Source: Sulfurovum sp. (GTDB lineage Bacteria > Campylobacterota > Campylobacteria > Campylobacterales > Sulfurovaceae). From it: a stretch of DNA of 61,834 nt. The notes under the pieces were generated by a model. It saw only the letters and a list, made by a program, of their open reading frames with translations, had not been told where the DNA came from and made no database searches. How positions within the stretch are numbered: position 1 is the first letter of the stretch; each line of letters opens with the position of its first letter. A program made the position numbers and the translations under genes. The stretch covers positions 1 to 61,834 of the forward strand of contig DYMX01000003.1 of NCBI GenBank assembly GCA_020721345.1. The letters run 5' to 3'. Below are positions 1 to 61,834 of the stretch, one piece after another.

Positions 1-2
1 TT

Positions 3-143
3 GAAGGTCAAGCAGGATACCCAAGAATGAATGCTGAAAGAGCAAATGACAAAGAAATGCTTATCACTAAAACTGGTAACAAACTTCGTGAAATGATGCC
101 TTGGATTAAGGCAAATAAAATCGTAGATATCGAAACTAACTAA
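3..143 (+). CDS. ilvC: Ketol-acid reductoisomerase, C-terminal fragment (5' truncated by window edge)
   Basis: Translation EGQAGYPRMNAERANDKEMLITKTGNKLREMMPWIKANKIVDIETN* resembles the IlvC C-terminus (KLREMMPWI..NKIVD). Confidence 0.8.
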   Translation, partial: EGQAGYPRMNAERANDKEMLITKTGNKLREMMPWIKANKIVDIETN

Positions 144-149
144 TTTGGT

Positions 150-216
150 TCTCTAATTTGAAGCAAAGCTTCAAGTTAGACTTTCATGCTATAGCTCTCG
201 TGACTAGCAACTCTTC
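150..216 (-). repeat. Dispersed structured intergenic repeat, copy 3 (divergent, inverted)
   Basis: Reverse complement aagagttgctagtcacgagagctatagcatgaaagtctaacttgaagctttgcttcaaattagagaa aligns with copies at 19437 and 29509, including the GCTTTGC-centred hairpin. Confidence 0.7.
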
Positions 217-271
217 TTTGCAACAACCTTTAAATCTACTGTAATCTAACAAAAAATCTTTTTACTAAAAT

Positions 272-325
272 ATTGCATTTTGACATATTTTTTTCACCAC
301 CTATTTTTTTCTATTAAAATGCAAT
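272..325. promoter_or_regulatory. 10-bp inverted repeat (ATTGCATTTT...AAAATGCAAT) directly upstream of the dprA start
   Basis: Arms 272-281 and 316-325 are exact reverse complements; the right arm ends 1 nt before the ATG at 327; TTGACA-like sequence lies inside. Confidence 0.5.
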
Positions 326-326
326 T

Positions 327-1103
327 ATGTATAAAATATTAGATGAAAATATAAAAGAGCTTGAAGCTATAAAAAAATATCCACAGATTTATTATAAAGG
401 CAACATCTCTTTATTGAATAGGGTAAAAGTTTCAATTGTTGGAAGCAGGCAACCAACTCCATATACTAGAGAATGTACATATAATCTATCAAGAGCATTA
501 TCTAAAAGAGGTGTTTGTGTAGTAAGCGGTGGGGCAATGGGTGTAGATACTGTCGCACATGAGGGAGCAGGTGTTGAAAATACAATTTGTGTACTCGGAA
601 GCGGCATTGATGTTTATTACCCATCGACAAACAAAAAGCTCATAGAATCTATTGCAAATAATGGACTTTTGCTTAGTCAATTCGAGCCGCATTTTAAAGC
701 TACATTATGGAGTTTTGTTAAGAGGAACGAGATAGTTGTGGCCCTTGGAGATATTTTGGTTGTAACTCAAGCTGATATTGATAGTGGCTCAATGAGATCT
801 GTAGAATTTGCTTTGGAAATGGGTAAAAAAATATATGTTTTGCCACATACAATAAATGAGAGCAGGGGAACAAATACTCTTTTGGCAAGAGAAGAAGCTA
901 TGATAATCCATGATATAAATGAGTTTGTTTCACAATTCGGCAAAGAGTTTAAAGATGAAAAATTTAAAAATGATGATTTTTTTATATTTTGTCAGCAAAA
1001 TCCAACTTTGGATGATGCTGTTTTTAGATTTAAAGATAGAGTTTATGAAGCAGAATTGGAAGGTCTTATATCCATAACCAATGGCAAAATAAATCTTATT
1101 TAG
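327..1103 (+). CDS. dprA: DNA processing protein DprA (short form)
   Basis: Rossmann-fold DprA motifs VSIVGSRQPTPYT, VVSGGAMGVDTVAHEGA, VLGSGIDVYYPSTN. Confidence 0.92.
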   Translation: MYKILDENIKELEAIKKYPQIYYKGNISLLNRVKVSIVGSRQPTPYTRECTYNLSRALSKRGVCVVSGGAMGVDTVAHEGAGVENTICVLGSGIDVYYPSTNKKLIESIANNGLLLSQFEPHFKATLWSFVKRNEIVVALGDILVVTQADIDSGSMRSVEFALEMGKKIYVLPHTINESRGTNTLLAREEAMIIHDINEFVSQFGKEFKDEKFKNDDFFIFCQQNPTLDDAVFRFKDRVYEAELEGLISITNGKINLI

Positions 1104-1608
1104 AGAGTTCTTGTATGATAGTTTCAAGCCCTGCTTGTCCTACACTACCTGCTTGCATATACTGGACAACACCTTTTTTATCTATTACAATAAGATATGG
1201 TATCACGCCGCTCCAGTTTGCTCTTGAAGCTATGTAGTCTATAAAGCCTGTAGCTTTTTCTTGCGATACAGTAGTATAGTTAATTCCTTTTTGGGCAGCA
1301 AAATTTTTAACCTGAGCATTACTTAAGCCTTGCACTTCAATGGCAATCACTTGAACCTTACCGTTGTATTTTGCTTGTATATTTTTATAGTGCTGTATTA
1401 AAGCTAGACAAGGAGGACACTTGTGACCAAAAAATTCTAAAAATATGATTTTATTTTTAGCTTCAGGGATTATAAGTCCATCTTTAGTACCTATTGCGTG
1501 CAACACTTTGCCGTTTATATCGGTAAAACTATAGTTTTCATTTGGTTTTGCTTCAAGCACTGAAGCTATCAATAGCAATGAAAAAAAATACAATATTATC
1601 TTTTTCAC
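1096..1608 (-). CDS. TlpA-like thioredoxin family protein (periplasmic)
   Basis: Signal peptide; FFGHKCPPCLALIQHY CXXC motif; IPYLIVIDKKGVVQ. Confidence 0.88.
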   Translation of the reverse strand: MKKIILYFFSLLLIASVLEAKPNENYSFTDINGKVLHAIGTKDGLIIPEAKNKIIFLEFFGHKCPPCLALIQHYKNIQAKYNGKVQVIAIEVQGLSNAQVKNFAAQKGINYTTVSQEKATGFIDYIASRANWSGVIPYLIVIDKKGVVQYMQAGSVGQAGLETIIQELSK

Positions 1609-1715
1609 AAATTATCCTTTTTATTTTTGCCATTATATCAATTTTTAGTGAAAATAATGTGTAATATTTAATTTAAAGTATTTATTGTTAAAATGTAGAA
1701 AAAAAAGGTTGTTTT

Positions 1716-2810
1716 TTGAAAAAAATTATAAAAGTATTAGCTATTTCATCTCTCTTTTTTGGGTGTTTAAATGCAGATCCAATGGATAAAAAAATAGGCT
1801 CAATGCTAATGGTCGGCTTTTATGGCACTGAGGTCGGCAAAGATAGCCAAATATGCAAAGATATACGAGATTATGATCTTGCCGGGGTAATATTGTTTGA
1901 TCATAATCCAACAGATAAGACAAAACCAAAAAACATATCTTCAGTTTCTCAAGTTGCAAAACTGACGAAACAGCTTCAAGATTGTTCCCCTAATAAAAAT
2001 CTTCTTATTGCAGTTGATCAAGAGGGCGGAAAGGTGCAAAGACTTAAAAACGCTTATGGTTTTTTGGGTAATTTTCCAAGCGCATCAAGTGTTTCTGTAA
2101 TGAATGACGCTCAAATTTCAGCTACTTATACAAAGATGGCAAAAGAGCTAAGAAGCGTTGGGATAAATTATGATTTGGCTCCTGTTGTTGATTTGGCCGT
2201 TAATCCACAAAACAGGGTTATCTTTGGGCTAGGCAGATCATACGGCAAAAATCCTATAGATGTTTCAAAAAAAGCAAAACTCTTTGTTGATGCCATGAAC
2301 AAAGAGGGCGTTTTGACTTCACTTAAGCATTTTCCCGGACACGGTTCATCATTGGGGGATACGCACAAAGGCTATGTCGATGTTACAAATACATGGAGCT
2401 CTGTAGAATTAAACCCGTATAAGGAGTTGAAAAACAGCGCAGACAGCGTAATGGTTGCCCATGTGTTCAATAGCAAAATCGATGAAAAATATCCGGCTAG
2501 TTTGTCTAGCAAAACAGTTAATGGTTTGTTGAGAAATAAGATGGGGTATAATGGAGCTGTCATAACGGATGATCTGCAAATGGGCGCAATACAAAGTAAA
2601 TATTCGCTCAAAGATACATTAAAGCTCGCGGTAAAAGCAGGTGATGATATATTGCTTTTTGGCAATCAGCTAGATCCAAATAATACGGTTAAAACAAAAG
2701 TTTTGGTTGATACAATCAAAGTATTGATAGAGAATAATGAGCTTTTGGTTAATGATATAAATAGGGCGTATGCCAGAGTCAAAAAACTAAAAGAAAGATT
2801 GAATCAGTAG
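1716..2810 (+). CDS. nagZ: Glycoside hydrolase family 3, beta-N-acetylhexosaminidase (NagZ-like), exported
   Basis: KHFPGHGSSLGDTHKGYV and VITDDLQMGAI motifs; N-terminal signal sequence MKKIIKVLAISSLFFGCLNA. Confidence 0.9.
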   Translation: MKKIIKVLAISSLFFGCLNADPMDKKIGSMLMVGFYGTEVGKDSQICKDIRDYDLAGVILFDHNPTDKTKPKNISSVSQVAKLTKQLQDCSPNKNLLIAVDQEGGKVQRLKNAYGFLGNFPSASSVSVMNDAQISATYTKMAKELRSVGINYDLAPVVDLAVNPQNRVIFGLGRSYGKNPIDVSKKAKLFVDAMNKEGVLTSLKHFPGHGSSLGDTHKGYVDVTNTWSSVELNPYKELKNSADSVMVAHVFNSKIDEKYPASLSSKTVNGLLRNKMGYNGAVITDDLQMGAIQSKYSLKDTLKLAVKAGDDILLFGNQLDPNNTVKTKVLVDTIKVLIENNELLVNDINRAYARVKKLKERLNQ

Positions 2811-2858
2811 TTAATCTTGCTTAAGCAAATATTTGTTATGATTCATTTTATACAATAA

Positions 2859-2877
2859 TTGACTGACGGTCGGTCAA
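2859..2877. promoter_or_regulatory. Palindromic TetR-family operator (TTGACTGACGGTCGGTCAA)
   Basis: 19-bp near-perfect palindrome (one mismatch pair) 13 bp upstream of the TetR-family ORF. Confidence 0.75.
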
Positions 2878-2890
2878 GTAAAGAGAAGTT

Positions 2891-3493
2891 ATGGCGATAA
2901 TAGTGGACAAAGAAGAGAAGAGGCGCTTGATCGCGTTATCATGCAAAGGTCTACTGTTGGAAAATGGCATTAAAAATATTACAGTTGCACAAATAGCCAA
3001 AGCGGCAAATATCGGCAAAGGCACAATATATGAGTATTTTGCCAATAAAGACGAGATAGTTTTTGAAATTATTATGCTTTTCGTGGAGCAGATACAAGAT
3101 GATTTGTTAATAGCGATTAATAATAATAATACCCTTTCTTGTAGAGAAAAAATGGAATATTTTATGATGTTAGTTTTTTCTGAAGCATACAAAAAAGAAT
3201 TTTCAATATATAAAGAGTTTTTATCGATTGCCCTTTGTTCTGCAACGCCGGATACGGTTGCTTTTAGGGTTAATTGTCATAATAGTTTTGAGGTTATTTT
3301 GGAAACAATTATAAATCAAGGTATTGAAAATGATGAGTTGCATCAAAATGCTATCGCGATGATCCCAATGATTCGATATTTTCATACCGGTCTTATAGTT
3401 GATGTTTCTATAGGGCGCGTGAATGCACATATGGAGATCGGAAGTTTTATCAATAGTATATTTGGTAACATAATTTATGGAGAAAATAGATGA
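2891..3493 (+). CDS. TetR/AcrR family transcriptional regulator
   Basis: N-terminal HTH: GIKNITVAQIAKAANIGKGTIYEYFANKDEI. Confidence 0.93.
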   Translation: MAIIVDKEEKRRLIALSCKGLLLENGIKNITVAQIAKAANIGKGTIYEYFANKDEIVFEIIMLFVEQIQDDLLIAINNNNTLSCREKMEYFMMLVFSEAYKKEFSIYKEFLSIALCSATPDTVAFRVNCHNSFEVILETIINQGIENDELHQNAIAMIPMIRYFHTGLIVDVSIGRVNAHMEIGSFINSIFGNIIYGENR

Positions 3494-4743
3494 AAAAGAT
3501 ATATTCACTTGGTTGCTATATATTTTTAGCTGCTTTTGCAAATGCACAAGAAGTTGGACTTGACGATCTTTTGGGCGGTATGATGCAAAACAACCAAACA
3601 CTAAGATCATATAATTATCAAGCTCTCTCAAAAGAACAAGAACTAGAATCACAAAAGCGGTCATTTTTTCCAACTCTCGATATAGGGGCAACATACATAA
3701 ACAGCAATCCTGCAAATATGATAAGCCCAAAAGAGACAAAAAGTATATATGGTGTCGCATCGCTTGATATATATGACGGAGGAAAGAAAAGCTCTCTTGT
3801 TAGATCAAAGTCATTTGACTATAAAGTCTCACTGTACGAGAAAGATGCATTTTCTAAAAATATGACATTAGATATAGTTCAGAGATATTTTCTCATACAA
3901 AAACTCCAATCAAATTTGCTGGTATTGCAGATGAAATCAAGCGAACTCGGCTATCAGATAAAAAGAGCAAAAAGTTTTGTTAAAGCAGGATTTATGACTC
4001 AAGATGACATCGATAAATTTCAAGCATCGTATGATGAAAATGATTTTAATATAGAAAATACGCTCTTTTCCATAGATGAGCAAAAAGAGTATATTCAGAG
4101 AGAAACAGGGATAGATTTTAAAACATTAAGAACATCATCATTGATCGAACCGGACTTAAATGTACCTATGGATGATTTTGAAAAAACGAAAATATTGGAC
4201 GCTAGATCAAAGTCTATAAAAGAGGTTGGAAATTCTGTTGGCTCTGTTATAACACCGCAGATAAAGATACAAGATGCTTATACTAAATATTATTATGACG
4301 ATGATATGTTGGCGGCAAGTTCAGGTCTGTTGCTTGAGAAAAAAAATGTCCTTTCCGTTAATGCAACATGGAGAATATTTGACGGTGGGCAGATAAGCAA
4401 ACAAAAAGAAGCATACACTCTTCAAAGTCTGGCCCTACAAGAGCAAAAATTAGGCTCTATTAAAGAGCAAAAAAGCTCATTTGAGCTTGCTAAGAAAAGG
4501 CTAAATACAATCAAGGCACAAATAAAGAGTTCAACAAGCGCTCTTAAATCCGCCGACAGTACATATGAGATAGTTACTCAAAAATACGAAGCCGGGCTGG
4601 TTGACAATGTAGCATATCTTGATGCGCTAAACGCAAAAAGCGCTGCAATGTCTAGATATAAATCATCGTTGTATGATCATGAGATCGCAAAGTCACTTCT
4701 CTACTATTTTGCCGGAAAAAATCCAAAGGAGTTTATTAGATGA
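3490..4743 (+). CDS. TolC family outer membrane efflux protein
   Basis: Signal peptide, coiled-coil TolC-like repeats, operon context (4-bp overlap with TetR gene). Confidence 0.9.
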   Translation: MKKIYSLGCYIFLAAFANAQEVGLDDLLGGMMQNNQTLRSYNYQALSKEQELESQKRSFFPTLDIGATYINSNPANMISPKETKSIYGVASLDIYDGGKKSSLVRSKSFDYKVSLYEKDAFSKNMTLDIVQRYFLIQKLQSNLLVLQMKSSELGYQIKRAKSFVKAGFMTQDDIDKFQASYDENDFNIENTLFSIDEQKEYIQRETGIDFKTLRTSSLIEPDLNVPMDDFEKTKILDARSKSIKEVGNSVGSVITPQIKIQDAYTKYYYDDDMLAASSGLLLEKKNVLSVNATWRIFDGGQISKQKEAYTLQSLALQEQKLGSIKEQKSSFELAKKRLNTIKAQIKSSTSALKSADSTYEIVTQKYEAGLVDNVAYLDALNAKSAAMSRYKSSLYDHEIAKSLLYYFAGKNPKEFIR

Positions 4744-5447
4744 AAAAAACATTACTTACAACTTTATTGATGTTAAATATTTCTTTTGGCGCAAATGTAT
4801 TTGCAACATTTGAAACAAAAGCGCAAAAGAGCACAAAGCTTGCATTCAGCAGCAGCGGAATTGTGAAAAAAATATATGTAGATGTCGGCTCAAATGTTAA
4901 ACAAGGTCAAATTTTGGCAAGTTTGCAAAATGACGATCTTCTTGCACTCGCGAATACGGCTAGATCGCAAGCTAAATTTGCATCTTTGGAGTATCAAAGA
5001 TATTCACAGGTAAAAGAGTATATCAATAAAAATCAATTAGACTCGTACAAGCTCAAAAAGGACAATGCCATTACTCAGCAAAGGTATAGTGAATCAATGT
5101 TGAATAAAACTGTTCTAAGAGCCCCGTTTAGCGGAGTAATTACATCAAAAAACATAGAGGAGGGCGATGTCGTAACATCGCAGGGCGCTACAACAAATGC
5201 TTTTGGTATGCAAAGCTTCGGCACAATGAAGCTTGTTATAAAATTTGATGCAAGGTATTACGGGCTTGTAAAAGCCGGTCAGCCTTTTGTTTTCCAGATA
5301 GGGGGGAAGGGAGCAAAGCTAAAAACTACCATTTCAAAAGTTTATCCTAGTGTTGATGAAAAAACACAGATGGCAGTAGCAGAAGCCAAAATTGACAACC
5401 TGCCGTCAGGATTGTTTGGCGCAGGCACTATAGTAACTGGAAGTTAG
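4740..5447 (+). CDS. Efflux RND transporter periplasmic adaptor subunit (compact MFP)
   Basis: GIVKKIYVDVGSNVKQGQILASL lipoyl-like and LRAPFSGVITSKNIEEGDVV motifs. Confidence 0.92.
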   Translation: MKKTLLTTLLMLNISFGANVFATFETKAQKSTKLAFSSSGIVKKIYVDVGSNVKQGQILASLQNDDLLALANTARSQAKFASLEYQRYSQVKEYINKNQLDSYKLKKDNAITQQRYSESMLNKTVLRAPFSGVITSKNIEEGDVVTSQGATTNAFGMQSFGTMKLVIKFDARYYGLVKAGQPFVFQIGGKGAKLKTTISKVYPSVDEKTQMAVAEAKIDNLPSGLFGAGTIVTGS

Positions 5448-8400
5448 ATGTATAAATTTGCCATTAATAGACCTATTGCTACACTTATGTATGTGGTGAC
5501 ACTGCTTATAATCGGCTCTATGGCATTCAAAAGTATGCCAACAGCTTTATTTCCGAATATCGACTTTCCTATTGTTACTATACGTACCGCATATCCCGGT
5601 GCAGAACCGTCAACCATGGAAACTCAAGTCACGGACAAGATAGAAGAGGCCGTATCAGAGATATCAGGTATAGATATGATAAGCTCTACGAGCAGTAACG
5701 GCGTATCTGTTGTTATGGTCAAATTTGTCCTAGAAAGAGATATTGAAGAGGCAGCAAATGACGTAAGGGACAAGATATCAGCAGTGCAGCTGCCTAGAGA
5801 TGCAAAGCAGCCGCTCATTAGTAAGCTTGATGTGGGTAGCGCGCCGGTTATAAATATATTTATAACAGCCAAAAAAGGTACTCAAAAAGAACTTATGATG
5901 TTTGCTAATGATATAGTAAAACCTATGCTACAAAAGGCTAACGGAGTAGGTAGAATAAATCTTATAGGCTATCAAGACAGAGCTATCAAGATACTTCCAA
6001 ATCCTTTTCTTTTAACACAGTTTGGACTAAGCGTATCGGATTTGAACAATATAATGCTTAGCGAAAATATCAAATCTGCCGGCGGAAAACTCGTAAGCGA
6101 TACGGAAGAGTTGATCTTAAAGACAAAAAGCGATTCTTTGAGTGTCGAGGAACTTAAAAATGTAATTATCAAAGATGGTATAAGGCTTCAAGATGTAGCA
6201 ACTGTAGAAGATGGATTAAGTGATGCGCAAAGTTTTTCGTCTTATAACAATAAAAAAGGTGTTATGCTTGAAGTTCAAAAAATTTCAGGAACAAATACCA
6301 TAGAGATTGTTGATACCATAAAAAATAAACTCCCAGATGTTTATAAAAAAGCAGGAGACAAATATGAGATAAATATATTGAATGACACATCTGTTTACAT
6401 CAAACATTCATTAAAAGATGTTGAATTTGATCTTATTTACGGCGCATTCCTAGCAGCCGTCATAGTCTTTTTATTCTTAAGAAATTTTACAATCACTTTG
6501 GTTTCGGCTCTTTCAATTCCTGTTTCTATAGTCGGAACATTTGCATTGATGGATTATATGGGCTATGATCTAAATAAGATGACCATGATAGGGCTAACGC
6601 TGGCAATAGGCATCATTATAGATGATGCCATCGTCGTAATAGAAAATATCAACAAAAAGATAGAAGAGGGGATGGACAGGTTTAGCGCAGCAGTTGAAGG
6701 AACAAAAGAGATGGCATTTGCTATTCTTGCAATTTCCGCAATGCTTCTAGCCGTTTTTATTCCTGTTTCATTTATGGGCGGCATTGTAGGCAGATTTTTC
6801 AATTCATTTGCAATGACAGTTGGATTTGCCATTATTATCTCATACACGGTCGCTCTTAGTTTGATCCCAAGTCTAAGTGCTAGGGTTTTAAATAATAAGG
6901 AAAATAGCTTCCATGCAAAAACAGAGCATATATTTGTATGGCTGGAAACAAAGTATGAAAATATCTTAAAGAGAATTTTAAATAATAGAAAAAAAACACT
7001 TTTGATAGTTTTTTTTATTTTTATAGCTTCCTTGGCTCTTTTTCCAAAGATCGGTATGGATTTCCTCCCAAAAGAAGATAAAAGCGAATTTGAGATACAG
7101 GTAAAAGCAAATGCAGGAATATCCTTAGAGCAGATGACTAGAGAGTGCCAAGCGATACAAAATGTTGTCAAAAAAGACAAAAACATAGAGTTTACTACAC
7201 TGGGCATCGGCTATAGTTCAGCTAGAGAGATACACAAAGGTTTGATCTATGTGAAATTAAAAGAAAAAGACCAAAGAAGCGTAAATCAAGAAGAGATCAT
7301 CCAAGATTTGCGCAAAAAGCTCGAACCGTTCAAGAAAAAAATGTTCATAACAGTTGCCGCAATACCAAACATAAAAGGCGCAGGCGTAAGCGTGCCTTAT
7401 CAATTGGTTTTTAAATCAGATTCGCTAAAAGATCTATCAATTGCTAAAAACAATATTACGAGCTATTTGTCTAAAAAAGAAGGAATCGTCGATATAGATA
7501 GTAACCTTGAGGATACAAAGCCGCAATTAGAAATAACCATACTTAGAGAGCAGGCTGCTAGAATGGGTATCAGCGCAAAAGATATAGCATCTCTTATAAG
7601 AAATTCATTTTCAGGAGAGATCGAGATATCAAAACTAGAAGAAGACGGCAAAGAGTACAATATATTTTTACGACTTCCTGATGAGTATAGAGCAGATATA
7701 TCTGATTTGAAAATGTTGCAGATAAGGTCTCCAAAAACAAATGAAATGGTATTTCTAGACGGGCTTATAGACATAAAAAGAGAAAACTCTATGGCAACTA
7801 TAAACAGAACGGACAGAGAGAGACAAGTTACGGTTTTTGCAGATATTTACGGAACGGATTTGGCAAGCGCAGTGAGCTATACGGAATCAAAGATAAAAAC
7901 ACTGCTTCCGAAAGGTGTTGGATATAGATTTGTCGGTTTTGCAGAAGAGATGCAAAAAACGGCAAGCGCATTTGGCGCAGCACTGTTTTTGTCGGTGATT
8001 TTTATGTATGTGATTTTGGCCATTCTTTATGAATCTCTTGTTCAGCCTTTTATAATTATGGTTGCTCTGCCTCTAAGTATTTCCGGGGTATTGATCGCTC
8101 TTTTATTAAGTGGAAATCACTTTAGCTTATTTGTTATGATAGGGTTTATGCTTTTGATGGGAATGGTCGGTAAAAATGCGGTTCTTTTGGTTGATTTTGC
8201 AAATCATGCCATTGAAAACGGTAAAAATATAAATGAAGCCTTGCATGAAGCAGGCAGAAAAAGACTCAGACCGATACTTATGACAACCATGGCGATGATA
8301 TTTGCAATGCTGCCTTTGGCATTTAGTAATGCTATAGGGAGCGAAGTAAAATCACCTATGTCAATAGCCATTATCGGCGGACTCCTTAGCTCTATGATAT

Positions 8401-8492
8401 TAACCTTGCTTGTTGTCCCCGCAATTTATTATATATTTTCACCATTTGACCGTTACCTAAGAAAGTGGTATGAGGGGAAAGTTAAAGAGTAG
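5448..8492 (+). CDS. Efflux RND transporter permease subunit (AcrB/MdtBC type)
   Basis: 1014 aa; MYKFAINRPIATLM N-terminus, TLAIGIIIDDAIVVIENI, GMVGKNAVLLVDFAN motifs. Confidence 0.96.
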   Translation: MYKFAINRPIATLMYVVTLLIIGSMAFKSMPTALFPNIDFPIVTIRTAYPGAEPSTMETQVTDKIEEAVSEISGIDMISSTSSNGVSVVMVKFVLERDIEEAANDVRDKISAVQLPRDAKQPLISKLDVGSAPVINIFITAKKGTQKELMMFANDIVKPMLQKANGVGRINLIGYQDRAIKILPNPFLLTQFGLSVSDLNNIMLSENIKSAGGKLVSDTEELILKTKSDSLSVEELKNVIIKDGIRLQDVATVEDGLSDAQSFSSYNNKKGVMLEVQKISGTNTIEIVDTIKNKLPDVYKKAGDKYEINILNDTSVYIKHSLKDVEFDLIYGAFLAAVIVFLFLRNFTITLVSALSIPVSIVGTFALMDYMGYDLNKMTMIGLTLAIGIIIDDAIVVIENINKKIEEGMDRFSAAVEGTKEMAFAILAISAMLLAVFIPVSFMGGIVGRFFNSFAMTVGFAIIISYTVALSLIPSLSARVLNNKENSFHAKTEHIFVWLETKYENILKRILNNRKKTLLIVFFIFIASLALFPKIGMDFLPKEDKSEFEIQVKANAGISLEQMTRECQAIQNVVKKDKNIEFTTLGIGYSSAREIHKGLIYVKLKEKDQRSVNQEEIIQDLRKKLEPFKKKMFITVAAIPNIKGAGVSVPYQLVFKSDSLKDLSIAKNNITSYLSKKEGIVDIDSNLEDTKPQLEITILREQAARMGISAKDIASLIRNSFSGEIEISKLEEDGKEYNIFLRLPDEYRADISDLKMLQIRSPKTNEMVFLDGLIDIKRENSMATINRTDRERQVTVFADIYGTDLASAVSYTESKIKTLLPKGVGYRFVGFAEEMQKTASAFGAALFLSVIFMYVILAILYESLVQPFIIMVALPLSISGVLIALLLSGNHFSLFVMIGFMLLMGMVGKNAVLLVDFANHAIENGKNINEALHEAGRKRLRPILMTTMAMIFAMLPLAFSNAIGSEVKSPMSIAIIGGLLSSMILTLLVVPAIYYIFSPFDRYLRKWYEGKVKE

Positions 8493-8499
8493 TATAAGC

Positions 8500-8517
8500 A
8501 AACTAGCAGTTAGTTTT
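8500..8517. terminator. Possible bidirectional terminator between RND permease gene and ruvX
   Basis: AAACTA-GCAGT-TAGTTT stem followed by T-run; overlaps the ruvX stop region. Confidence 0.35.
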
Positions 8518-8904
8518 TACGCTGCTTAGATACCTTTCAAGTATAATTGCCGCCGCTAATGAGTCTATTTTGCCGTTTTTTGAGTGCTTAAAGATACCCA
8601 CGCTCATCTCTTTTGCTTCTTGCGAGCTATTTTGTTCATCTTGATATACGATAGGTATGGACAACTCAAGCAGATCCACAAAGTGCGTTATTCTGCGTTT
8701 CATCTCATCAGTGGAGCTTCCCTCCATCGGTATGCCGACTATGAGTTTTTCTATCTCCCAGTCAGTGATAAAATTTTTTAGATCATTTGAAGCTTGTTTT
8801 CTATTTTTTCTAATTATAGCATCTTGCGGTATCGCAGTTTTATCATCCAAACATATAGCAATGCCGATTCTTTTTAAACCGACATCAATGGAAGCTAATT
8901 TCAT
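8503..8904 (-). CDS. ruvX: Holliday junction resolvase RuvX (YqgF family)
   Basis: MKLASIDVGLKRIGIAICLD, LIVGIPMEGSSTDE, VYQDEQNSSQEA, KNGKIDSLAAAIILERYL. Confidence 0.94.
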   Translation of the reverse strand: MKLASIDVGLKRIGIAICLDDKTAIPQDAIIRKNRKQASNDLKNFITDWEIEKLIVGIPMEGSSTDEMKRRITHFVDLLELSIPIVYQDEQNSSQEAKEMSVGIFKHSKNGKIDSLAAAIILERYLSSVKTNC

Positions 8905-8912
8905 GTGATGAT

Positions 8913-10118
8913 CTATGAGTTAACTTTTGTTATAAAAGCCTCTTTTGCGATACTTTCTTTAACATCATTTAGTTTTCTGTGCGCTTCAGTATTATTTTTA
9001 AAAGGACCTATTAAAATTTTAGAAGCTAATTTGCCGTTTTCAGATATAGGCATTATAGTGTAAGCATAACCTTGTGATTTTATTTTGTTCAAGAAATTTT
9101 TATCAGGGTTTCTTTTAAATTTTCCAACCTGCACATAGTATCCATTGCTGACATCAGAAGATTTTGTCTCAGTTCTAGCAATTTTTTTTACAGGCAAAAT
9201 CTCTGATTGTACTATAGGAGTCATTGTATTTTGAATATCTGTTTTTTCAGAAGCAATCTCTTTAACGGCAGCCGTAGTTTCCGGCTGTTTCTCGGCGCTC
9301 AAGTCTATTGTTTTAATTGGCGTGTTGTTGATTGCCTCTGTACTTTTTATAACTATTCTTTCTTCTTTTATACTATGGATGTCTGTTATGGTATTCTCGA
9401 TTTTTCCTGTTTGCAAATCTTCATAAGCAACCTCTCCGCCAATATCTGATTTTACATTTGATCTATAGTTGGAAGCTACCACCGCAACAGGCTTGTAGTC
9501 ACTATTGGACGCTATCATTTGAATAAATTCATTTTGCATTTTAGGCTGTAGTATCGCGTACTTATTGCCATTTTTTTCATAGTATCGTCTAGCGCCCATA
9601 AACCTTCCGCGATAGTATGCATCAGTGTTAAAGTTGCTATATGTTATCTGTTTATGGCTAGAGCTTGCATGGGTGAACCATCCATCCTTTAGATACATGC
9701 CGACATGCGTTATTTTACCTCTTCGACCTCTTGTCGTATCAAAAAATACCAAGTCGCCAAATTTCATATCCTCAAATGTGATAGACTCGCCTTTTTTGAT
9801 CTGTTCTCTAGCAACTCTTGGGATATCTACGCCCATACTGCCGAACATATAGTAAAAATATCCTGAACAGTCAAAGCAGTAAGGACCTTCTTCTGCCCAG
9901 ACATAGGGACGTCCCTCTAGATTTTTTATCATTGAAGCTAAGTTTTCTTCTGAAAATTCTTTGTCTTTTGCAGGTTTTGTAATTGCATAATTTGGGTTTT
10001 TAGGAAATGTTTCGTATTTATATGATTGTGGTCTTAGATTATCGTTATTTGTACATCCTGTAAATAAAGCGACCGCAACTAATGCAGATAGTTTGATTAT
10101 AATTTTTGATTTTACCAT
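8913..10118 (-). CDS. NlpC/P60 family lipoprotein with C-terminal SPOR domain
   Basis: Lipobox LFTGC; GRPYVWAEEGPYCFDCSGYFYYMFGSMGVDIPR (NlpC/P60 Cys), THVGMYL (His); C-terminal GYYVQVGKFKRNPDKNFLNKIKSQGYAYTI...KILIGPF (SPOR). Confidence 0.9.
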   Translation of the reverse strand: MVKSKIIIKLSALVAVALFTGCTNNDNLRPQSYKYETFPKNPNYAITKPAKDKEFSEENLASMIKNLEGRPYVWAEEGPYCFDCSGYFYYMFGSMGVDIPRVAREQIKKGESITFEDMKFGDLVFFDTTRGRRGKITHVGMYLKDGWFTHASSSHKQITYSNFNTDAYYRGRFMGARRYYEKNGNKYAILQPKMQNEFIQMIASNSDYKPVAVVASNYRSNVKSDIGGEVAYEDLQTGKIENTITDIHSIKEERIVIKSTEAINNTPIKTIDLSAEKQPETTAAVKEIASEKTDIQNTMTPIVQSEILPVKKIARTETKSSDVSNGYYVQVGKFKRNPDKNFLNKIKSQGYAYTIMPISENGKLASKILIGPFKNNTEAHRKLNDVKESIAKEAFITKVNS

Positions 10119-10178
10119 TTTTAAAACTCCTTAAAAGTTTGGCTGATATATTATGGCAGATAATTTCTAAAAATAATC

Positions 10179-11201
10179 TTATAAAATCAATATAGTATCT
10201 CCGTATGAGTAAAACCTATAGTTATTTCTTATCGCTTCATCGTATATTTCAAGGGTCTTTTCTCTGCCTATAAAACTAGACACCAGCATGATAAGAGTGC
10301 TTTTTGGCAGGTGAAAATTTGTCAATAGGTGATTGACCCTTTTTGGAGTATTGTGCGGATGTAAAAAGATATCGCATTCGCCGCTTCTTTTGCATGTCTT
10401 GTGGAAAAATTCTATCGTTCTTGTTACCGTTGTCCCAATTGCCAGTACCGGCTTGCTGCTTTCGAGCGCTGACGCGGCATCCTGCGGTATATTAAAAAGT
10501 TCAGAATGGATTTGATGTTCTTCTATTTTGTCGCAATCTACAGGCTTGAAAGTCCCCGCGCCTACATGAAGAGTCAGAGTGAATGTGTCAAATCTTTCTT
10601 TCAAGTTTGCCAAAAGCTCCGGGGTAAAATGGAGTGATGCCGTAGGAGCTGCAACCGCGCCCTCAACTTTTGCAAATAGGCTTTGATATTCCGTCACATC
10701 TTCTTTTGTGTCCGCTCTTTGTATATAAGGAGGCAGCGGAACATGTCCAAGCGTCTCAAGCAGGACTATTAGTCTAGCAAAGTCTATTTTTGCGTCATTT
10801 TTAAAAAATTCTACTATTCTGCTTCCGTCTTCATTTAAGGCGATAACTTTTGCTTGTAGGTCATTGTTAAAATCAAGAATTGTGTCAATACCGACCTTGC
10901 CTCTTATGTAAACGACAAACCTGTCATCGGCTATCGGCTTATCAAGCAAAAGTTCTATTTTGCCACCGCTTCTTTTGTGACCAAATATTCTAGCCTTTAT
11001 GACTTTCGTATCATTTAGAAAAATAGAACAATCATTTGGTATAAAATCAAGTATCTTGGAAAATACACTGTGGGCAATAGTATCTGTTTTTCTATCATAC
11101 ACAAGCAGTTTCGCGCTGTCGGCAGGATGAGCGGGGTGTGATGCTATGAGCTCTTTTGGGAGCAGATAGTCATAACTGGAAGTCAGCAGATCAAGATTCA
11201 T
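10179..11201 (-). CDS. queA: S-adenosylmethionine:tRNA ribosyltransferase-isomerase
   Basis: YDYLLPKELIASHPA, GAVAAPTASLHFT, LHVGAGTF motifs. Confidence 0.96.
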   Translation of the reverse strand: MNLDLLTSSYDYLLPKELIASHPAHPADSAKLLVYDRKTDTIAHSVFSKILDFIPNDCSIFLNDTKVIKARIFGHKRSGGKIELLLDKPIADDRFVVYIRGKVGIDTILDFNNDLQAKVIALNEDGSRIVEFFKNDAKIDFARLIVLLETLGHVPLPPYIQRADTKEDVTEYQSLFAKVEGAVAAPTASLHFTPELLANLKERFDTFTLTLHVGAGTFKPVDCDKIEEHQIHSELFNIPQDAASALESSKPVLAIGTTVTRTIEFFHKTCKRSGECDIFLHPHNTPKRVNHLLTNFHLPKSTLIMLVSSFIGREKTLEIYDEAIRNNYRFYSYGDTILIL

Positions 11202-11970
11202 TATTTACTTTAGCGGGTAGATTTGATGTATCTTTTTCCTCAGGATTTACCATCCTTACGATCAATATAGAAAGTCCGTACAATATAATAAGAGGTATCG
11301 CCATCAGTAGCTGCGATAAGATATCAGGAGGTGTTAGAATCGCGGCAGCAACGAAGATCGAAACAACGGCATATTTGAAAAAATCAATCAAGGTTCTATC
11401 TGTAATAAGACCCATAGCTCCAAGTAAAAAAGCGATTACAGGCAGTTCAAATGCCAGTCCGAAACCTATCATTATTTTAGTAAAAAATCCCACATAATCT
11501 TCTATATTTATCATAGGCAGATAAAGTTCCGAGCCGAATTTGATCAGAAATTCAAAACCGAGAGGAGTAACAACATAGTATGCAAAAAGAACACCGACTA
11601 AAAACATAACAGTTCCTCCGACCACAAACGGAATGACAAGTTTTTTTTCATTTTCATAAAGCCCAGGCGCTACAAAAAGCCATAGTTGATAGAGAATATA
11701 CGGCAATGCTCCTATAAAAGCTGCAAAAAATGAAACTTTTAATGCTACAAAAAAAGCTCCTCCGACTTGTTGAGTGGTAATCGATCCGTTAGCTGCATTT
11801 TTCATGGTTGCTGATGCGGTGTTTAAAGCGTCATTTAACGGTCCGATAACCCATGCTAATATCTCATTGTGAAAAGAAAATGCTAGCGCAAACATAATAA
11901 GTACGGCGGTAACCGACAAGAAAAGTCTTTTTCTTAGTTCTATAAGATGCGGCTTTAGATCCTCAAACAT
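11191..11970 (-). CDS. tatC: Twin-arginine translocase subunit TatC
   Basis: MFEDLKPHLIELRKRL N-terminus, six-TM profile, FWVAPGLYENEK-like segment (LFVAPGLYENEKK). Confidence 0.96.
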   Translation of the reverse strand: MFEDLKPHLIELRKRLFLSVTAVLIMFALAFSFHNEILAWVIGPLNDALNTASATMKNAANGSITTQQVGGAFFVALKVSFFAAFIGALPYILYQLWLFVAPGLYENEKKLVIPFVVGGTVMFLVGVLFAYYVVTPLGFEFLIKFGSELYLPMINIEDYVGFFTKIMIGFGLAFELPVIAFLLGAMGLITDRTLIDFFKYAVVSIFVAAAILTPPDILSQLLMAIPLIILYGLSILIVRMVNPEEKDTSNLPAKVNNES

Positions 11971-12371
11971 TAAATTTCCTCATTTTTCAAACTATTTTTT
12001 TTGAATGTGACGGTTTCTCTCGGAGGATGGATAGTCTCTTTTGGAGTGCTTGCCGTATCGCCGTTAAAAGTATCTTTTGCTGTGCCAATAGCATCGTTTA
12101 TCTCTTTTGCCGGATTTATGTTCACATTTTTAAATACATTAAGATCATTTGTGGCAGTGTCAAGTTGTTTTTTGTATTTAAGTGTTTCTTCTTTTAAGTC
12201 TGCTATCTTTATCTCTGACTCGATAGAGTGTTTTGCATCATTCATGACTTTTTTTACACTTTTTATAAATCTACCGACTTTAACCATGGCTTCAGGTAGT
12301 TTGTCAGGCCCCAAAAATAGTATCGCTATGATAATAATAAGTAAAAACTCGTCAAATCCTATTCCAAACAC
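11970..12371 (-). CDS. tatB: Twin-arginine translocase subunit TatB (start reassigned to GTG at 12371)
   Basis: MFGIGFDEFLLIIIIAILFLGPDKLPEAMVKVGRF; the ORF track begins 3 codons upstream (MCG-). Confidence 0.92.
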   Translation of the reverse strand: MFGIGFDEFLLIIIIAILFLGPDKLPEAMVKVGRFIKSVKKVMNDAKHSIESEIKIADLKEETLKYKKQLDTATNDLNVFKNVNINPAKEINDAIGTAKDTFNGDTASTPKETIHPPRETVTFKKNSLKNEEI

Positions 12372-12418
12372 GCCACACACCTTAAAATTTTAGATATTCT
12401 ATCCTAAAAATCTATAAA

Positions 12419-14143
12419 TTAACTAGAAAAACTACTGCGGCAAAGATTTTCTTTTGCTACAACTATGGATTTTTGCTCTTCTTTTTTTGCCATATTTTTT
12501 TCTACAGATATAGGTTTTTTTGTTTTTGGGTCAAGCCCGGTATAGTACATAATTGCGCTATAGGTTCCCGGAGTTGGGGTGAAGATCTGCGCTTGTTCAG
12601 GATTGATGCGAAGCTCATTTGTGGTAAAGTTTTTTAAGTTCTGCATATCTTTGATATCGCATCCTGGATGAGCGGCAATAAGATAGTATGTGAGATATTT
12701 TTTGTCTTGCCCACTGCCGTTTACTTTGTCAAAAAGTTGTTTAAAATCTCTTAGGCTTTGCTTGCCCGGTTTTCCTATGAGATCAAGCACTTTGTCTTCT
12801 GTGTGCTCAGGAGCAATTTTCATCTGTCCTGATATATGATGATTTACAAGCTCTCTTAGATATGTTTCGCCGTGTTCTTTGTCTTTTGCTATGATATCGT
12901 ATCTGATACCTGATTGAACAAATGCTTTTCTCACACCTCTTATTTTCCTAACGCTTCTCATAAGCGATATAAGTCTTGAGTGATCAACTTTCATTTGACG
13001 GCATAGTCTTTTATGATCTACACATCTTTGGTGCGCGCAGGTACCGTGATTTAATTTTTTATCACATTCATAGCCATACATATTTGCGCTCGCTCCCCCT
13101 AGGTCATTTATGATACCTTTGAAGTTCGGGTCTTTTGTATATGACACCACTTCACTTATAATGGATTTTTCGCTTCTGGTTCTGATCGTCCGTCCTTGAT
13201 GAACTCCTATCGCGCAAAAGTTGCACTCACCCCAGCATCCGTGATGTGTCGTTACAGAGTAGCCTATGGTATCAAGACATTTTATTTTGCCGTCTTTTGC
13301 GTAGTAGGGATGAGGTTTTCTTGTATAAGGAAGGGAGGCTATCTCGTCCATCTGCGGCTCATTTAGATAGTGAGAAGGTGGATTTTGGATGAGGTATCTA
13401 GTGTCTACCTTTTGGCAAAGACCTTTTGCGCTTATGGGATCATTGTGGTCATAAAATATATCAAAAAGGTCTATATATTTTTCTTTATCTTTAATGCACT
13501 CATCGTGAGACGGCAACTGCAAGAAATCATCTTTTGGAACACTGTCTATGTAGCATACGCCTCTTATATCTTTTGGAGAATTGCCGCTATTTAATGCCAT
13601 GGCAAACTCTTTTATGGCATTTTCACCCATGCCGTATATAAGATAGTCGGCTTTGGAGTCAAATAGTATAGGCTTCCTGAGATTATCGCTCCAGTAGTCA
13701 TAATGTGTAACGCGTCTAAGGCTTGCTTCTATGCCTCCGAGTAGAACAGGAACGGTTTTTTTAAAATGTTGTCTTATAAGATTTGTATATGCCAGAACGG
13801 CACGGTCGGGGCGTTTATTGTTTATGCCGCTTGGAGTATAGTCGTCGCTTTTGCGAAATCTTTTTGATGCAGTGTAGTTGGCGACCATGGAGTCGACGCT
13901 CCCTCCACTGACACCCCAAAAAAGCCTAGGCTCTCCCAGCCTTTTTATATCTATATCTCTTTTAATGTCAGGCTGTGCTATGATGCCGACTTTAAAGCCT
14001 ATGCTTTGGAGTATCCTGCCAACTACTGCTACGCCGATATATGGTGAGTCCACATAGGCATCGCCGCTGACAAGTATGACATCGCATCTGTCCCAGCCGA
14101 GCTCTTTTAACTCTTCTTTGGTTGTCGGCAGGAACTGTGACAT
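12419..14143 (-). CDS. YgiQ family radical SAM protein
   Basis: HHGCWGECNFCAIGVHQGR CxxxCxxC; SRLISLMRSVRKIRGVRKAFVQSGIRYD. Confidence 0.95.
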   Translation of the reverse strand: MSQFLPTTKEELKELGWDRCDVILVSGDAYVDSPYIGVAVVGRILQSIGFKVGIIAQPDIKRDIDIKRLGEPRLFWGVSGGSVDSMVANYTASKRFRKSDDYTPSGINNKRPDRAVLAYTNLIRQHFKKTVPVLLGGIEASLRRVTHYDYWSDNLRKPILFDSKADYLIYGMGENAIKEFAMALNSGNSPKDIRGVCYIDSVPKDDFLQLPSHDECIKDKEKYIDLFDIFYDHNDPISAKGLCQKVDTRYLIQNPPSHYLNEPQMDEIASLPYTRKPHPYYAKDGKIKCLDTIGYSVTTHHGCWGECNFCAIGVHQGRTIRTRSEKSIISEVVSYTKDPNFKGIINDLGGASANMYGYECDKKLNHGTCAHQRCVDHKRLCRQMKVDHSRLISLMRSVRKIRGVRKAFVQSGIRYDIIAKDKEHGETYLRELVNHHISGQMKIAPEHTEDKVLDLIGKPGKQSLRDFKQLFDKVNGSGQDKKYLTYYLIAAHPGCDIKDMQNLKNFTTNELRINPEQAQIFTPTPGTYSAIMYYTGLDPKTKKPISVEKNMAKKEEQKSIVVAKENLCRSSFSS

Positions 14144-14151
14144 ATCAGAGA

Positions 14152-15663
14152 TTATCCTCTTTTATCGCTTTTTGGCTTATTGCTTCTTTGTCCGCTTGAA
14201 GGTCTACGATCTCTATCGCCTCTAGGTCTATCCTCTCTTTTTCTATCACCGTCTCTGTCGTTTCTAGATCTGTTGAATGATGGTTTGCCTCTGCCGCCGC
14301 TTCTGCCTCTTCTGCCTCTATCGTCTCTTCCTGCTATCGCTTTTTGGAGAAGTTTTTCTACATCTTCGGCTTTGAAACCGATTTTTTCTTTACCTTTTAT
14401 CTCTTGTTTTTCAACAAGCATTGAAGCTAGCATATGTGCAATTGCTACGATGTCTATCTCGTGCTGAAGAGTTTTAACTATCTCGATGGCATGTTCTGTG
14501 ATCTTAGTAGATGCGATCTGCGCTATAAGCTCATCTTGTTTGCTGGATTGTACTTCGCTTTTGCTTGGGATCGATTGGGTTACCATTTGCGCGCCCACAT
14601 CTTTTTCTATTCTTTTTATAGTACGAAGTTCATTTGGGCTTACAAGCGTGATGGCTTCACCGCTTTTTCCGCCTCTTCCTGTTCTGCCGATTCTATGAAC
14701 ATAACTCTCACTGTCAAAAGGCATATGGTAGTTAAATACATGGCTTACATCATTTACATCAAGTCCGCGAGCTGCTACGTCAGTAGCTACAAATATATCT
14801 ACGCTGCCGTTTTTAAATCCTCTTATTGTCACTTCTCTTTGTCTTTGCTCCATATCTCCGTGCAATGCACTTACTTTGAAACCTTGAGAAGTTAGATGGC
14901 TAGCAAGTCTATCGACCTCTTTTTTCATACGACAAAATATGATACATTTGGTAGGATTTTTATAATCTATCAAACGCACCAATGCATCATCTCTCTCATG
15001 TTCTTCTACTACATAATAGTGTTGAGTGATATCTTTATTTGTGCTTTCACCTTTGGTGATAGCTACAGTTTTTGGTTCTTTTAGTATCTTTTCAGCTAGT
15101 TTACGGATAAGTGGAGGCATAGTAGCTGAGAACATAAGAGTTTGTCTATCTTCATTTTTGATATATTCGAAAATAGCAGTTATCTCGTCCAAAAAACCCA
15201 TGTCCAGCATTTCATCTGCTTCATCAAGGACTACAAATTTAGGGGATAGTTTGATCCTACCGCCTGCTAGCAAGTCTTGAAGTCTTCCTGGCGTCGCTAC
15301 GACAACACTTGCTTGTTTTATTCTCTCGATCTGTTTGTCATATGATGTACCGCCGTAAACTGTTGCAGTTTTAAGACCTGAATTTTTACCGAAACGATAA
15401 ATTTCATCACTTACCTGCATAGCAAGTTCTCTTGTAGGTACTATTACTAGACCTTCGACACTGCCGTCGCCTGTCATCATATTTAGCATCGGCAAGCCAA
15501 ATGCAGCTGTTTTTCCTGTACCTGTTTGCGCTTGGGCGATGATATCGTTACCTGCTAGGATTAGAGGGATCGCCTCTTTTTGTACCGGACTCGGCTCTGT
15601 AAAGCCTGCATCGTCTATCGCTTTTTGTATCGGTTGTTTTAAATTAAAATCTTTAAATGTCAT
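14152..15663 (-). CDS. DEAD/DEAH box RNA helicase with RG/RD-rich C-terminal tail
   Basis: AQTGTGKT, DEAD, SAT, HRIGRTGRGG motifs; C-terminal RGRRGRSGGRGK... Confidence 0.96.
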   Translation of the reverse strand: MTFKDFNLKQPIQKAIDDAGFTEPSPVQKEAIPLILAGNDIIAQAQTGTGKTAAFGLPMLNMMTGDGSVEGLVIVPTRELAMQVSDEIYRFGKNSGLKTATVYGGTSYDKQIERIKQASVVVATPGRLQDLLAGGRIKLSPKFVVLDEADEMLDMGFLDEITAIFEYIKNEDRQTLMFSATMPPLIRKLAEKILKEPKTVAITKGESTNKDITQHYYVVEEHERDDALVRLIDYKNPTKCIIFCRMKKEVDRLASHLTSQGFKVSALHGDMEQRQREVTIRGFKNGSVDIFVATDVAARGLDVNDVSHVFNYHMPFDSESYVHRIGRTGRGGKSGEAITLVSPNELRTIKRIEKDVGAQMVTQSIPSKSEVQSSKQDELIAQIASTKITEHAIEIVKTLQHEIDIVAIAHMLASMLVEKQEIKGKEKIGFKAEDVEKLLQKAIAGRDDRGRRGRSGGRGKPSFNRSRNDRDGDRKREDRPRGDRDRRPSSGQRSNKPKSDKRG

Positions 15664-15998
15664 TTTGTTCTTTCTGTTTGTTTGATTTTCTATAAATATC
15701 TAGTTTTATATCATCTGAATTAGTTTTTTATTGTCTTAAACCCGAGTGTTTTTTGAATTTGATCCAAAATCTCTATTTAGATCCTTAAACTAACCAAGTC
15801 ATGATGAATTTTATCAAGCCAAATTTATCTTAGAATCTATATTTTAACCAGATGAAATGATTAAATTTTTGTAGAAGTTAGATTTATTATACCATAAAAT
15901 CGGTTAAAAGTATATAGTTGGCATCTTTGAGAGTTGTTTGGAGTTTAAAAAATTGCCGTAAAGATAAATCTTTATATATCAAAAGCTATAATGCCTAT

Positions 15999-16400
15999 AT
16001 GAAAATATCTGCAAATGCTCCATGTCCTTGCCATAGCGGCAAAAAATACAAAAAATGTTGTCAGCCATATCACAAAGGAGCAAGTGCCTCAAATGCTTTG
16101 CTTCTCATGAGGTCTAGATATTATAGCGCCTTTGTTTTGCATTTAAAGAGGTATATCATCGCTACTACACATCCAGACAACTCAGACTATACCAAAGATA
16201 CAAAAGAGTGGGAAGGGGGCATAGAACAGTTTTGTGACAACACAAATTTTACAGGACTTGAGATCATGGAGTTTATGAACGGCGAAAATGAGGCTTTTGT
16301 CAAATTTAAAGCAAATTTAGGTGATGTCTGTTTTGTAGAAAAAAGTAGATTTCTTAAGAATAACGGTAAGTGGCTCTATGAAAGCGGAGAGTTTGAATGA
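15999..16400 (+). CDS. YchJ family protein with SEC-C metal-binding motif
   Basis: NAPCPCHSGKKYKKCCQPYH SEC-C motif; start set to internal ATG at 15999. Confidence 0.88.
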   Translation: MKISANAPCPCHSGKKYKKCCQPYHKGASASNALLLMRSRYYSAFVLHLKRYIIATTHPDNSDYTKDTKEWEGGIEQFCDNTNFTGLEIMEFMNGENEAFVKFKANLGDVCFVEKSRFLKNNGKWLYESGEFE

Positions 16401-16454
16401 GTGTGAGTGCTGGTGTAACCACGTTAAGTAAATAAAAGCACTCAAGTGAAAATG

Positions 16455-16479
16455 ATAACTAAGAACGGAAGTTAGTTAT
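16455..16479. repeat. Intergenic hairpin ATAACTAA-9nt-TTAGTTAT
   Basis: Exact 8-bp inverted repeat after the YchJ-family ORF. Confidence 0.4.
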
Positions 16480-16537
16480 TTCAAGCGAATTTGTTTTTGG
16501 TGTATAATAACGATATATATTAAAGCAAGGTTTATAT

Positions 16538-17215
16538 ATGACACTAAATGATAATGAACAGCACTATAAAAAAATACTGTTTTTAACAACTTCAAGCCGT
16601 TGGCATGGAGAAGAAGGCGGTGAAAAGCCTAAGAGCACAATGCTTGCCTTTGAGATCGCCAAACGGCTTGCAGATAACCATGTTTCAGTCATAGAAGTTC
16701 CGCTTCTCAATATCTATCCCTGCGAAGGAAATGTATCGACCAAGAGAGGCAATACTTGCGGCGTAGCTGATGCGAAAACAAAAGATCCATTTAAAAACCC
16801 ATCCGGTCATCATCGCTGCTGGGCAAGTATCAATAATAAAGATGATGAGCTTTGGAAGATAAGCAAAGAGTTGTTTGAGTCTGACTGTGTGATTTTTTTC
16901 GGCTCTGTGCGCTGGGGGCAAATGAATAGTATATACCAAAAGCTGATCGAACGCCTCACTTGGATAGAAAACAGGCATTCAACGCTAGGAGAGGAGAATA
17001 TCATCCAAAATATCGATGCGGGTATAATTATAATATCTCAAAACTGGAATAGCTCACAAGTGCTTGATACCCAAAAACAGGTGTTGCAATTTTTTGGATT
17101 TAATGTGGCAGATGAATTGTGTTGGAATTGGCAGTATAGCAAAGATGAGACGGACGAGAGTAAAGAGTCCTACAAAGATGCGGCAAGCAGGTTTGCAAAG
17201 ATATTTTTAGGATAA
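16538..17215 (+). CDS. Flavodoxin-like / NADPH-dependent FMN reductase family protein
   Basis: LFLTTSSRWHGEEGGEKPKSTMLAFEIAKRLA phosphate-binding-like segment; IIFFGSVRWGQMNS-like region. Confidence 0.75.
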   Translation: MTLNDNEQHYKKILFLTTSSRWHGEEGGEKPKSTMLAFEIAKRLADNHVSVIEVPLLNIYPCEGNVSTKRGNTCGVADAKTKDPFKNPSGHHRCWASINNKDDELWKISKELFESDCVIFFGSVRWGQMNSIYQKLIERLTWIENRHSTLGEENIIQNIDAGIIIISQNWNSSQVLDTQKQVLQFFGFNVADELCWNWQYSKDETDESKESYKDAASRFAKIFLG

Positions 17216-17294
17216 AATGTTGTATGAAAGCGTGAAATTTCAGTGAGCTAGTGAGCATTGGTATAGGTGTAACCCCGTTTGGTACGGAGTTTAT

Positions 17295-17765
17295 TTATAG
17301 ATTGGCGTAAAATTTACCGTCGTCAACCAGAGAGTTCACGGTAAGTTTAGAAAAGCTCTCAACATAGTTCCAAAAATCGTCTTTTAGCTCTTGGGCTATG
17401 TCAACCTTTTGGAGAGCTTGCTGCATACACCCAAGCCACTCTAAACGGGATTTTTCATAGATAGAAAAGTCATCATGAAGTCTAACCATATATTCGTTTA
17501 GTTCCATGCCTTTTGCTTCATTTTCATATACTTTTGGACCACCGCATATCTGTATAAAGAATTTTGTATTTTTAACTTTAACTTTTTCAAACTCTTCATG
17601 ATCTTGAGGGAAGAAGTTGGCTATCTCGCTTTCGTATATAATATCATAAAAATCATACATTAGTTTTCTAAGCCCTTCCTCTCCAAGTGCCTCATAAAAG
17701 GCTGGATTGGGATTTTTAAAATTTATTTTTTCACCAATAACGGTTTTTGTTACTTCGTAAGACAT
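17295..17765 (-). CDS. Truncated hemoglobin-like globin (group II-like)
   Basis: GEEGLRKLMYDFYDII, FFIQICGGPKVYENEAKG, VRLHDDFSI (proximal His), RLEWLGCMQQAL. Confidence 0.85.
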   Translation of the reverse strand: MSYEVTKTVIGEKINFKNPNPAFYEALGEEGLRKLMYDFYDIIYESEIANFFPQDHEEFEKVKVKNTKFFIQICGGPKVYENEAKGMELNEYMVRLHDDFSIYEKSRLEWLGCMQQALQKVDIAQELKDDFWNYVESFSKLTVNSLVDDGKFYANL

Positions 17766-17863
17766 ATTTTTTCCTTGAATTTTTATAATACAATCATAGC
17801 AATTTCAAGATATTTTTATAATTATCATTGATATTTTTTATAATAAAAAAGATAAAGTGCTTA

Positions 17864-18679
17864 CTAATTACACTCTTTTGCGCCAAGTTGTTTGATCTCA
17901 TCGCAGCTAAAGCCTGCCAATTTTCTTGCCTCGACATTTATGTGAGGGCGGTGTTTTGTGGTTAGTTCATACTTTTCTAAGATTTCAAAATATATGTTAT
18001 GACTTAGATTATCCCTGTCGCATAAGAATTTGAACCACTTATCGCCTTTGCCGACATGACCTATCTCTTCATCAAGTATGATATGAAGAGCTTCTATGAT
18101 CTTTTTAACGATTGGAACTTTGCGTTTATTGTCTAGTTTTATCATAATTTGCGGATTGACATCAAGTCCGCTTGCTTCATAATATCTTGGCACTACCGCC
18201 ATTCGCTCAATAACTGAGTTATCAGTCTGCCTTGAGATGTCAAAATATCCCTGATGTACGTCAAAATCACCGTATTTAAACCCAAGCTCTTCTAGGATAC
18301 CGTTTAGCATTTTGTAATGTCTTATCTCTTCAAGCGCAACCTCAAGCCAATCTAGTTTGAATTGCTTAGGCATATCATAAAATCTATAAACAGCGTCAAG
18401 CGCAAGATCAATGGCGCTGTATTCTATATGTGTTATTGCATGCACCAAGGCGGCTAAACCCTCGTTTGTATCTAGATGATTTCTTTTTGGCAGTTCTTTT
18501 GGGTCAACGATACTACATCTGCTGAAATATGACGGTTGGGTAAATATTTCAGGAATAAAATCCAACGGTTTTATGGTAATGTTTTTGGTACAATACGAAA
18601 AACATTGATTGACTAGAGCCTCTTTTGTATTTATGTCATCAGATATAAGCGCATTGCGCAAGGTTTCAAAAAAATTCAT
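17864..18679 (-). CDS. DUF455 family ferritin-like protein
   Basis: HAITHIEYSAIDLALDAVYRF, LEVALEEIRHY, ILDEEIGHVGKGDKWF carboxylate/His motifs. Confidence 0.9.
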   Translation of the reverse strand: MNFFETLRNALISDDINTKEALVNQCFSYCTKNITIKPLDFIPEIFTQPSYFSRCSIVDPKELPKRNHLDTNEGLAALVHAITHIEYSAIDLALDAVYRFYDMPKQFKLDWLEVALEEIRHYKMLNGILEELGFKYGDFDVHQGYFDISRQTDNSVIERMAVVPRYYEASGLDVNPQIMIKLDNKRKVPIVKKIIEALHIILDEEIGHVGKGDKWFKFLCDRDNLSHNIYFEILEKYELTTKHRPHINVEARKLAGFSCDEIKQLGAKECN

Positions 18680-18695
18680 AGGAGAATTATATTAT

Positions 18696-19301
18696 ATGCA
18701 AGTTAAAGTTCAGCCAATGGGACCATATCAAACAAACTGCTATATCGCTACAGTTGAGGGAAAAGATTTTATCATAGATCCTGGAGTCGGCGCTGTATCG
18801 TGGGTGCTTAAAAATGTCAAAAACCCTGTTGCAATACTAAATACTCACGGACACTTTGACCATGTATGGAGCAATAAAGAGCTAAAAGAAAAGCTAGATC
18901 TGCCTATATATATCCCTGTCAATGATGCATTTATGTTGGAAAATGATCCATTTGGGCAAGGTACTCCTAGTAGTAGAGCCGATATAAAAGTAAAAAACGA
19001 TGAAGTTTTAGACATTGATGGTGTTAAGGTGAAGTTTTTGCATTTTGGCGGACATACACCAGGCTGCAGTGTGATAGAAATAGAAGATTGCTGGTTTAGC
19101 GGTGATTTTTTGTTTGAAGGAAGTATAGGAAGATGGGATTTTCCTTATAGCGACGGGAAAGAGATGATAAAAAGTCTAAAAAAAGTATCCGATTTTAAAG
19201 GGAATTTTAAGATTTATCCTGGGCATGGCGGGAGCACCTCTTTGGCAAAAGAGATGAAGTATATACCATACTGGATAGAGCAGGTAAAGAGAAGCAGGTA
19301 G
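18696..19301 (+). CDS. MBL-fold metallo-hydrolase (glyoxalase II-like)
   Basis: NTHGHFDHVWSN, GHTPGCSVIEI, YPGHGGSTS; start set to ATG at 18696 after GGAG RBS. Confidence 0.93.
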   Translation: MQVKVQPMGPYQTNCYIATVEGKDFIIDPGVGAVSWVLKNVKNPVAILNTHGHFDHVWSNKELKEKLDLPIYIPVNDAFMLENDPFGQGTPSSRADIKVKNDEVLDIDGVKVKFLHFGGHTPGCSVIEIEDCWFSGDFLFEGSIGRWDFPYSDGKEMIKSLKKVSDFKGNFKIYPGHGGSTSLAKEMKYIPYWIEQVKRSR

Positions 19302-19326
19302 TTATAAGAAGTGTAAGTGTGGATGT

Positions 19327-19398
19327 CGTCACTGCGAGGATTTGAAAAATCTGCGGCAGTCTATTTATATGGATTGCTTCGCTTTGCTCGCAATGACG
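19327..19398. repeat. Palindromic dispersed repeat of the CGTCATTGCGAG / HCEQSEAI type (REP/MITE-like)
   Basis: Near-perfect 12-bp terminal inverted repeats cgtcactgcgag / ctcgcaatgacg; internal ggattgcttcgctttgctcgcaatgacg. Confidence 0.85.
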
Positions 19399-19436
19399 AA
19401 AAAACAAGCCCGAGGATAACAAAAAAGATACTTTAC

Positions 19437-19511
19437 AAGAGCGACTAGTCGCGAGAGCCGACTGCTGAAGTCCTAATTTCAAGCTTTGCTTGAAATTTGA
19501 GAATTAATCAG
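19437..19511 (+). repeat. Dispersed structured intergenic repeat, copy 1
   Basis: aagagcgactagtcgcgagagccgactgctgaagtcctaatttcaagctttgcttgaaatttgagaattaatcaga; 12-bp palindrome GCGACTAGTCGC plus perfect 10-bp stem AATTTCAAGC-TTT-GCTTGAAATT. Confidence 0.9.
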
Positions 19512-20681
19512 ATAGTCCTTCTAAATTCAGGATAGGATTCGATCCCGCATTCGCTGACATCAATTCCTTCTAGCTGAGCGTCATCTTCTGCTCTGAATAC
19601 TATAAATTTATTTATAACATAAATCGTAGAATAAGATATGGTAAATACAAGTACGCCAATAACCGCAATACCCTTGATTTGGTTCATAAGCGTGACAGAC
19701 TCGCTGCTGGCAAAAAGTCCAACAGCAAGCGTTCCCCATACACCGTTCACTAAGTGAACCGATAACGCACCCACCGGATCATCTATGCGAACCTTATCAA
19801 ATAACGGAACGGATATAACAACCAATGTTCCGCCGATTGTACCGATGATAAGCGAATCCATAGTGTTAAACAGATCAGCGCCTGCCGTGATGGCTACAAG
19901 ACCGCCAAGAGCGCCGTTTAGTATCATTGTGATATCAAAAAGTTTATATCTAAGATAGATAAATATACCCACACTAAGAGCCCCCGCAAGACTTGCCGTA
20001 TTTGTGTTGAATATAGTAAGAGCTACAGAGTCAGCTGCTTCTTTTGTAGCGATACTTCCGACCGACCCGCCGTTAAATCCAAACCATCCTATCCACAGTA
20101 GCAAAGCCCCGAGAGTTACAAGAGGGATATTTGAAGCAGGTATTACTTTTTATCTGATCATTTACATATCTGCCTTTTCTTGAACCAATGACGAGTATTG
20201 CTGCAAGCAATGCCCATCCGCCTATAGAGTGAATAACGGTAGATCCTGCAAGGTCATGCATATTTAGATCTAAAAATGTATCTCTTAGTACATCGCTTCC
20301 CCATGAGATATTTACCATAAAAGGATATATCAATGCTCCCATGATAAGAGTAAAAAGAGTCAGAGAAAATATCTTGGCTCTTTCGCCAACTCCGCCGCTC
20401 ATGATATTTATAGCTTTTCCGACAAAAGCCATTTGAAACATTGCAAAAGCCAAAGGACTCAGGGCAGTAACCTCGATACTGCCAAAAGCAATATCGTATT
20501 CAATGAGTATAAATGCAAGTGATGCTACAACATATATCATGACATTGACCGTTAGTACGCTTGTAACGTTTTTTGTTCTAACAATCCAAGCTTCAAGCAT
20601 AGCAAAGCCCAGAACCATTAGGATAATTAGTGTTGTTGAGAATATCACAAATAGCGTATTGATAATATAACTATAGTCCAT
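19508..20681 (-). pseudogene. amt: Ammonium transporter (Amt family), split by a single-base frameshift
   Basis: ORF 20073-20681 gives the N-terminal half (through GRYVNDQIK) and ORF 19508-20104 the C-terminal half (LLLWIGWFGFNGGS...) in another frame; extra base in A5 run at ~20147-20151. Confidence 0.85.
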
Positions 20682-20780
20682 AAAATGCCTTTAAAAAAAT
20701 CGCAATAATATAATACCGTTATAAAATACTAAAACAAAAGTAAAATTGCCTAATTTTTAATCAATTGGATATTTTACTTT

Positions 20781-21440
20781 TTAATAAGAGAATTTGTAGC
20801 CGCGTCTTCTAACTGTGTGTATGACTTGAAAGCCTAAAATATTTTTGAGTCTTTTTCTGATCTGGTTTATTGCTACTTCAACCGTATTGTCGCTGACATA
20901 CTCAGGTTCTTCCCAAAGCGCATTTATAATTTCGTCTTTTGAAAAAACTCTCTGTTTTCTAAGTGCAAGATACGCCAAAATATCAAATGTTTTTCCGTTT
21001 AATGAAACATTCTTTTTGTTGTATTCGATTTTTTTATTTGTAATATCTATAACCAATTGACCTATATTGATAGTTGTGCCAAACAAATGTCTCATGTTTG
21101 CCAAAACTCTAGCGGCGATCAAATCCGGATATTCATGATTGTAGCATATTACATCATCAGCCCCGATGTTGAAAAATACGCCTTGAGTTTTTGGATCGTC
21201 TGCTAAAATAATAACTTTAGTTTCATTCTTCTTTTTTTTGACTTCGTTGATATATCTCTCTAATGAAAATTTAACACCTTCATCTACTACAATAACCAAT
21301 TCATAATGTCTAAAATCAGTAAAGTTTGTTGCATCATATAGATCTTTGGCGCTATCAATTATGCAGATAAAATATTTACTTAGTTCGGCTTCAAGTTTTT
21401 TTATATAGGTATCATCAAAACCTATTGTCAATATTCTCAT
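20781..21440 (-). CDS. Atypical OmpR-family response regulator, HP1043/HsrA-like
   Basis: C-terminal winged helix KTFDILAYLALRKQRVFSKDEIINALWEEPEYVSDNTVEVAINQIRKRL...VRRRGYKFSY closely recalls HsrA; degenerate receiver domain. Confidence 0.8.
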   Translation of the reverse strand: MRILTIGFDDTYIKKLEAELSKYFICIIDSAKDLYDATNFTDFRHYELVIVVDEGVKFSLERYINEVKKKKNETKVIILADDPKTQGVFFNIGADDVICYNHEYPDLIAARVLANMRHLFGTTINIGQLVIDITNKKIEYNKKNVSLNGKTFDILAYLALRKQRVFSKDEIINALWEEPEYVSDNTVEVAINQIRKRLKNILGFQVIHTVRRRGYKFSY

Positions 21441-21598
21441 ATATTTTAAACCCTAATAGTTTTTAAAAACTTATTATATCAGCTACAAAAAATAATTGCA
21501 AATGATAAAAATAGCTAATTTTGATAGAGTTATACCAAAAAAGAGCTTATTTAAAAATAAAAGTAAAATTTTATATAAATTATAGTATTTTATTTATA

Positions 21599-22501
21599 TT
21601 AAGTTTTTCTTGCCTTAATGTATGCTCTTTTGGGGGCGGGGTAGCCCTCGACCGTCAGGTTGTTGTCGTTTAGATCTAGAAAATCTTCTAAACTTTGAGA
21701 ATCTATCCACTCGGTTTTTCTCTGTTCTTCTATATCGGTGGTTTTTATCTCAAGAAGCTCAACCTCTTTAAAACCTGCTCTGTAGCACCAATTTTTTAGA
21801 GCATTTACCGTTGGAACAAAATATACATTCGGGATTTTTGAATATCTATCTTTTGGAGTCAAAGCGATATCTTCTTCCCCGTCAATGATAAATGTATCGA
21901 GTATAAGTTCACCACCCAAGTTTAACCCTTGATACAACGATTTTAGTGTTGCTACGGGGTCGCTTCTGTGATATAAAACACCAAGGCAAAAAAGAATATC
22001 AAATTTGTATTCATACATACCGACATGCTCAACGCCAAGCAGCTCGAATACTATATTGCTTGTTGCAAAATGGTTTAAAAATGAGAATTGAGCAAAAAAT
22101 AGATTTGAAGGATCAAAACCTACAAGTTTTTTTGGATTTTGTTCTAGCATTCTAAAAAGATAATATCCGTTGTTGCAGCCGATGTCTCCTACTATTTTAT
22201 CTTTGAGGTCAAAGTGTGGCTTTAAGAGATTGTATTTGATAAAGCTTTGCCACTCCGTATCAATGAAAAGTTCATTTATCTTAAAGGGTCCTTTTCTCCA
22301 AGGTTTTAGCAGCTTTGCGATTTTTTCTATTTGTTCTTTTAATTCTGCAGTGATATCAGGAATTGAGAAAGTAATTATATCACCGATTTTAACATTTGCC
22401 TCAACATCCGGAAGGGTTTTGAGCTCTTCTATGATGTGCGCAACATTTTTATGCTTAAGCCACCCAAGCCTCTCTTCTCTAATGGAGTCAAGATTTTGCA
22501 T
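21599..22501 (-). CDS. cmoB: tRNA 5-methoxyuridine(34)/uridine 5-oxyacetic acid(34) synthase CmoB
   Basis: RKGPFKINELFIDTEWQSFIKYNLLKPHFDLKDKIVGDIGCNNGYYLFRM; LGVLYHRSDPVATLKSL. Confidence 0.95.
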   Translation of the reverse strand: MQNLDSIREERLGWLKHKNVAHIIEELKTLPDVEANVKIGDIITFSIPDITAELKEQIEKIAKLLKPWRKGPFKINELFIDTEWQSFIKYNLLKPHFDLKDKIVGDIGCNNGYYLFRMLEQNPKKLVGFDPSNLFFAQFSFLNHFATSNIVFELLGVEHVGMYEYKFDILFCLGVLYHRSDPVATLKSLYQGLNLGGELILDTFIIDGEEDIALTPKDRYSKIPNVYFVPTVNALKNWCYRAGFKEVELLEIKTTDIEEQRKTEWIDSQSLEDFLDLNDNNLTVEGYPAPKRAYIKARKT

Positions 22502-23065
22502 CTATTTTATGTATGCTTTTTTGATAAATTGTTTTGAGTATGGTCTGTCTTCAGGAGAAGTTTTGGCATTTTCTATCTTTCTAACAGCTTCTTTTCCCGC
22601 TATAACTTCTCCAAAGATTGTATAGCCGCCGTTTAACCATGGCGCAGGCGCAGTAGTTATGAAAAATTGGCTTCCGTTTGTATTTGGTCCGGCATTTGCC
22701 ATCGCAAGCAGATACGGTCTGTCGAAAACTATATTTTTGCCATATTCATTTTTAAAATCTTTTTTCCAGATGCTTTCACCGCCCATACCTGTTCCCGTTG
22801 GATCTCCGCCTTGTATCATAAAGCCTTTTATCACCCTGTGAAATATTAGATTGTTGTAATAACCGTTCTTTGCATGTGTGGTGAAGTTTTTAACAGCGAG
22901 AGGGGCAATACCAGGGTACATTTTCAATTCTATCTTGCCTGCATTTGTTTCAAGGACGACCATGTTGTTTTGCTGCTTGATATTTGCGGCAGGCTTTGCC
23001 GCCTCTTTTGCTTGTGCAAATGTAAGACCAAGGATACAAAGAGTTAAAATAAGAAATTTTTTCAT
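22502..23065 (-). CDS. Cyclophilin-type peptidyl-prolyl cis-trans isomerase, exported
   Basis: Signal peptide; NLIFHRVIKGFMIQGGDPTGTGMGGESIW, NTNGSQFFITTAPAPWLNGGYTIFGEV. Confidence 0.96.
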   Translation of the reverse strand: MKKFLILTLCILGLTFAQAKEAAKPAANIKQQNNMVVLETNAGKIELKMYPGIAPLAVKNFTTHAKNGYYNNLIFHRVIKGFMIQGGDPTGTGMGGESIWKKDFKNEYGKNIVFDRPYLLAMANAGPNTNGSQFFITTAPAPWLNGGYTIFGEVIAGKEAVRKIENAKTSPEDRPYSKQFIKKAYIK

Positions 23066-23355
23066 ATATCACTCTCGCATTTATCAATATTTAGTTCTTT
23101 TAAGAGTTTTGTGAAAAATTCGCCGCAAACCCTATTGTCATCATATTCGCATTCTACGGATATAGTGTTTCTTTCAGGATATTTATCACACATTCTTTCA
23201 ATTATTGTTGGATCTAAAGATGTTTCTTTTTTTATCTTTTCGATCGATTCTAAAATCTGTGTTTTGATCTGCTCATCATTTCCATAAGACAAACTCATTC
23301 TTTCGTATTTTTCTTCCATAAACATATGCGCTTTTATCTTATCGCAGTTACTCAT
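23062..23355 (-). CDS. Small hypothetical protein (97 aa)
   Basis: ORF overlapping the downstream cyclophilin start by 4 bp; no recognised domain. Confidence 0.65.
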   Translation of the reverse strand: MSNCDKIKAHMFMEEKYERMSLSYGNDEQIKTQILESIEKIKKETSLDPTIIERMCDKYPERNTISVECEYDDNRVCGEFFTKLLKELNIDKCESDI

Positions 23356-23410
23356 AAGACCTCCAAAAAATTATAAAAAGTATTATATACAACATTAAAT
23401 TTAATAATCA

Positions 23411-24934
23411 TTATTTTGCAAAGCTCACAGCCCTTGTTTCTCTAATGACATTTACTTTTATCTCGGCAGGGTATTGTACATTTGCTTCAATATCTTTGGC
23501 AATATCTTTACTTAGCATGATCGCCTCATTGTCCCCCACCTTTTTTGCATTTACTATTACTCTGATCTCTCTGCCAGCATTTATAGCGTATGCATGTTCT
23601 ACATTTTCTTTTGATAATGCGATATTTTCAAGTTCTTTTACTCTTTTGGTAAAACTCTCCAGAACTTCTCGTCTTGCTCCTGGTCTAGATGCGCTTAATA
23701 CATCCGCAGTACACACTGCAGCACTCTCTATGCTGCTTGGCTCTTCATGCCCGTGATGTGCATATATGGTGTTAATAACAACGGGGCTTTCGTTGTATCT
23801 CTTGCAGAGTTCAGCTCCGATCTCAACATGCGAACCGCCGAGCTCTTGAGTATATGCCTTGCCTATATCATGCAGAAGTCCTGCGCGTTGAGCAAGTTTT
23901 TCGTCTCCGCCCATCTCTGCAGCCATTATCATTGCCAAATTTGCAACTTCTAGCGTATGTGCAAGCGCATTTTGACCATAGCTGGCACGATATCTTAATT
24001 TCCCAAGCATTTTAATAAGCTCTTCGTGCATAGGAGGCTGCCCTAGGCCCATTAGTATATTTTTACCCTCTTCATATATCTTTTGTTCAAACTCTTGATT
24101 TACTTTTTCAAAAACATCTTCTATTCTTGCGGGATGTATTCTGCCGTCTTCGACCAAGATATCTATAACTCTTGTCGCAATCGCTCTTCTATATAGATTA
24201 AAACCGCTTACGATTATAGTATTTGGTGTTTCGTCTATAATGATATCGACACCCAAAAGCATCTCCATAGCTTTTATATTTCTTCCGTCTTTGCCTATGA
24301 TCCTGCCCTTATGCTCATCTGTCGGGAGTGTTACTATATTTATAAGCCTTTCTCCTGCAAATTCTCCGGCATATCTAGTGGTTGCTTGCGCCAATATATA
24401 ATTTGCCTTTTTTTCTGCTTCTTCTTTAGCGATCTTTTCATACTTTCTAACAATGGAAGCGATATCATTTTTCGATTTTTTCTCGACCTCTTGTAATATA
24501 TATGCCTTTGCTTCGGACTGCGTGAGTGACGCTGGACTTGATAAGATTTGCAAATTTTTATCTATTGCCGTTTGTTTCTCAATTTCAAGTTCTTCCAATT
24601 TCTTTTCTTTATTTTCCAAATATTGAGAGAATTTGCTCAGTTTGTCCTCGAAATTATTTAAATCGCTTTTTTGCTGATCGATATTATTTTGCAATTTTTC
24701 AATATCCGACATTTTGTGATTTATTTTTTTTTCAAATCTAAGTTCTTCTTTTTTGATAGCAACTTTAGCCTCTTCAAGCAAAATGTGAGATTCGCTTTCA
24801 ATAACCTTTGCTTTTGCCTTTGCTTGCGCTTCTATATATTCAAATCTTTTTACGGCCGTTTTGCTTAGCAATAAATATGCCAAAGCAAAGCCTGTTATCA
24901 GCCCAAGCAATAATCCTATGCTTATCGATATCAT
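23411..24934 (-). CDS. rny: Ribonuclease Y
   Basis: N-terminal TM + coiled coil; KH (GRIIGKDGRNIKAMEMLLGVDIIID); HD (AGLLHDIGKAYTQELGGSHVEIGAEL). Confidence 0.97.
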   Translation of the reverse strand: MISISIGLLLGLITGFALAYLLLSKTAVKRFEYIEAQAKAKAKVIESESHILLEEAKVAIKKEELRFEKKINHKMSDIEKLQNNIDQQKSDLNNFEDKLSKFSQYLENKEKKLEELEIEKQTAIDKNLQILSSPASLTQSEAKAYILQEVEKKSKNDIASIVRKYEKIAKEEAEKKANYILAQATTRYAGEFAGERLINIVTLPTDEHKGRIIGKDGRNIKAMEMLLGVDIIIDETPNTIIVSGFNLYRRAIATRVIDILVEDGRIHPARIEDVFEKVNQEFEQKIYEEGKNILMGLGQPPMHEELIKMLGKLRYRASYGQNALAHTLEVANLAMIMAAEMGGDEKLAQRAGLLHDIGKAYTQELGGSHVEIGAELCKRYNESPVVINTIYAHHGHEEPSSIESAAVCTADVLSASRPGARREVLESFTKRVKELENIALSKENVEHAYAINAGREIRVIVNAKKVGDNEAIMLSKDIAKDIEANVQYPAEIKVNVIRETRAVSFAK

Positions 24935-24971
24935 TATATGTCCTTTTGAACATACACCAATTACAATTCTA

Positions 24972-25517
24972 TTATGTGATTATCATATCAGCAGATATAT
25001 CGTGGTTGTCGGTTATATAATGCTTGCTGATAAAAAGTTTCCTTGCAATAAATAGTGTATAGTTTATATATTTTTTTTCTTTTTCAAAAAATCTATCATA
25101 CATACCTTTTCCAAAACCTACTCGTCTGAGTGTATTGTCGGTTCCGACTATTGGCACAATGGCTAGATCAATATTCTTTTTTCTAAATTTATACGAATTT
25201 TTAGGTTCTTTTATGCCAAACTTTTTTTTATTAAGCGGCAATCTGTATTGTACCAGTCTAAAACTTTTACCTTCCATAAAAGGAACCAAAATAGTTTTGC
25301 CTTCTCGTCTGAGCTTTGAGATAAGAGTGTTTATATCTACTTCCAATTTTAGCGGTATATAAACCATAATTGTTTTAAACTTGTCCTTTTTGGCAAGCTT
25401 GTAGATTTGATCCGAGATCTTTTTATCTTTTGTAATCGTGTTAATCTTTTTTGACTCAAGTTGAAGTTTTTGTATGGTTTCACACCTGAATCTGTTTTTA
25501 AAATCGTTTTTTGTCAT
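24972..25517 (-). CDS. 5-formyltetrahydrofolate cyclo-ligase family protein
   Basis: DLAIVPIVGTDNTLRRVGFGKGMYDRFF motif. Confidence 0.88.
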   Translation of the reverse strand: MTKNDFKNRFRCETIQKLQLESKKINTITKDKKISDQIYKLAKKDKFKTIMVYIPLKLEVDINTLISKLRREGKTILVPFMEGKSFRLVQYRLPLNKKKFGIKEPKNSYKFRKKNIDLAIVPIVGTDNTLRRVGFGKGMYDRFFEKEKKYINYTLFIARKLFISKHYITDNHDISADMIIT

Positions 25518-25609
25518 TGCGTATAAAATCTTAAATAGAAGTTTTTTAAAGAGATTTATTATAACACAAATAGTATAATATATAAAGACTTAGTAAAAGA
25601 GCGTGAAGA

Positions 25610-26479
25610 ATGTTTGATTTTTTAAAAAAAGCACTAGGAAAAACAACTAAAACGATTGTTGATGTTGTTCCGGAAAAACAAAAAGAGATATCTAGGGATG
25701 CATTTGAAGAGTTGCTTTTAGAAGCCGATGTATCATATGGGTTGGTTGAGTCACTAGTTGATAAACTTCCGTCATCAGTCAATAGGGTTCAGGCATACAA
25801 TTCACTGATCTCGCTTTTTGGGTATAGTGTTGAGCGTAAAAATAGCGATTCTAAACCTTTTGTTGAAATGATTATAGGTGTAAATGGAGCAGGAAAGACA
25901 ACTACTATTGCTAAATTGGCAAAAATGTATCAAAAAAATGGTAAAAGCGTAATGCTTGGCGCCGGCGACACATTTAGAGCGGCGGCGATAGAGCAGCTCT
26001 CTTTATGGGCAGATAAACTTTCAATTCCGATAATATCCACTCAACAAGGGCATGATCCCTCAGCCGTTGTGTATGATACGATAGCTTCTGCGATTTCAAA
26101 AAATATAGACAATGTTATCATAGATACTGCAGGAAGGCTCCATACTCAAACGAATCTAGCAGGCGAACTTCAAAAAATGGTACGCATTGCAAATAAGGCA
26201 ATGGATGGCGCGCCCCATAGAAAAATATTGATACTCGACGGCACGCAGGGAAATTCATCTATAAATCAAGCAAAAGCATTTAATGAAATGATAGGCATAG
26301 ACGGGATTATCATAACAAAATTGGACGGTACTGCAAAAGGCGGTTCAGTGTTTAGTATAGCAAATGAGTTAAAATTGCCGATTTTCTATATCGGGACAGG
26401 TGAAAAACCTGACGATTTGATAGAGTTTAAAGCAAATGAGTTTGTTAATGCTATATTGGATGAAGTTTTTTTAAAATAA
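25610..26479 (+). CDS. ftsY: Signal recognition particle receptor FtsY
   Basis: GVNGAGKTTTIAKLA, GDTFRAAAIEQL, IDTAGRLHTQTNL, TKLDGTAKGG. Confidence 0.97.
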   Translation: MFDFLKKALGKTTKTIVDVVPEKQKEISRDAFEELLLEADVSYGLVESLVDKLPSSVNRVQAYNSLISLFGYSVERKNSDSKPFVEMIIGVNGAGKTTTIAKLAKMYQKNGKSVMLGAGDTFRAAAIEQLSLWADKLSIPIISTQQGHDPSAVVYDTIASAISKNIDNVIIDTAGRLHTQTNLAGELQKMVRIANKAMDGAPHRKILILDGTQGNSSINQAKAFNEMIGIDGIIITKLDGTAKGGSVFSIANELKLPIFYIGTGEKPDDLIEFKANEFVNAILDEVFLK

Positions 26480-26552
26480 TTTCCCAAAAAAATATTAATT
26501 TTTTAAAAAATATAGTAAAATATATCGTTTAAGTTATACAAAAGGAGTTTTG

Positions 26553-27683
26553 ATGGACTCGACAAATTTTATATCTTTTTATAAGCCGTATGTATCCAAT
26601 ACGAATATTGATTTATTAGAGTGTTTAAATCATGCAAAAGCAAAAGAGCTGGAAGTAAAATTTTCGGATATGTTCGATATAAAACATTCTCTTTCAACCA
26701 TGAGCGGCACTTCGGCTTTGCATTTAGCAATGTGCGCCATTGATCTAAAAAGAGGCGACAAGGTAATATGCAGCGTAAATGCTTATGTGGATGTACCCGA
26801 GGTTGTTAGACATTTTGATGCAGAGCCTATTTTTATAGATTGTGACACCCAAAGCTATATGATAGATCTCAAAAAATTAGAAGCTACGCTAAAAGAACAT
26901 AAAAATAAAAAACTTAGAGCAGTAATACTCAATCATATGGGTGTTGATGGATTTGATTTGGGCAAATTATACTCTTTGGCAAAAGAGTATGATGTCAAGA
27001 TCATTGAAGATGCAACCGATGCAATGGGTTCAAAGTATAACGGGAAATTTTTAGGTTCAACCGATGCTGATATAACAATATTTTCATTTGCTCCGCACGT
27101 GTATAAGGATTTTATTTCAGGCGGTATGTTTACTACAAATAACCAAGAGCTATTTGAAAGAGCAAAGCTTCTTAGAAATCATGGCATAGTAAAACAGTGC
27201 GATGAGAGCGAATGCGAAGTAAATTATCTCTACGATACGATAGATATAGGATGGAGATACGCAATGAATGACATCGTTGCCTCGGTGTGCCTTGATAGAT
27301 TGGAGACTAATGAAGCTCAAAAAACAAGAAGACATGAAATAGCTTCAAAATATGTTCAATCTCTAGGCAGCTTGAAGCAAGTTAGAATAATTACAAATAT
27401 AGCGCATGACAACATATTGTATTTTTTTGTTGAGATAGATAAAAACAGAGATCATTTCGCAAGAGAGCTAAAGCATGCAGGAATTGAAGTAGGACTTCAC
27501 TATATGCCGCTGCATCTTACAGATTATTATAGAAAAAAATATTCTCTTAGAGTGTTTGATTTTCCTGCAGCGCTTGGGATTTACCAAAAAACTCTTTGTT
27601 TACCGCTTTACGCCGGTATGGGGGATGATGAGGTATATAAAGTCATTGAAGCGGTAGAAAAAATTGCAACCTCGTATATTTAA
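26553..27683 (+). CDS. DegT/DnrJ/EryC1/StrS family aminotransferase
   Basis: MSGTSALHLAMCAI, IIEDATDAMGSKYNGKFLG, FSFAPHVYKDFISGGMFTTNN; ATG at 26553 after AAAGGAG. Confidence 0.9.
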   Translation: MDSTNFISFYKPYVSNTNIDLLECLNHAKAKELEVKFSDMFDIKHSLSTMSGTSALHLAMCAIDLKRGDKVICSVNAYVDVPEVVRHFDAEPIFIDCDTQSYMIDLKKLEATLKEHKNKKLRAVILNHMGVDGFDLGKLYSLAKEYDVKIIEDATDAMGSKYNGKFLGSTDADITIFSFAPHVYKDFISGGMFTTNNQELFERAKLLRNHGIVKQCDESECEVNYLYDTIDIGWRYAMNDIVASVCLDRLETNEAQKTRRHEIASKYVQSLGSLKQVRIITNIAHDNILYFFVEIDKNRDHFARELKHAGIEVGLHYMPLHLTDYYRKKYSLRVFDFPAALGIYQKTLCLPLYAGMGDDEVYKVIEAVEKIATSYI

Positions 27684-28597
27684 TGATGTCAAGGTTTTTT
27701 GAAGCGATTTGGTTTGATACGAAATGGTATCACTATTTTTTAATAGTTTTATTTTTGCCATTGTCGTTTTTGTGGACTATTTTTATGGTTATTCGGAGAT
27801 TTTTGTCGATCAGGGAAAATTTTGAAATACCTATAGTCAGTATAGGAAACTTGCAAGTCGGAGGAACGGGAAAAACGCCTTTTATCATAGAGCTTGCATC
27901 AAAATATGAAAGATCGTATATAATCAGCAGAGGCTACGGCAGGCAAAGCAAAGGGCTAGTTCAAGTCAGCAAGAACGGCAAAATGCTTGTAGATGTTCAG
28001 ACTTGCGGTGATGAAGCCTTTTTGATAGCGCAATCAATAAAAAATAGTAATGTTATAGTAAGCGAGAATAGACAAGAGGCTATAGAGTTTGCTAAAGCTA
28101 ATGGCGCAAAAGTGATTTTTTTAGATGATGGTTTTAATCAGGTAAATATAGAAAAGTTTGAAATAATCCTAAGTCCAAATAAGATAACAAACTATTTGCC
28201 GATTCCAAGCGGACCGTTTAGGGAATTGATCTTTTATGAAAAAAAAGCTGATATTGCCGCAAGAGAAAATATTGATTTTAAAAGAGTCGTAACTTTTGAA
28301 GACCTTACGCCTTCCATGGTGTTGGTAACCGCCATAGCAAATCCTGCAAGGCTAGATAGATTTTTACCTGCCGGAGCTATAAAAAAATACTATTTTGACG
28401 ATCATTCATATTTTAAAGAAGAAGAACTTAAGCAATTGCTTACACGAAACGGCGCTACAAGTTTGCTTGTTACCCAAAAAGATGCAGTCAAGATGGATGG
28501 TTTTAAGTTGCCGATCTCTAAAATGCGGCTAAAATTAGAAATAAAACAAAGCATTGTAGACAAAGTAGATAAATATATAAAAGGATATGAGAAATGA
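27683..28597 (+). CDS. lpxK: Tetraacyldisaccharide 4'-kinase
   Basis: VSIGNLQVGGTGKTPFIIELA, RGYGRQSKG, DDGFNQ motifs. Confidence 0.95.
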   Translation: MMSRFFEAIWFDTKWYHYFLIVLFLPLSFLWTIFMVIRRFLSIRENFEIPIVSIGNLQVGGTGKTPFIIELASKYERSYIISRGYGRQSKGLVQVSKNGKMLVDVQTCGDEAFLIAQSIKNSNVIVSENRQEAIEFAKANGAKVIFLDDGFNQVNIEKFEIILSPNKITNYLPIPSGPFRELIFYEKKADIAARENIDFKRVVTFEDLTPSMVLVTAIANPARLDRFLPAGAIKKYYFDDHSYFKEEELKQLLTRNGATSLLVTQKDAVKMDGFKLPISKMRLKLEIKQSIVDKVDKYIKGYEK

Positions 28598-29445
28598 AAC
28601 AAAATATTGAAGTTGTAAAAACTCTTCTAGACGCATTGCCTTATATAAAAAAATTTCAAAATCAAAAAATAGTCATTAAATATGGAGGCGCTGCACAAAC
28701 AAGTGATGAGCTAAAAATGCAATTTGCTCAAGATGTAGTGCTATTGCATTATGTTGGACTTAAGCCTATTATAGTGCACGGAGGCGGAAAAACTATTACG
28801 GATCTGCTTTCTCAGCTTGGTCTCGGCACTGAATTTATCGACGGTCAAAGAGTAACAACAAAAGATGTTATGAGGGTTGTAGAGATGGTTCTAAGCGGAG
28901 AGATCAACAAAGAGATAGTTTCATTGCTAAACACTCAAGGCGCTAAAGCTATAGGAATTTCCGGAAAAGACGGTCATTTTTTAGATGCGCGTCCAAAAGA
29001 CTTTGAAAAATTTGGCTATACAGGCATAATTGAACATGTAAATACTGAACTTGTCGACGACATTATAGATGACGGATTTGTGCCGGTAATTGCTCCGATT
29101 GCCGGAAGCAGCAGCGTAGGGCATCCGGGGTTTAATATAAACGCGGACCTTGCAGCAAGTAAAATAGCAGTTGCGCTAAAAGCAAACAAAGTGCTTTTCC
29201 TGACAGATACAGCTGGTGTTTTGGATAAAGACGGACAACTTTTAACGGGGCTTACGGTGGAAAAGACAAAAGAGTTAAAAGCTGACGGAACAATTTACGG
29301 CGGTATGGTGCCAAAAGTTGACGCATGTATAGAAGCACTAAATGGCGGAGTAAGCAGGGCTCATATCATTGATGGAAGAGTGGAGCATTCATTACTCTTG
29401 GAGATTCTAACAAGCAGCGGCGTAGGGACTTATATAGAGTTATAG
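28594..29445 (+). CDS. argB: Acetylglutamate kinase
   Basis: VIKYGGAAQTSDELK, IVHGGGKTITDLL, NINADLAASKIAVAL, GGMVPKVDACIEAL. Confidence 0.97.
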   Translation: MKQNIEVVKTLLDALPYIKKFQNQKIVIKYGGAAQTSDELKMQFAQDVVLLHYVGLKPIIVHGGGKTITDLLSQLGLGTEFIDGQRVTTKDVMRVVEMVLSGEINKEIVSLLNTQGAKAIGISGKDGHFLDARPKDFEKFGYTGIIEHVNTELVDDIIDDGFVPVIAPIAGSSSVGHPGFNINADLAASKIAVALKANKVLFLTDTAGVLDKDGQLLTGLTVEKTKELKADGTIYGGMVPKVDACIEALNGGVSRAHIIDGRVEHSLLLEILTSSGVGTYIEL

Positions 29446-29508
29446 TTATTTGAAATCACTAAATCAAGCAAAAAATGGTATAATTTAATATTCTAATATA
29501 TAGGATAA

Positions 29509-29585
29509 AAGAGCGACTAGTCGCGTGAGCTGTCTGCTGAAGACCTAATTTTAGGCTTTGCCTAAAATTTGAGAATGTATCAGAT
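29509..29585 (+). repeat. Dispersed structured intergenic repeat, copy 2
   Basis: aagagcgactagtcgcgtgagctgtctgctgaagacctaattttaggctttgcctaaaatttgagaatgtatcagat; about 10 mismatches in 75 nt to copy 1, four of them forming two compensatory pairs in the hairpin. Confidence 0.9.
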
Positions 29586-29610
29586 GGTATAAAAGATTAA
29601 AAGGTCAATA

Positions 29611-31077
29611 ATGCAGTTTGTAGAAACTAGAGGCAATGACGGTAAAAAGCCGTTAACTGTTACATTTTCGGAGGCTATCCTCTCTCCGAGCGGTAGCTTC
29701 GGAGGACTATATGTGCCCAGCGAACTCCCAAAGATTGATAGCGATTTTTTAACAAAACACAAAAATAGTTCTTATAAAGAGTTGGCATTTGATTTTCTCA
29801 AAATATGCGAAATAGACATAGACGATGAAACCCTAAAGCAAGCGCTTGACAGATATGATCTATATGATGATGCTTCAAACCCTGTTCCGCTTAGTAAGAT
29901 AGAAAATAATTGTTTTGTTAGCGAGCTGTATCACGGACCGACTCGCGCATTTAAAGATATGGCATTGCAGCCTTTCGGGTACATTCTGGGTTCATTGGCC
30001 GCAAAAAGAGATCAAAACTATTTAATTATGGCAGCAACAAGCGGAGATACCGGACCGGCAACTTTGGAAACATTTAAAAACCAATCAAACGTACAGGTTG
30101 TCTGTTTGTATCCCAATGGGGGAACAAGTGATGTTCAAAGACTTCAAATGGTAACGGAGGATGCAAAAAATCTGCATGTATTTGGAGTGATCGGAGACTT
30201 TGACGATACGCAAAACGCGCTTAAAAATCTTCTTGCGTCAGACGAGTTCAATAACGCATTAAGAGATAAAAATATAGAATTAAGTGCGGCTAATTCCGTA
30301 AATTTCGGAAGAATAATCTTTCAAATAATATATCATATATATAGCTATATCGAACTTGTTAAAAGTGGAGAAATAAAACTTGGGGAACAAATATACATAG
30401 TTGTTCCTAGTGGAAATTTCGGTAATGCTTTGGGTGGATATTATGCCAAAAAAATGGGTTTGCCTATAGAAAAAATATTGATAACATCAAATAGGAACAA
30501 TATATTAACCGATTGGATAAAAGAAGGAGCGTATGATCTTACTACTAGACATCTGATCCAAACCATATCACCTGCAATGGATATATTGAAAAGTTCCAAT
30601 GTCGAGAGAATACTGTACGATAAATTTGGCGATAAAAGAACAAAAGAACTTATGGACGAACTTGCAAGCAGCGGGAAATATCATTTGAGCGAAGATGAGA
30701 TAAATGAAATAAGAAAAGATTTTGATGCTTCGTACTCAACCGATGAAGAGTGTTTGGATGTTATAGGTGAGTATGCCAAGAAAGATTATATCATGGATCC
30801 GCATACAGCAACTTGTATTAGAGCTTATAGAACACTAAGAGAACATAATTTGCCAACAGTGATATATTCAACAGCTGAATGGACAAAATTTAGTCCTACT
30901 GTTGCCAAAGCGCTCGGTATGGATGCAAAAGCAGATTTAAAAGCACTTGAAATGGTTAGTAAAAAAACTAACTTGAAAATACCCGATATGGTTATAGGAT
31001 TGTTTAAAAAGCCTATAGTACATGATAAAGTAATAGATAAAAATAGTATAAAGGATAACATTCTTACTATTTTATAA
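29611..31077 (+). CDS. thrC: Threonine synthase
   Basis: HGPTRAFKDMALQPFG (PLP Lys), AATSGDTGPATLE, VPSGNFGNALGGYYAKKMGLPI. Confidence 0.97.
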   Translation: MQFVETRGNDGKKPLTVTFSEAILSPSGSFGGLYVPSELPKIDSDFLTKHKNSSYKELAFDFLKICEIDIDDETLKQALDRYDLYDDASNPVPLSKIENNCFVSELYHGPTRAFKDMALQPFGYILGSLAAKRDQNYLIMAATSGDTGPATLETFKNQSNVQVVCLYPNGGTSDVQRLQMVTEDAKNLHVFGVIGDFDDTQNALKNLLASDEFNNALRDKNIELSAANSVNFGRIIFQIIYHIYSYIELVKSGEIKLGEQIYIVVPSGNFGNALGGYYAKKMGLPIEKILITSNRNNILTDWIKEGAYDLTTRHLIQTISPAMDILKSSNVERILYDKFGDKRTKELMDELASSGKYHLSEDEINEIRKDFDASYSTDEECLDVIGEYAKKDYIMDPHTATCIRAYRTLREHNLPTVIYSTAEWTKFSPTVAKALGMDAKADLKALEMVSKKTNLKIPDMVIGLFKKPIVHDKVIDKNSIKDNILTIL

Positions 31078-31094
31078 TTCTTTAAAGGAGTATC

Positions 31095-31952
31095 ATGAGA
31101 AAGATTTTGTTTTTTATGATCTCGGTTTTTTTGCTTTTTTTAGGTGTTGCTCAGTGCGTTCAGGATAGTAATGGTTCGGCTATGAAAAACATAACTGAGG
31201 GTTTATCTGAAGTTAACAATACCTATAAAAAAACAAAATCAACTCGTAAAACTACTCCAAAAGCAAAAAAAAATATTCAAAATAATAACGATATAAATCC
31301 AGCAAAAAAAATATTTTTAGTTACCCAAACAAACAAAAATCAAATCAATAAAAACCAATTGGACTACATCACCATAAAAGAAAATATCAAATTTCCTGTC
31401 AGTTTCCAGAGTACATACAAGGTTAAAAAGGGTGATACATTGGGCGGAATCGCTAAAAAATTCGGTGTAGCGCAAGGTGAGATACAAAGATTGAATCGTG
31501 AGGTTGATTTTGATGTATTATCTGTAGGCAAAGAGATTGTTATGCCAATATCTCAAAATAAAATAGATGAAATTGAAAACCAAAAAGCAACAATTGTCAA
31601 AAAACAAATAGAGTTAGAACAAAAAATTATTTCTATGCCTGAAGGTAACCAGCTTAGGGTTATTGCGTCTGCTTATACATCGCATGCAAGCCAAACGGAT
31701 GGAAGTCCTTTTATTGGGGCATGGGGGCATAGATTTTCTCCAGGTATGCACATAGTGGCAGTGTCTAATGATTTGATAAGAGAATATGGCTTAACAAATG
31801 GAAGTAAGATAAGAATAGGCGGACTTGACGGGTATTATACCGTTAGAGATAAGATGAACAAAAGATATAGAAAACATATAGATATCTATATGGGGCTTGA
31901 TAGGATCAAAGCTCTTAGATGGGGGAGGCGAAGTGTTGTGATATATTGGTAG
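31095..31952 (+). CDS. LysM and 3D domain-containing protein
   Basis: LysM: TYKVKKGDTLGGIAKKFGVAQGEIQRLNREVDFDVLSVGKEIVMP; C-terminal 3D domain: VIASAYTSHASQTDGSP...DIYMGLDRIKALRWGRRSVVIYW. Confidence 0.88.
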   Translation: MRKILFFMISVFLLFLGVAQCVQDSNGSAMKNITEGLSEVNNTYKKTKSTRKTTPKAKKNIQNNNDINPAKKIFLVTQTNKNQINKNQLDYITIKENIKFPVSFQSTYKVKKGDTLGGIAKKFGVAQGEIQRLNREVDFDVLSVGKEIVMPISQNKIDEIENQKATIVKKQIELEQKIISMPEGNQLRVIASAYTSHASQTDGSPFIGAWGHRFSPGMHIVAVSNDLIREYGLTNGSKIRIGGLDGYYTVRDKMNKRYRKHIDIYMGLDRIKALRWGRRSVVIYW

Positions 31953-31953
31953 T

Positions 31954-33933
31954 TCAACTATTTAGAGACTCATAAAGTTCCCAAAGTTCTAGGTACTTCT
32001 CGCTTTTTTCATCATATAAATTTTGCGTAATTTCCAATACATCCGTAAGCTCTTTTAGTCCTTTTTGGCCATAGCAGTCAGGGTTGCCTAAGCATTTTCT
32101 AACTTCATCAAGTTTTGCTTCAAGCTCTTCAAGCTCTTTTGGCAAGGAGTCAAAATCCCTTTGTTTCTTATAGCTTAGTTTGTTTTTTGTTTTGATTTTA
32201 ATTTCATTTTTTTGTACTTTGTCATCCGGCTTTGCTATCTCTTTATCAAGAGAATCAAGCTCTTTTATCTCTTTCTCGATAGCAAGATATTCGCTGTAAG
32301 ATTGGTATGATTCCTCTATACTGCCGTCTCCTTTTAGCATCAAAAGTTTTGAAGCAACTTTATCGACAAAATATCTATCATGGGAAACCACAAGCAAGGC
32401 GCCGCTAAAATTGATAAGCCGGTCTTCTAGGATGGTAATGGTTTGGATATCAAGATCATTTGTAGGCTCATCCAAAATAAGACAATCAACCTTCTTGGCT
32501 AACAATAGCGCAAGAGCTACTCTATTTTTCTCTCCGCCGCTAAGCATTCCTATTTTTTGAGTTAAATACTCTTTTGGAAAAAGAAAGCTTTTTAAATATC
32601 CGTATACATGCATATTGTGACCGTTTACTTCGATCGTATCGCCTCCATTTGGACAAAATGTTTCTATAAGAGTATGCTCATCGTTTAACATATCTCTGTG
32701 TTGGTCAAAGTAACCTATAGTGAAATCACCTCTGTCTATACTTCCGCTGTCCACCTCAAGTTTTCCCAATATCAGCTTTATAAGCGTGGATTTTCCAGCT
32801 CCGTTTGGTCCAACGATCGCTATCTTATCACGCTGAAGTATTCTGTAGCTAAAATTCTCAATAAGTTTTCTATTTGGAAGAGAGTATGAAATATTATGGA
32901 GTTCAAACAGCATTTTTTTTCTCGATACGCTATCTTCTCTGTTGAAGTGCTTTTTTTCCCGTTCTAGCTCGAGAGTGATCTTTCTTATGAGTGACGGGTT
33001 TGACTTGGCTTTATCTCTAAGTTCAAAAACTTTCTGTTTTCTTCCTTGATTTCTTTTTTCTCTTGCTCTTACGCTTTTTCCAAGCCACTCTTCTTCTTGC
33101 TTTAAGAGTTTTAGTAGATTTTCATGACCTTTTTGAAGTGATTTTAGTCTCTGCTCTTTTAAGTGTAAAAAATTTTGATAGCCACCATTGTAGCTGACTA
33201 GCTTATGATTTTCTATCTCGATAACCCTTGTGGCGATATTGTCTATAAAATATCTGTCATGTGATATAAAAAGAAGCGTAAATTTTTCTTTTAATAACAT
33301 CTCCTCCAAAAATTCAACCATATATACATCAAGATGATTAGTGGGCTCGTCTAGAAGCAGTATATCAGGTTTTTTTAGTATCAATCCGGCTAAAGCTACC
33401 CTTCTTTGTTCTCCGCCTGAAAGCGAATAGACGAGTCTATTTTCATACTCTTTTAGATGAAACTCTCTCAAAACTCTTTCTATTTTATCATCCAAACTCC
33501 AAGCGTTATGATGATCTAAAAAATTTGCAAGGCGTGAATGTTTTTCAAGCAGTTCTTTGTTATTAAAGTCATCTGCCAATTTTAAACTGATCTCATCATA
33601 CTCTTTTTTTGCATTATAGAGTTCGGTGAGTTCAAGCTCTATGGCTTCTTTTGTTGTAACATTTGATTTGAATTTTGGGTTTTGGGAAAGTATCTCTATT
33701 TGGATATTTCCATTTATGACCTTTTTACCGTCATTTGGCTCTTCTTCGGATGATATGATTTTCATTAGTGTAGATTTACCACACCCATTTTGTCCTACTA
33801 TAGCAACTCTTTCACCCTCATTTAGATGAAAATCTACATCATCAAGCAAGATTTTGAGATCATACTGTTTTTTAATTCCAAACAAATCGACTAAAGCCAA
33901 AAAATCTCCTAATTTTTTTCGCATTATACACAA
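31954..33933 (-). CDS. ABC-F family ATP-binding protein (Uup-like)
   Basis: Two ABC cassettes: GQNGCGKSTL/LSGGEQRRVALAG and GPNGAGKSTL/LSGGEKNRVALAL; linker and C-terminal coiled coil. Confidence 0.95.
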   Translation of the reverse strand: MCIMRKKLGDFLALVDLFGIKKQYDLKILLDDVDFHLNEGERVAIVGQNGCGKSTLMKIISSEEEPNDGKKVINGNIQIEILSQNPKFKSNVTTKEAIELELTELYNAKKEYDEISLKLADDFNNKELLEKHSRLANFLDHHNAWSLDDKIERVLREFHLKEYENRLVYSLSGGEQRRVALAGLILKKPDILLLDEPTNHLDVYMVEFLEEMLLKEKFTLLFISHDRYFIDNIATRVIEIENHKLVSYNGGYQNFLHLKEQRLKSLQKGHENLLKLLKQEEEWLGKSVRAREKRNQGRKQKVFELRDKAKSNPSLIRKITLELEREKKHFNREDSVSRKKMLFELHNISYSLPNRKLIENFSYRILQRDKIAIVGPNGAGKSTLIKLILGKLEVDSGSIDRGDFTIGYFDQHRDMLNDEHTLIETFCPNGGDTIEVNGHNMHVYGYLKSFLFPKEYLTQKIGMLSGGEKNRVALALLLAKKVDCLILDEPTNDLDIQTITILEDRLINFSGALLVVSHDRYFVDKVASKLLMLKGDGSIEESYQSYSEYLAIEKEIKELDSLDKEIAKPDDKVQKNEIKIKTKNKLSYKKQRDFDSLPKELEELEAKLDEVRKCLGNPDCYGQKGLKELTDVLEITQNLYDEKSEKYLELWELYESLNS

Positions 33934-33984
33934 AAGAGACTTTTAAGCCAAACTCGGTATATTTCAAATAAAAAAGGCTATTTA

Positions 33985-35238
33985 ATGCTTGAAGTGTTGA
34001 TCGCACTCTTTTCTATATATACTGCTTTAAAAGTTTATATTTCTGTAATGCAGCTAGGGTTTATAATATCCAAAAGAGATAAAGAGCCCGTATTGATAGG
34101 AATGGACGAATATAGAGCGGCTGCAAATTATTCTATTGAAAAAGAAAAAATATCTCTATTTTCACATTTTTTAGAATATCTGCTTTTTTTATGGTGGGTT
34201 ATTTTCGGGTTTGGGTTTTTATATGAAATTTCAAGCGATATGCTTGATACTCCTTTTAAACAAAGTTTACTTTTTATGGCAGGATATTTTGCAATAGACT
34301 ATATACTAACTTTGCCTATATCCATATACCAAACTTTTGTCGTAGATCAAAAATACGGTTTTACACAAACAACACCAAAGATTTTTTTGATTGACCAAAT
34401 AAAAAGCATTTCATTGTTTCTGACATTTGGTCTCGGCATTATATCATTGCTTGTTTGGATAGTAAATAGTTTTGAATTATGGTGGTTCTATGCATTTATT
34501 TTCGTTATAATCCTTATTTTGCTCATCAATTTTATATATCCGACCGTAATAGCGCCGATCTTCAATAAATTCTCGCCGCTTGCCGACCAAGAACTAAGGA
34601 TAAAAATAGAAGCCCTTATGGAAAGATCCGGCATGAAGGCAAACGGTATTTTTGTCATGGATGCAAGTAAAAGAGACAGTAGGCTAAATGCTTATTTTGG
34701 AGGCGTAGGGAGAAGTAAAAGAGTAGTTCTTTTTGATACATTGCTAGAAAAACTCAACCATAATGAACTTTTAGCGGTTCTTGGTCATGAGCTTGGACAT
34801 TTTATACATGGCGATATCTGGAAAAATATTATTCTTATGACTATACTTATGTTTATAATCTTTTTTATGCTTGGAAATTTGCCTGAAAATATTTTTAGTA
34901 AAATGCACACAGCGCCTATTGCCGGAGTTAAACTAACATTTATGCTGATGGTATTGCCTCTTGTGACTTTTGTCTGGATGCCGATAATAAGTTTTTTTAG
35001 CCGTAAGCATGAGTATAAAGCCGATGAATACGGCAGCAGTATGAGCAGTAAAGATAATCTCTCATCCGCTCTTTTAAAACTGGTCAAAGAAAATAAATCT
35101 TTTCCGCGTTCACACCCGATATATATTTTTTTCTACTATTCCCATCCGCCAATCCTAGAGAGGCTTAAAGCACTAGGATATAATGAAAATAAAGAGAACG
35201 ATGATAAATTTAAAATTACAGATTTTATAAAACAATGA
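33985..35238 (+). CDS. M48 family metalloprotease (Ste24/CAAX prenyl protease-like)
   Basis: VLGHELGHFIHGD HExxH-type motif; multi-TM; HEYKADEYG. Confidence 0.95.
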   Translation: MLEVLIALFSIYTALKVYISVMQLGFIISKRDKEPVLIGMDEYRAAANYSIEKEKISLFSHFLEYLLFLWWVIFGFGFLYEISSDMLDTPFKQSLLFMAGYFAIDYILTLPISIYQTFVVDQKYGFTQTTPKIFLIDQIKSISLFLTFGLGIISLLVWIVNSFELWWFYAFIFVIILILLINFIYPTVIAPIFNKFSPLADQELRIKIEALMERSGMKANGIFVMDASKRDSRLNAYFGGVGRSKRVVLFDTLLEKLNHNELLAVLGHELGHFIHGDIWKNIILMTILMFIIFFMLGNLPENIFSKMHTAPIAGVKLTFMLMVLPLVTFVWMPIISFFSRKHEYKADEYGSSMSSKDNLSSALLKLVKENKSFPRSHPIYIFFYYSHPPILERLKALGYNENKENDDKFKITDFIKQ

Positions 35239-36053
35239 ATATAAAAGAAGCTATTCTTTGGGCATCAAATGAATTGGCGCTAATTTGCGAAAGACCGGTT
35301 TTTGAAGCGCAATTGCTTCTTTGCCATCACCTAAATTGTCAAAAAGTTTTTCTGTTTTCAAACGAAGAGACTGATGTTAAAAATATTGAAACGTTTAAAG
35401 ACATTATAGCTAGACGTAAAAATAGCGAGCCTTATGAGTACATAGTAAATAGCGTAAGTTTTTATGATATAGATTTGTTTGTGGAGCAGGGCGTTTTGAT
35501 TCCTCGTCCGGAAACAGAACTTTTAATAGATGAGGTTTCTCGCATAATCGAGCAAGAAAAAATAACGACTATTGCTGAGATAGGAATAGGAAGCGGCGCA
35601 ATTTCTATCGTACTTGCTAGAAAATTTCCAAATCTTAAAATAATCTCAACGGATATATCCAAAAGTGCTCTAGAGATCGCTAAAAAAAATATTGAACATT
35701 TTGGATTAAAGGATCAAATAAAATTAATTCATACAAATTTACTTGATGATGTAGAAGTTGATTTTGATATGATAGTAAGCAATCCCCCATATATAGCAGA
35801 TGATTTTATACTAGATAAAAACGTTATTGATTTTGAGCCAAAAGAGGCGCTTTTTGGCGGTGTTGTCGGAGATGAGCTATTAAAAGAGATAATTGATTTG
35901 GCTAAAATAAAAAAAGTAAAATTTTTAGCATGCGAAATGGGGTATGACCAAAAATACCCTATCGGTGAATATTTAAAGCAAATTAATGTAAATAGTGTAA
36001 AATTCTATACCGATTTAGCTAGATTGGACAGAGGATTTATAATAAAATTTTAA
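35235..36053 (+). CDS. prmC: Peptide chain release factor N(5)-glutamine methyltransferase
   Basis: IPRPETELLIDE, EIGIGSGAISIVLA, VSNPPYI motifs. Confidence 0.96.
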   Translation: MNIKEAILWASNELALICERPVFEAQLLLCHHLNCQKVFLFSNEETDVKNIETFKDIIARRKNSEPYEYIVNSVSFYDIDLFVEQGVLIPRPETELLIDEVSRIIEQEKITTIAEIGIGSGAISIVLARKFPNLKIISTDISKSALEIAKKNIEHFGLKDQIKLIHTNLLDDVEVDFDMIVSNPPYIADDFILDKNVIDFEPKEALFGGVVGDELLKEIIDLAKIKKVKFLACEMGYDQKYPIGEYLKQINVNSVKFYTDLARLDRGFIIKF

Positions 36054-36062
36054 AGGAAAAAA

Positions 36063-36542
36063 ATGCAAACAATTTTTAGAAACATTACAATGATATATTT
36101 TATATTTTTATCGGCTGCACTAGGCGCAGCCATATATGCAGGAGCTGTGGTTGCTCCTGTTATTTTTGATACCCAGAGCATATTCGGGACAAAGATTCTC
36201 TCTCAATACCAAGAGGGAATGATAATGACGCAAAATTTTATAAAATTATCTTACATCGTAACACTTAGCGTTGTATTTGTTGTTTTATATGAAGGATATA
36301 AATATAAAATGGGAGAAAGAGATACGCTGACCTTGATAGGCGCTTTTTTGGCTATTGCTACGGGTTTAATGTTTTCGTATTATTATATACCGGATATTGT
36401 TCTATGGCAACAAGCCGGAGAAGAGGCGACAAAAACGCAAGCCTTTATCAATATGCATAAGGGGTCTGAGATAAATTTTAAAATTTATGCTTTTGGACTT
36501 CTTGTGGTGTTGGTGAGAAATTACAGTAAGGCCCTTAAATAA
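36063..36542 (+). CDS. DUF4149-like integral membrane protein
   Basis: Four-TM small protein MIYFIFLSAALGAAIYAGAVVAPVIF...INMHKGSEINFKIY. Confidence 0.7.
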   Translation: MQTIFRNITMIYFIFLSAALGAAIYAGAVVAPVIFDTQSIFGTKILSQYQEGMIMTQNFIKLSYIVTLSVVFVVLYEGYKYKMGERDTLTLIGAFLAIATGLMFSYYYIPDIVLWQQAGEEATKTQAFINMHKGSEINFKIYAFGLLVVLVRNYSKALK

Positions 36543-36544
36543 GA

Positions 36545-37027
36545 ATGATAGAAGTCGCACATCCTTTTAATCCTATAGTTTTTAAAGATTCTAAAGTTTT
36601 AATACTCGGCTCTTTTCCTAGCATCAAATCTTTCGAGAATGGATTTTATTATGCTCATCCTCAAAATCAATTTTGGAAGATTATATCAGAAGTTGCCAAT
36701 TATCCCGTAAACAACAGAGATCAAAAGATATGGCTATTGAAAGAGAATAAAATTGCACTTTGGGATATGATAAAAATCTGTAATAGAGAAAATTCACTTG
36801 ACAGTTCTATAGAAAATGAAAATGTAAATGATATAGCAGGGTTTTTAGAACTTTATCCAAGTATAACAAAAATTGCATTTACCGGCAAAAAGTCACAGGC
36901 TCTTTTTGAACATCATTTTGGACATCTTGACATCGATAGATGTTATTTGCCGTCACCGTCAGCTGCATATGCCAAGATGTCGCTTTTGCAAAAAATTGAA
37001 AAGTACAAAGAGCTGCTAAAAATATGA
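36545..37027 (+). CDS. DNA-deoxyinosine glycosylase (UDG superfamily)
   Basis: HPFNPIVFKDSKVLILGSFPSIKSFENGFYYAHPQNQFWKII; LPSPSAAYA. Confidence 0.85.
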   Translation: MIEVAHPFNPIVFKDSKVLILGSFPSIKSFENGFYYAHPQNQFWKIISEVANYPVNNRDQKIWLLKENKIALWDMIKICNRENSLDSSIENENVNDIAGFLELYPSITKIAFTGKKSQALFEHHFGHLDIDRCYLPSPSAAYAKMSLLQKIEKYKELLKI

Positions 37028-37836
37028 GATGGGCTATCGGTGATTTGCAAGGATGCTTTGATTCTTTTATGGCATTGCTTGAAAAGATCAATTTTAATCC
37101 AAGTAATGATGAGCTTTGGCTTGTGGGGGATTTGGTTAATCGCGGAAATAGTTCCCTCGAAACGCTGGAATATGTTTATAGACACAGGGATAGCATCAAA
37201 GTAGTTTTGGGCAATCATGATATAACTCTTATTGCAGCATATTACGGTATAAAAAAAACCAATGTTTTTATAGAGCCGATACTTAAGTCTTTAAAAGTTG
37301 ATGACTATATTGAGTGGCTTAGAACGCTTCCATTTTTATATATTGATAAAAATAGCAACTATTGCATGTCTCACGCAGGAATCGCGCCATTATTTGATTT
37401 GGATGATGCTAAGAAATGGAATGATATCTTGCAGGAAAAACTGCAAGGCAGTGACGCAAAAAATTGGCTAATTGATAAACTAAACAACAAAGAGTGCATT
37501 CAGCACTACAATAAGTCATCTAGCGACAATGAAGCTTATGCTTTTAGTTCATTTACGAGAATGAGGTATTGCTTTCCTGACGGCGGTCTAGAATTAGAAA
37601 ATAAAAGTTGTCCGATAAGCGACGAAATTTTAGAAAAAACAAAGCCTTGGTTCAAAGTTGAAAATAGAAAAAATGTAGATAAAAAGATAGTATTTGGACA
37701 CTGGTCAACTTTAGGATTTTATAAAGACGATAATGTTATCGTGCTAGATACGGGATGCGTTTGGGGCGGAAAATTGACAGCATTCAATCTTGATACTGAA
37801 GATATCATAAGTGTGGATTGTAACAATAGAGGATAG
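37024..37836 (+). CDS. apaH: Symmetrical bis(5'-nucleosyl)-tetraphosphatase
   Basis: AIGDLQGCFDSF, WLVGDLVNRGNSSLETL, VLGNHDI, FGHWSTLG, LDTGCVWGGKLTA. Confidence 0.95.
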   Translation: MRWAIGDLQGCFDSFMALLEKINFNPSNDELWLVGDLVNRGNSSLETLEYVYRHRDSIKVVLGNHDITLIAAYYGIKKTNVFIEPILKSLKVDDYIEWLRTLPFLYIDKNSNYCMSHAGIAPLFDLDDAKKWNDILQEKLQGSDAKNWLIDKLNNKECIQHYNKSSSDNEAYAFSSFTRMRYCFPDGGLELENKSCPISDEILEKTKPWFKVENRKNVDKKIVFGHWSTLGFYKDDNVIVLDTGCVWGGKLTAFNLDTEDIISVDCNNRG

Positions 37837-37840
37837 ATAT

Positions 37841-38422
37841 ATGTTTGTATTTTCAAATAACTCAATAATAGCCAAAACATATCCATATTTCAAATGGAGC
37901 GTGTATTTTTTATTGTTTATCAATATGATGATATTCTTTAAAACTCAAACAATCACGGAAGGTATAGAATCTTTGGCATGGCTGGTTTTGCTTATGCTGT
38001 TCGAATGGGAAACCACTCAATTAAACAAACCATATATTTCAGTACATGAAAAGAGGCTGATCTTTGCATTAACAATGATAGCGTATATATTTGTCATCTA
38101 TAGCGCTTATGATTATACGACACCTGAGTATATTAAAGAAAAGGGCAAACTTGATATGTATAATGCTATCACTTGGCTATTGGCTGTTATTTTGATTGAA
38201 TATGATGTTTATTTCCCAGGTAAATATTATAGAACAGAATGGATTATAAGAAATATATTAAAAGTAATACTTTACGGCATCCTCTTTATGGTGGCGGTAT
38301 TGTGGTGGATAGATGGAGAGTTCTTTGATTTTTATGATGCATTTTTATGGATAATATGTTTCTTTTTTATAGAATTAAATATATTAAAATTTGAAGAGGA
38401 AGAGGAGTTTGAAGATGAGTAA
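37841..38422 (+). CDS. Hypothetical multi-TM membrane protein with acidic C-terminus
   Basis: ORF with several hydrophobic segments, ends LKFEEEEEFEDE; start set to ATG at 37841. Confidence 0.7.
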   Translation: MFVFSNNSIIAKTYPYFKWSVYFLLFINMMIFFKTQTITEGIESLAWLVLLMLFEWETTQLNKPYISVHEKRLIFALTMIAYIFVIYSAYDYTTPEYIKEKGKLDMYNAITWLLAVILIEYDVYFPGKYYRTEWIIRNILKVILYGILFMVAVLWWIDGEFFDFYDAFLWIICFFFIELNILKFEEEEEFEDE

Positions 38423-38429
38423 AAACTCA

Positions 38430-39608
38430 TCATTTTACGATATGGCCAACAAATTTTGAATAGTTGTCTATTATCTCCTCACCTTTTCTAAAACCTAAGC
38501 CGCACGCTTCGTAAGCATAAAATGTGCCGGCCTGATAGCTATTGCCATTCATATCTTTGGCCAACTGCGCATATTCTTGATAAACCATTTTATAGTTTTC
38601 ATATTCACCGTCATTTGATTTTAATATATCACCGTCATTATCTATGATAGAAACATTTCCGCCCTCTCTTCCGAATATAGGTTTTTTTACATATTTATGG
38701 TTTGCAATCGGCTCAAAACTTGTTTTTAAAAGTAGGGGATGATTTGGATAAAGATCCCATAATATTTTCATGATACCTTTACTTTGAAAAAGCAGTGTAT
38801 ATGCGGGATTGAAGATTATCGCTTTTTCATTTTGTATTATCTGCTCTAGCAGCATAGCAAGGTCCGGTTCTTCTATAGCTATCATTTCCCATGGAATAAG
38901 CTTGAACCAAAGTTCATAATTTTCATCTTCAAAAACAATGCCGTCTTCTTTGGAAAAGTCTATCTCGTCTGCAAATGCAAACTTGGTTTTAAAACCGGCT
39001 TTTGAGGCAATATGCTGCAATAACCTCACGGTGTTTTCTTCTTCGATATTGCCCCTAATGGATGTGAATAAAAATTTCCATCCTTCATAGAGATGATCAA
39101 ATCTATCAATATCGCTATCTATGGTTACAATTCTTTTGAAATTATCAACAAGTGCTTCATATATGCCGTTAAATTGTAAACTTTCTTCTAAGCCGTTATA
39201 TTTAAGTATCGCCCATTGAATTATAGTAGTTTCAAATAACGATGTTGGCGTATCTGCATTAAATTCAAGCAGTTTTATAGGCAGACCGTCAATTCCACCT
39301 GCAAGATCAAATCTCCCGTATAAATGCCAATGCACATCGTTTTCCCAAGATAGTTTTATGGTGTTTATAAGATTGAACGGTATGCCTATATCATGAAAAA
39401 GGTTATTGTCTATGATGTATTGCCCTGCTTTTATAAACATATCGTAAAGTTCATTTGCCGCATTTTCAAAAGATAAAGCCTCTTGCTCTGAAATTGCGAT
39501 TATCTCATCTGATATATAGTTGCTGTTATCGCTGTCTGTGTGCCAAAAAAAACCAAGTGATTCTAGGTATTTTTTATCAATTTCTTTAACTTGTCGCAAT
39601 TCAATCAT
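38430..39608 (-). CDS. Glutathionylspermidine synthase family (ATP-grasp) protein
   Basis: LPIKLLEFNADTPTSLFETTIIQW, YTLLFQSKGIMKILWDLYPNHPLLLKTSFE, KKPIFGREGGNVSI. Confidence 0.9.
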   Translation of the reverse strand: MIELRQVKEIDKKYLESLGFFWHTDSDNSNYISDEIIAISEQEALSFENAANELYDMFIKAGQYIIDNNLFHDIGIPFNLINTIKLSWENDVHWHLYGRFDLAGGIDGLPIKLLEFNADTPTSLFETTIIQWAILKYNGLEESLQFNGIYEALVDNFKRIVTIDSDIDRFDHLYEGWKFLFTSIRGNIEEENTVRLLQHIASKAGFKTKFAFADEIDFSKEDGIVFEDENYELWFKLIPWEMIAIEEPDLAMLLEQIIQNEKAIIFNPAYTLLFQSKGIMKILWDLYPNHPLLLKTSFEPIANHKYVKKPIFGREGGNVSIIDNDGDILKSNDGEYENYKMVYQEYAQLAKDMNGNSYQAGTFYAYEACGLGFRKGEEIIDNYSKFVGHIVK

Positions 39609-39610
39609 AT

Positions 39611-40231
39611 TTATCCGCCAAAAAAGCCGCTGCTCTTAGATGATGAACTACTGCTTGAGCCAAAAAATCCGCTTCTGGAATTTTTATTTTTACTTTTATC
39701 ATTAACGCTCGTTTTTTTATTGAAGTTTTCAACGCTTCTGGAGTATGTCGATGGCGTTTTGTATCCCGCTTGTCTATTTTGCTGATAATTTTGGTTTCCA
39801 AATAACTTACTCCCTATCCATGAGCCGATAATAGCTCCGGCAGCGCTGGCTAGTATAGCTTCACCTAGACCCATGCCCCCATTTGATACTGTGCTATTGT
39901 TCGGATTTGTCAGATTCGAAGTATTATTATCTATTTTCGCGCCTTCGTCTTTTATCAATTTATCCATCTCTTCTTTTGTTAGAACCTTCTCTGTGCCGTT
40001 TAGCTCTTGCAGAACAATTCTTGTTTCATCCGATGGATACTCGTCTTTTATTTTGTATTTGCCTTTTTCTGTTTCTTCTATTATGACAAATGCGCCGTTT
40101 TTTTGATTCTCTTCTGAACTATTTTCTTGTTCTTGATTTTGATCTTGACATCCTGCGACTCCAGAGGCGAGTAATATTGCTAAACCGGTTGTGCTTAAAA
40201 TAGTATTTGAAAATGTTTTGATATATTTCAT
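39611..40231 (-). CDS. UPF0323-like lipoprotein with Ser/Gly/Phe-rich C-terminal tail
   Basis: Lipobox GVAGC; Gly-rich GGMGLGEAILASAAGAIIGSWIGSKLFG; C-terminus RSGFFGSSSSSSSKSSGFFGG. Confidence 0.85.
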   Translation of the reverse strand: MKYIKTFSNTILSTTGLAILLASGVAGCQDQNQEQENSSEENQKNGAFVIIEETEKGKYKIKDEYPSDETRIVLQELNGTEKVLTKEEMDKLIKDEGAKIDNNTSNLTNPNNSTVSNGGMGLGEAILASAAGAIIGSWIGSKLFGNQNYQQNRQAGYKTPSTYSRSVENFNKKTSVNDKSKNKNSRSGFFGSSSSSSSKSSGFFGG

Positions 40232-40267
40232 TTAAACCCTTTGTAAAGATTTGAAATTATATCAAAC

Positions 40268-40284
40268 TATCCCAAAATGGGATA
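40268..40284 (-). terminator. Possible ftsZ terminator hairpin
   Basis: TATCCC-ATTTT-GGGATA followed by GTTTGATAT on the minus strand, downstream of the ftsZ stop. Confidence 0.35.
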
Positions 40285-40311
40285 AGAGGAAAGAGGAAGT
40301 TTCTTGTTTTT

Positions 40312-41466
40312 TTAGTCCATTTGCTTTCTTAAGAAAGTCGGAACATTATACAAGTCGTCATCATCCAAATTGTAACCGTTTACAATTTTGCTTGAGTTTC
40401 TATGTATATTTATTCCATTTGTTTGTGAGCTAAAAAGTGTTTGCGGCTCTACTTTTTTATCTGTAGTCAAGTGAGTTTTGGTTTTTTCTTCAAAACCTGT
40501 CGCAACTACAGTAATTTTTATTTCATCTAGCGCATATGATGCATCTGTCGTTGTTCCAAAAATAACATATGCATCTCCATCCGCATTTTCTTGTATTGTT
40601 TCCATAGCTTCTGATATTTCCATCAATGGATAGTCGGGATGCATGTAAAAATGAACCAATACACCTTTTGCACCATCGATCGAGATGTTATCTAAAAGCG
40701 GAGATTCGATCGCAGCCTTTGCTGCTTCATAAGCTGCATTTTCGCCGCTTGCTTTGCCTGTTCCCATTAATGCCATGCCTCTGTGACCCATTACAGTTTT
40801 GATGTCCGCAAAGTCCAGATTTATATCATTTGTGCCATTTGAGATAATGACATTTGATATGCCGCTTACTGCTTGTGCAAGAATGTCATCAACTAGCTTA
40901 AAACTCTCTTTTAGACCAAGATTTTTTTCAACGATCGATAATAGCTTTTCATTTGGAATGATAATAATAGAGTCACTTTCTCGTTTAAGTTCTTCCAATC
41001 CTTCTTTTGAAAGAAGGGATCTTTTTTTGCCTTCGAATTTAAAAGGGGTAGTAACAACAGATACAGTTAGTGCACCAACCTCTTTAGCTACTTGGGCGAT
41101 AACAGGAGCAGCTCCGGTTCCGGTTCCTCCGCCAAGACCCGCAGAGATAAATACCATATCAGAGCCTTTTAAGATACTTCTTAGCTCTTCATAGCTTTCA
41201 AGCGCAGCTTCTCTGCCTTTTTCGGGAACCATTCCGGCACCCTGTCCTCCTGTGGTATTGACACCCAGTTTAACTTTATACGGCGCCAAAGAACCCTCGA
41301 GTGCTTGACCGTCGGTGTTTGCTGCTATAAGATCAATGTCCTTGACACCCTCTTTGATCATATGATTTATCATATTTCCGCCACCGCCGCCGACACCGAT
41401 TACTTTGATCTTTGCACCTGTAGTGCAGTATTTTGTTTCAACTACATCAATTTCAAAAGCTTCCAT
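40312..41466 (-). CDS. ftsZ: Cell division protein FtsZ
   Basis: IKVIGVGGGGGNMINHMI, AGLGGGTGTGAAPVIA tubulin signature. Confidence 0.98.
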   Translation of the reverse strand: MEAFEIDVVETKYCTTGAKIKVIGVGGGGGNMINHMIKEGVKDIDLIAANTDGQALEGSLAPYKVKLGVNTTGGQGAGMVPEKGREAALESYEELRSILKGSDMVFISAGLGGGTGTGAAPVIAQVAKEVGALTVSVVTTPFKFEGKKRSLLSKEGLEELKRESDSIIIIPNEKLLSIVEKNLGLKESFKLVDDILAQAVSGISNVIISNGTNDINLDFADIKTVMGHRGMALMGTGKASGENAAYEAAKAAIESPLLDNISIDGAKGVLVHFYMHPDYPLMEISEAMETIQENADGDAYVIFGTTTDASYALDEIKITVVATGFEEKTKTHLTTDKKVEPQTLFSSQTNGINIHRNSSKIVNGYNLDDDDLYNVPTFLRKQMD

Positions 41467-41484
41467 CTTCTCTCCTTTCTTTTG

Positions 41485-42873
41485 TTAAAATAACTGCTTT
41501 AACCAAGTTACAACCTTATTTATTTGATTGTTGCTATGCTTGTCTGCTTTGGTCATATCTTCCAATGAAATTTTTTCAATTTTTTCATTTTCTTGGATTC
41601 TTGAAGTTACAAAACGATTGTCTTCTTTTTTGATATCCTCTGCTTGACTAGAAATTTTTATATCTTTTAAATTCTCTTTATCATCTTTTTTATTATGAAG
41701 TAGATTTTGAGAATAGTTAATCTCGTATTCTGCATGTTCGCCGTTTTTATATAGAAGAAGACCGATAACGGAAGAGAAAGCAGGATTTTTCAACTCTTCA
41801 AACATTCCTTTGATATTACTTATATTCGGAGAAATGATTCTGACGGGCATATTAGAAAAAATTGATTGTGCTAAATCTCTAATTCCTTTTAGATTTGTAC
41901 CGCCACCGGTTAATATTACTCCAGATCCAACTTTTTCTTTTAGACCGCTTTTTTCAAACATTTTCTCTAATATTAACAATGTCTCTTCGATTCTTGCTAA
42001 TATTACATCTCTTATAATGTCTAAAGAAACTAAGCTCTTTTTATCATCATTGCCAATAATAGGAAGTTCCACGGAATCCATTGATGTATCCGTCAAGTCG
42101 CCGTATTGCAATTTGATTTCTTCGGCAACATTCAACGGCGTATGAAGAGCAATCGATAAATCGCTTGTTATATGGTTAGAACCTATTCCAAAAAAATCAC
42201 TGTGTCTTATTGCATTTCCGGTATATACTGTCAATGTGCTGGTTTGTCCGCCTAGATCTATTATGGCAACCCCAAGTTCTTTGTCGTCGCTGTTGATAGT
42301 TGCAATCGAAGAAGCATAACCGTTCATAACTATATCTTCTATATCGATACCGGCAGATTTTACCGCTTTTTTTAGATTGGATAAATTTGACTTTTGAGTC
42401 ATTATGATATTTACTTCAGCTTCAAGCCTTGTTGCATTCATGCCGTAAGGATCTTCTACGAAATCTTGGTCATCCACTTTGAAGTTATAAGGAAGAACAT
42501 GTATGATCTCGTATTCGCTGGGAACATTTGCATTATACAGAGCGGTATTTAAAACTCTGCGTATCTCTTTTATGCCTATATCTTTATGAGGAATATTTAC
42601 TATTCCGCTTGAGTTGATACTTTTTGTGTATGAATTTGAGATAGAAACGATAGTAGTGTCAATATTGCTTCCGGCAATTCTTTTTGCATCGCTTACGGCT
42701 TTTTTTATCGCTTTTGACGCAAGTTCGATATTGACCATAGAACCCTTCTTTATTCCTTGAGATTTTACTATACCGTGACCTAAGATTTGCAGTTGATTAT
42801 CGTCAAGTTTGTCGGCGATAATTGCACAAATTTTTGTTGAACCGATATCAATCGCAAGAATATTTTTATTCAA
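41485..42873 (-). CDS. ftsA: Cell division protein FtsA
   Basis: ILAIDIGSTKICAIIAD, GVAIIDLGGQTSTLTVYTG, VILTGGGTNLKGI. Confidence 0.96.
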   Translation of the reverse strand: MNKNILAIDIGSTKICAIIADKLDDNQLQILGHGIVKSQGIKKGSMVNIELASKAIKKAVSDAKRIAGSNIDTTIVSISNSYTKSINSSGIVNIPHKDIGIKEIRRVLNTALYNANVPSEYEIIHVLPYNFKVDDQDFVEDPYGMNATRLEAEVNIIMTQKSNLSNLKKAVKSAGIDIEDIVMNGYASSIATINSDDKELGVAIIDLGGQTSTLTVYTGNAIRHSDFFGIGSNHITSDLSIALHTPLNVAEEIKLQYGDLTDTSMDSVELPIIGNDDKKSLVSLDIIRDVILARIEETLLILEKMFEKSGLKEKVGSGVILTGGGTNLKGIRDLAQSIFSNMPVRIISPNISNIKGMFEELKNPAFSSVIGLLLYKNGEHAEYEINYSQNLLHNKKDDKENLKDIKISSQAEDIKKEDNRFVTSRIQENEKIEKISLEDMTKADKHSNNQINKVVTWLKQLF

Positions 42874-44344
42874 GATTCATCCCTTTTGAATAAATTTTCG
42901 TACTGTATTGTTTATTCAATGCATTAAGCAAGCCGTTCTCTAAAACCTTATTTTTAAGTTGACTTACACCTTGATTAATCAAAAACAAATCCTTTTGACC
43001 ATTTTGGGATATTTTTTGTGAGATAATTCTATAAACTACCACCTTGTCCGATAGCTTGATTATACCTCGTTCTTTTTTTGATGTCAATAGTTTTTGTAAA
43101 AATTGTAAACTTTCTTCGTTACTAAGTGTCAATATATTTTTGTTTTCGTTAACATTGATTTGAATTGTATTTTGAGCCGTTTTGTTGTCAATGCTTTTGA
43201 GTTTTTCTTCTGCTAATTTTTGTAAATTAGTTAATTGCTCTTGTTTTGTATAGTCATTTGTAATATATGTTTTTGCTTCTTCGAAAGTCATTGGTTTCGG
43301 CTCTGTGATAGAAACAAGTTTAATAGTGGCATACCTGTCACCCAAAAGTTTAGGTTTTATAAAATCGCCTGCTTTCGCACTTTGAAGTTCTGCTATAAGT
43401 TCTTTTGGAACAGTTGGGTCTTTATCGGTCATGACCAATGTTTGCTCCGATTTGATTTTTGATTTTTTAAAATCTATATAGGTTCTTTGTGCAATTTTTT
43501 CTCCTTTTGCTTTTTGAATTTCAGATGTTATAAAAGGTTTCATCATATCAATTGATAACTTTTCACCGTTTTGACCACTGTATTTATTTGCATTGGCTTT
43601 ATAAAAATCTTCTATTTCTTTAGGCGTGACCTCTATATTATTTGTTATATTCCACACAATTTCGACATTGAATTTTTTTGGATTTTGATATTTATTCTTA
43701 TTGCTTAACCAGTATTTTTTTATCTTCTCTTCGTCTATTGCTATTTTGACATCATTTGATGTTAGTATGGTCAATGATACTTCATCTGAAATATCAAGTG
43801 GCATAGCAACTGCTTTGTCTTCCGCATTTAATGAATTTGTTTTTAAAAGCGTTGTCAATTTATTTACAATAATATCGTCTTTTAGAATATCTTCAAAGAT
43901 TTTTGCCTTAAGACCTTGTGAAGATAGATATTGATCATAGACTTTCTTGTCAAATTTACCGGCAGTTTGAAATCCTTCTATTGATTGTAATGTTTTTGCT
44001 ACTTCATCGTCGCTTGCTTTTATGCCATATTCTTTGGCAAGATTAAGCATAAGAGCCTGTGTTTTGACAATTTCAAATGCCTGTTTTTCTATTCCTATCT
44101 CTTTTGCTTTTTTATCGTCAAGTGTGCCTTGTAGCTGTTGGTTGTATCTATCGTAAAGAGATTTGTAAGCCATTTGGTATCTGTATTTGTCGATCTCTAC
44201 CTCACCTACTTTTGCGATTTTATCACCTTTGAAACCGATATTGTAATCTCCCCATCCGACAAAGCCTGCTCCTATAAAAGCAATAGTTGCGATCCAAATG
44301 GTCCAAACTAAATATCTATTGTGTTTTTGCATCCAATTTATCAT
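42866..44344 (-). CDS. PpiD/SurA-type SurA_N domain peptidyl-prolyl isomerase
   Basis: MQKHNRYLVWTIWIATIAFIGAGFVGWG TM anchor; VGEVEIDKYRYQMAYKSLYDRYNQQLQG SurA_N-like. Confidence 0.88.
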   Translation of the reverse strand: MINWMQKHNRYLVWTIWIATIAFIGAGFVGWGDYNIGFKGDKIAKVGEVEIDKYRYQMAYKSLYDRYNQQLQGTLDDKKAKEIGIEKQAFEIVKTQALMLNLAKEYGIKASDDEVAKTLQSIEGFQTAGKFDKKVYDQYLSSQGLKAKIFEDILKDDIIVNKLTTLLKTNSLNAEDKAVAMPLDISDEVSLTILTSNDVKIAIDEEKIKKYWLSNKNKYQNPKKFNVEIVWNITNNIEVTPKEIEDFYKANANKYSGQNGEKLSIDMMKPFITSEIQKAKGEKIAQRTYIDFKKSKIKSEQTLVMTDKDPTVPKELIAELQSAKAGDFIKPKLLGDRYATIKLVSITEPKPMTFEEAKTYITNDYTKQEQLTNLQKLAEEKLKSIDNKTAQNTIQINVNENKNILTLSNEESLQFLQKLLTSKKERGIIKLSDKVVVYRIISQKISQNGQKDLFLINQGVSQLKNKVLENGLLNALNKQYSTKIYSKGMNLE

Positions 44345-44445
44345 TTTTTATCTACCTTCAATTTAAAAAAATATATAATATTTTAGTCAACTTGTCATTA
44401 AGTGCAATTGAAATGTTTTGATTTTTGATTTTAAGCAGGAGTTTT

Positions 44446-45753
44446 ATGGAGTTTTCAAACAAAGAATTAATGCAAAAGGATATTGAATACATTTGGCATC
44501 CATGCACTCAAATGAAAGATCATGAGCAGATACCTATAATCCCAATAAAAAACGCTAAAGGCGTATATTTATATGACTTTGATGGCAATAAATACATAGA
44601 TGCCATTAGCAGCTGGTGGGTAAATATCTTTGGGCATTCAAATGAATACATCAATAATAAGATAAAAAATCAATTAGATTTGCTTGAACATGTTATTTTG
44701 GCCGGCTTTACACATAAGCCTGCTATTGATCTAGCTGAGAAATTAGTCAAAATTACTCCTGATGGATTAAATAAGGTATTTTATGCAGATAACGGGTCAA
44801 GTGCAGTAGAAATTGCCCTTAAAATGAGTTATCACTATCATCTTAACGTCAATGATAAAAGAACACTGTTTTTATCTCTTTCCAATAGTTATCACGGAGA
44901 GACGATAGGAGCCTTAAGCGTCGGTGATGTTGAATTGTATAAAAAAACATATAAGCCGCTTTTGCTAGAGTGCATTCAAACTCCTGTACCAAAAGATCAG
45001 ACACTGCAGTCAGCCAATGATGCGCTGTCGGTATTGGAAAATATTTTGAAAAAAGAAGGCAGCGGTATCTCTGCTTTTATTGTTGAGCCTCTCGTGCAAG
45101 GGGCTGGCGGTATGCATATGTATCATGCGGAATATTTAAGGGGAGCTAGAGAACTGACAAAAAAATACGGCATTCATTTGATTGTTGATGAAATAATGAC
45201 AGGTTTTGGCAGGACGGGTAAAATGTTTGCATGTCAATATGCCGAAATCGAGCCTGACTTTATGACTTTGTCAAAAGGTCTTACGGGCGGGTATCTTCCG
45301 CTATCGGCCGTGATGACAACAGACAATGTTTACAATGCATTCTATTGCGACTATAACGAATATAAAGCTTTTTTGCATTCACACAGTTATACCGGAAATG
45401 CCTTGGCATGTACAGCCGCTATTGCCACTTTGGAAATATTTGAAAAAGAAAACACTATTGAAAAAAATGTAGAATTAAGTAGGCATATGAAAAAAAATAT
45501 GGCTAGATTTGATAATTTAAAAAATGTAAAAAACTGTAGAATTTTAGGAATGATAGCAGTAATTGAACTTACGGAAAATGACATAAATAAAAGAGTAGGA
45601 TTGAAAATTTATGAATATGCATTATCCAGAGGAGTTTTAGTGCGACCGCTAGGCAGCACCATATATGTTATGCCGCCATTTATTATAACCAAAGATGAAA
45701 TTGATACGATATTTGACACAATCTATAATGCAATAGTAGAAATAAAAAATTGA
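44446..45753 (+). CDS. bioA: Adenosylmethionine-8-amino-7-oxononanoate aminotransferase
   Basis: WHPCTQMKDHE, SSWWVNIFGHSN, YADNGSSAVEIALKMS, SKGLTGGYLPLSAVMTT; start set to ATG at 44446. Confidence 0.96.
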   Translation: MEFSNKELMQKDIEYIWHPCTQMKDHEQIPIIPIKNAKGVYLYDFDGNKYIDAISSWWVNIFGHSNEYINNKIKNQLDLLEHVILAGFTHKPAIDLAEKLVKITPDGLNKVFYADNGSSAVEIALKMSYHYHLNVNDKRTLFLSLSNSYHGETIGALSVGDVELYKKTYKPLLLECIQTPVPKDQTLQSANDALSVLENILKKEGSGISAFIVEPLVQGAGGMHMYHAEYLRGARELTKKYGIHLIVDEIMTGFGRTGKMFACQYAEIEPDFMTLSKGLTGGYLPLSAVMTTDNVYNAFYCDYNEYKAFLHSHSYTGNALACTAAIATLEIFEKENTIEKNVELSRHMKKNMARFDNLKNVKNCRILGMIAVIELTENDINKRVGLKIYEYALSRGVLVRPLGSTIYVMPPFIITKDEIDTIFDTIYNAIVEIKN

Positions 45754-45759
45754 ATTTAA

Positions 45760-47070
45760 TCAATGCTCACTTTTAAATAAAAATGAGAAGAAGCCTTTTT
45801 TTCTTTTTAGGTTTTTGTATAGAATATTTGCTCTTTCTAGCCCAAGATCATGAGCTTTTTTATAAAAATGCAAAGAATATTCAAGATTTTTCTTTGTCCC
45901 GATACCATATTCGCAGTATTGACCGAGATCACATAAGGCTTCAGGGTAATCAAGAAGCGCTAATTCTTTCGTCATTTCGCATGCTTTTATATTATCTTTT
46001 TCAAATATGTCGCCTTTGTACAGTTCCCTTGCAAATACCAATTTTCCCAAGCTCGATTCTGTTGCGCCGCAAATAAGAGTAAGCTGGACTGCTTCATCAA
46101 TTTGTTTGTTTTCTTTCAGTCTTTGAATATATTTTGAAATTTTTAATATTTCTATCTCTTTGTATCCAAAGTTTGATATCCTATGCATCCAATTCGCAGC
46201 AGATTTTTGAAGTGTATAATTTTTGTCGTCAACATGAAATAGCGCAATATTTTGAAATCTATGAAATACATCGGAAACAGGAGGATATTTTGTGTCGTAT
46301 AGGCTACCGTTTTTATTTTCAGAGTCTTGGATGCCTGGTGAACCGTTATGCACCTTAATCGTTTCTATATCTATATCAATTAACATTTCTAGATCTCCTT
46401 CTAGTGTTTCATTGTTTTTTTGAATCTCTTCTTGGATTTCTTCTTGGATTTCTTCTTGAACTTCTTCTTGGATTTCAGGAGTATTTTCAATAAGAGTTAT
46501 TTTTGATTCTTCTTCTTCTTTTTTTGTCTCTTCGTTGCGTTCTTTTTTATTTGTAAGAGATAAAAAAATGTCAGAAAAGTCAACTTTGGTTTTTGCCGGC
46601 ATTTCTTGCATAGTTTGTTTTTTTGTCGGTATTTTTTCTATTTCTTCACTGCTTAGCTCAAAGTCTTTGTAGTTTGTAACATAAGATACGGCGCTTTCTT
46701 TTCTTTTCTTTTTTTTAGTATTTTGACCGCTTGAATCAGGCGTATATTTGCCGATTGCATCATTTGATTTTAGTAATCCAAATTCTTCTATGATTGATTT
46801 TTTGTCATCTTTGTTTTTTTGCGTATCGTCTTCTTTTTTATTTTCCTTGTTTGAATCTGCCTGATTATTTAGATACTCTGAAATTAAAACTTGCGCCTGA
46901 CCATAGCTTTTATGTTTTAATAGATCCATAATTTTATCTAGTTGTTCATTTTCTTGAAAGTATTCAAGTTTTAAAAGTTGTAACCTTATAGTCTCATCGT
47001 CAGACATGAAAATTGCAATTTTTATAATTTCCAATCTTTTCTTTATTTGATCCATTTTCTCTCTTGACAA
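45760..47070 (-). CDS. Sel1-repeat-containing hypothetical protein with acidic, repeat-rich linker
   Basis: C-terminal LDYPEALCDLGQYCEYGIGTKKNLEYSLHFYKKAHDLGLERAN (Sel1-like); central EIQEEVQEEIQEEIQEEIQ. Confidence 0.75.
   Translation of the reverse strand: MSREKMDQIKKRLEIIKIAIFMSDDETIRLQLLKLEYFQENEQLDKIMDLLKHKSYGQAQVLISEYLNNQADSNKENKKEDDTQKNKDDKKSIIEEFGLLKSNDAIGKYTPDSSGQNTKKKKRKESAVSYVTNYKDFELSSEEIEKIPTKKQTMQEMPAKTKVDFSDIFLSLTNKKERNEETKKEEEESKITLIENTPEIQEEVQEEIQEEIQEEIQKNNETLEGDLEMLIDIDIETIKVHNGSPGIQDSENKNGSLYDTKYPPVSDVFHRFQNIALFHVDDKNYTLQKSAANWMHRISNFGYKEIEILKISKYIQRLKENKQIDEAVQLTLICGATESSLGKLVFARELYKGDIFEKDNIKACEMTKELALLDYPEALCDLGQYCEYGIGTKKNLEYSLHFYKKAHDLGLERANILYKNLKRKKGFFSFLFKSEH
46420..46478 (-). 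repeat. Imperfect 12-bp in-frame tandem repeat encoding (E-I/V-Q-E)n
   Basis: gaatctcttctt/ggatttcttctt/ggatttcttctt/gaacttcttctt/ggatttc on the + strand. Confidence 0.85.
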
Positions 47071-47176
47071 TTCTAGGTTTTTGGTATTATATCAAAATAA
47101 CTAATACAATTCATATTTAATTTAATATAATTGCGTGATAAAATTTTAAAATCAAATCAAATAACAAGGTTGCGCT

Positions 47177-48094
47177 TTGAATAAGAGTCCACATTTGCCC
47201 GTTTTGTTGAACGAAGTTGTCAATAGTTTTAAAGATATCAAAAGCGGATATTTTGTTGATTGTACACTTGGATACGCAGGTCATAGCAGTGAGATGTTAA
47301 AAAAGTTTCCGCACATTAAACATATAGGTATTGATAGGGATATAGAGGCTATAAATTTTTCAAAAGAAAAACTTAAAGATTTTAAAGATAGAAACACTAT
47401 ATATAAGGGGACATTCGCTGATACTTTTCCTACGCTAAAAGAAGAACCAATAGTCGGAGTATTGGCCGATTTTGGAGTTTCTTCGTTGCAGCTTGATAAG
47501 GCTGAGCGCGGTTTTTCTTTTAACAGTCAAGTTCTTGATATGAGAATGGATAAAGATGCCTCTTTGAGCGCTTATGATGTTGTAAACAGTTATAGTAGTG
47601 AAAAACTCGAATACATCTTTAAAAACTATGGAGAAATAAGAGAATATAGAGAGTTGACAAATGCTATTGTCGAAAAAAGATCAATAAAGCCTGTGACAAG
47701 CGCATTGGAACTAAGCAATATCATTTCGAAGGTTATTCAGAGATACGGCAAAATAAATTCTTCGACATTGGCTTTTCAGGCAATAAGAATAGAGGTAAAC
47801 GGTGAACTTTCCCAGATAGAAAGCTTACTTGATTCTATAGAGAAAAAGCACTATGGCGGCGAGATTGTGACCTTGATAACATTTCATTCGCTAGAAGACA
47901 GACTTGTAAAAAATAGGTTTACAAAATGGGCAAAAAACTGCATATGTGATGAAATGGCTTTTAGATGCACCTGCGGGAATAATCACTCAATGGGCAAGCT
48001 ACTCAATAAAAAACCAATAACCGCAACTTTAGAAGAATTGAAGTATAATCCAAGATCAAGAAGTGCAAAGCTAAGGAGTTTTTGCTTCAATTAA
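47177..48094 (+). CDS. rsmH: 16S rRNA (cytosine(1402)-N(4))-methyltransferase
   Basis: HLPVLLNEVV, DCTLGYAGHSSEML, GVLADFGVSSLQLD, FHSLEDRLVKNRF. Confidence 0.96.
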   Translation: MNKSPHLPVLLNEVVNSFKDIKSGYFVDCTLGYAGHSSEMLKKFPHIKHIGIDRDIEAINFSKEKLKDFKDRNTIYKGTFADTFPTLKEEPIVGVLADFGVSSLQLDKAERGFSFNSQVLDMRMDKDASLSAYDVVNSYSSEKLEYIFKNYGEIREYRELTNAIVEKRSIKPVTSALELSNIISKVIQRYGKINSSTLAFQAIRIEVNGELSQIESLLDSIEKKHYGGEIVTLITFHSLEDRLVKNRFTKWAKNCICDEMAFRCTCGNNHSMGKLLNKKPITATLEELKYNPRSRSAKLRSFCFN

Positions 48095-48116
48095 TGTATA
48101 GTATATAGGGTTTTTA

Positions 48117-48398
48117 GTGAATAAAAATAATGACTTGTTTTTTGGAATTAGACTGTATAAATTATTGATTTTTTTGGTATTTTTAACTATTTTGGCGTGG
48201 TTGAAAATTTTTTTAGCAAGCAGAATTTACTATAATAGCAAAATTGTCAATGATCTACAGCAGGATGTAAGCGTATTAAGAGCTGAAAATGATATGTTGA
48301 AACAAGATATTGAAGCTTTGAAATTTAAAACTCAAGTTTCAGATGTTATAATAAAAAGTTCACTAGAGTCCGATGTTTTAATAAAACCGGATAACTAA
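48117..48398 (+). CDS. FtsL-like small bitopic membrane protein (positional/architectural call)
   Basis: Immediately downstream of rsmH; single TM then coiled-coil-like segment. Confidence 0.6.
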   Translation: MNKNNDLFFGIRLYKLLIFLVFLTILAWLKIFLASRIYYNSKIVNDLQQDVSVLRAENDMLKQDIEALKFKTQVSDVIIKSSLESDVLIKPDN

Positions 48399-48414
48399 AT
48401 AGTAAGGATGGAAA

Positions 48415-48696
48415 ATGAATATTTTTAATGATGATGATGATTTTTTGGTTAGTACGCCAAGGGATAATTATTTTTCTATAGCAAAGCATGCAAATCAAAA
48501 TATCGTAGAGATGGAATTTGAGAAATTTTTAGAAAGACTTGCTGTCGCAGAGAAAATTATGGAAGACAAAGGTTTAGAAGAAGAGCTTGAAAGAACACTT
48601 AGGGCAATGAGAGCCATAAGCGAAGACGATTTAAAGAACAGGGTTAACAGCTTATTTTTGGAGCTGACCGGCAATATTGTAACACAATGCGAATAG
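48415..48696 (+). CDS. Hypothetical small acidic protein
   Basis: 93-aa ORF with RBS, co-oriented between the ftsL-like gene and the polyprenyl synthetase gene. Confidence 0.65.
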   Translation: MNIFNDDDDFLVSTPRDNYFSIAKHANQNIVEMEFEKFLERLAVAEKIMEDKGLEEELERTLRAMRAISEDDLKNRVNSLFLELTGNIVTQCE

Positions 48697-48718
48697 ACTA
48701 AAAGCGATAAGGATTAAT

Positions 48719-49615
48719 TTGATTGAAGCAGTTGAGAGAAGATTGGAGCAATACATATGCTCGCTGGAACAACCATTTGTAGCAGAATTGTACAGAAAAT
48801 TGCCGCACGGAAAAAGACTTAGAGCAAAGCTGATACTTTATATTGCAGGTGAAACGAATGAGGCAGTAAAGCTTGCTTCAATCGTTGAGCTTATCCATGC
48901 CGCAAGCTTACTCCATGATGATGTTATAGACGATGCTATGCTTAGGCGGAGTAAACCTTCTATCAATGCCGTTTATGGCAACAAGATATCTATAATGCTA
49001 GGCGATATTTTATATTCAAAAGGATTTAGTGAGCTCACTATGCTTGATAGTAAAATAGCCCAGATAGTATCGAACGCAGTTACAAAACTAAGCATTGGCG
49101 AACTTCATGATGTTGAAATGTCAAAAGAGTTCAATTGTGATAAAGATAAGTATTTAGATATGATCTATGGCAAAACGGCATCTCTCATTGAAGCAAGCGC
49201 ATGGAGTGCCGCATTACTTTGTGGAAAATCAGCTCAAAATTATAGACTTTACGGCAGAAATCTTGGACTTGCATTTCAAATGATCGATGATTTGCTTGAT
49301 ATTACATCAAGCAGTGAAGTTTTAGGCAAGCCGGCACTCCATGATTTTAGCGAAGGTAAAACAACCTTACTGTATATATATTTGTACAATGTTCTAGATT
49401 CTGAAAAAAAAATAAAATTAAAATCACTTCACAAAAAAACACTCTTAGATAGTGAAGCCGGCTGGATACTTGAAGAGATGGAAAAAAACGGCATCTTGTC
49501 AAAATGCTATATGGATGCAAAACTGTTAATTGATGAAGCTGTATCATTGATGTCGTATGAAAACGAACCAAAACTTGTTGCAATCGCCAAAGAGATGATA
49601 GATAGGAATTTTTAA
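48719..49615 (+). CDS. Polyprenyl synthetase family protein (octaprenyl diphosphate synthase-like)
   Basis: LLHDDVIDDAMLRR and FQMIDDLLDI Asp-rich motifs. Confidence 0.95.
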   Translation: MIEAVERRLEQYICSLEQPFVAELYRKLPHGKRLRAKLILYIAGETNEAVKLASIVELIHAASLLHDDVIDDAMLRRSKPSINAVYGNKISIMLGDILYSKGFSELTMLDSKIAQIVSNAVTKLSIGELHDVEMSKEFNCDKDKYLDMIYGKTASLIEASAWSAALLCGKSAQNYRLYGRNLGLAFQMIDDLLDITSSSEVLGKPALHDFSEGKTTLLYIYLYNVLDSEKKIKLKSLHKKTLLDSEAGWILEEMEKNGILSKCYMDAKLLIDEAVSLMSYENEPKLVAIAKEMIDRNF

Positions 49616-50931
49616 TGTATTATCAGATAATAAGTTTTAACTATAAAAATTGTGAGTTGGCAGAGAGAGAGAAGCTTGCTTTTAAATGCGAGGATGATCA
49701 TAAGAATTTTTTGAATCGTTTGGCAGCCTTTGATTTTATTCATGAAGCGTTCGTGGTCAATACTTGTAATCGTACTGAAATAATCACAGCAAATAAAGAT
49801 AATTTTTCCACATATCACACAATACTGGGAATCATGAGCGAGTATAGCTCTATAAATTTTCATAAACTAAAAGAGACTCTAGAGAAGTTTGACGATGAAG
49901 ATGCGGTCGGACATATGTTTAGCGTAGTTTCTTCGCTTGAATCATTAGTTATCGGGGAATCTCAAATCACGGGTCAAGTAAAAGAAGCATTTAAGTTTTC
50001 ATATAAAAACGGAACCGCTGGAAAAAAATTAAATAAATTACTTTCTCATGCAGTCAAGTGTGCTGCTGAAATTAGGAATGAAACTCAAATTTCATCAAAT
50101 CCCATATCAATAGCTTCAGTTGCAGTATCTCAAGCCAAAGAGATATTGCAAGATACGATGGCGGGCATGACGGCCATAGTTGTCGGTGCGGGCGAAATGG
50201 GCGTATTGACGGCAAAACATCTGTTGAGAGTAGGTTGTGATGTTGTGATGATTAGCAGGGATATGGACAAATTAAAAGATATTGCAAGTTCTTTGGGAGA
50301 AAATGTAAAATATGATTCCGTTGAGCACATAGAAAAATATATAAATAGATACAGACTTCTTTTTACGGCTACATCATCGTCTGCTCCTGTAATTACGGCT
50401 GAAATGATAGATGAATGTGATTTTAGAAGATTATGGTTTGATATAGCAATACCGCGTGATATTGATGATATTGAAGATGATAAAATTACAATTTATAGAG
50501 TCGATAATTTACAAAATATTTCTAGCACGAATCATGCACTCAGACAAGAGCAGGCACTTGCGGCAAGTGAAATCGTATCTAGATATACAAAGGATTTTTA
50601 TAGACTCCTGCAGTCTCTATCAATCGAGCCTATCATCAAAGGTATTCGCATAAAAGTTGATGAAGTTGTAGCAAAAGAGCTTCAAAGAGCTGTCACAAAA
50701 GGCTTTATACCAAATGAAAATATAGAAAATATAGAAAAAATGGTAAAACAGATGTTTGATCTGTTTTTGCATAAGCCAACAAAAAAAATGAGATTGAGTT
50801 CACATGAAAAAGACGGAGTCACCCATGTTGAATCCATGGGCTATATATTTGATATAGAACTAGAAGATAAAAATAACAGCAAAGAACACAAAGATATTGC
50901 ACATCATCATTACAAAGGAAAAGAGTCGTGA
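49615..50931 (+). CDS. hemA: Glutamyl-tRNA reductase
   Basis: [40 protein letters not shown]. Confidence 0.97.
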
Positions 50932-52634
50932 AATTTTCAAATCTACTTATACCAACATTAAAAGAAGCGCCAAATGATGCCACGCTCCCTTCACATATAT
51001 ACTTGATTCGCGGTGGATTTATTCAAGGAGTTGGTAGCGGACTGTATAACTTTTTGCCTTTGGGAAAAATGGTACTAGATCGTGTTAGAAATGTTGTAAA
51101 AGAGGAACTTGATAACGCAGGGGCGCAAGAGGTGAGTCTTGGCTTTGTAACTCCAGCATCTTTATGGGTTGAGAGCGGAAGGTTTGAAAAATATGGCAAA
51201 GAGCTGCTTAGATTTAAAGACAGAAAAGACAATGACTTTGTTTTGGGGCCTACCCATGAAGAGATGATGGTAAGTCTTATTAAGCAGACAGTTAAAAGTT
51301 ATAAGCAGTTACCGCTAAATCTGTACCAGATAAATTTGAAATTTCGTGATGAGATAAGACCGCGTTTTGGGCTTATGAGGGGGCGTGAGTTTCTGATGAA
51401 AGACGGTTATAGTTTTCATAATAACGAAGAAGACATGAAAAGAGAATTTGCTCTTATGGAAGAGACCTATAAGAAGATATTTACAAGACTTGGTCTTGAT
51501 TTTCGTGTAGTTGAGGCTGATAGCGGCGCGATAGGAGGAACCGGAAGCAAAGAGTTCATGGTTTTAGCTGATAGCGGCGAGGATACTATAGTGGTTTGCA
51601 GATCGTGTGATTACGGTGCAAATATAGAAGCGGCAAAATCAATGCCATATGTACAGCAAGAGGAAGCCCCGCAAGGCTCTTTTGCAAAATTTAATACGCC
51701 GGATGTAAAAACAATTGACGAGCTGAGCAGCTTTTTTAAAGTCAATCCTTATTATATGGTAAAAACAGTAGCAAAAAAAGCTTTGTATGATGGAGGCAAG
51801 GAAGAAGTTGTTCTATTTTTTCTAAGAGGCTCAGACGAGTTACAGGAGATAAAAGCAGTAAACAGCGTAAATGCTAACGATCTAGTTGATATAAGTAGCG
51901 ATGAGCTAGAGCAATTCGGATTAGAGGCAGGCTTTTTAGGACCGTATAATTTGTCAAATAATATAAAAACTGTTTTTGATAATTCATTGAAAGGCGCAAT
52001 GAATCTGATTTGCGGAGCAAATGAAAAAGACTATCATTATGTCGGCGTAGATCTAAAATTAGATAAAGATACAATAATTGATGATATTGTATCTGTCAAA
52101 GAGGGTGATAAATGTATCCATTGCGGCGGATCCCTTTGTTATACAAAAGGGATAGAGGTTGGTCATATATTTCAACTGGGAACTAGATACTCCCAGCCTC
52201 TTAAAGCAGAATTTTTGGATGAGAATGGCAAAATAAAACCTTTCGTGATGGGAACATACGGTATAGGAGTAAGTAGACTTCTTGCTGCAATTATCGAACA
52301 GCATCATGATGAAAAAGGCTGCATTTGGAACAAAGAGAGCAGCCCATTTGATATTTGCGTTATAGTATCTAATGTAAAAGATGAAAAGCAAAGTGAAATA
52401 GCTTTGCAAATATACAATGAGCTAAAAGCTAAAAACATAAATACTCTCTTTGATGACAGAAATGAGAGGTTTGGATTTAAGATGAAAGATTATGAACTTA
52501 TAGGCGTGCCTAATGCTGTAATTGTCGGAAAAAAAGCCGAAGAAGGCATAGTTGAGCTTATAAGCAGAGATGGGCAAGCTGCAAGAGAGGTTAATATTTC
52601 AAATATCATAGAAGCGGTAACAAATATTGTTTAG
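50928..52634 (+). CDS. proS: Prolyl-tRNA synthetase
   Basis: [51 protein letters not shown]. Confidence 0.98.
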
Positions 52635-53073
52635 ATATGCTTTTTTACTATTTTTTGTATATTTGATATGTGAGATTTGGGTAACTTCCTATTTTTATGC
52701 CAATTTTCCCCCTGTAGCAATTAGTTTTTTTATTGTTTTTATGATGTTTTTCGGCATATTTATGCTGAAGCGCTCACAGTTTTTTTTAGCTGCTTCATTG
52801 AAAACATCTTTCTTTTCGCAAGTTGACTTTAGCGGTCTTATAAAACAAAATATTTTATATGCATTGAGCGCTATTTTGTTTATAATTCCCGGCATTTTAA
52901 GTGATTTTATGGGAGCAATGTTTATTTTATTTGTTTTATATTTACAATTAAATGGTAAAATATCAAAAAATAAAAATGAATATAATTTTAAAGGAGAAGA
53001 AGATGTTATTGATGCGGAAATTGTTGACAATGGCAGTTATATCGATATTGGCGATATCCATAGGAGGATGTAG
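52627..53073 (+). CDS. FxsA family membrane protein
   Basis: FxsA-like TM pattern, [16 protein letters not shown]. Confidence 0.85.
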
Positions 53074-53863
53074 CTCAAAATCAGAAGTTTCAATCGACAA
53101 CGCAAAGTTGATGAAATTCATAGAAACTAATGTTGTAAAAAACAGAGATGTAAAACTTCTTGGTGTTGAGATCGTAGAACAGAAAAAAGTCGATGAACTT
53201 CCAGGCTGGGTTGTATTGTTTGTAAATATGAAATTGCAATACAATAATCAGATGATAACTGCGCCTGAGACATTTTTTGTCAATGACAATGTTATCACGC
53301 CTTTAGTGTTTGATCTGGATAAAAACTTAAATTTAAGAGAGGAGATAAAGCCTACTATTAAAGATGAATTGTACAATAAAGAACATTTGGTTGCCGGCAA
53401 TAGCGATGCTAAACATAAAATACTAGTATTTAGCGATCCGCAATGCCCGTTTTGTCAAGAAGTGGTTCTGGATCTGATTAAGAGCGCTAGAGAAAAACCT
53501 GCTATTTTAAGTGTATACTACTATCACTTGCCATTAGAGCAGATCCATCCAGTTTCTGTAACACTTGTTAAAGTTATGGAGTTTGCGCAAAAGAGCGGTA
53601 AAATGGATATGCTGGAAAAAATATATGCCTTGCAGATTGACCCAGCCTTAAGTGATGAAACAGCTATCATTAAAGAAGTTAAAAAGCAAGTTGGATTTAG
53701 CGTAACATCTGCTCAAATTAATACTAAAGACATAATTGATGCTTTGAAAAATGATAAAGATGTGGCAAATAAAATAATGGTTACAGGAACGCCGACAATA
53801 TATATTGACGGTAAAATAGATAAGCTCAGAGAGGGCTATAAAGATTTAATTACAAAGAAATAA
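53003..53863 (+). CDS. DsbC/DsbG-like thioredoxin-fold lipoprotein
   Basis: Lipobox SIGGC; VFSDPQCPFCQEVV (CPFC); VTGTPTIYIDGKI cis-Pro; start set to ATG at 53003. Confidence 0.88.
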   Translation: MLLMRKLLTMAVISILAISIGGCSSKSEVSIDNAKLMKFIETNVVKNRDVKLLGVEIVEQKKVDELPGWVVLFVNMKLQYNNQMITAPETFFVNDNVITPLVFDLDKNLNLREEIKPTIKDELYNKEHLVAGNSDAKHKILVFSDPQCPFCQEVVLDLIKSAREKPAILSVYYYHLPLEQIHPVSVTLVKVMEFAQKSGKMDMLEKIYALQIDPALSDETAIIKEVKKQVGFSVTSAQINTKDIIDALKNDKDVANKIMVTGTPTIYIDGKIDKLREGYKDLITKK

Positions 53864-53865
53864 GT

Positions 53866-54819
53866 GTGGAAAAAATAGTCATAGCAACAAGACAGAGCGC
53901 ATTGGCTCTCTGGCAAGCATATCATATAAAAGAAAAAATCGAAAGTTTATATCCAAACTTAAAAGTAGAATTAAATAAAATGACAAGCAACGGCGATAAG
54001 GTGCTTGATCGTCCGCTAGCGCTTATTGGCGGCAAAGGACATTTTACAAAAGAACTTGAAGATGCAATGTTGGCCGAGTTTGCTGATATTGCAGTTCATT
54101 CACTAAAAGATGTCCCAACTTTTATACCAGAGGGTCTTAGCCTAGCAGCAATAACAAAGAGAGAAGATCAAAGCGATGTTTTTTTATCTCATAAATATAA
54201 AACACTAGAAGATTTACCAAATGGCGCTATTGTAGGAACAACAAGCTTGAGACGAAGAATGCAGATATTGTCGATCAGACCCGATCTGAAAGTCAAGGAT
54301 CTAAGAGGGAACGTGAATACGAGACTTAGAAAGCTTGAAGATGGCGAGTATGATGCTATTATTTTAGCTTACATTGGTCTCTTTAGACTGGATCTATTAA
54401 AGAATATCCCACATGTGCAAAAATTAGAATTTATGATACCGCCTATGGGGCAAGCAGCATTGGGTATAGAGATAGTTAACAATAACCCGTTTTTAGAAGA
54501 AATTGCTAAAGCGCTAAATGATGAAGAGAGTTTTCTACTGACATCGCTTGAGAGGGATTTCGTGGCAAGCATAGGGGCAGGATGTTCTGCTCCTGTTGCG
54601 ACAAATGCTACAATTAATAATGGAAAAGTTTCGTTAAAGGCAATGGTAGGCTATCCCGACGGAACGCATATATTAGAAAAATCTATCGAAGCAGATAAGA
54701 AGATGTGTCAAAATCTAGGAGTTGAATTGGCTAAAGCCATGATAGAATCAGGCGCAAAAGAGATACTGGAGAATGCTGAAAATTTGGCCTTCAAAGATGA
54801 GAGATGTGAGAGAATTTAA
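53866..54819 (+). CDS. hemC: Hydroxymethylbilane synthase
   Basis: IATRQSALALWQAYHIK, AVHSLKDVPTF, GTTSLRRRMQ, GAGCSAPVAT. Confidence 0.97.
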   Translation: MEKIVIATRQSALALWQAYHIKEKIESLYPNLKVELNKMTSNGDKVLDRPLALIGGKGHFTKELEDAMLAEFADIAVHSLKDVPTFIPEGLSLAAITKREDQSDVFLSHKYKTLEDLPNGAIVGTTSLRRRMQILSIRPDLKVKDLRGNVNTRLRKLEDGEYDAIILAYIGLFRLDLLKNIPHVQKLEFMIPPMGQAALGIEIVNNNPFLEEIAKALNDEESFLLTSLERDFVASIGAGCSAPVATNATINNGKVSLKAMVGYPDGTHILEKSIEADKKMCQNLGVELAKAMIESGAKEILENAENLAFKDERCERI

Positions 54820-54827
54820 GGCATAAG

Positions 54828-56648
54828 ATGAAAGATGTTATAGAGTGGTTTAGGGAAAACGGTGGCGTAAAAGTCATTGAGAATGAACTTGATGTCGAGC
54901 TTGAAATTCCGCATATCGCTTATCTTGAGATAAAAAAAGAAAATTCAAAACCTCTTCTTTTTACAAATCCTATCTCAAAAAGACTTGGCATTAAGTATGA
55001 TATGCCGGTTTTTATGAATCTTTTTGCAAACAAAGATCTTACCAAAGATATATTTGGAACACATCCGGATATTATCGCAAAAGATATCGAATGGCTGCTC
55101 AAAATGAAACCGCCAAAAGGTATTGTTGAGAAAATTAAAATGCTGCCAAAACTTTGGAAGCTTAAAAGCGTATTTCCAAAAAGAACAAAGAATAGAGGCG
55201 AGTGTCAAGAGATAATATTGAAAGGTAATGATATTGACCTAGATAACTTGCCGATTCTTAAAACATGGGAAGAGGATGGAGGCAGATTTATCACTATGGG
55301 GCAAACTTATACAAAAAGCCTAGACGGAAATATTCAAAATTTAGGCATGTATCGTTTACAGCAATATGATAAAAAAAGCCTAGGTATGCATTGGCAGATA
55401 CATAAAGACGGCGCTCATTTTTTTAATGATTATGCCAAGGCGGGTAAAAAAATGCCGGTCTCCATTGCAATAGGCGGTGACCCACTTTATATTTGGTGCG
55501 GACAAGCTCCTATGCCTCATGGCATGTTTGAGCTAATGCTTTATGGTTTGATACGTGGTGAAAATGCAAAACTTGTAAAATCAATAACAAATGATATTTA
55601 TGTGCCAAGAGATGTGGATATTGTCATAGAGGGTTTTGTGGATCCAAGCATAAGAAAAGTTGAAGGTCCTTTTGGAGACCATACGGGATATTATACACTG
55701 CCTGAAGAGTTCCCTGTGGTTGAAGTGACGGCAATCACTATGAGAAAAAAATCTGTCTTCCATGCAACCGTAGTTGGCAAACCGCCGCTTGAGGATAAAT
55801 ATATGGGCTGGGGGACGGAGAGAATATTTTTACCGCTTTTAAAACCTATGGCTCCTGACCTAATCGATTATCATATGCCTGAAAACGGAGTATTTCATAA
55901 TCTTATAATGTCTAAGATGAAAACCCTCTATAAAGGTCATGCAATGCAATTTATGCATGCTTTTTGGGGGGTAGGGCAGATGAGTTTTGTTAAGCATGCC
56001 ATATTTGTTGATGAAAATGCGCCTGATCTAAACTCATATGAAGAGATTGCAAAATATATATTAGACAGGGTGGATAAAAAGAAAATATTTATATCCAAAG
56101 GAATAGTAGATCATTTAGATCACTCGTCAAACGAGCAGTTCGTTGGCGGAAAACTTGGTGTTGACGCGACAGACGAGAAGGTTGAGAGAAAAATAGATAT
56201 TCTTAGTGACGAAGATTTGCTTGAAAAAGCAAAAGCTCTTGATGGTCAAATCGTAGATTTAAAACAGTTTGTGCTTGAGAGCTCAAATCCAATTTGTGTA
56301 GTATCTGTAAATAAAAAAGATTTAATGAAAAAACTATTTAGCAAATTAGAATCTCTATCAAAACATGTAGCTATTTTGGTAGTCGTAGACCATAAAAATA
56401 ACGACCTTAAACATCCATATATGCTTGTTTGGAGAGTCGTGAACAATATCGATGCCGGTCGGGATATTTTGCTGGACCCATTTATAGCTATAGACGCTAC
56501 CAACAAAAGCGAAGTTGATGGATTTCATCGTAAATGGCCTGGCGATACACTATGCACAAAAGAGGTGCTTGAGAGCCTGAAAGAGAGAGGTTTGGTAGAA
56601 TATGATGATGAGTTGATAAAAAAATTCGGACTTTTGGAGTTTAACTAG
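54828..56648 (+). CDS. ubiD: UbiD family decarboxylase (menaquinone/aromatic acid type)
   Basis: MGMYRLQQYDKKSLGMHWQIHKDGAHFF-like prFMN region; EGPFGDHTGYYT. Confidence 0.93.
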   Translation: MKDVIEWFRENGGVKVIENELDVELEIPHIAYLEIKKENSKPLLFTNPISKRLGIKYDMPVFMNLFANKDLTKDIFGTHPDIIAKDIEWLLKMKPPKGIVEKIKMLPKLWKLKSVFPKRTKNRGECQEIILKGNDIDLDNLPILKTWEEDGGRFITMGQTYTKSLDGNIQNLGMYRLQQYDKKSLGMHWQIHKDGAHFFNDYAKAGKKMPVSIAIGGDPLYIWCGQAPMPHGMFELMLYGLIRGENAKLVKSITNDIYVPRDVDIVIEGFVDPSIRKVEGPFGDHTGYYTLPEEFPVVEVTAITMRKKSVFHATVVGKPPLEDKYMGWGTERIFLPLLKPMAPDLIDYHMPENGVFHNLIMSKMKTLYKGHAMQFMHAFWGVGQMSFVKHAIFVDENAPDLNSYEEIAKYILDRVDKKKIFISKGIVDHLDHSSNEQFVGGKLGVDATDEKVERKIDILSDEDLLEKAKALDGQIVDLKQFVLESSNPICVVSVNKKDLMKKLFSKLESLSKHVAILVVVDHKNNDLKHPYMLVWRVVNNIDAGRDILLDPFIAIDATNKSEVDGFHRKWPGDTLCTKEVLESLKERGLVEYDDELIKKFGLLEFN

Positions 56649-56649
56649 T

Positions 56650-57270
56650 TTATTTTAAGATATCACTAAAAAACTTTGCCCTTTCTTTTATATCATCACT
56701 ATTCCAAATATCGCTGACAATAGCCGCCATATCCGGATTATATTTTTTTAGAGTACTTATATTGTCTCTATTTATACCGCCGATTACGCAAACCGGAATA
56801 TCCAAAATCTCTTTTGCTTCTTTTATAATATTTAAGTTAATAGTAGGCGCATTCAGTTTAGTAAGAGAGCTAAAACAAGCTCCAAATGCTACATAATCGG
56901 CACCTAATTTTTGCGCTTTTATGGCGCTATCAAGATTTCCATAGCAAGAAATCCCAAGAATACCTTTAAATTTTTCTCTTATCTTGCCAAGGTCGTCATA
57001 ATCATCTTTGCCGATATGCAGTCCGTCTAGATTTAGTTTTACGGCAATATCAACTCTATCATTTAAAATAAACAATGCATTATATTTAGAGCAGAGTCTT
57101 TGTAATTTTAACGAAATATTTGCTATAATTTTATCGTCACTGTTTTTGTCTCTATATTGAATTATTTTTGCTCCACCTATGAGTGCAAGTTCAACTGACG
57201 CAAATAATGTATCCATGGGAGTGAGCTTATCATCTGTAATCACATATAGACCATGTAATTTATTTTTCAT
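56650..57270 (-). CDS. thiE: Thiamine phosphate synthase
   Basis: GLYVITDD, KIIQYRDKNSDD, FILNDRVDIAVKLNLDGLHIGKDD, CVIGGINRDNI. Confidence 0.92.
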   Translation of the reverse strand: MKNKLHGLYVITDDKLTPMDTLFASVELALIGGAKIIQYRDKNSDDKIIANISLKLQRLCSKYNALFILNDRVDIAVKLNLDGLHIGKDDYDDLGKIREKFKGILGISCYGNLDSAIKAQKLGADYVAFGACFSSLTKLNAPTINLNIIKEAKEILDIPVCVIGGINRDNISTLKKYNPDMAAIVSDIWNSDDIKERAKFFSDILK

Positions 57271-57410
57271 ATAAATGCCCTAAATTTTTAAATGATTATA
57301 TCTTATTTTTTTCAATGTTTCAGGAAAGAATAAAGACAAATTTAATCTTATTTTTATTTTTTCTATGATATACTTTACTTGTTAATAAAAATTGTTATAA
57401 AGGAAATAAA

Positions 57411-58007
57411 ATGTTAGTTACAAAAAAAGCTCCGGATTTTACAGCAACAGCTGTTTTGGCTGATGGTTCAATCGTTAGCGATTTTAATCTATATAAAAAC
57501 ATAGGTGAAAAAGGTGCAGTTGTATTTTTCTATCCTCTAGATTTTACATTCGTTTGTCCAAGTGAGATAATCGCATTTTCACATAGAATAGATGAGTTTA
57601 CAAATAGAGGCATAAATGTAATAGGTGTTTCTGTTGATAGCCAATTTTCTCACTTTGCATGGAGAGAAACCCCAGTTGATAAAGGCGGTATAGGCAGAAT
57701 TAAATATCCCCTTGTTGCTGACATAACTAAACAAATCAGTAGAGATTTCGATGTGTTGTTTGGCGACAGTGTTGCTCTTAGAGGCTCATTCTTACTAGAT
57801 AGTGACGGGATTGTAAGACACGCCGTAATCAATGATTTACCTCTTGGAAGAAACATCGATGAGATGATAAGAATGGTAGATACTATGATATTTACAAATG
57901 AGAATGGTGAAGTTTGTCCTGCCGGTTGGCAAAAAGGTGATGAGGGTATGAAAGCAAGCACAGAAGGTGTTGCTGAGTATTTGGCAAAAAATGCTGAGGC
58001 TCTATAA
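57411..58007 (+). CDS. Typical 2-Cys peroxiredoxin (AhpC/TSA family)
   Basis: PLDFTFVCPSEIIAFSHR peroxidatic Cys; GEVCPAGW resolving Cys. Confidence 0.97.
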   Translation: MLVTKKAPDFTATAVLADGSIVSDFNLYKNIGEKGAVVFFYPLDFTFVCPSEIIAFSHRIDEFTNRGINVIGVSVDSQFSHFAWRETPVDKGGIGRIKYPLVADITKQISRDFDVLFGDSVALRGSFLLDSDGIVRHAVINDLPLGRNIDEMIRMVDTMIFTNENGEVCPAGWQKGDEGMKASTEGVAEYLAKNAEAL

Positions 58008-58036
58008 AACCTGCTAAATATTGTAAAGGATATAGA

Positions 58037-58459
58037 ATGAATGATTATATGACTATTTTAAAAGAAAATGGTCTTAAAGCAACTTTTCAAAGAATGCATA
58101 TACTTGAAGTAATAGGTATGTGCGGCCATAAAGACATAGATGAGATTTATGCTGAAGCTATAAAGACACATCCATCTATATCTTTGGCAACAGTTTATAA
58201 AAATATTCTCATAATGACACAAAGCGGCGTCTTAGTAGAGGTTCCTTTGGTCGGGAGAAAAGCGAAGTTTGAGATTAAAAAAGATTGCCATGTTCATCTT
58301 GTTTGTTCGCATTGCGGAGATATACAAGACGAAGCAATAGAACTTGTGGATGCTGATAAGATGCAAAAAATCTTATCAGGCAAAAACTTTTTTTATTCTC
58401 ATCAAGAGATTAATATTTACGGCATTTGCGATAGTTGTCAAAAGATAAAAGTATCATAA
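58037..58459 (+). CDS. Fur family transcriptional regulator (PerR-like by context)
   Basis: HPSISLATVYKNI HTH; CHVHLVCSHCGDIQD and CDSCQ metal motifs. Confidence 0.9.
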   Translation: MNDYMTILKENGLKATFQRMHILEVIGMCGHKDIDEIYAEAIKTHPSISLATVYKNILIMTQSGVLVEVPLVGRKAKFEIKKDCHVHLVCSHCGDIQDEAIELVDADKMQKILSGKNFFYSHQEINIYGICDSCQKIKVS

Positions 58460-58469
58460 AATTATCTAC

Positions 58470-58494
58470 TTTCAAAGAGTAACCCTCTTTGAAA
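58470..58494. terminator. Strong intergenic hairpin between fur-family gene and ubiX
   Basis: Perfect 10-bp stem TTTCAAAGAG-TAACC-CTCTTTGAAA; no clean U-tract, so terminator function uncertain. Confidence 0.45.
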
Positions 58495-58545
58495 AAAATC
58501 TACTTTTCTGTATAATTACTATCAATTTTTATTTTTGGAATTTTT

Positions 58546-59079
58546 ATGAAATTAGCTTTAGCTGTTACCGGCGCAAGCGGCGTTGGTCTTGCAAACAAAT
58601 TTATTGAACATTTACCAAATACAATAGAGCTTCACATAGTAGCTTCAAAAAACTCAGCTATTGTTTCAATATACGAAAATAAAAAGATTTTTTTTCATAA
58701 TGACGAAAATATAGCTTCATCAATATCATCAGGCTCGTTCGGTATAGATAAAACTATTATATTGCCATGCAGTATGAATACATTGGCAAAAATAGCATGC
58801 GGAATAGCAGATAATCTGCCAACTAGAATAGCTTCGGTTGCTTTAAAAGAGAGAAAAACGCTTCTTTTGGCTCCAAGAGAGATGCCATTTTCTACTATAG
58901 CATTAGAAAATATGCATAAACTCTCATTCATGGGCGTAATTATTTCGCCGCCGGTAATAGCATACTATTCTGACATAAAAACTGTTGAAGATATGGAAAT
59001 GTTTTTAGTAGGTAAATGGTATGATGCGCTCGGAATTGAAAATGATATTTATAAAAGATGGTGCAATAATGACAAATAA
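58546..59079 (+). CDS. ubiX: UbiX family flavin prenyltransferase
   Basis: ALAVTGASGVGLANKFIEHL; IILPCSMNTLAKIACGIADNL; LLAPREMPFS. Confidence 0.95.
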   Translation: MKLALAVTGASGVGLANKFIEHLPNTIELHIVASKNSAIVSIYENKKIFFHNDENIASSISSGSFGIDKTIILPCSMNTLAKIACGIADNLPTRIASVALKERKTLLLAPREMPFSTIALENMHKLSFMGVIISPPVIAYYSDIKTVEDMEMFLVGKWYDALGIENDIYKRWCNNDK

Positions 59080-59557
59080 GATAAAAATAGCTATATATCC
59101 TGGTACTTTTGATCCTATCACGAATGGTCATCTTGATATTATTAAAAGAGCTTGTAAGATGTTTGATGAGATCATAATAGCAGTTGCCGCCAGCGATGAA
59201 AAAAAACCGATTTTTGATTTGGACACAAGAATAGCCATGATTAAAGCCGTAACTATAGATTTCCCAAAAATAAAAGTAGTCGGCTTTAATACACTTTTGG
59301 TCGATCTTTCCAATGAGTTAGATGCAAATATTATTATAAGGGGATTAAGAGCTGTCAGCGATTTTGAGTACGAGCTTCAAATGGGATATGCAAATTCATC
59401 ATTAAAAAAAGAGCTTGAAACCGTCTATCTTATGCCAAGTCTTAATAATGCTTTTATAAGCTCTTCAGTCGTCAGGTCACTTTTGAAGTTTCACGGAAAG
59501 ATCGACCATTTAGTTCCTGCAGAAATTTTAAAACAGATTCAAGCTCAAGGTTTTTAA
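59069..59557 (+). CDS. coaD: Pantetheine-phosphate adenylyltransferase
   Basis: IAIYPGTFDPITNGHLDIIKRA; IIRGLRAVSDFEYELQM; start set to ATG at 59069. Confidence 0.97.
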   Translation: MTNKIKIAIYPGTFDPITNGHLDIIKRACKMFDEIIIAVAASDEKKPIFDLDTRIAMIKAVTIDFPKIKVVGFNTLLVDLSNELDANIIIRGLRAVSDFEYELQMGYANSSLKKELETVYLMPSLNNAFISSSVVRSLLKFHGKIDHLVPAEILKQIQAQGF

Positions 59558-60138
59558 TGTATATAATATTTGAAGGTATCGATACTTGCGGCAAGAGTAC
59601 TCAAATTGAACTTCTAAAAAAAAGATACAATGATGCAGTTTTTACTCATGAGCCAGGCGGTACGGTTTTGGGCAAACAGATAAGAGAAATTTTATTAAAT
59701 GGGCAGCTGGATTCAAGTAGAGCGGAAATATTACTTTTTTTGGCTGATAGGGCAGAGCATTTTGAAAGCATTGTTAAACCAAATTTGTGTAATACCATAA
59801 TTTCTGACAGAGGATTTGTTTCAGGTATGGCATATGCTATGGCAGGCAATGATATGGGGTTTGATGAACTTTTGCAACTTAATCTTTTTTCTTTGCAAGG
59901 CGTGTTGCCTGATAAAATAATACTTTTTGTAATTGATAAAGAAAGTCTTATGCAAAGACTTGGGCAAAAAGGAATGGATAAGATCGAATTAAGAGGTATA
60001 GAATATCTTTTAAATGTACAGCAATTTATGGCAGATATTGTTGAAAAACTTAGGATTCCATTTATAAAAATCAATGCTACAGATGATATTGAAATAATAA
60101 ACAGACAAATAAGAAATTTTATATGGGAGCAAAAATGA
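59557..60138 (+). CDS. tmk: Thymidylate kinase
   Basis: IIFEGIDTCGKSTQIELL, HEPGGTVLGKQIREILL, ISDRGFVSGMAY. Confidence 0.96.
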   Translation: MYIIFEGIDTCGKSTQIELLKKRYNDAVFTHEPGGTVLGKQIREILLNGQLDSSRAEILLFLADRAEHFESIVKPNLCNTIISDRGFVSGMAYAMAGNDMGFDELLQLNLFSLQGVLPDKIILFVIDKESLMQRLGQKGMDKIELRGIEYLLNVQQFMADIVEKLRIPFIKINATDDIEIINRQIRNFIWEQK

Positions 60139-61367
60139 TCAATCCTTTGCGAGGAATGAAAGATCTGATCTTTGATGAGAGTAGAAAATATCAACATATA
60201 ATATACGCAGCATCAAATATTGCAAAAAACTACGGATATGAATATATCGAAACACCTATACTGGAAGAGACGGCGCTTTTTAAGAGATCTGTCGGTGAGA
60301 GTAGTGATATAGTAGGCAAAGAGATGTATCAATTTAGAGACAAGGGTGATAATGATGTTTGTATGAGACCCGAAGGAACAGCAGGAGTTGTAAGGGCATT
60401 TGTATCATCAAAACTTGATAGACAAGACGGTACATATAGATTTTGTTACTATGGACCAATGTTTAGATATGAAAGACCGCAAAAAGGAAGATTGAGATCA
60501 TTTCACCAGTTTGGATGTGAGAGTTTTGGGGAAAGCAGCGTGTATGAAGACTTTGTAATGATGAGTATGATAAAAGATATATTTAACGCGTTGAATATAG
60601 GCTATACGCTAAAGATAAATTCGCTCGGATGCAAGGATTGCATGCCTGCATATAGAGAAAAGCTTGTAGCATTTTTGGATGGCACCAAAAATGAACTCTG
60701 TATCGATTGCAATAGAAGAATAGACACTAATCCTATAAGAGTTCTTGATTGTAAAGTTGAAAAATGCCAAAGTATGTTTAATGATTCACCAAAATTACTA
60801 GATAATTTATGTGATGTTTGCGATAGTGATTTTGAAAAATTAAAATCACTACTTGATAATGCAAATATAGATTATGAAATTGATACAAATCTAGTTCGCG
60901 GACTTGATTATTATAATAAAACGGCATTTGAATTTATAAGCAGCGAAATAGGAAGCCAATCAGCAATCGCAGGCGGAGGAAGATATGACAGGCTTGTTGA
61001 GTTTTTGGATGGCAAACCTACACCGGCTGTCGGCTTTGCTTTGGGGATAGAAAGAATCATGGATCTCGTGATATTGCCTGAGCCTAAAAGGGAAGGGTAT
61101 TATTTGGGTTCTATGAATGAAGATGGTGTGGAAAAACTTCTTGACACTAGTCTAAAATTGAGAAAAAAATACAAAGTTACATTGGAGTACAAAGCAAAAA
61201 GTCTTAAATCTCATCTTAAATCAGCGGATAAAGTTGGAGCAAAAAGTATTATTTTTATAGGTAATGATGAGTTGGCAAATAACACTATTTGGATAAAAGA
61301 CCTAGAGACAAAAGAGGAAAAAACTATCAAAATAGAAGATTTTAACTCTTTAAAAGAGACCGTTTAA
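60135..61367 (+). CDS. hisS: Histidyl-tRNA synthetase
   Basis: RGMKDLIFDESRKY, MRPEGTAGVVRAF, GPMFRYERPQKGRLRSFHQFG; start set to ATG at 60135. Confidence 0.97.
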   Translation: MINPLRGMKDLIFDESRKYQHIIYAASNIAKNYGYEYIETPILEETALFKRSVGESSDIVGKEMYQFRDKGDNDVCMRPEGTAGVVRAFVSSKLDRQDGTYRFCYYGPMFRYERPQKGRLRSFHQFGCESFGESSVYEDFVMMSMIKDIFNALNIGYTLKINSLGCKDCMPAYREKLVAFLDGTKNELCIDCNRRIDTNPIRVLDCKVEKCQSMFNDSPKLLDNLCDVCDSDFEKLKSLLDNANIDYEIDTNLVRGLDYYNKTAFEFISSEIGSQSAIAGGGRYDRLVEFLDGKPTPAVGFALGIERIMDLVILPEPKREGYYLGSMNEDGVEKLLDTSLKLRKKYKVTLEYKAKSLKSHLKSADKVGAKSIIFIGNDELANNTIWIKDLETKEEKTIKIEDFNSLKETV

Positions 61368-61390
61368 AATTCCGTGTCAACATAAATTCT

Positions 61391-61408
61391 GATAGGAGAA
61401 ATCCTATC
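61391..61408. repeat. Perfect 7-bp hairpin with GAAA loop (GATAGGA-GAAA-TCCTATC)
   Basis: Exact inverted repeat just outside the IS256-like transposase remnant; no T-run. Confidence 0.5.
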
Positions 61409-61418
61409 GCACCAGAAC

Positions 61419-61544
61419 TTAAATTTTAAGCTCACCATCCAATCTACCCTCAAAAAATATAGCTAATTGAGATAGTGTCAAACTCCAATTCCAAACCGGC
61501 ATAGTCCATTTTTTCTCTGCATTTTTGATGCCCATATAGTTTTT
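61419..61544 (-). pseudogene. IS256/mutator-type transposase, C-terminal remnant
   Basis: Minus-strand translation NYMGIKNAEKKWTMPVWNWSLTLSQLAIFFEGRLDGELKI* matches the family C-terminus (KKWTMP..NW...LSQLAIFFEGRL). Confidence 0.8.
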
Positions 61545-61588
61545 GCTTTTTTATGACAATTTAGACACTTTTTCTCTTTTTGTATAGC

Positions 61589-61725
61589 TTACTCATAAGC
61601 TTTCATTAGTTGTGGCGCTCTTCGCAGGTTTGCACAAGCAGCTATGAGACTGAAGTGTTCCTAGTTTTTCTCCAGTCCCAAATATCTGGTTTGCTTGAAA
61701 TTCATATGATGCTTCATAAAAACAA
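61589..61725 (-). pseudogene. IS5-like DDE transposase, C-terminal remnant with internal stop
   Basis: Minus-strand translation AFVFMKHHMNFKQTRYLGLEKN*EHFSLIAACANLRRAPQLMKAYE*; R-Y-x-G-L-x-K...ANL motif, in-frame TAG at 61661-61663. Confidence 0.6.
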
Positions 61726-61730
61726 AGGCT

Positions 61731-61834
61731 AAATCAGAGAAAGATATAGTTGCTATCACTATCACCTGACCCCTATATCCCATAGATAATATTGTTATTG
61801 AGAGATTTTTTAGAACATTAAAGCACGGAAATAT
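61731..61834 (+). pseudogene. IS3-family (rve-type) transposase remnant, runs off the window edge
   Basis: Plus-strand translation ...*PLYPIDNIVIERFFRTLKHGN; DN-x-x-x-ER-F-x-R-T-L-K motif, in-frame TGA at 61767. Confidence 0.7.

Follow-up and report, generated by a model that had tools for sequence, protein, structure and literature searches.

A small, structured and insertion-polymorphic intergenic repeat family in free-living Campylobacterota

Three short intergenic repeats lie in the 61,834-nt stretch of Sulfurovum sp. DNA analysed here (the window, taken at its full length), and the question they raise is what kind of sequence they are and whether it is their folded structure that has been kept. 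A sequence-only reading had placed them between argB and thrC, between dprA and ilvC, and beside amt, and both positions and neighbours are borne out (argB, thrC, dprA and amt named by ncbifam, ilvC by reading the sequence). When searched with filters off by a covariance model of the 38-nt core, the window gives exactly three significant full-length matches, at 19437-19474 (+) with 63.4 bits (copy A), at 29509-29546 (+) with 63.3 bits (copy B) and at 178-215 (-) with 37.7 bits (copy C). The copies and their parts are as follows.

19437..19515, + strand: copy A, short form, in the convergent spacer beside the 3' end of amt
19441..19452, + strand: hairpin P1 of copy A (GCGA-CTAG-TCGC), covarying helix 1, 98.4% paired in alignment A2
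19456..19472, + strand: H-type pseudoknot of copy A, both interleaved helices covarying
19456-19458 with 19464-19466, + strand: S1 of the copy A pseudoknot
19460-19463 with 19469-19472, + strand: S2 of the copy A pseudoknot
19467-19468, + strand: L3 of the copy A pseudoknot, GA
19475..19497, + strand: 3' hairpin of copy A, 10 bp with a TTT loop, helix 4, 96.4% paired
29509..29585, + strand: copy B, short form, in the argB-thrC spacer and sense to both genes
29513..29524, + strand: hairpin P1 of copy B, from the covariation alignment
29528..29544, + strand: pseudoknot of copy B, S1 29528-29530 with 29536-29538, S2 29532-29535 with 29541-29544
29547..29569, + strand: 3' hairpin of copy B, from the covariation alignment
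149..215, - strand: copy C, diverged, in the ilvC-dprA spacer and antisense to both genes

Copies A and B are well preserved, while copy C has decayed so that its pseudoknot and part of P1 no longer pair fully. Copy B is the sole window copy placed to act on a gene, the start of thrC (29611) lying 26 nt past it; an action on thrC is untested. Two further features adjoin copy A. Directly 5' of it, at 19317-19401 (+), stands an imperfect palindromic repeat of another kind (GTCGTCACTGCGAG ... GCTTCGCTTTGCTCGCAATGACG). The neighbouring amt (19508-20681, -) is split over two frames, with ORFs at 20073-20681 and 19508-20104 that cover consecutive stretches of the ammonium transporter model; this is a frameshift, reflecting either a pseudogene or an assembly error.

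The fold is seen in alignment A2, which comprises 31 copies, mostly from the window's genus. Its conserved core is the 5' 38 nt, made of hairpin P1 (GCRA/UYGC) and a tiny H-type pseudoknot of 3 + 4 bp, and is followed by the 3' hairpin with its TTT loop. In the two interleaved helices of the pseudoknot, S1 joins AGC with GCU and S2 is a 4-bp helix that varies between copies (e.g. GUCU/AGAC, GACU/AGUC, CUCU/AGAG); the first loop is one base, the second is absent and the third is GA. Over the whole alignment 94.9% of cells are paired, and 61 cells are changed on both sides, compared with 14.8 in shuffles, a value equalled in 0 of 500 shuffles. The pairing signal collapses when the partners are slid against each other. 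The sequence-only reading had described a covarying 3' hairpin stem from the three window copies alone. That hairpin is real, and the stem sequences and GC-TTT-GC tip were given correctly except that the stem of the third copy (AACTTGAAGC/GCTTCAAATT) has one C-A mismatch; three copies, however, are insufficient for the claim of covariation, which is carried instead by the 31 genus-level copies, where four pairs of the stem changed on both sides, one of them with six pair types. The hairpin is also only one part of the element, and the 5' 38 nt, where most of the conservation lies, had gone unanalysed.

Copies from other genera have a long form, in which the 3' strand of S2 is followed by AAC, AGYGUUARCGUAG, the 3' hairpin and CGU. 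The pseudoknot and the 3' hairpin are separated by a small GYGUUARC hairpin, and the 3' hairpin is closed by an RCG/CGU clamp. The search expression itself set part of the central pattern, and the conservation of those letters is therefore no independent evidence; the varying letters of S1 and S2 were left free. Of 126 long-form copies, 98-99% are paired in S1 and 99-100% in S2, and two to six pair types are seen where the pairs vary. The whole fold in alignment A5 (64 diverse copies) has 95.7% paired cells and 341 double-changed cells, compared with 109 in shuffles (0 of 500 shuffles equal), and the GYGUUARC hairpin covaries at one pair (CG in 34, UA in 24).

Which strand folds is indicated by the wobble pairs. 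G-U cells (96) far outnumber A-C cells (13), mainly in the 3' hairpin, and hence it is the given strand that folds, as a single-stranded nucleic acid. Single-sequence energy folding favours the fold only weakly (z -2.0 for copy A, -1.0 for copy B). At 17 orthologous loci, consecutive members differ in the pseudoknot by 29 double compensatory and 10 single compatible changes, and in 11 cases pairing is lost in one member; these sequences were read off by hand, and conversion between copies is not excluded. Our results support the earlier suggestion that selection has acted on a nucleic-acid structure and that the copies are not simply decaying, as compensatory changes exceed both shuffles and slid controls and are also found between orthologues at the same locus. 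The functional form is most likely one folded single strand of RNA; single-stranded DNA is not excluded.

How far does the family extend? It had been taken as a three-copy family, a view that does not hold: the window's own genome (G000, 1.24 Mb in 51 contigs) has 19 places at E <= 2.4e-5 with a single-copy query and 23 copies at E <= 1.6e-6 with the core model, and the copy number of one Sulfurospirillum genome reaches 51. The long-form pattern matched at least 120 stretches in 84,980 species genomes. The 80 matches listed carry the labels Sulfurimonas, Sulfurospirillum, Sulfuricurvum, Sulfurovum, Arcobacter, Hydrogenimonas or other Campylobacterota, and among the matches listed are two contigs of one MAG labelled only Proteobacteria. 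With the full-length model, hits at E <= 1e-4 occur in 79 of 397 genomes of the phylum, spread over 12 of 68 genera; weak single matches in other families, at E about 1e-3, may be chance. The short form is scattered over families f1, f16, f17 and f20. As far as searched, the family is confined to Campylobacterota. In Rfam 15 the window matches no family at the gathering threshold, and nine element-bearing loci searched at E up to 5 gave only tRNAs and chance matches; a literature search found no description or name of the element. The sequence-only reading would have fallen if there were just three copies without significant covariation, or if they belonged to an Rfam family, and neither is the case. 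The repeats are a previously unlisted family of small dispersed sequences in free-living relatives of Campylobacter. The element has no match in the phage collection and one weak match, to a Sulfurovum plasmid, in the plasmid collection. One long-form copy is borne by the viral contig IMGVR_UViG_3300032212_000702 (L248, 5713-5739, -), a possible vehicle for spread between genera.

That the element moves came from the comparison of related genomes. Two related Sulfurospirillum genomes have at least seven pairs of filled and empty sites (including L283/L284, L289/L290, L291/L292 and L297/L298), with flanks 87-99% identical. Copy A is absent from all six congeners compared (G004, G005, G006, G007, G009, G010), and in G005 only a few bases of spacer stand at its site; the simplest account is that the window lineage gained it. 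Since filled and empty sites occur in related genomes and copy A is missing from six congeners, we conclude that the element is mobile. The filled and empty sites also favour the earlier alternative of a non-autonomous mobile unit, and we infer that the window copies are copies of such an element. Of the traits of an ERIC/NEMIS-type MITE, the family is dispersed, non-autonomous, intergenic and insertion-polymorphic. In the 117 copies flanked on both sides, orientation to the left and right genes is ++ in 48, -- in 44, +- in 13 and -+ in 12, with no overall preference, and opposite orientations are found in one spacer across species, e.g. rpsL-rpsG and groES-groEL. The site of copy C is filled in several congeners (L047, L051, L059, L078). 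The spacer of copy A carries other, unrelated sequences in each congener, which gives it the look of a hot spot for insertion.

The junctions show neither a constant target-site duplication nor a target motif; a TAAA duplication is possible at L289/L290, and none is evident at L283/L284. Alignments A2 and A5 have no terminal inverted repeats, as P1 and the 3' hairpin occupy opposite ends and the ends are not complementary to each other. Because certain sites are occupied in several species and have compensatory changes, the conservation may in part be due to host function or inter-copy conversion and not to mobility. Some copies form tandem units of 88-90 bp or inverted pairs. The nusG-rplK spacer of one genome (L108, G286:C9) holds a tandem array of 90-bp units with four full core matches and a partial one, and that of a related genome (L193) about one and a half units. 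Back-to-back inverted pairs are found at G284:C1:465503-465580 (-) with 465582-465658 (+) and at G435:C197:19268-19425. Several diverged core copies are interspersed among the seven genes of a tRNA cluster (L109, G316:C50:9000-11500), and these tRNA genes form near-duplicate sets. The inserted units of Sulfurospirillum (e.g. L297, L221) outreach the element, with genus-specific hairpins TTGCAAGAAG upstream and AGAGTTCTGCAAGAACTCT downstream.

One subset of copies, in Sulfurimonas, is tied to start codons. A 3' module (the F-tail), whose hairpin joins CCUU to the Shine-Dalgarno (SD) sequence AAGG, is carried by 59 of 211 distinct long-form copies, and a start codon follows it in 58 of the 59. 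Where the frame can be followed (57 copies), the start lies 76-88 nt past the core in all but one, the outlier having an insert in its 3' hairpin. Within the genus, the downstream gene is in the sense orientation for 39 of 41 F-tail copies, compared with 27 of the 45 tail-less copies for which a downstream gene is called. The SD-masking hairpin (hairpin B) is 98.2% paired with 34 double-changed cells, against 10.8 in shuffles, and an upstream pairing of the same CCUU (hairpin A) reaches at least 6 bp in 44 of 58 copies, against 23% of shuffled sequences. Downstream genes include rplL, rpmA, rpmF, dnaK, nifU, nifS, fabG, hypA, flgG, luxS, tpx, metG and mrp, mostly named by reading the sequence; mrp/apbC is supported by a model match. 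A conserved fold with an SD-masking alternative hairpin in sense orientation, as expected of a riboswitch, is met in this subset only, and it is only here that the earlier suggestion of a processing or regulatory role finds support; none was found for a small RNA gene or a terminator. To judge from these alignments, the Sulfurimonas branch just ahead of start sites probably controls the translation of key genes, which has not been shown for the window copies. Hairpins A and B look like a translational on/off platform of the riboswitch type, for which there are no expression or ligand data. One fold hinted that the 3' strand of the pseudoknot could pair with the anti-SD segment as a switch. This candidate was rejected: the complementarity has no within-copy covariation (1338 of 5000 permutations were as good), and since it is no better within than between copies, a link from the pseudoknot to the platform is not shown.

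We argue that the repeat is likely to be a structured, non-autonomous mobile element and that some copies have turned into translation-control leaders. Its structure, dispersal, insertion polymorphism and lack of overall orientation preference are observed; a mobilising enzyme and the recruitment of copies are inferred. The element would be ∼75-90 bp, functional as one folded strand of P1, a compact H-type pseudoknot and the 3' hairpin. This strand would be recognised by an unidentified trans-acting enzyme that spreads the element, and copies landing in transcribed spacers could then be recruited. In the recruited form of Sulfurimonas, hairpin B would pair CCUU with the SD sequence and hairpin A could take the same CCUU, giving an on/off platform for translation.

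It is conceivable, at rather poor odds, that the family is a cis-regulatory RNA class throughout (a riboswitch or protein-binding leader), spread by duplication of leaders and not by transposition. Such a class would account for the near-constant start-codon distance and covarying SD-masking hairpin of the F-tail copies, and for orthologous retention at dnaK, nifU, rplL, hypA and mrp. However, orientation is unbiased outside the F-tail subset, numerous copies run antisense to both flanking genes or sit in convergent spacers, the neighbours share no common pathway, and tandem arrays of 88-90 bp units occur.

A REP/REPIN-type element, moved as single-stranded DNA by a Y1 (RAYT/IS200) transposase, is a good deal harder to uphold. 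The strand-specific folding, intergenic location and layout of tandem and inverted pairs are as in REPINs (PMC3116915), and copies co-directional with the replication fork are in weak excess (93 versus 57, 62%; the count assumes numbering from oriC). This excess falls short of the strong replication-strand bias that would be a sign of single-stranded DNA transposition. Moreover, Y1_Tnp is missing from the element-rich genomes G005, G022 and G232, yet present in element-free genomes, and those Y1 genes that were examined have other inverted repeats on their flanks, never a copy of the element. Those repeats form a separate system: the Y1/RAYT-like genes at L023 (G000:C25:1933-5262) and L301-L305 are flanked by inverted GGGGTCAGG... 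repeats, with GGTGATAGTGATAG in the window genome and GGGGTCAGGGCTAAACTTTTAAC in Sulfurospirillum. No transposase or other mobilising enzyme was identified for the element.

Weaker still is the reading as a family of small RNA genes, which fits a compact, strongly structured unit of about 90 nt, but not the absence of a conserved promoter-like sequence upstream and of a constant terminator, the up to 51 copies per genome, or the near-fixed start-codon coupling in Sulfurimonas. That these are ordinary inactive repeats, with hairpins left from an old insertion sequence, deserves hardly any credence: some copies have decayed, as copy C has, but compensatory changes outnumber losses even when orthologous copies of a single locus are compared.

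The preferred reading, a structured mobile element partly recruited for translation control, has parallels among known systems. ERIC/IRU and NEMIS (Correia) are small non-autonomous bacterial repeats with RNA-level effects (PMC2229807), and they share with the element a size of ∼100 bp, many intergenic copies, highly base-paired transcripts and the recruitment of some copies into mRNA control (PMC2229807). They have terminal inverted repeats, target-site duplications and long stem-loops, whereas the element has no terminal inverted repeat or constant duplication, is built of small domains in tandem including a pseudoknot, belongs to a different phylum and has a start-codon-linked platform in one lineage. 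REPIN/RAYT systems are likewise short and dispersed, with predicted folding of single-stranded DNA or mRNA and tandem clusters (PMC3116915); the element differs in its covarying pseudoknot, in lacking the REP doublet structure and in that no Y1/RAYT gene linkage was found. Like CIR repeats of Caulobacter and Brucella, it is intergenic and has separate stem-loops without end-to-end pairing (PMC2229807); an exposed GANTC motif is characteristic of CIR repeats, and the passages describing them mention no pseudoknot (PMC2229807). Translational riboswitches that sequester the SD resemble the Sulfurimonas subset only, in a folded domain followed by mutually exclusive hairpins, one of which masks the SD, and differ from the element, which is mobile, is present in many copies per genome at functionally unrelated genes and has no known ligand.

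For few interspersed repeats of bacteria is there good evidence that selection acts at the RNA level, and the element spans many Campylobacterota genera. We would tentatively raise, as an idea that may well prove wrong, that a mobile RNA installs one shared control leader, the pseudoknot with the SD-masking switch, before many housekeeping genes, which would amount to a transposable regulon. The leader would in that case be an unknown riboswitch-like or protein-binding RNA, and one signal or protein could jointly tune ribosomal proteins, chaperones, Fe-S assembly and flagellar genes. The element opens two questions to testing: by what means a repeat under structural selection moves when no transposase is visible, and how a mobile RNA becomes a control element common to many genes.
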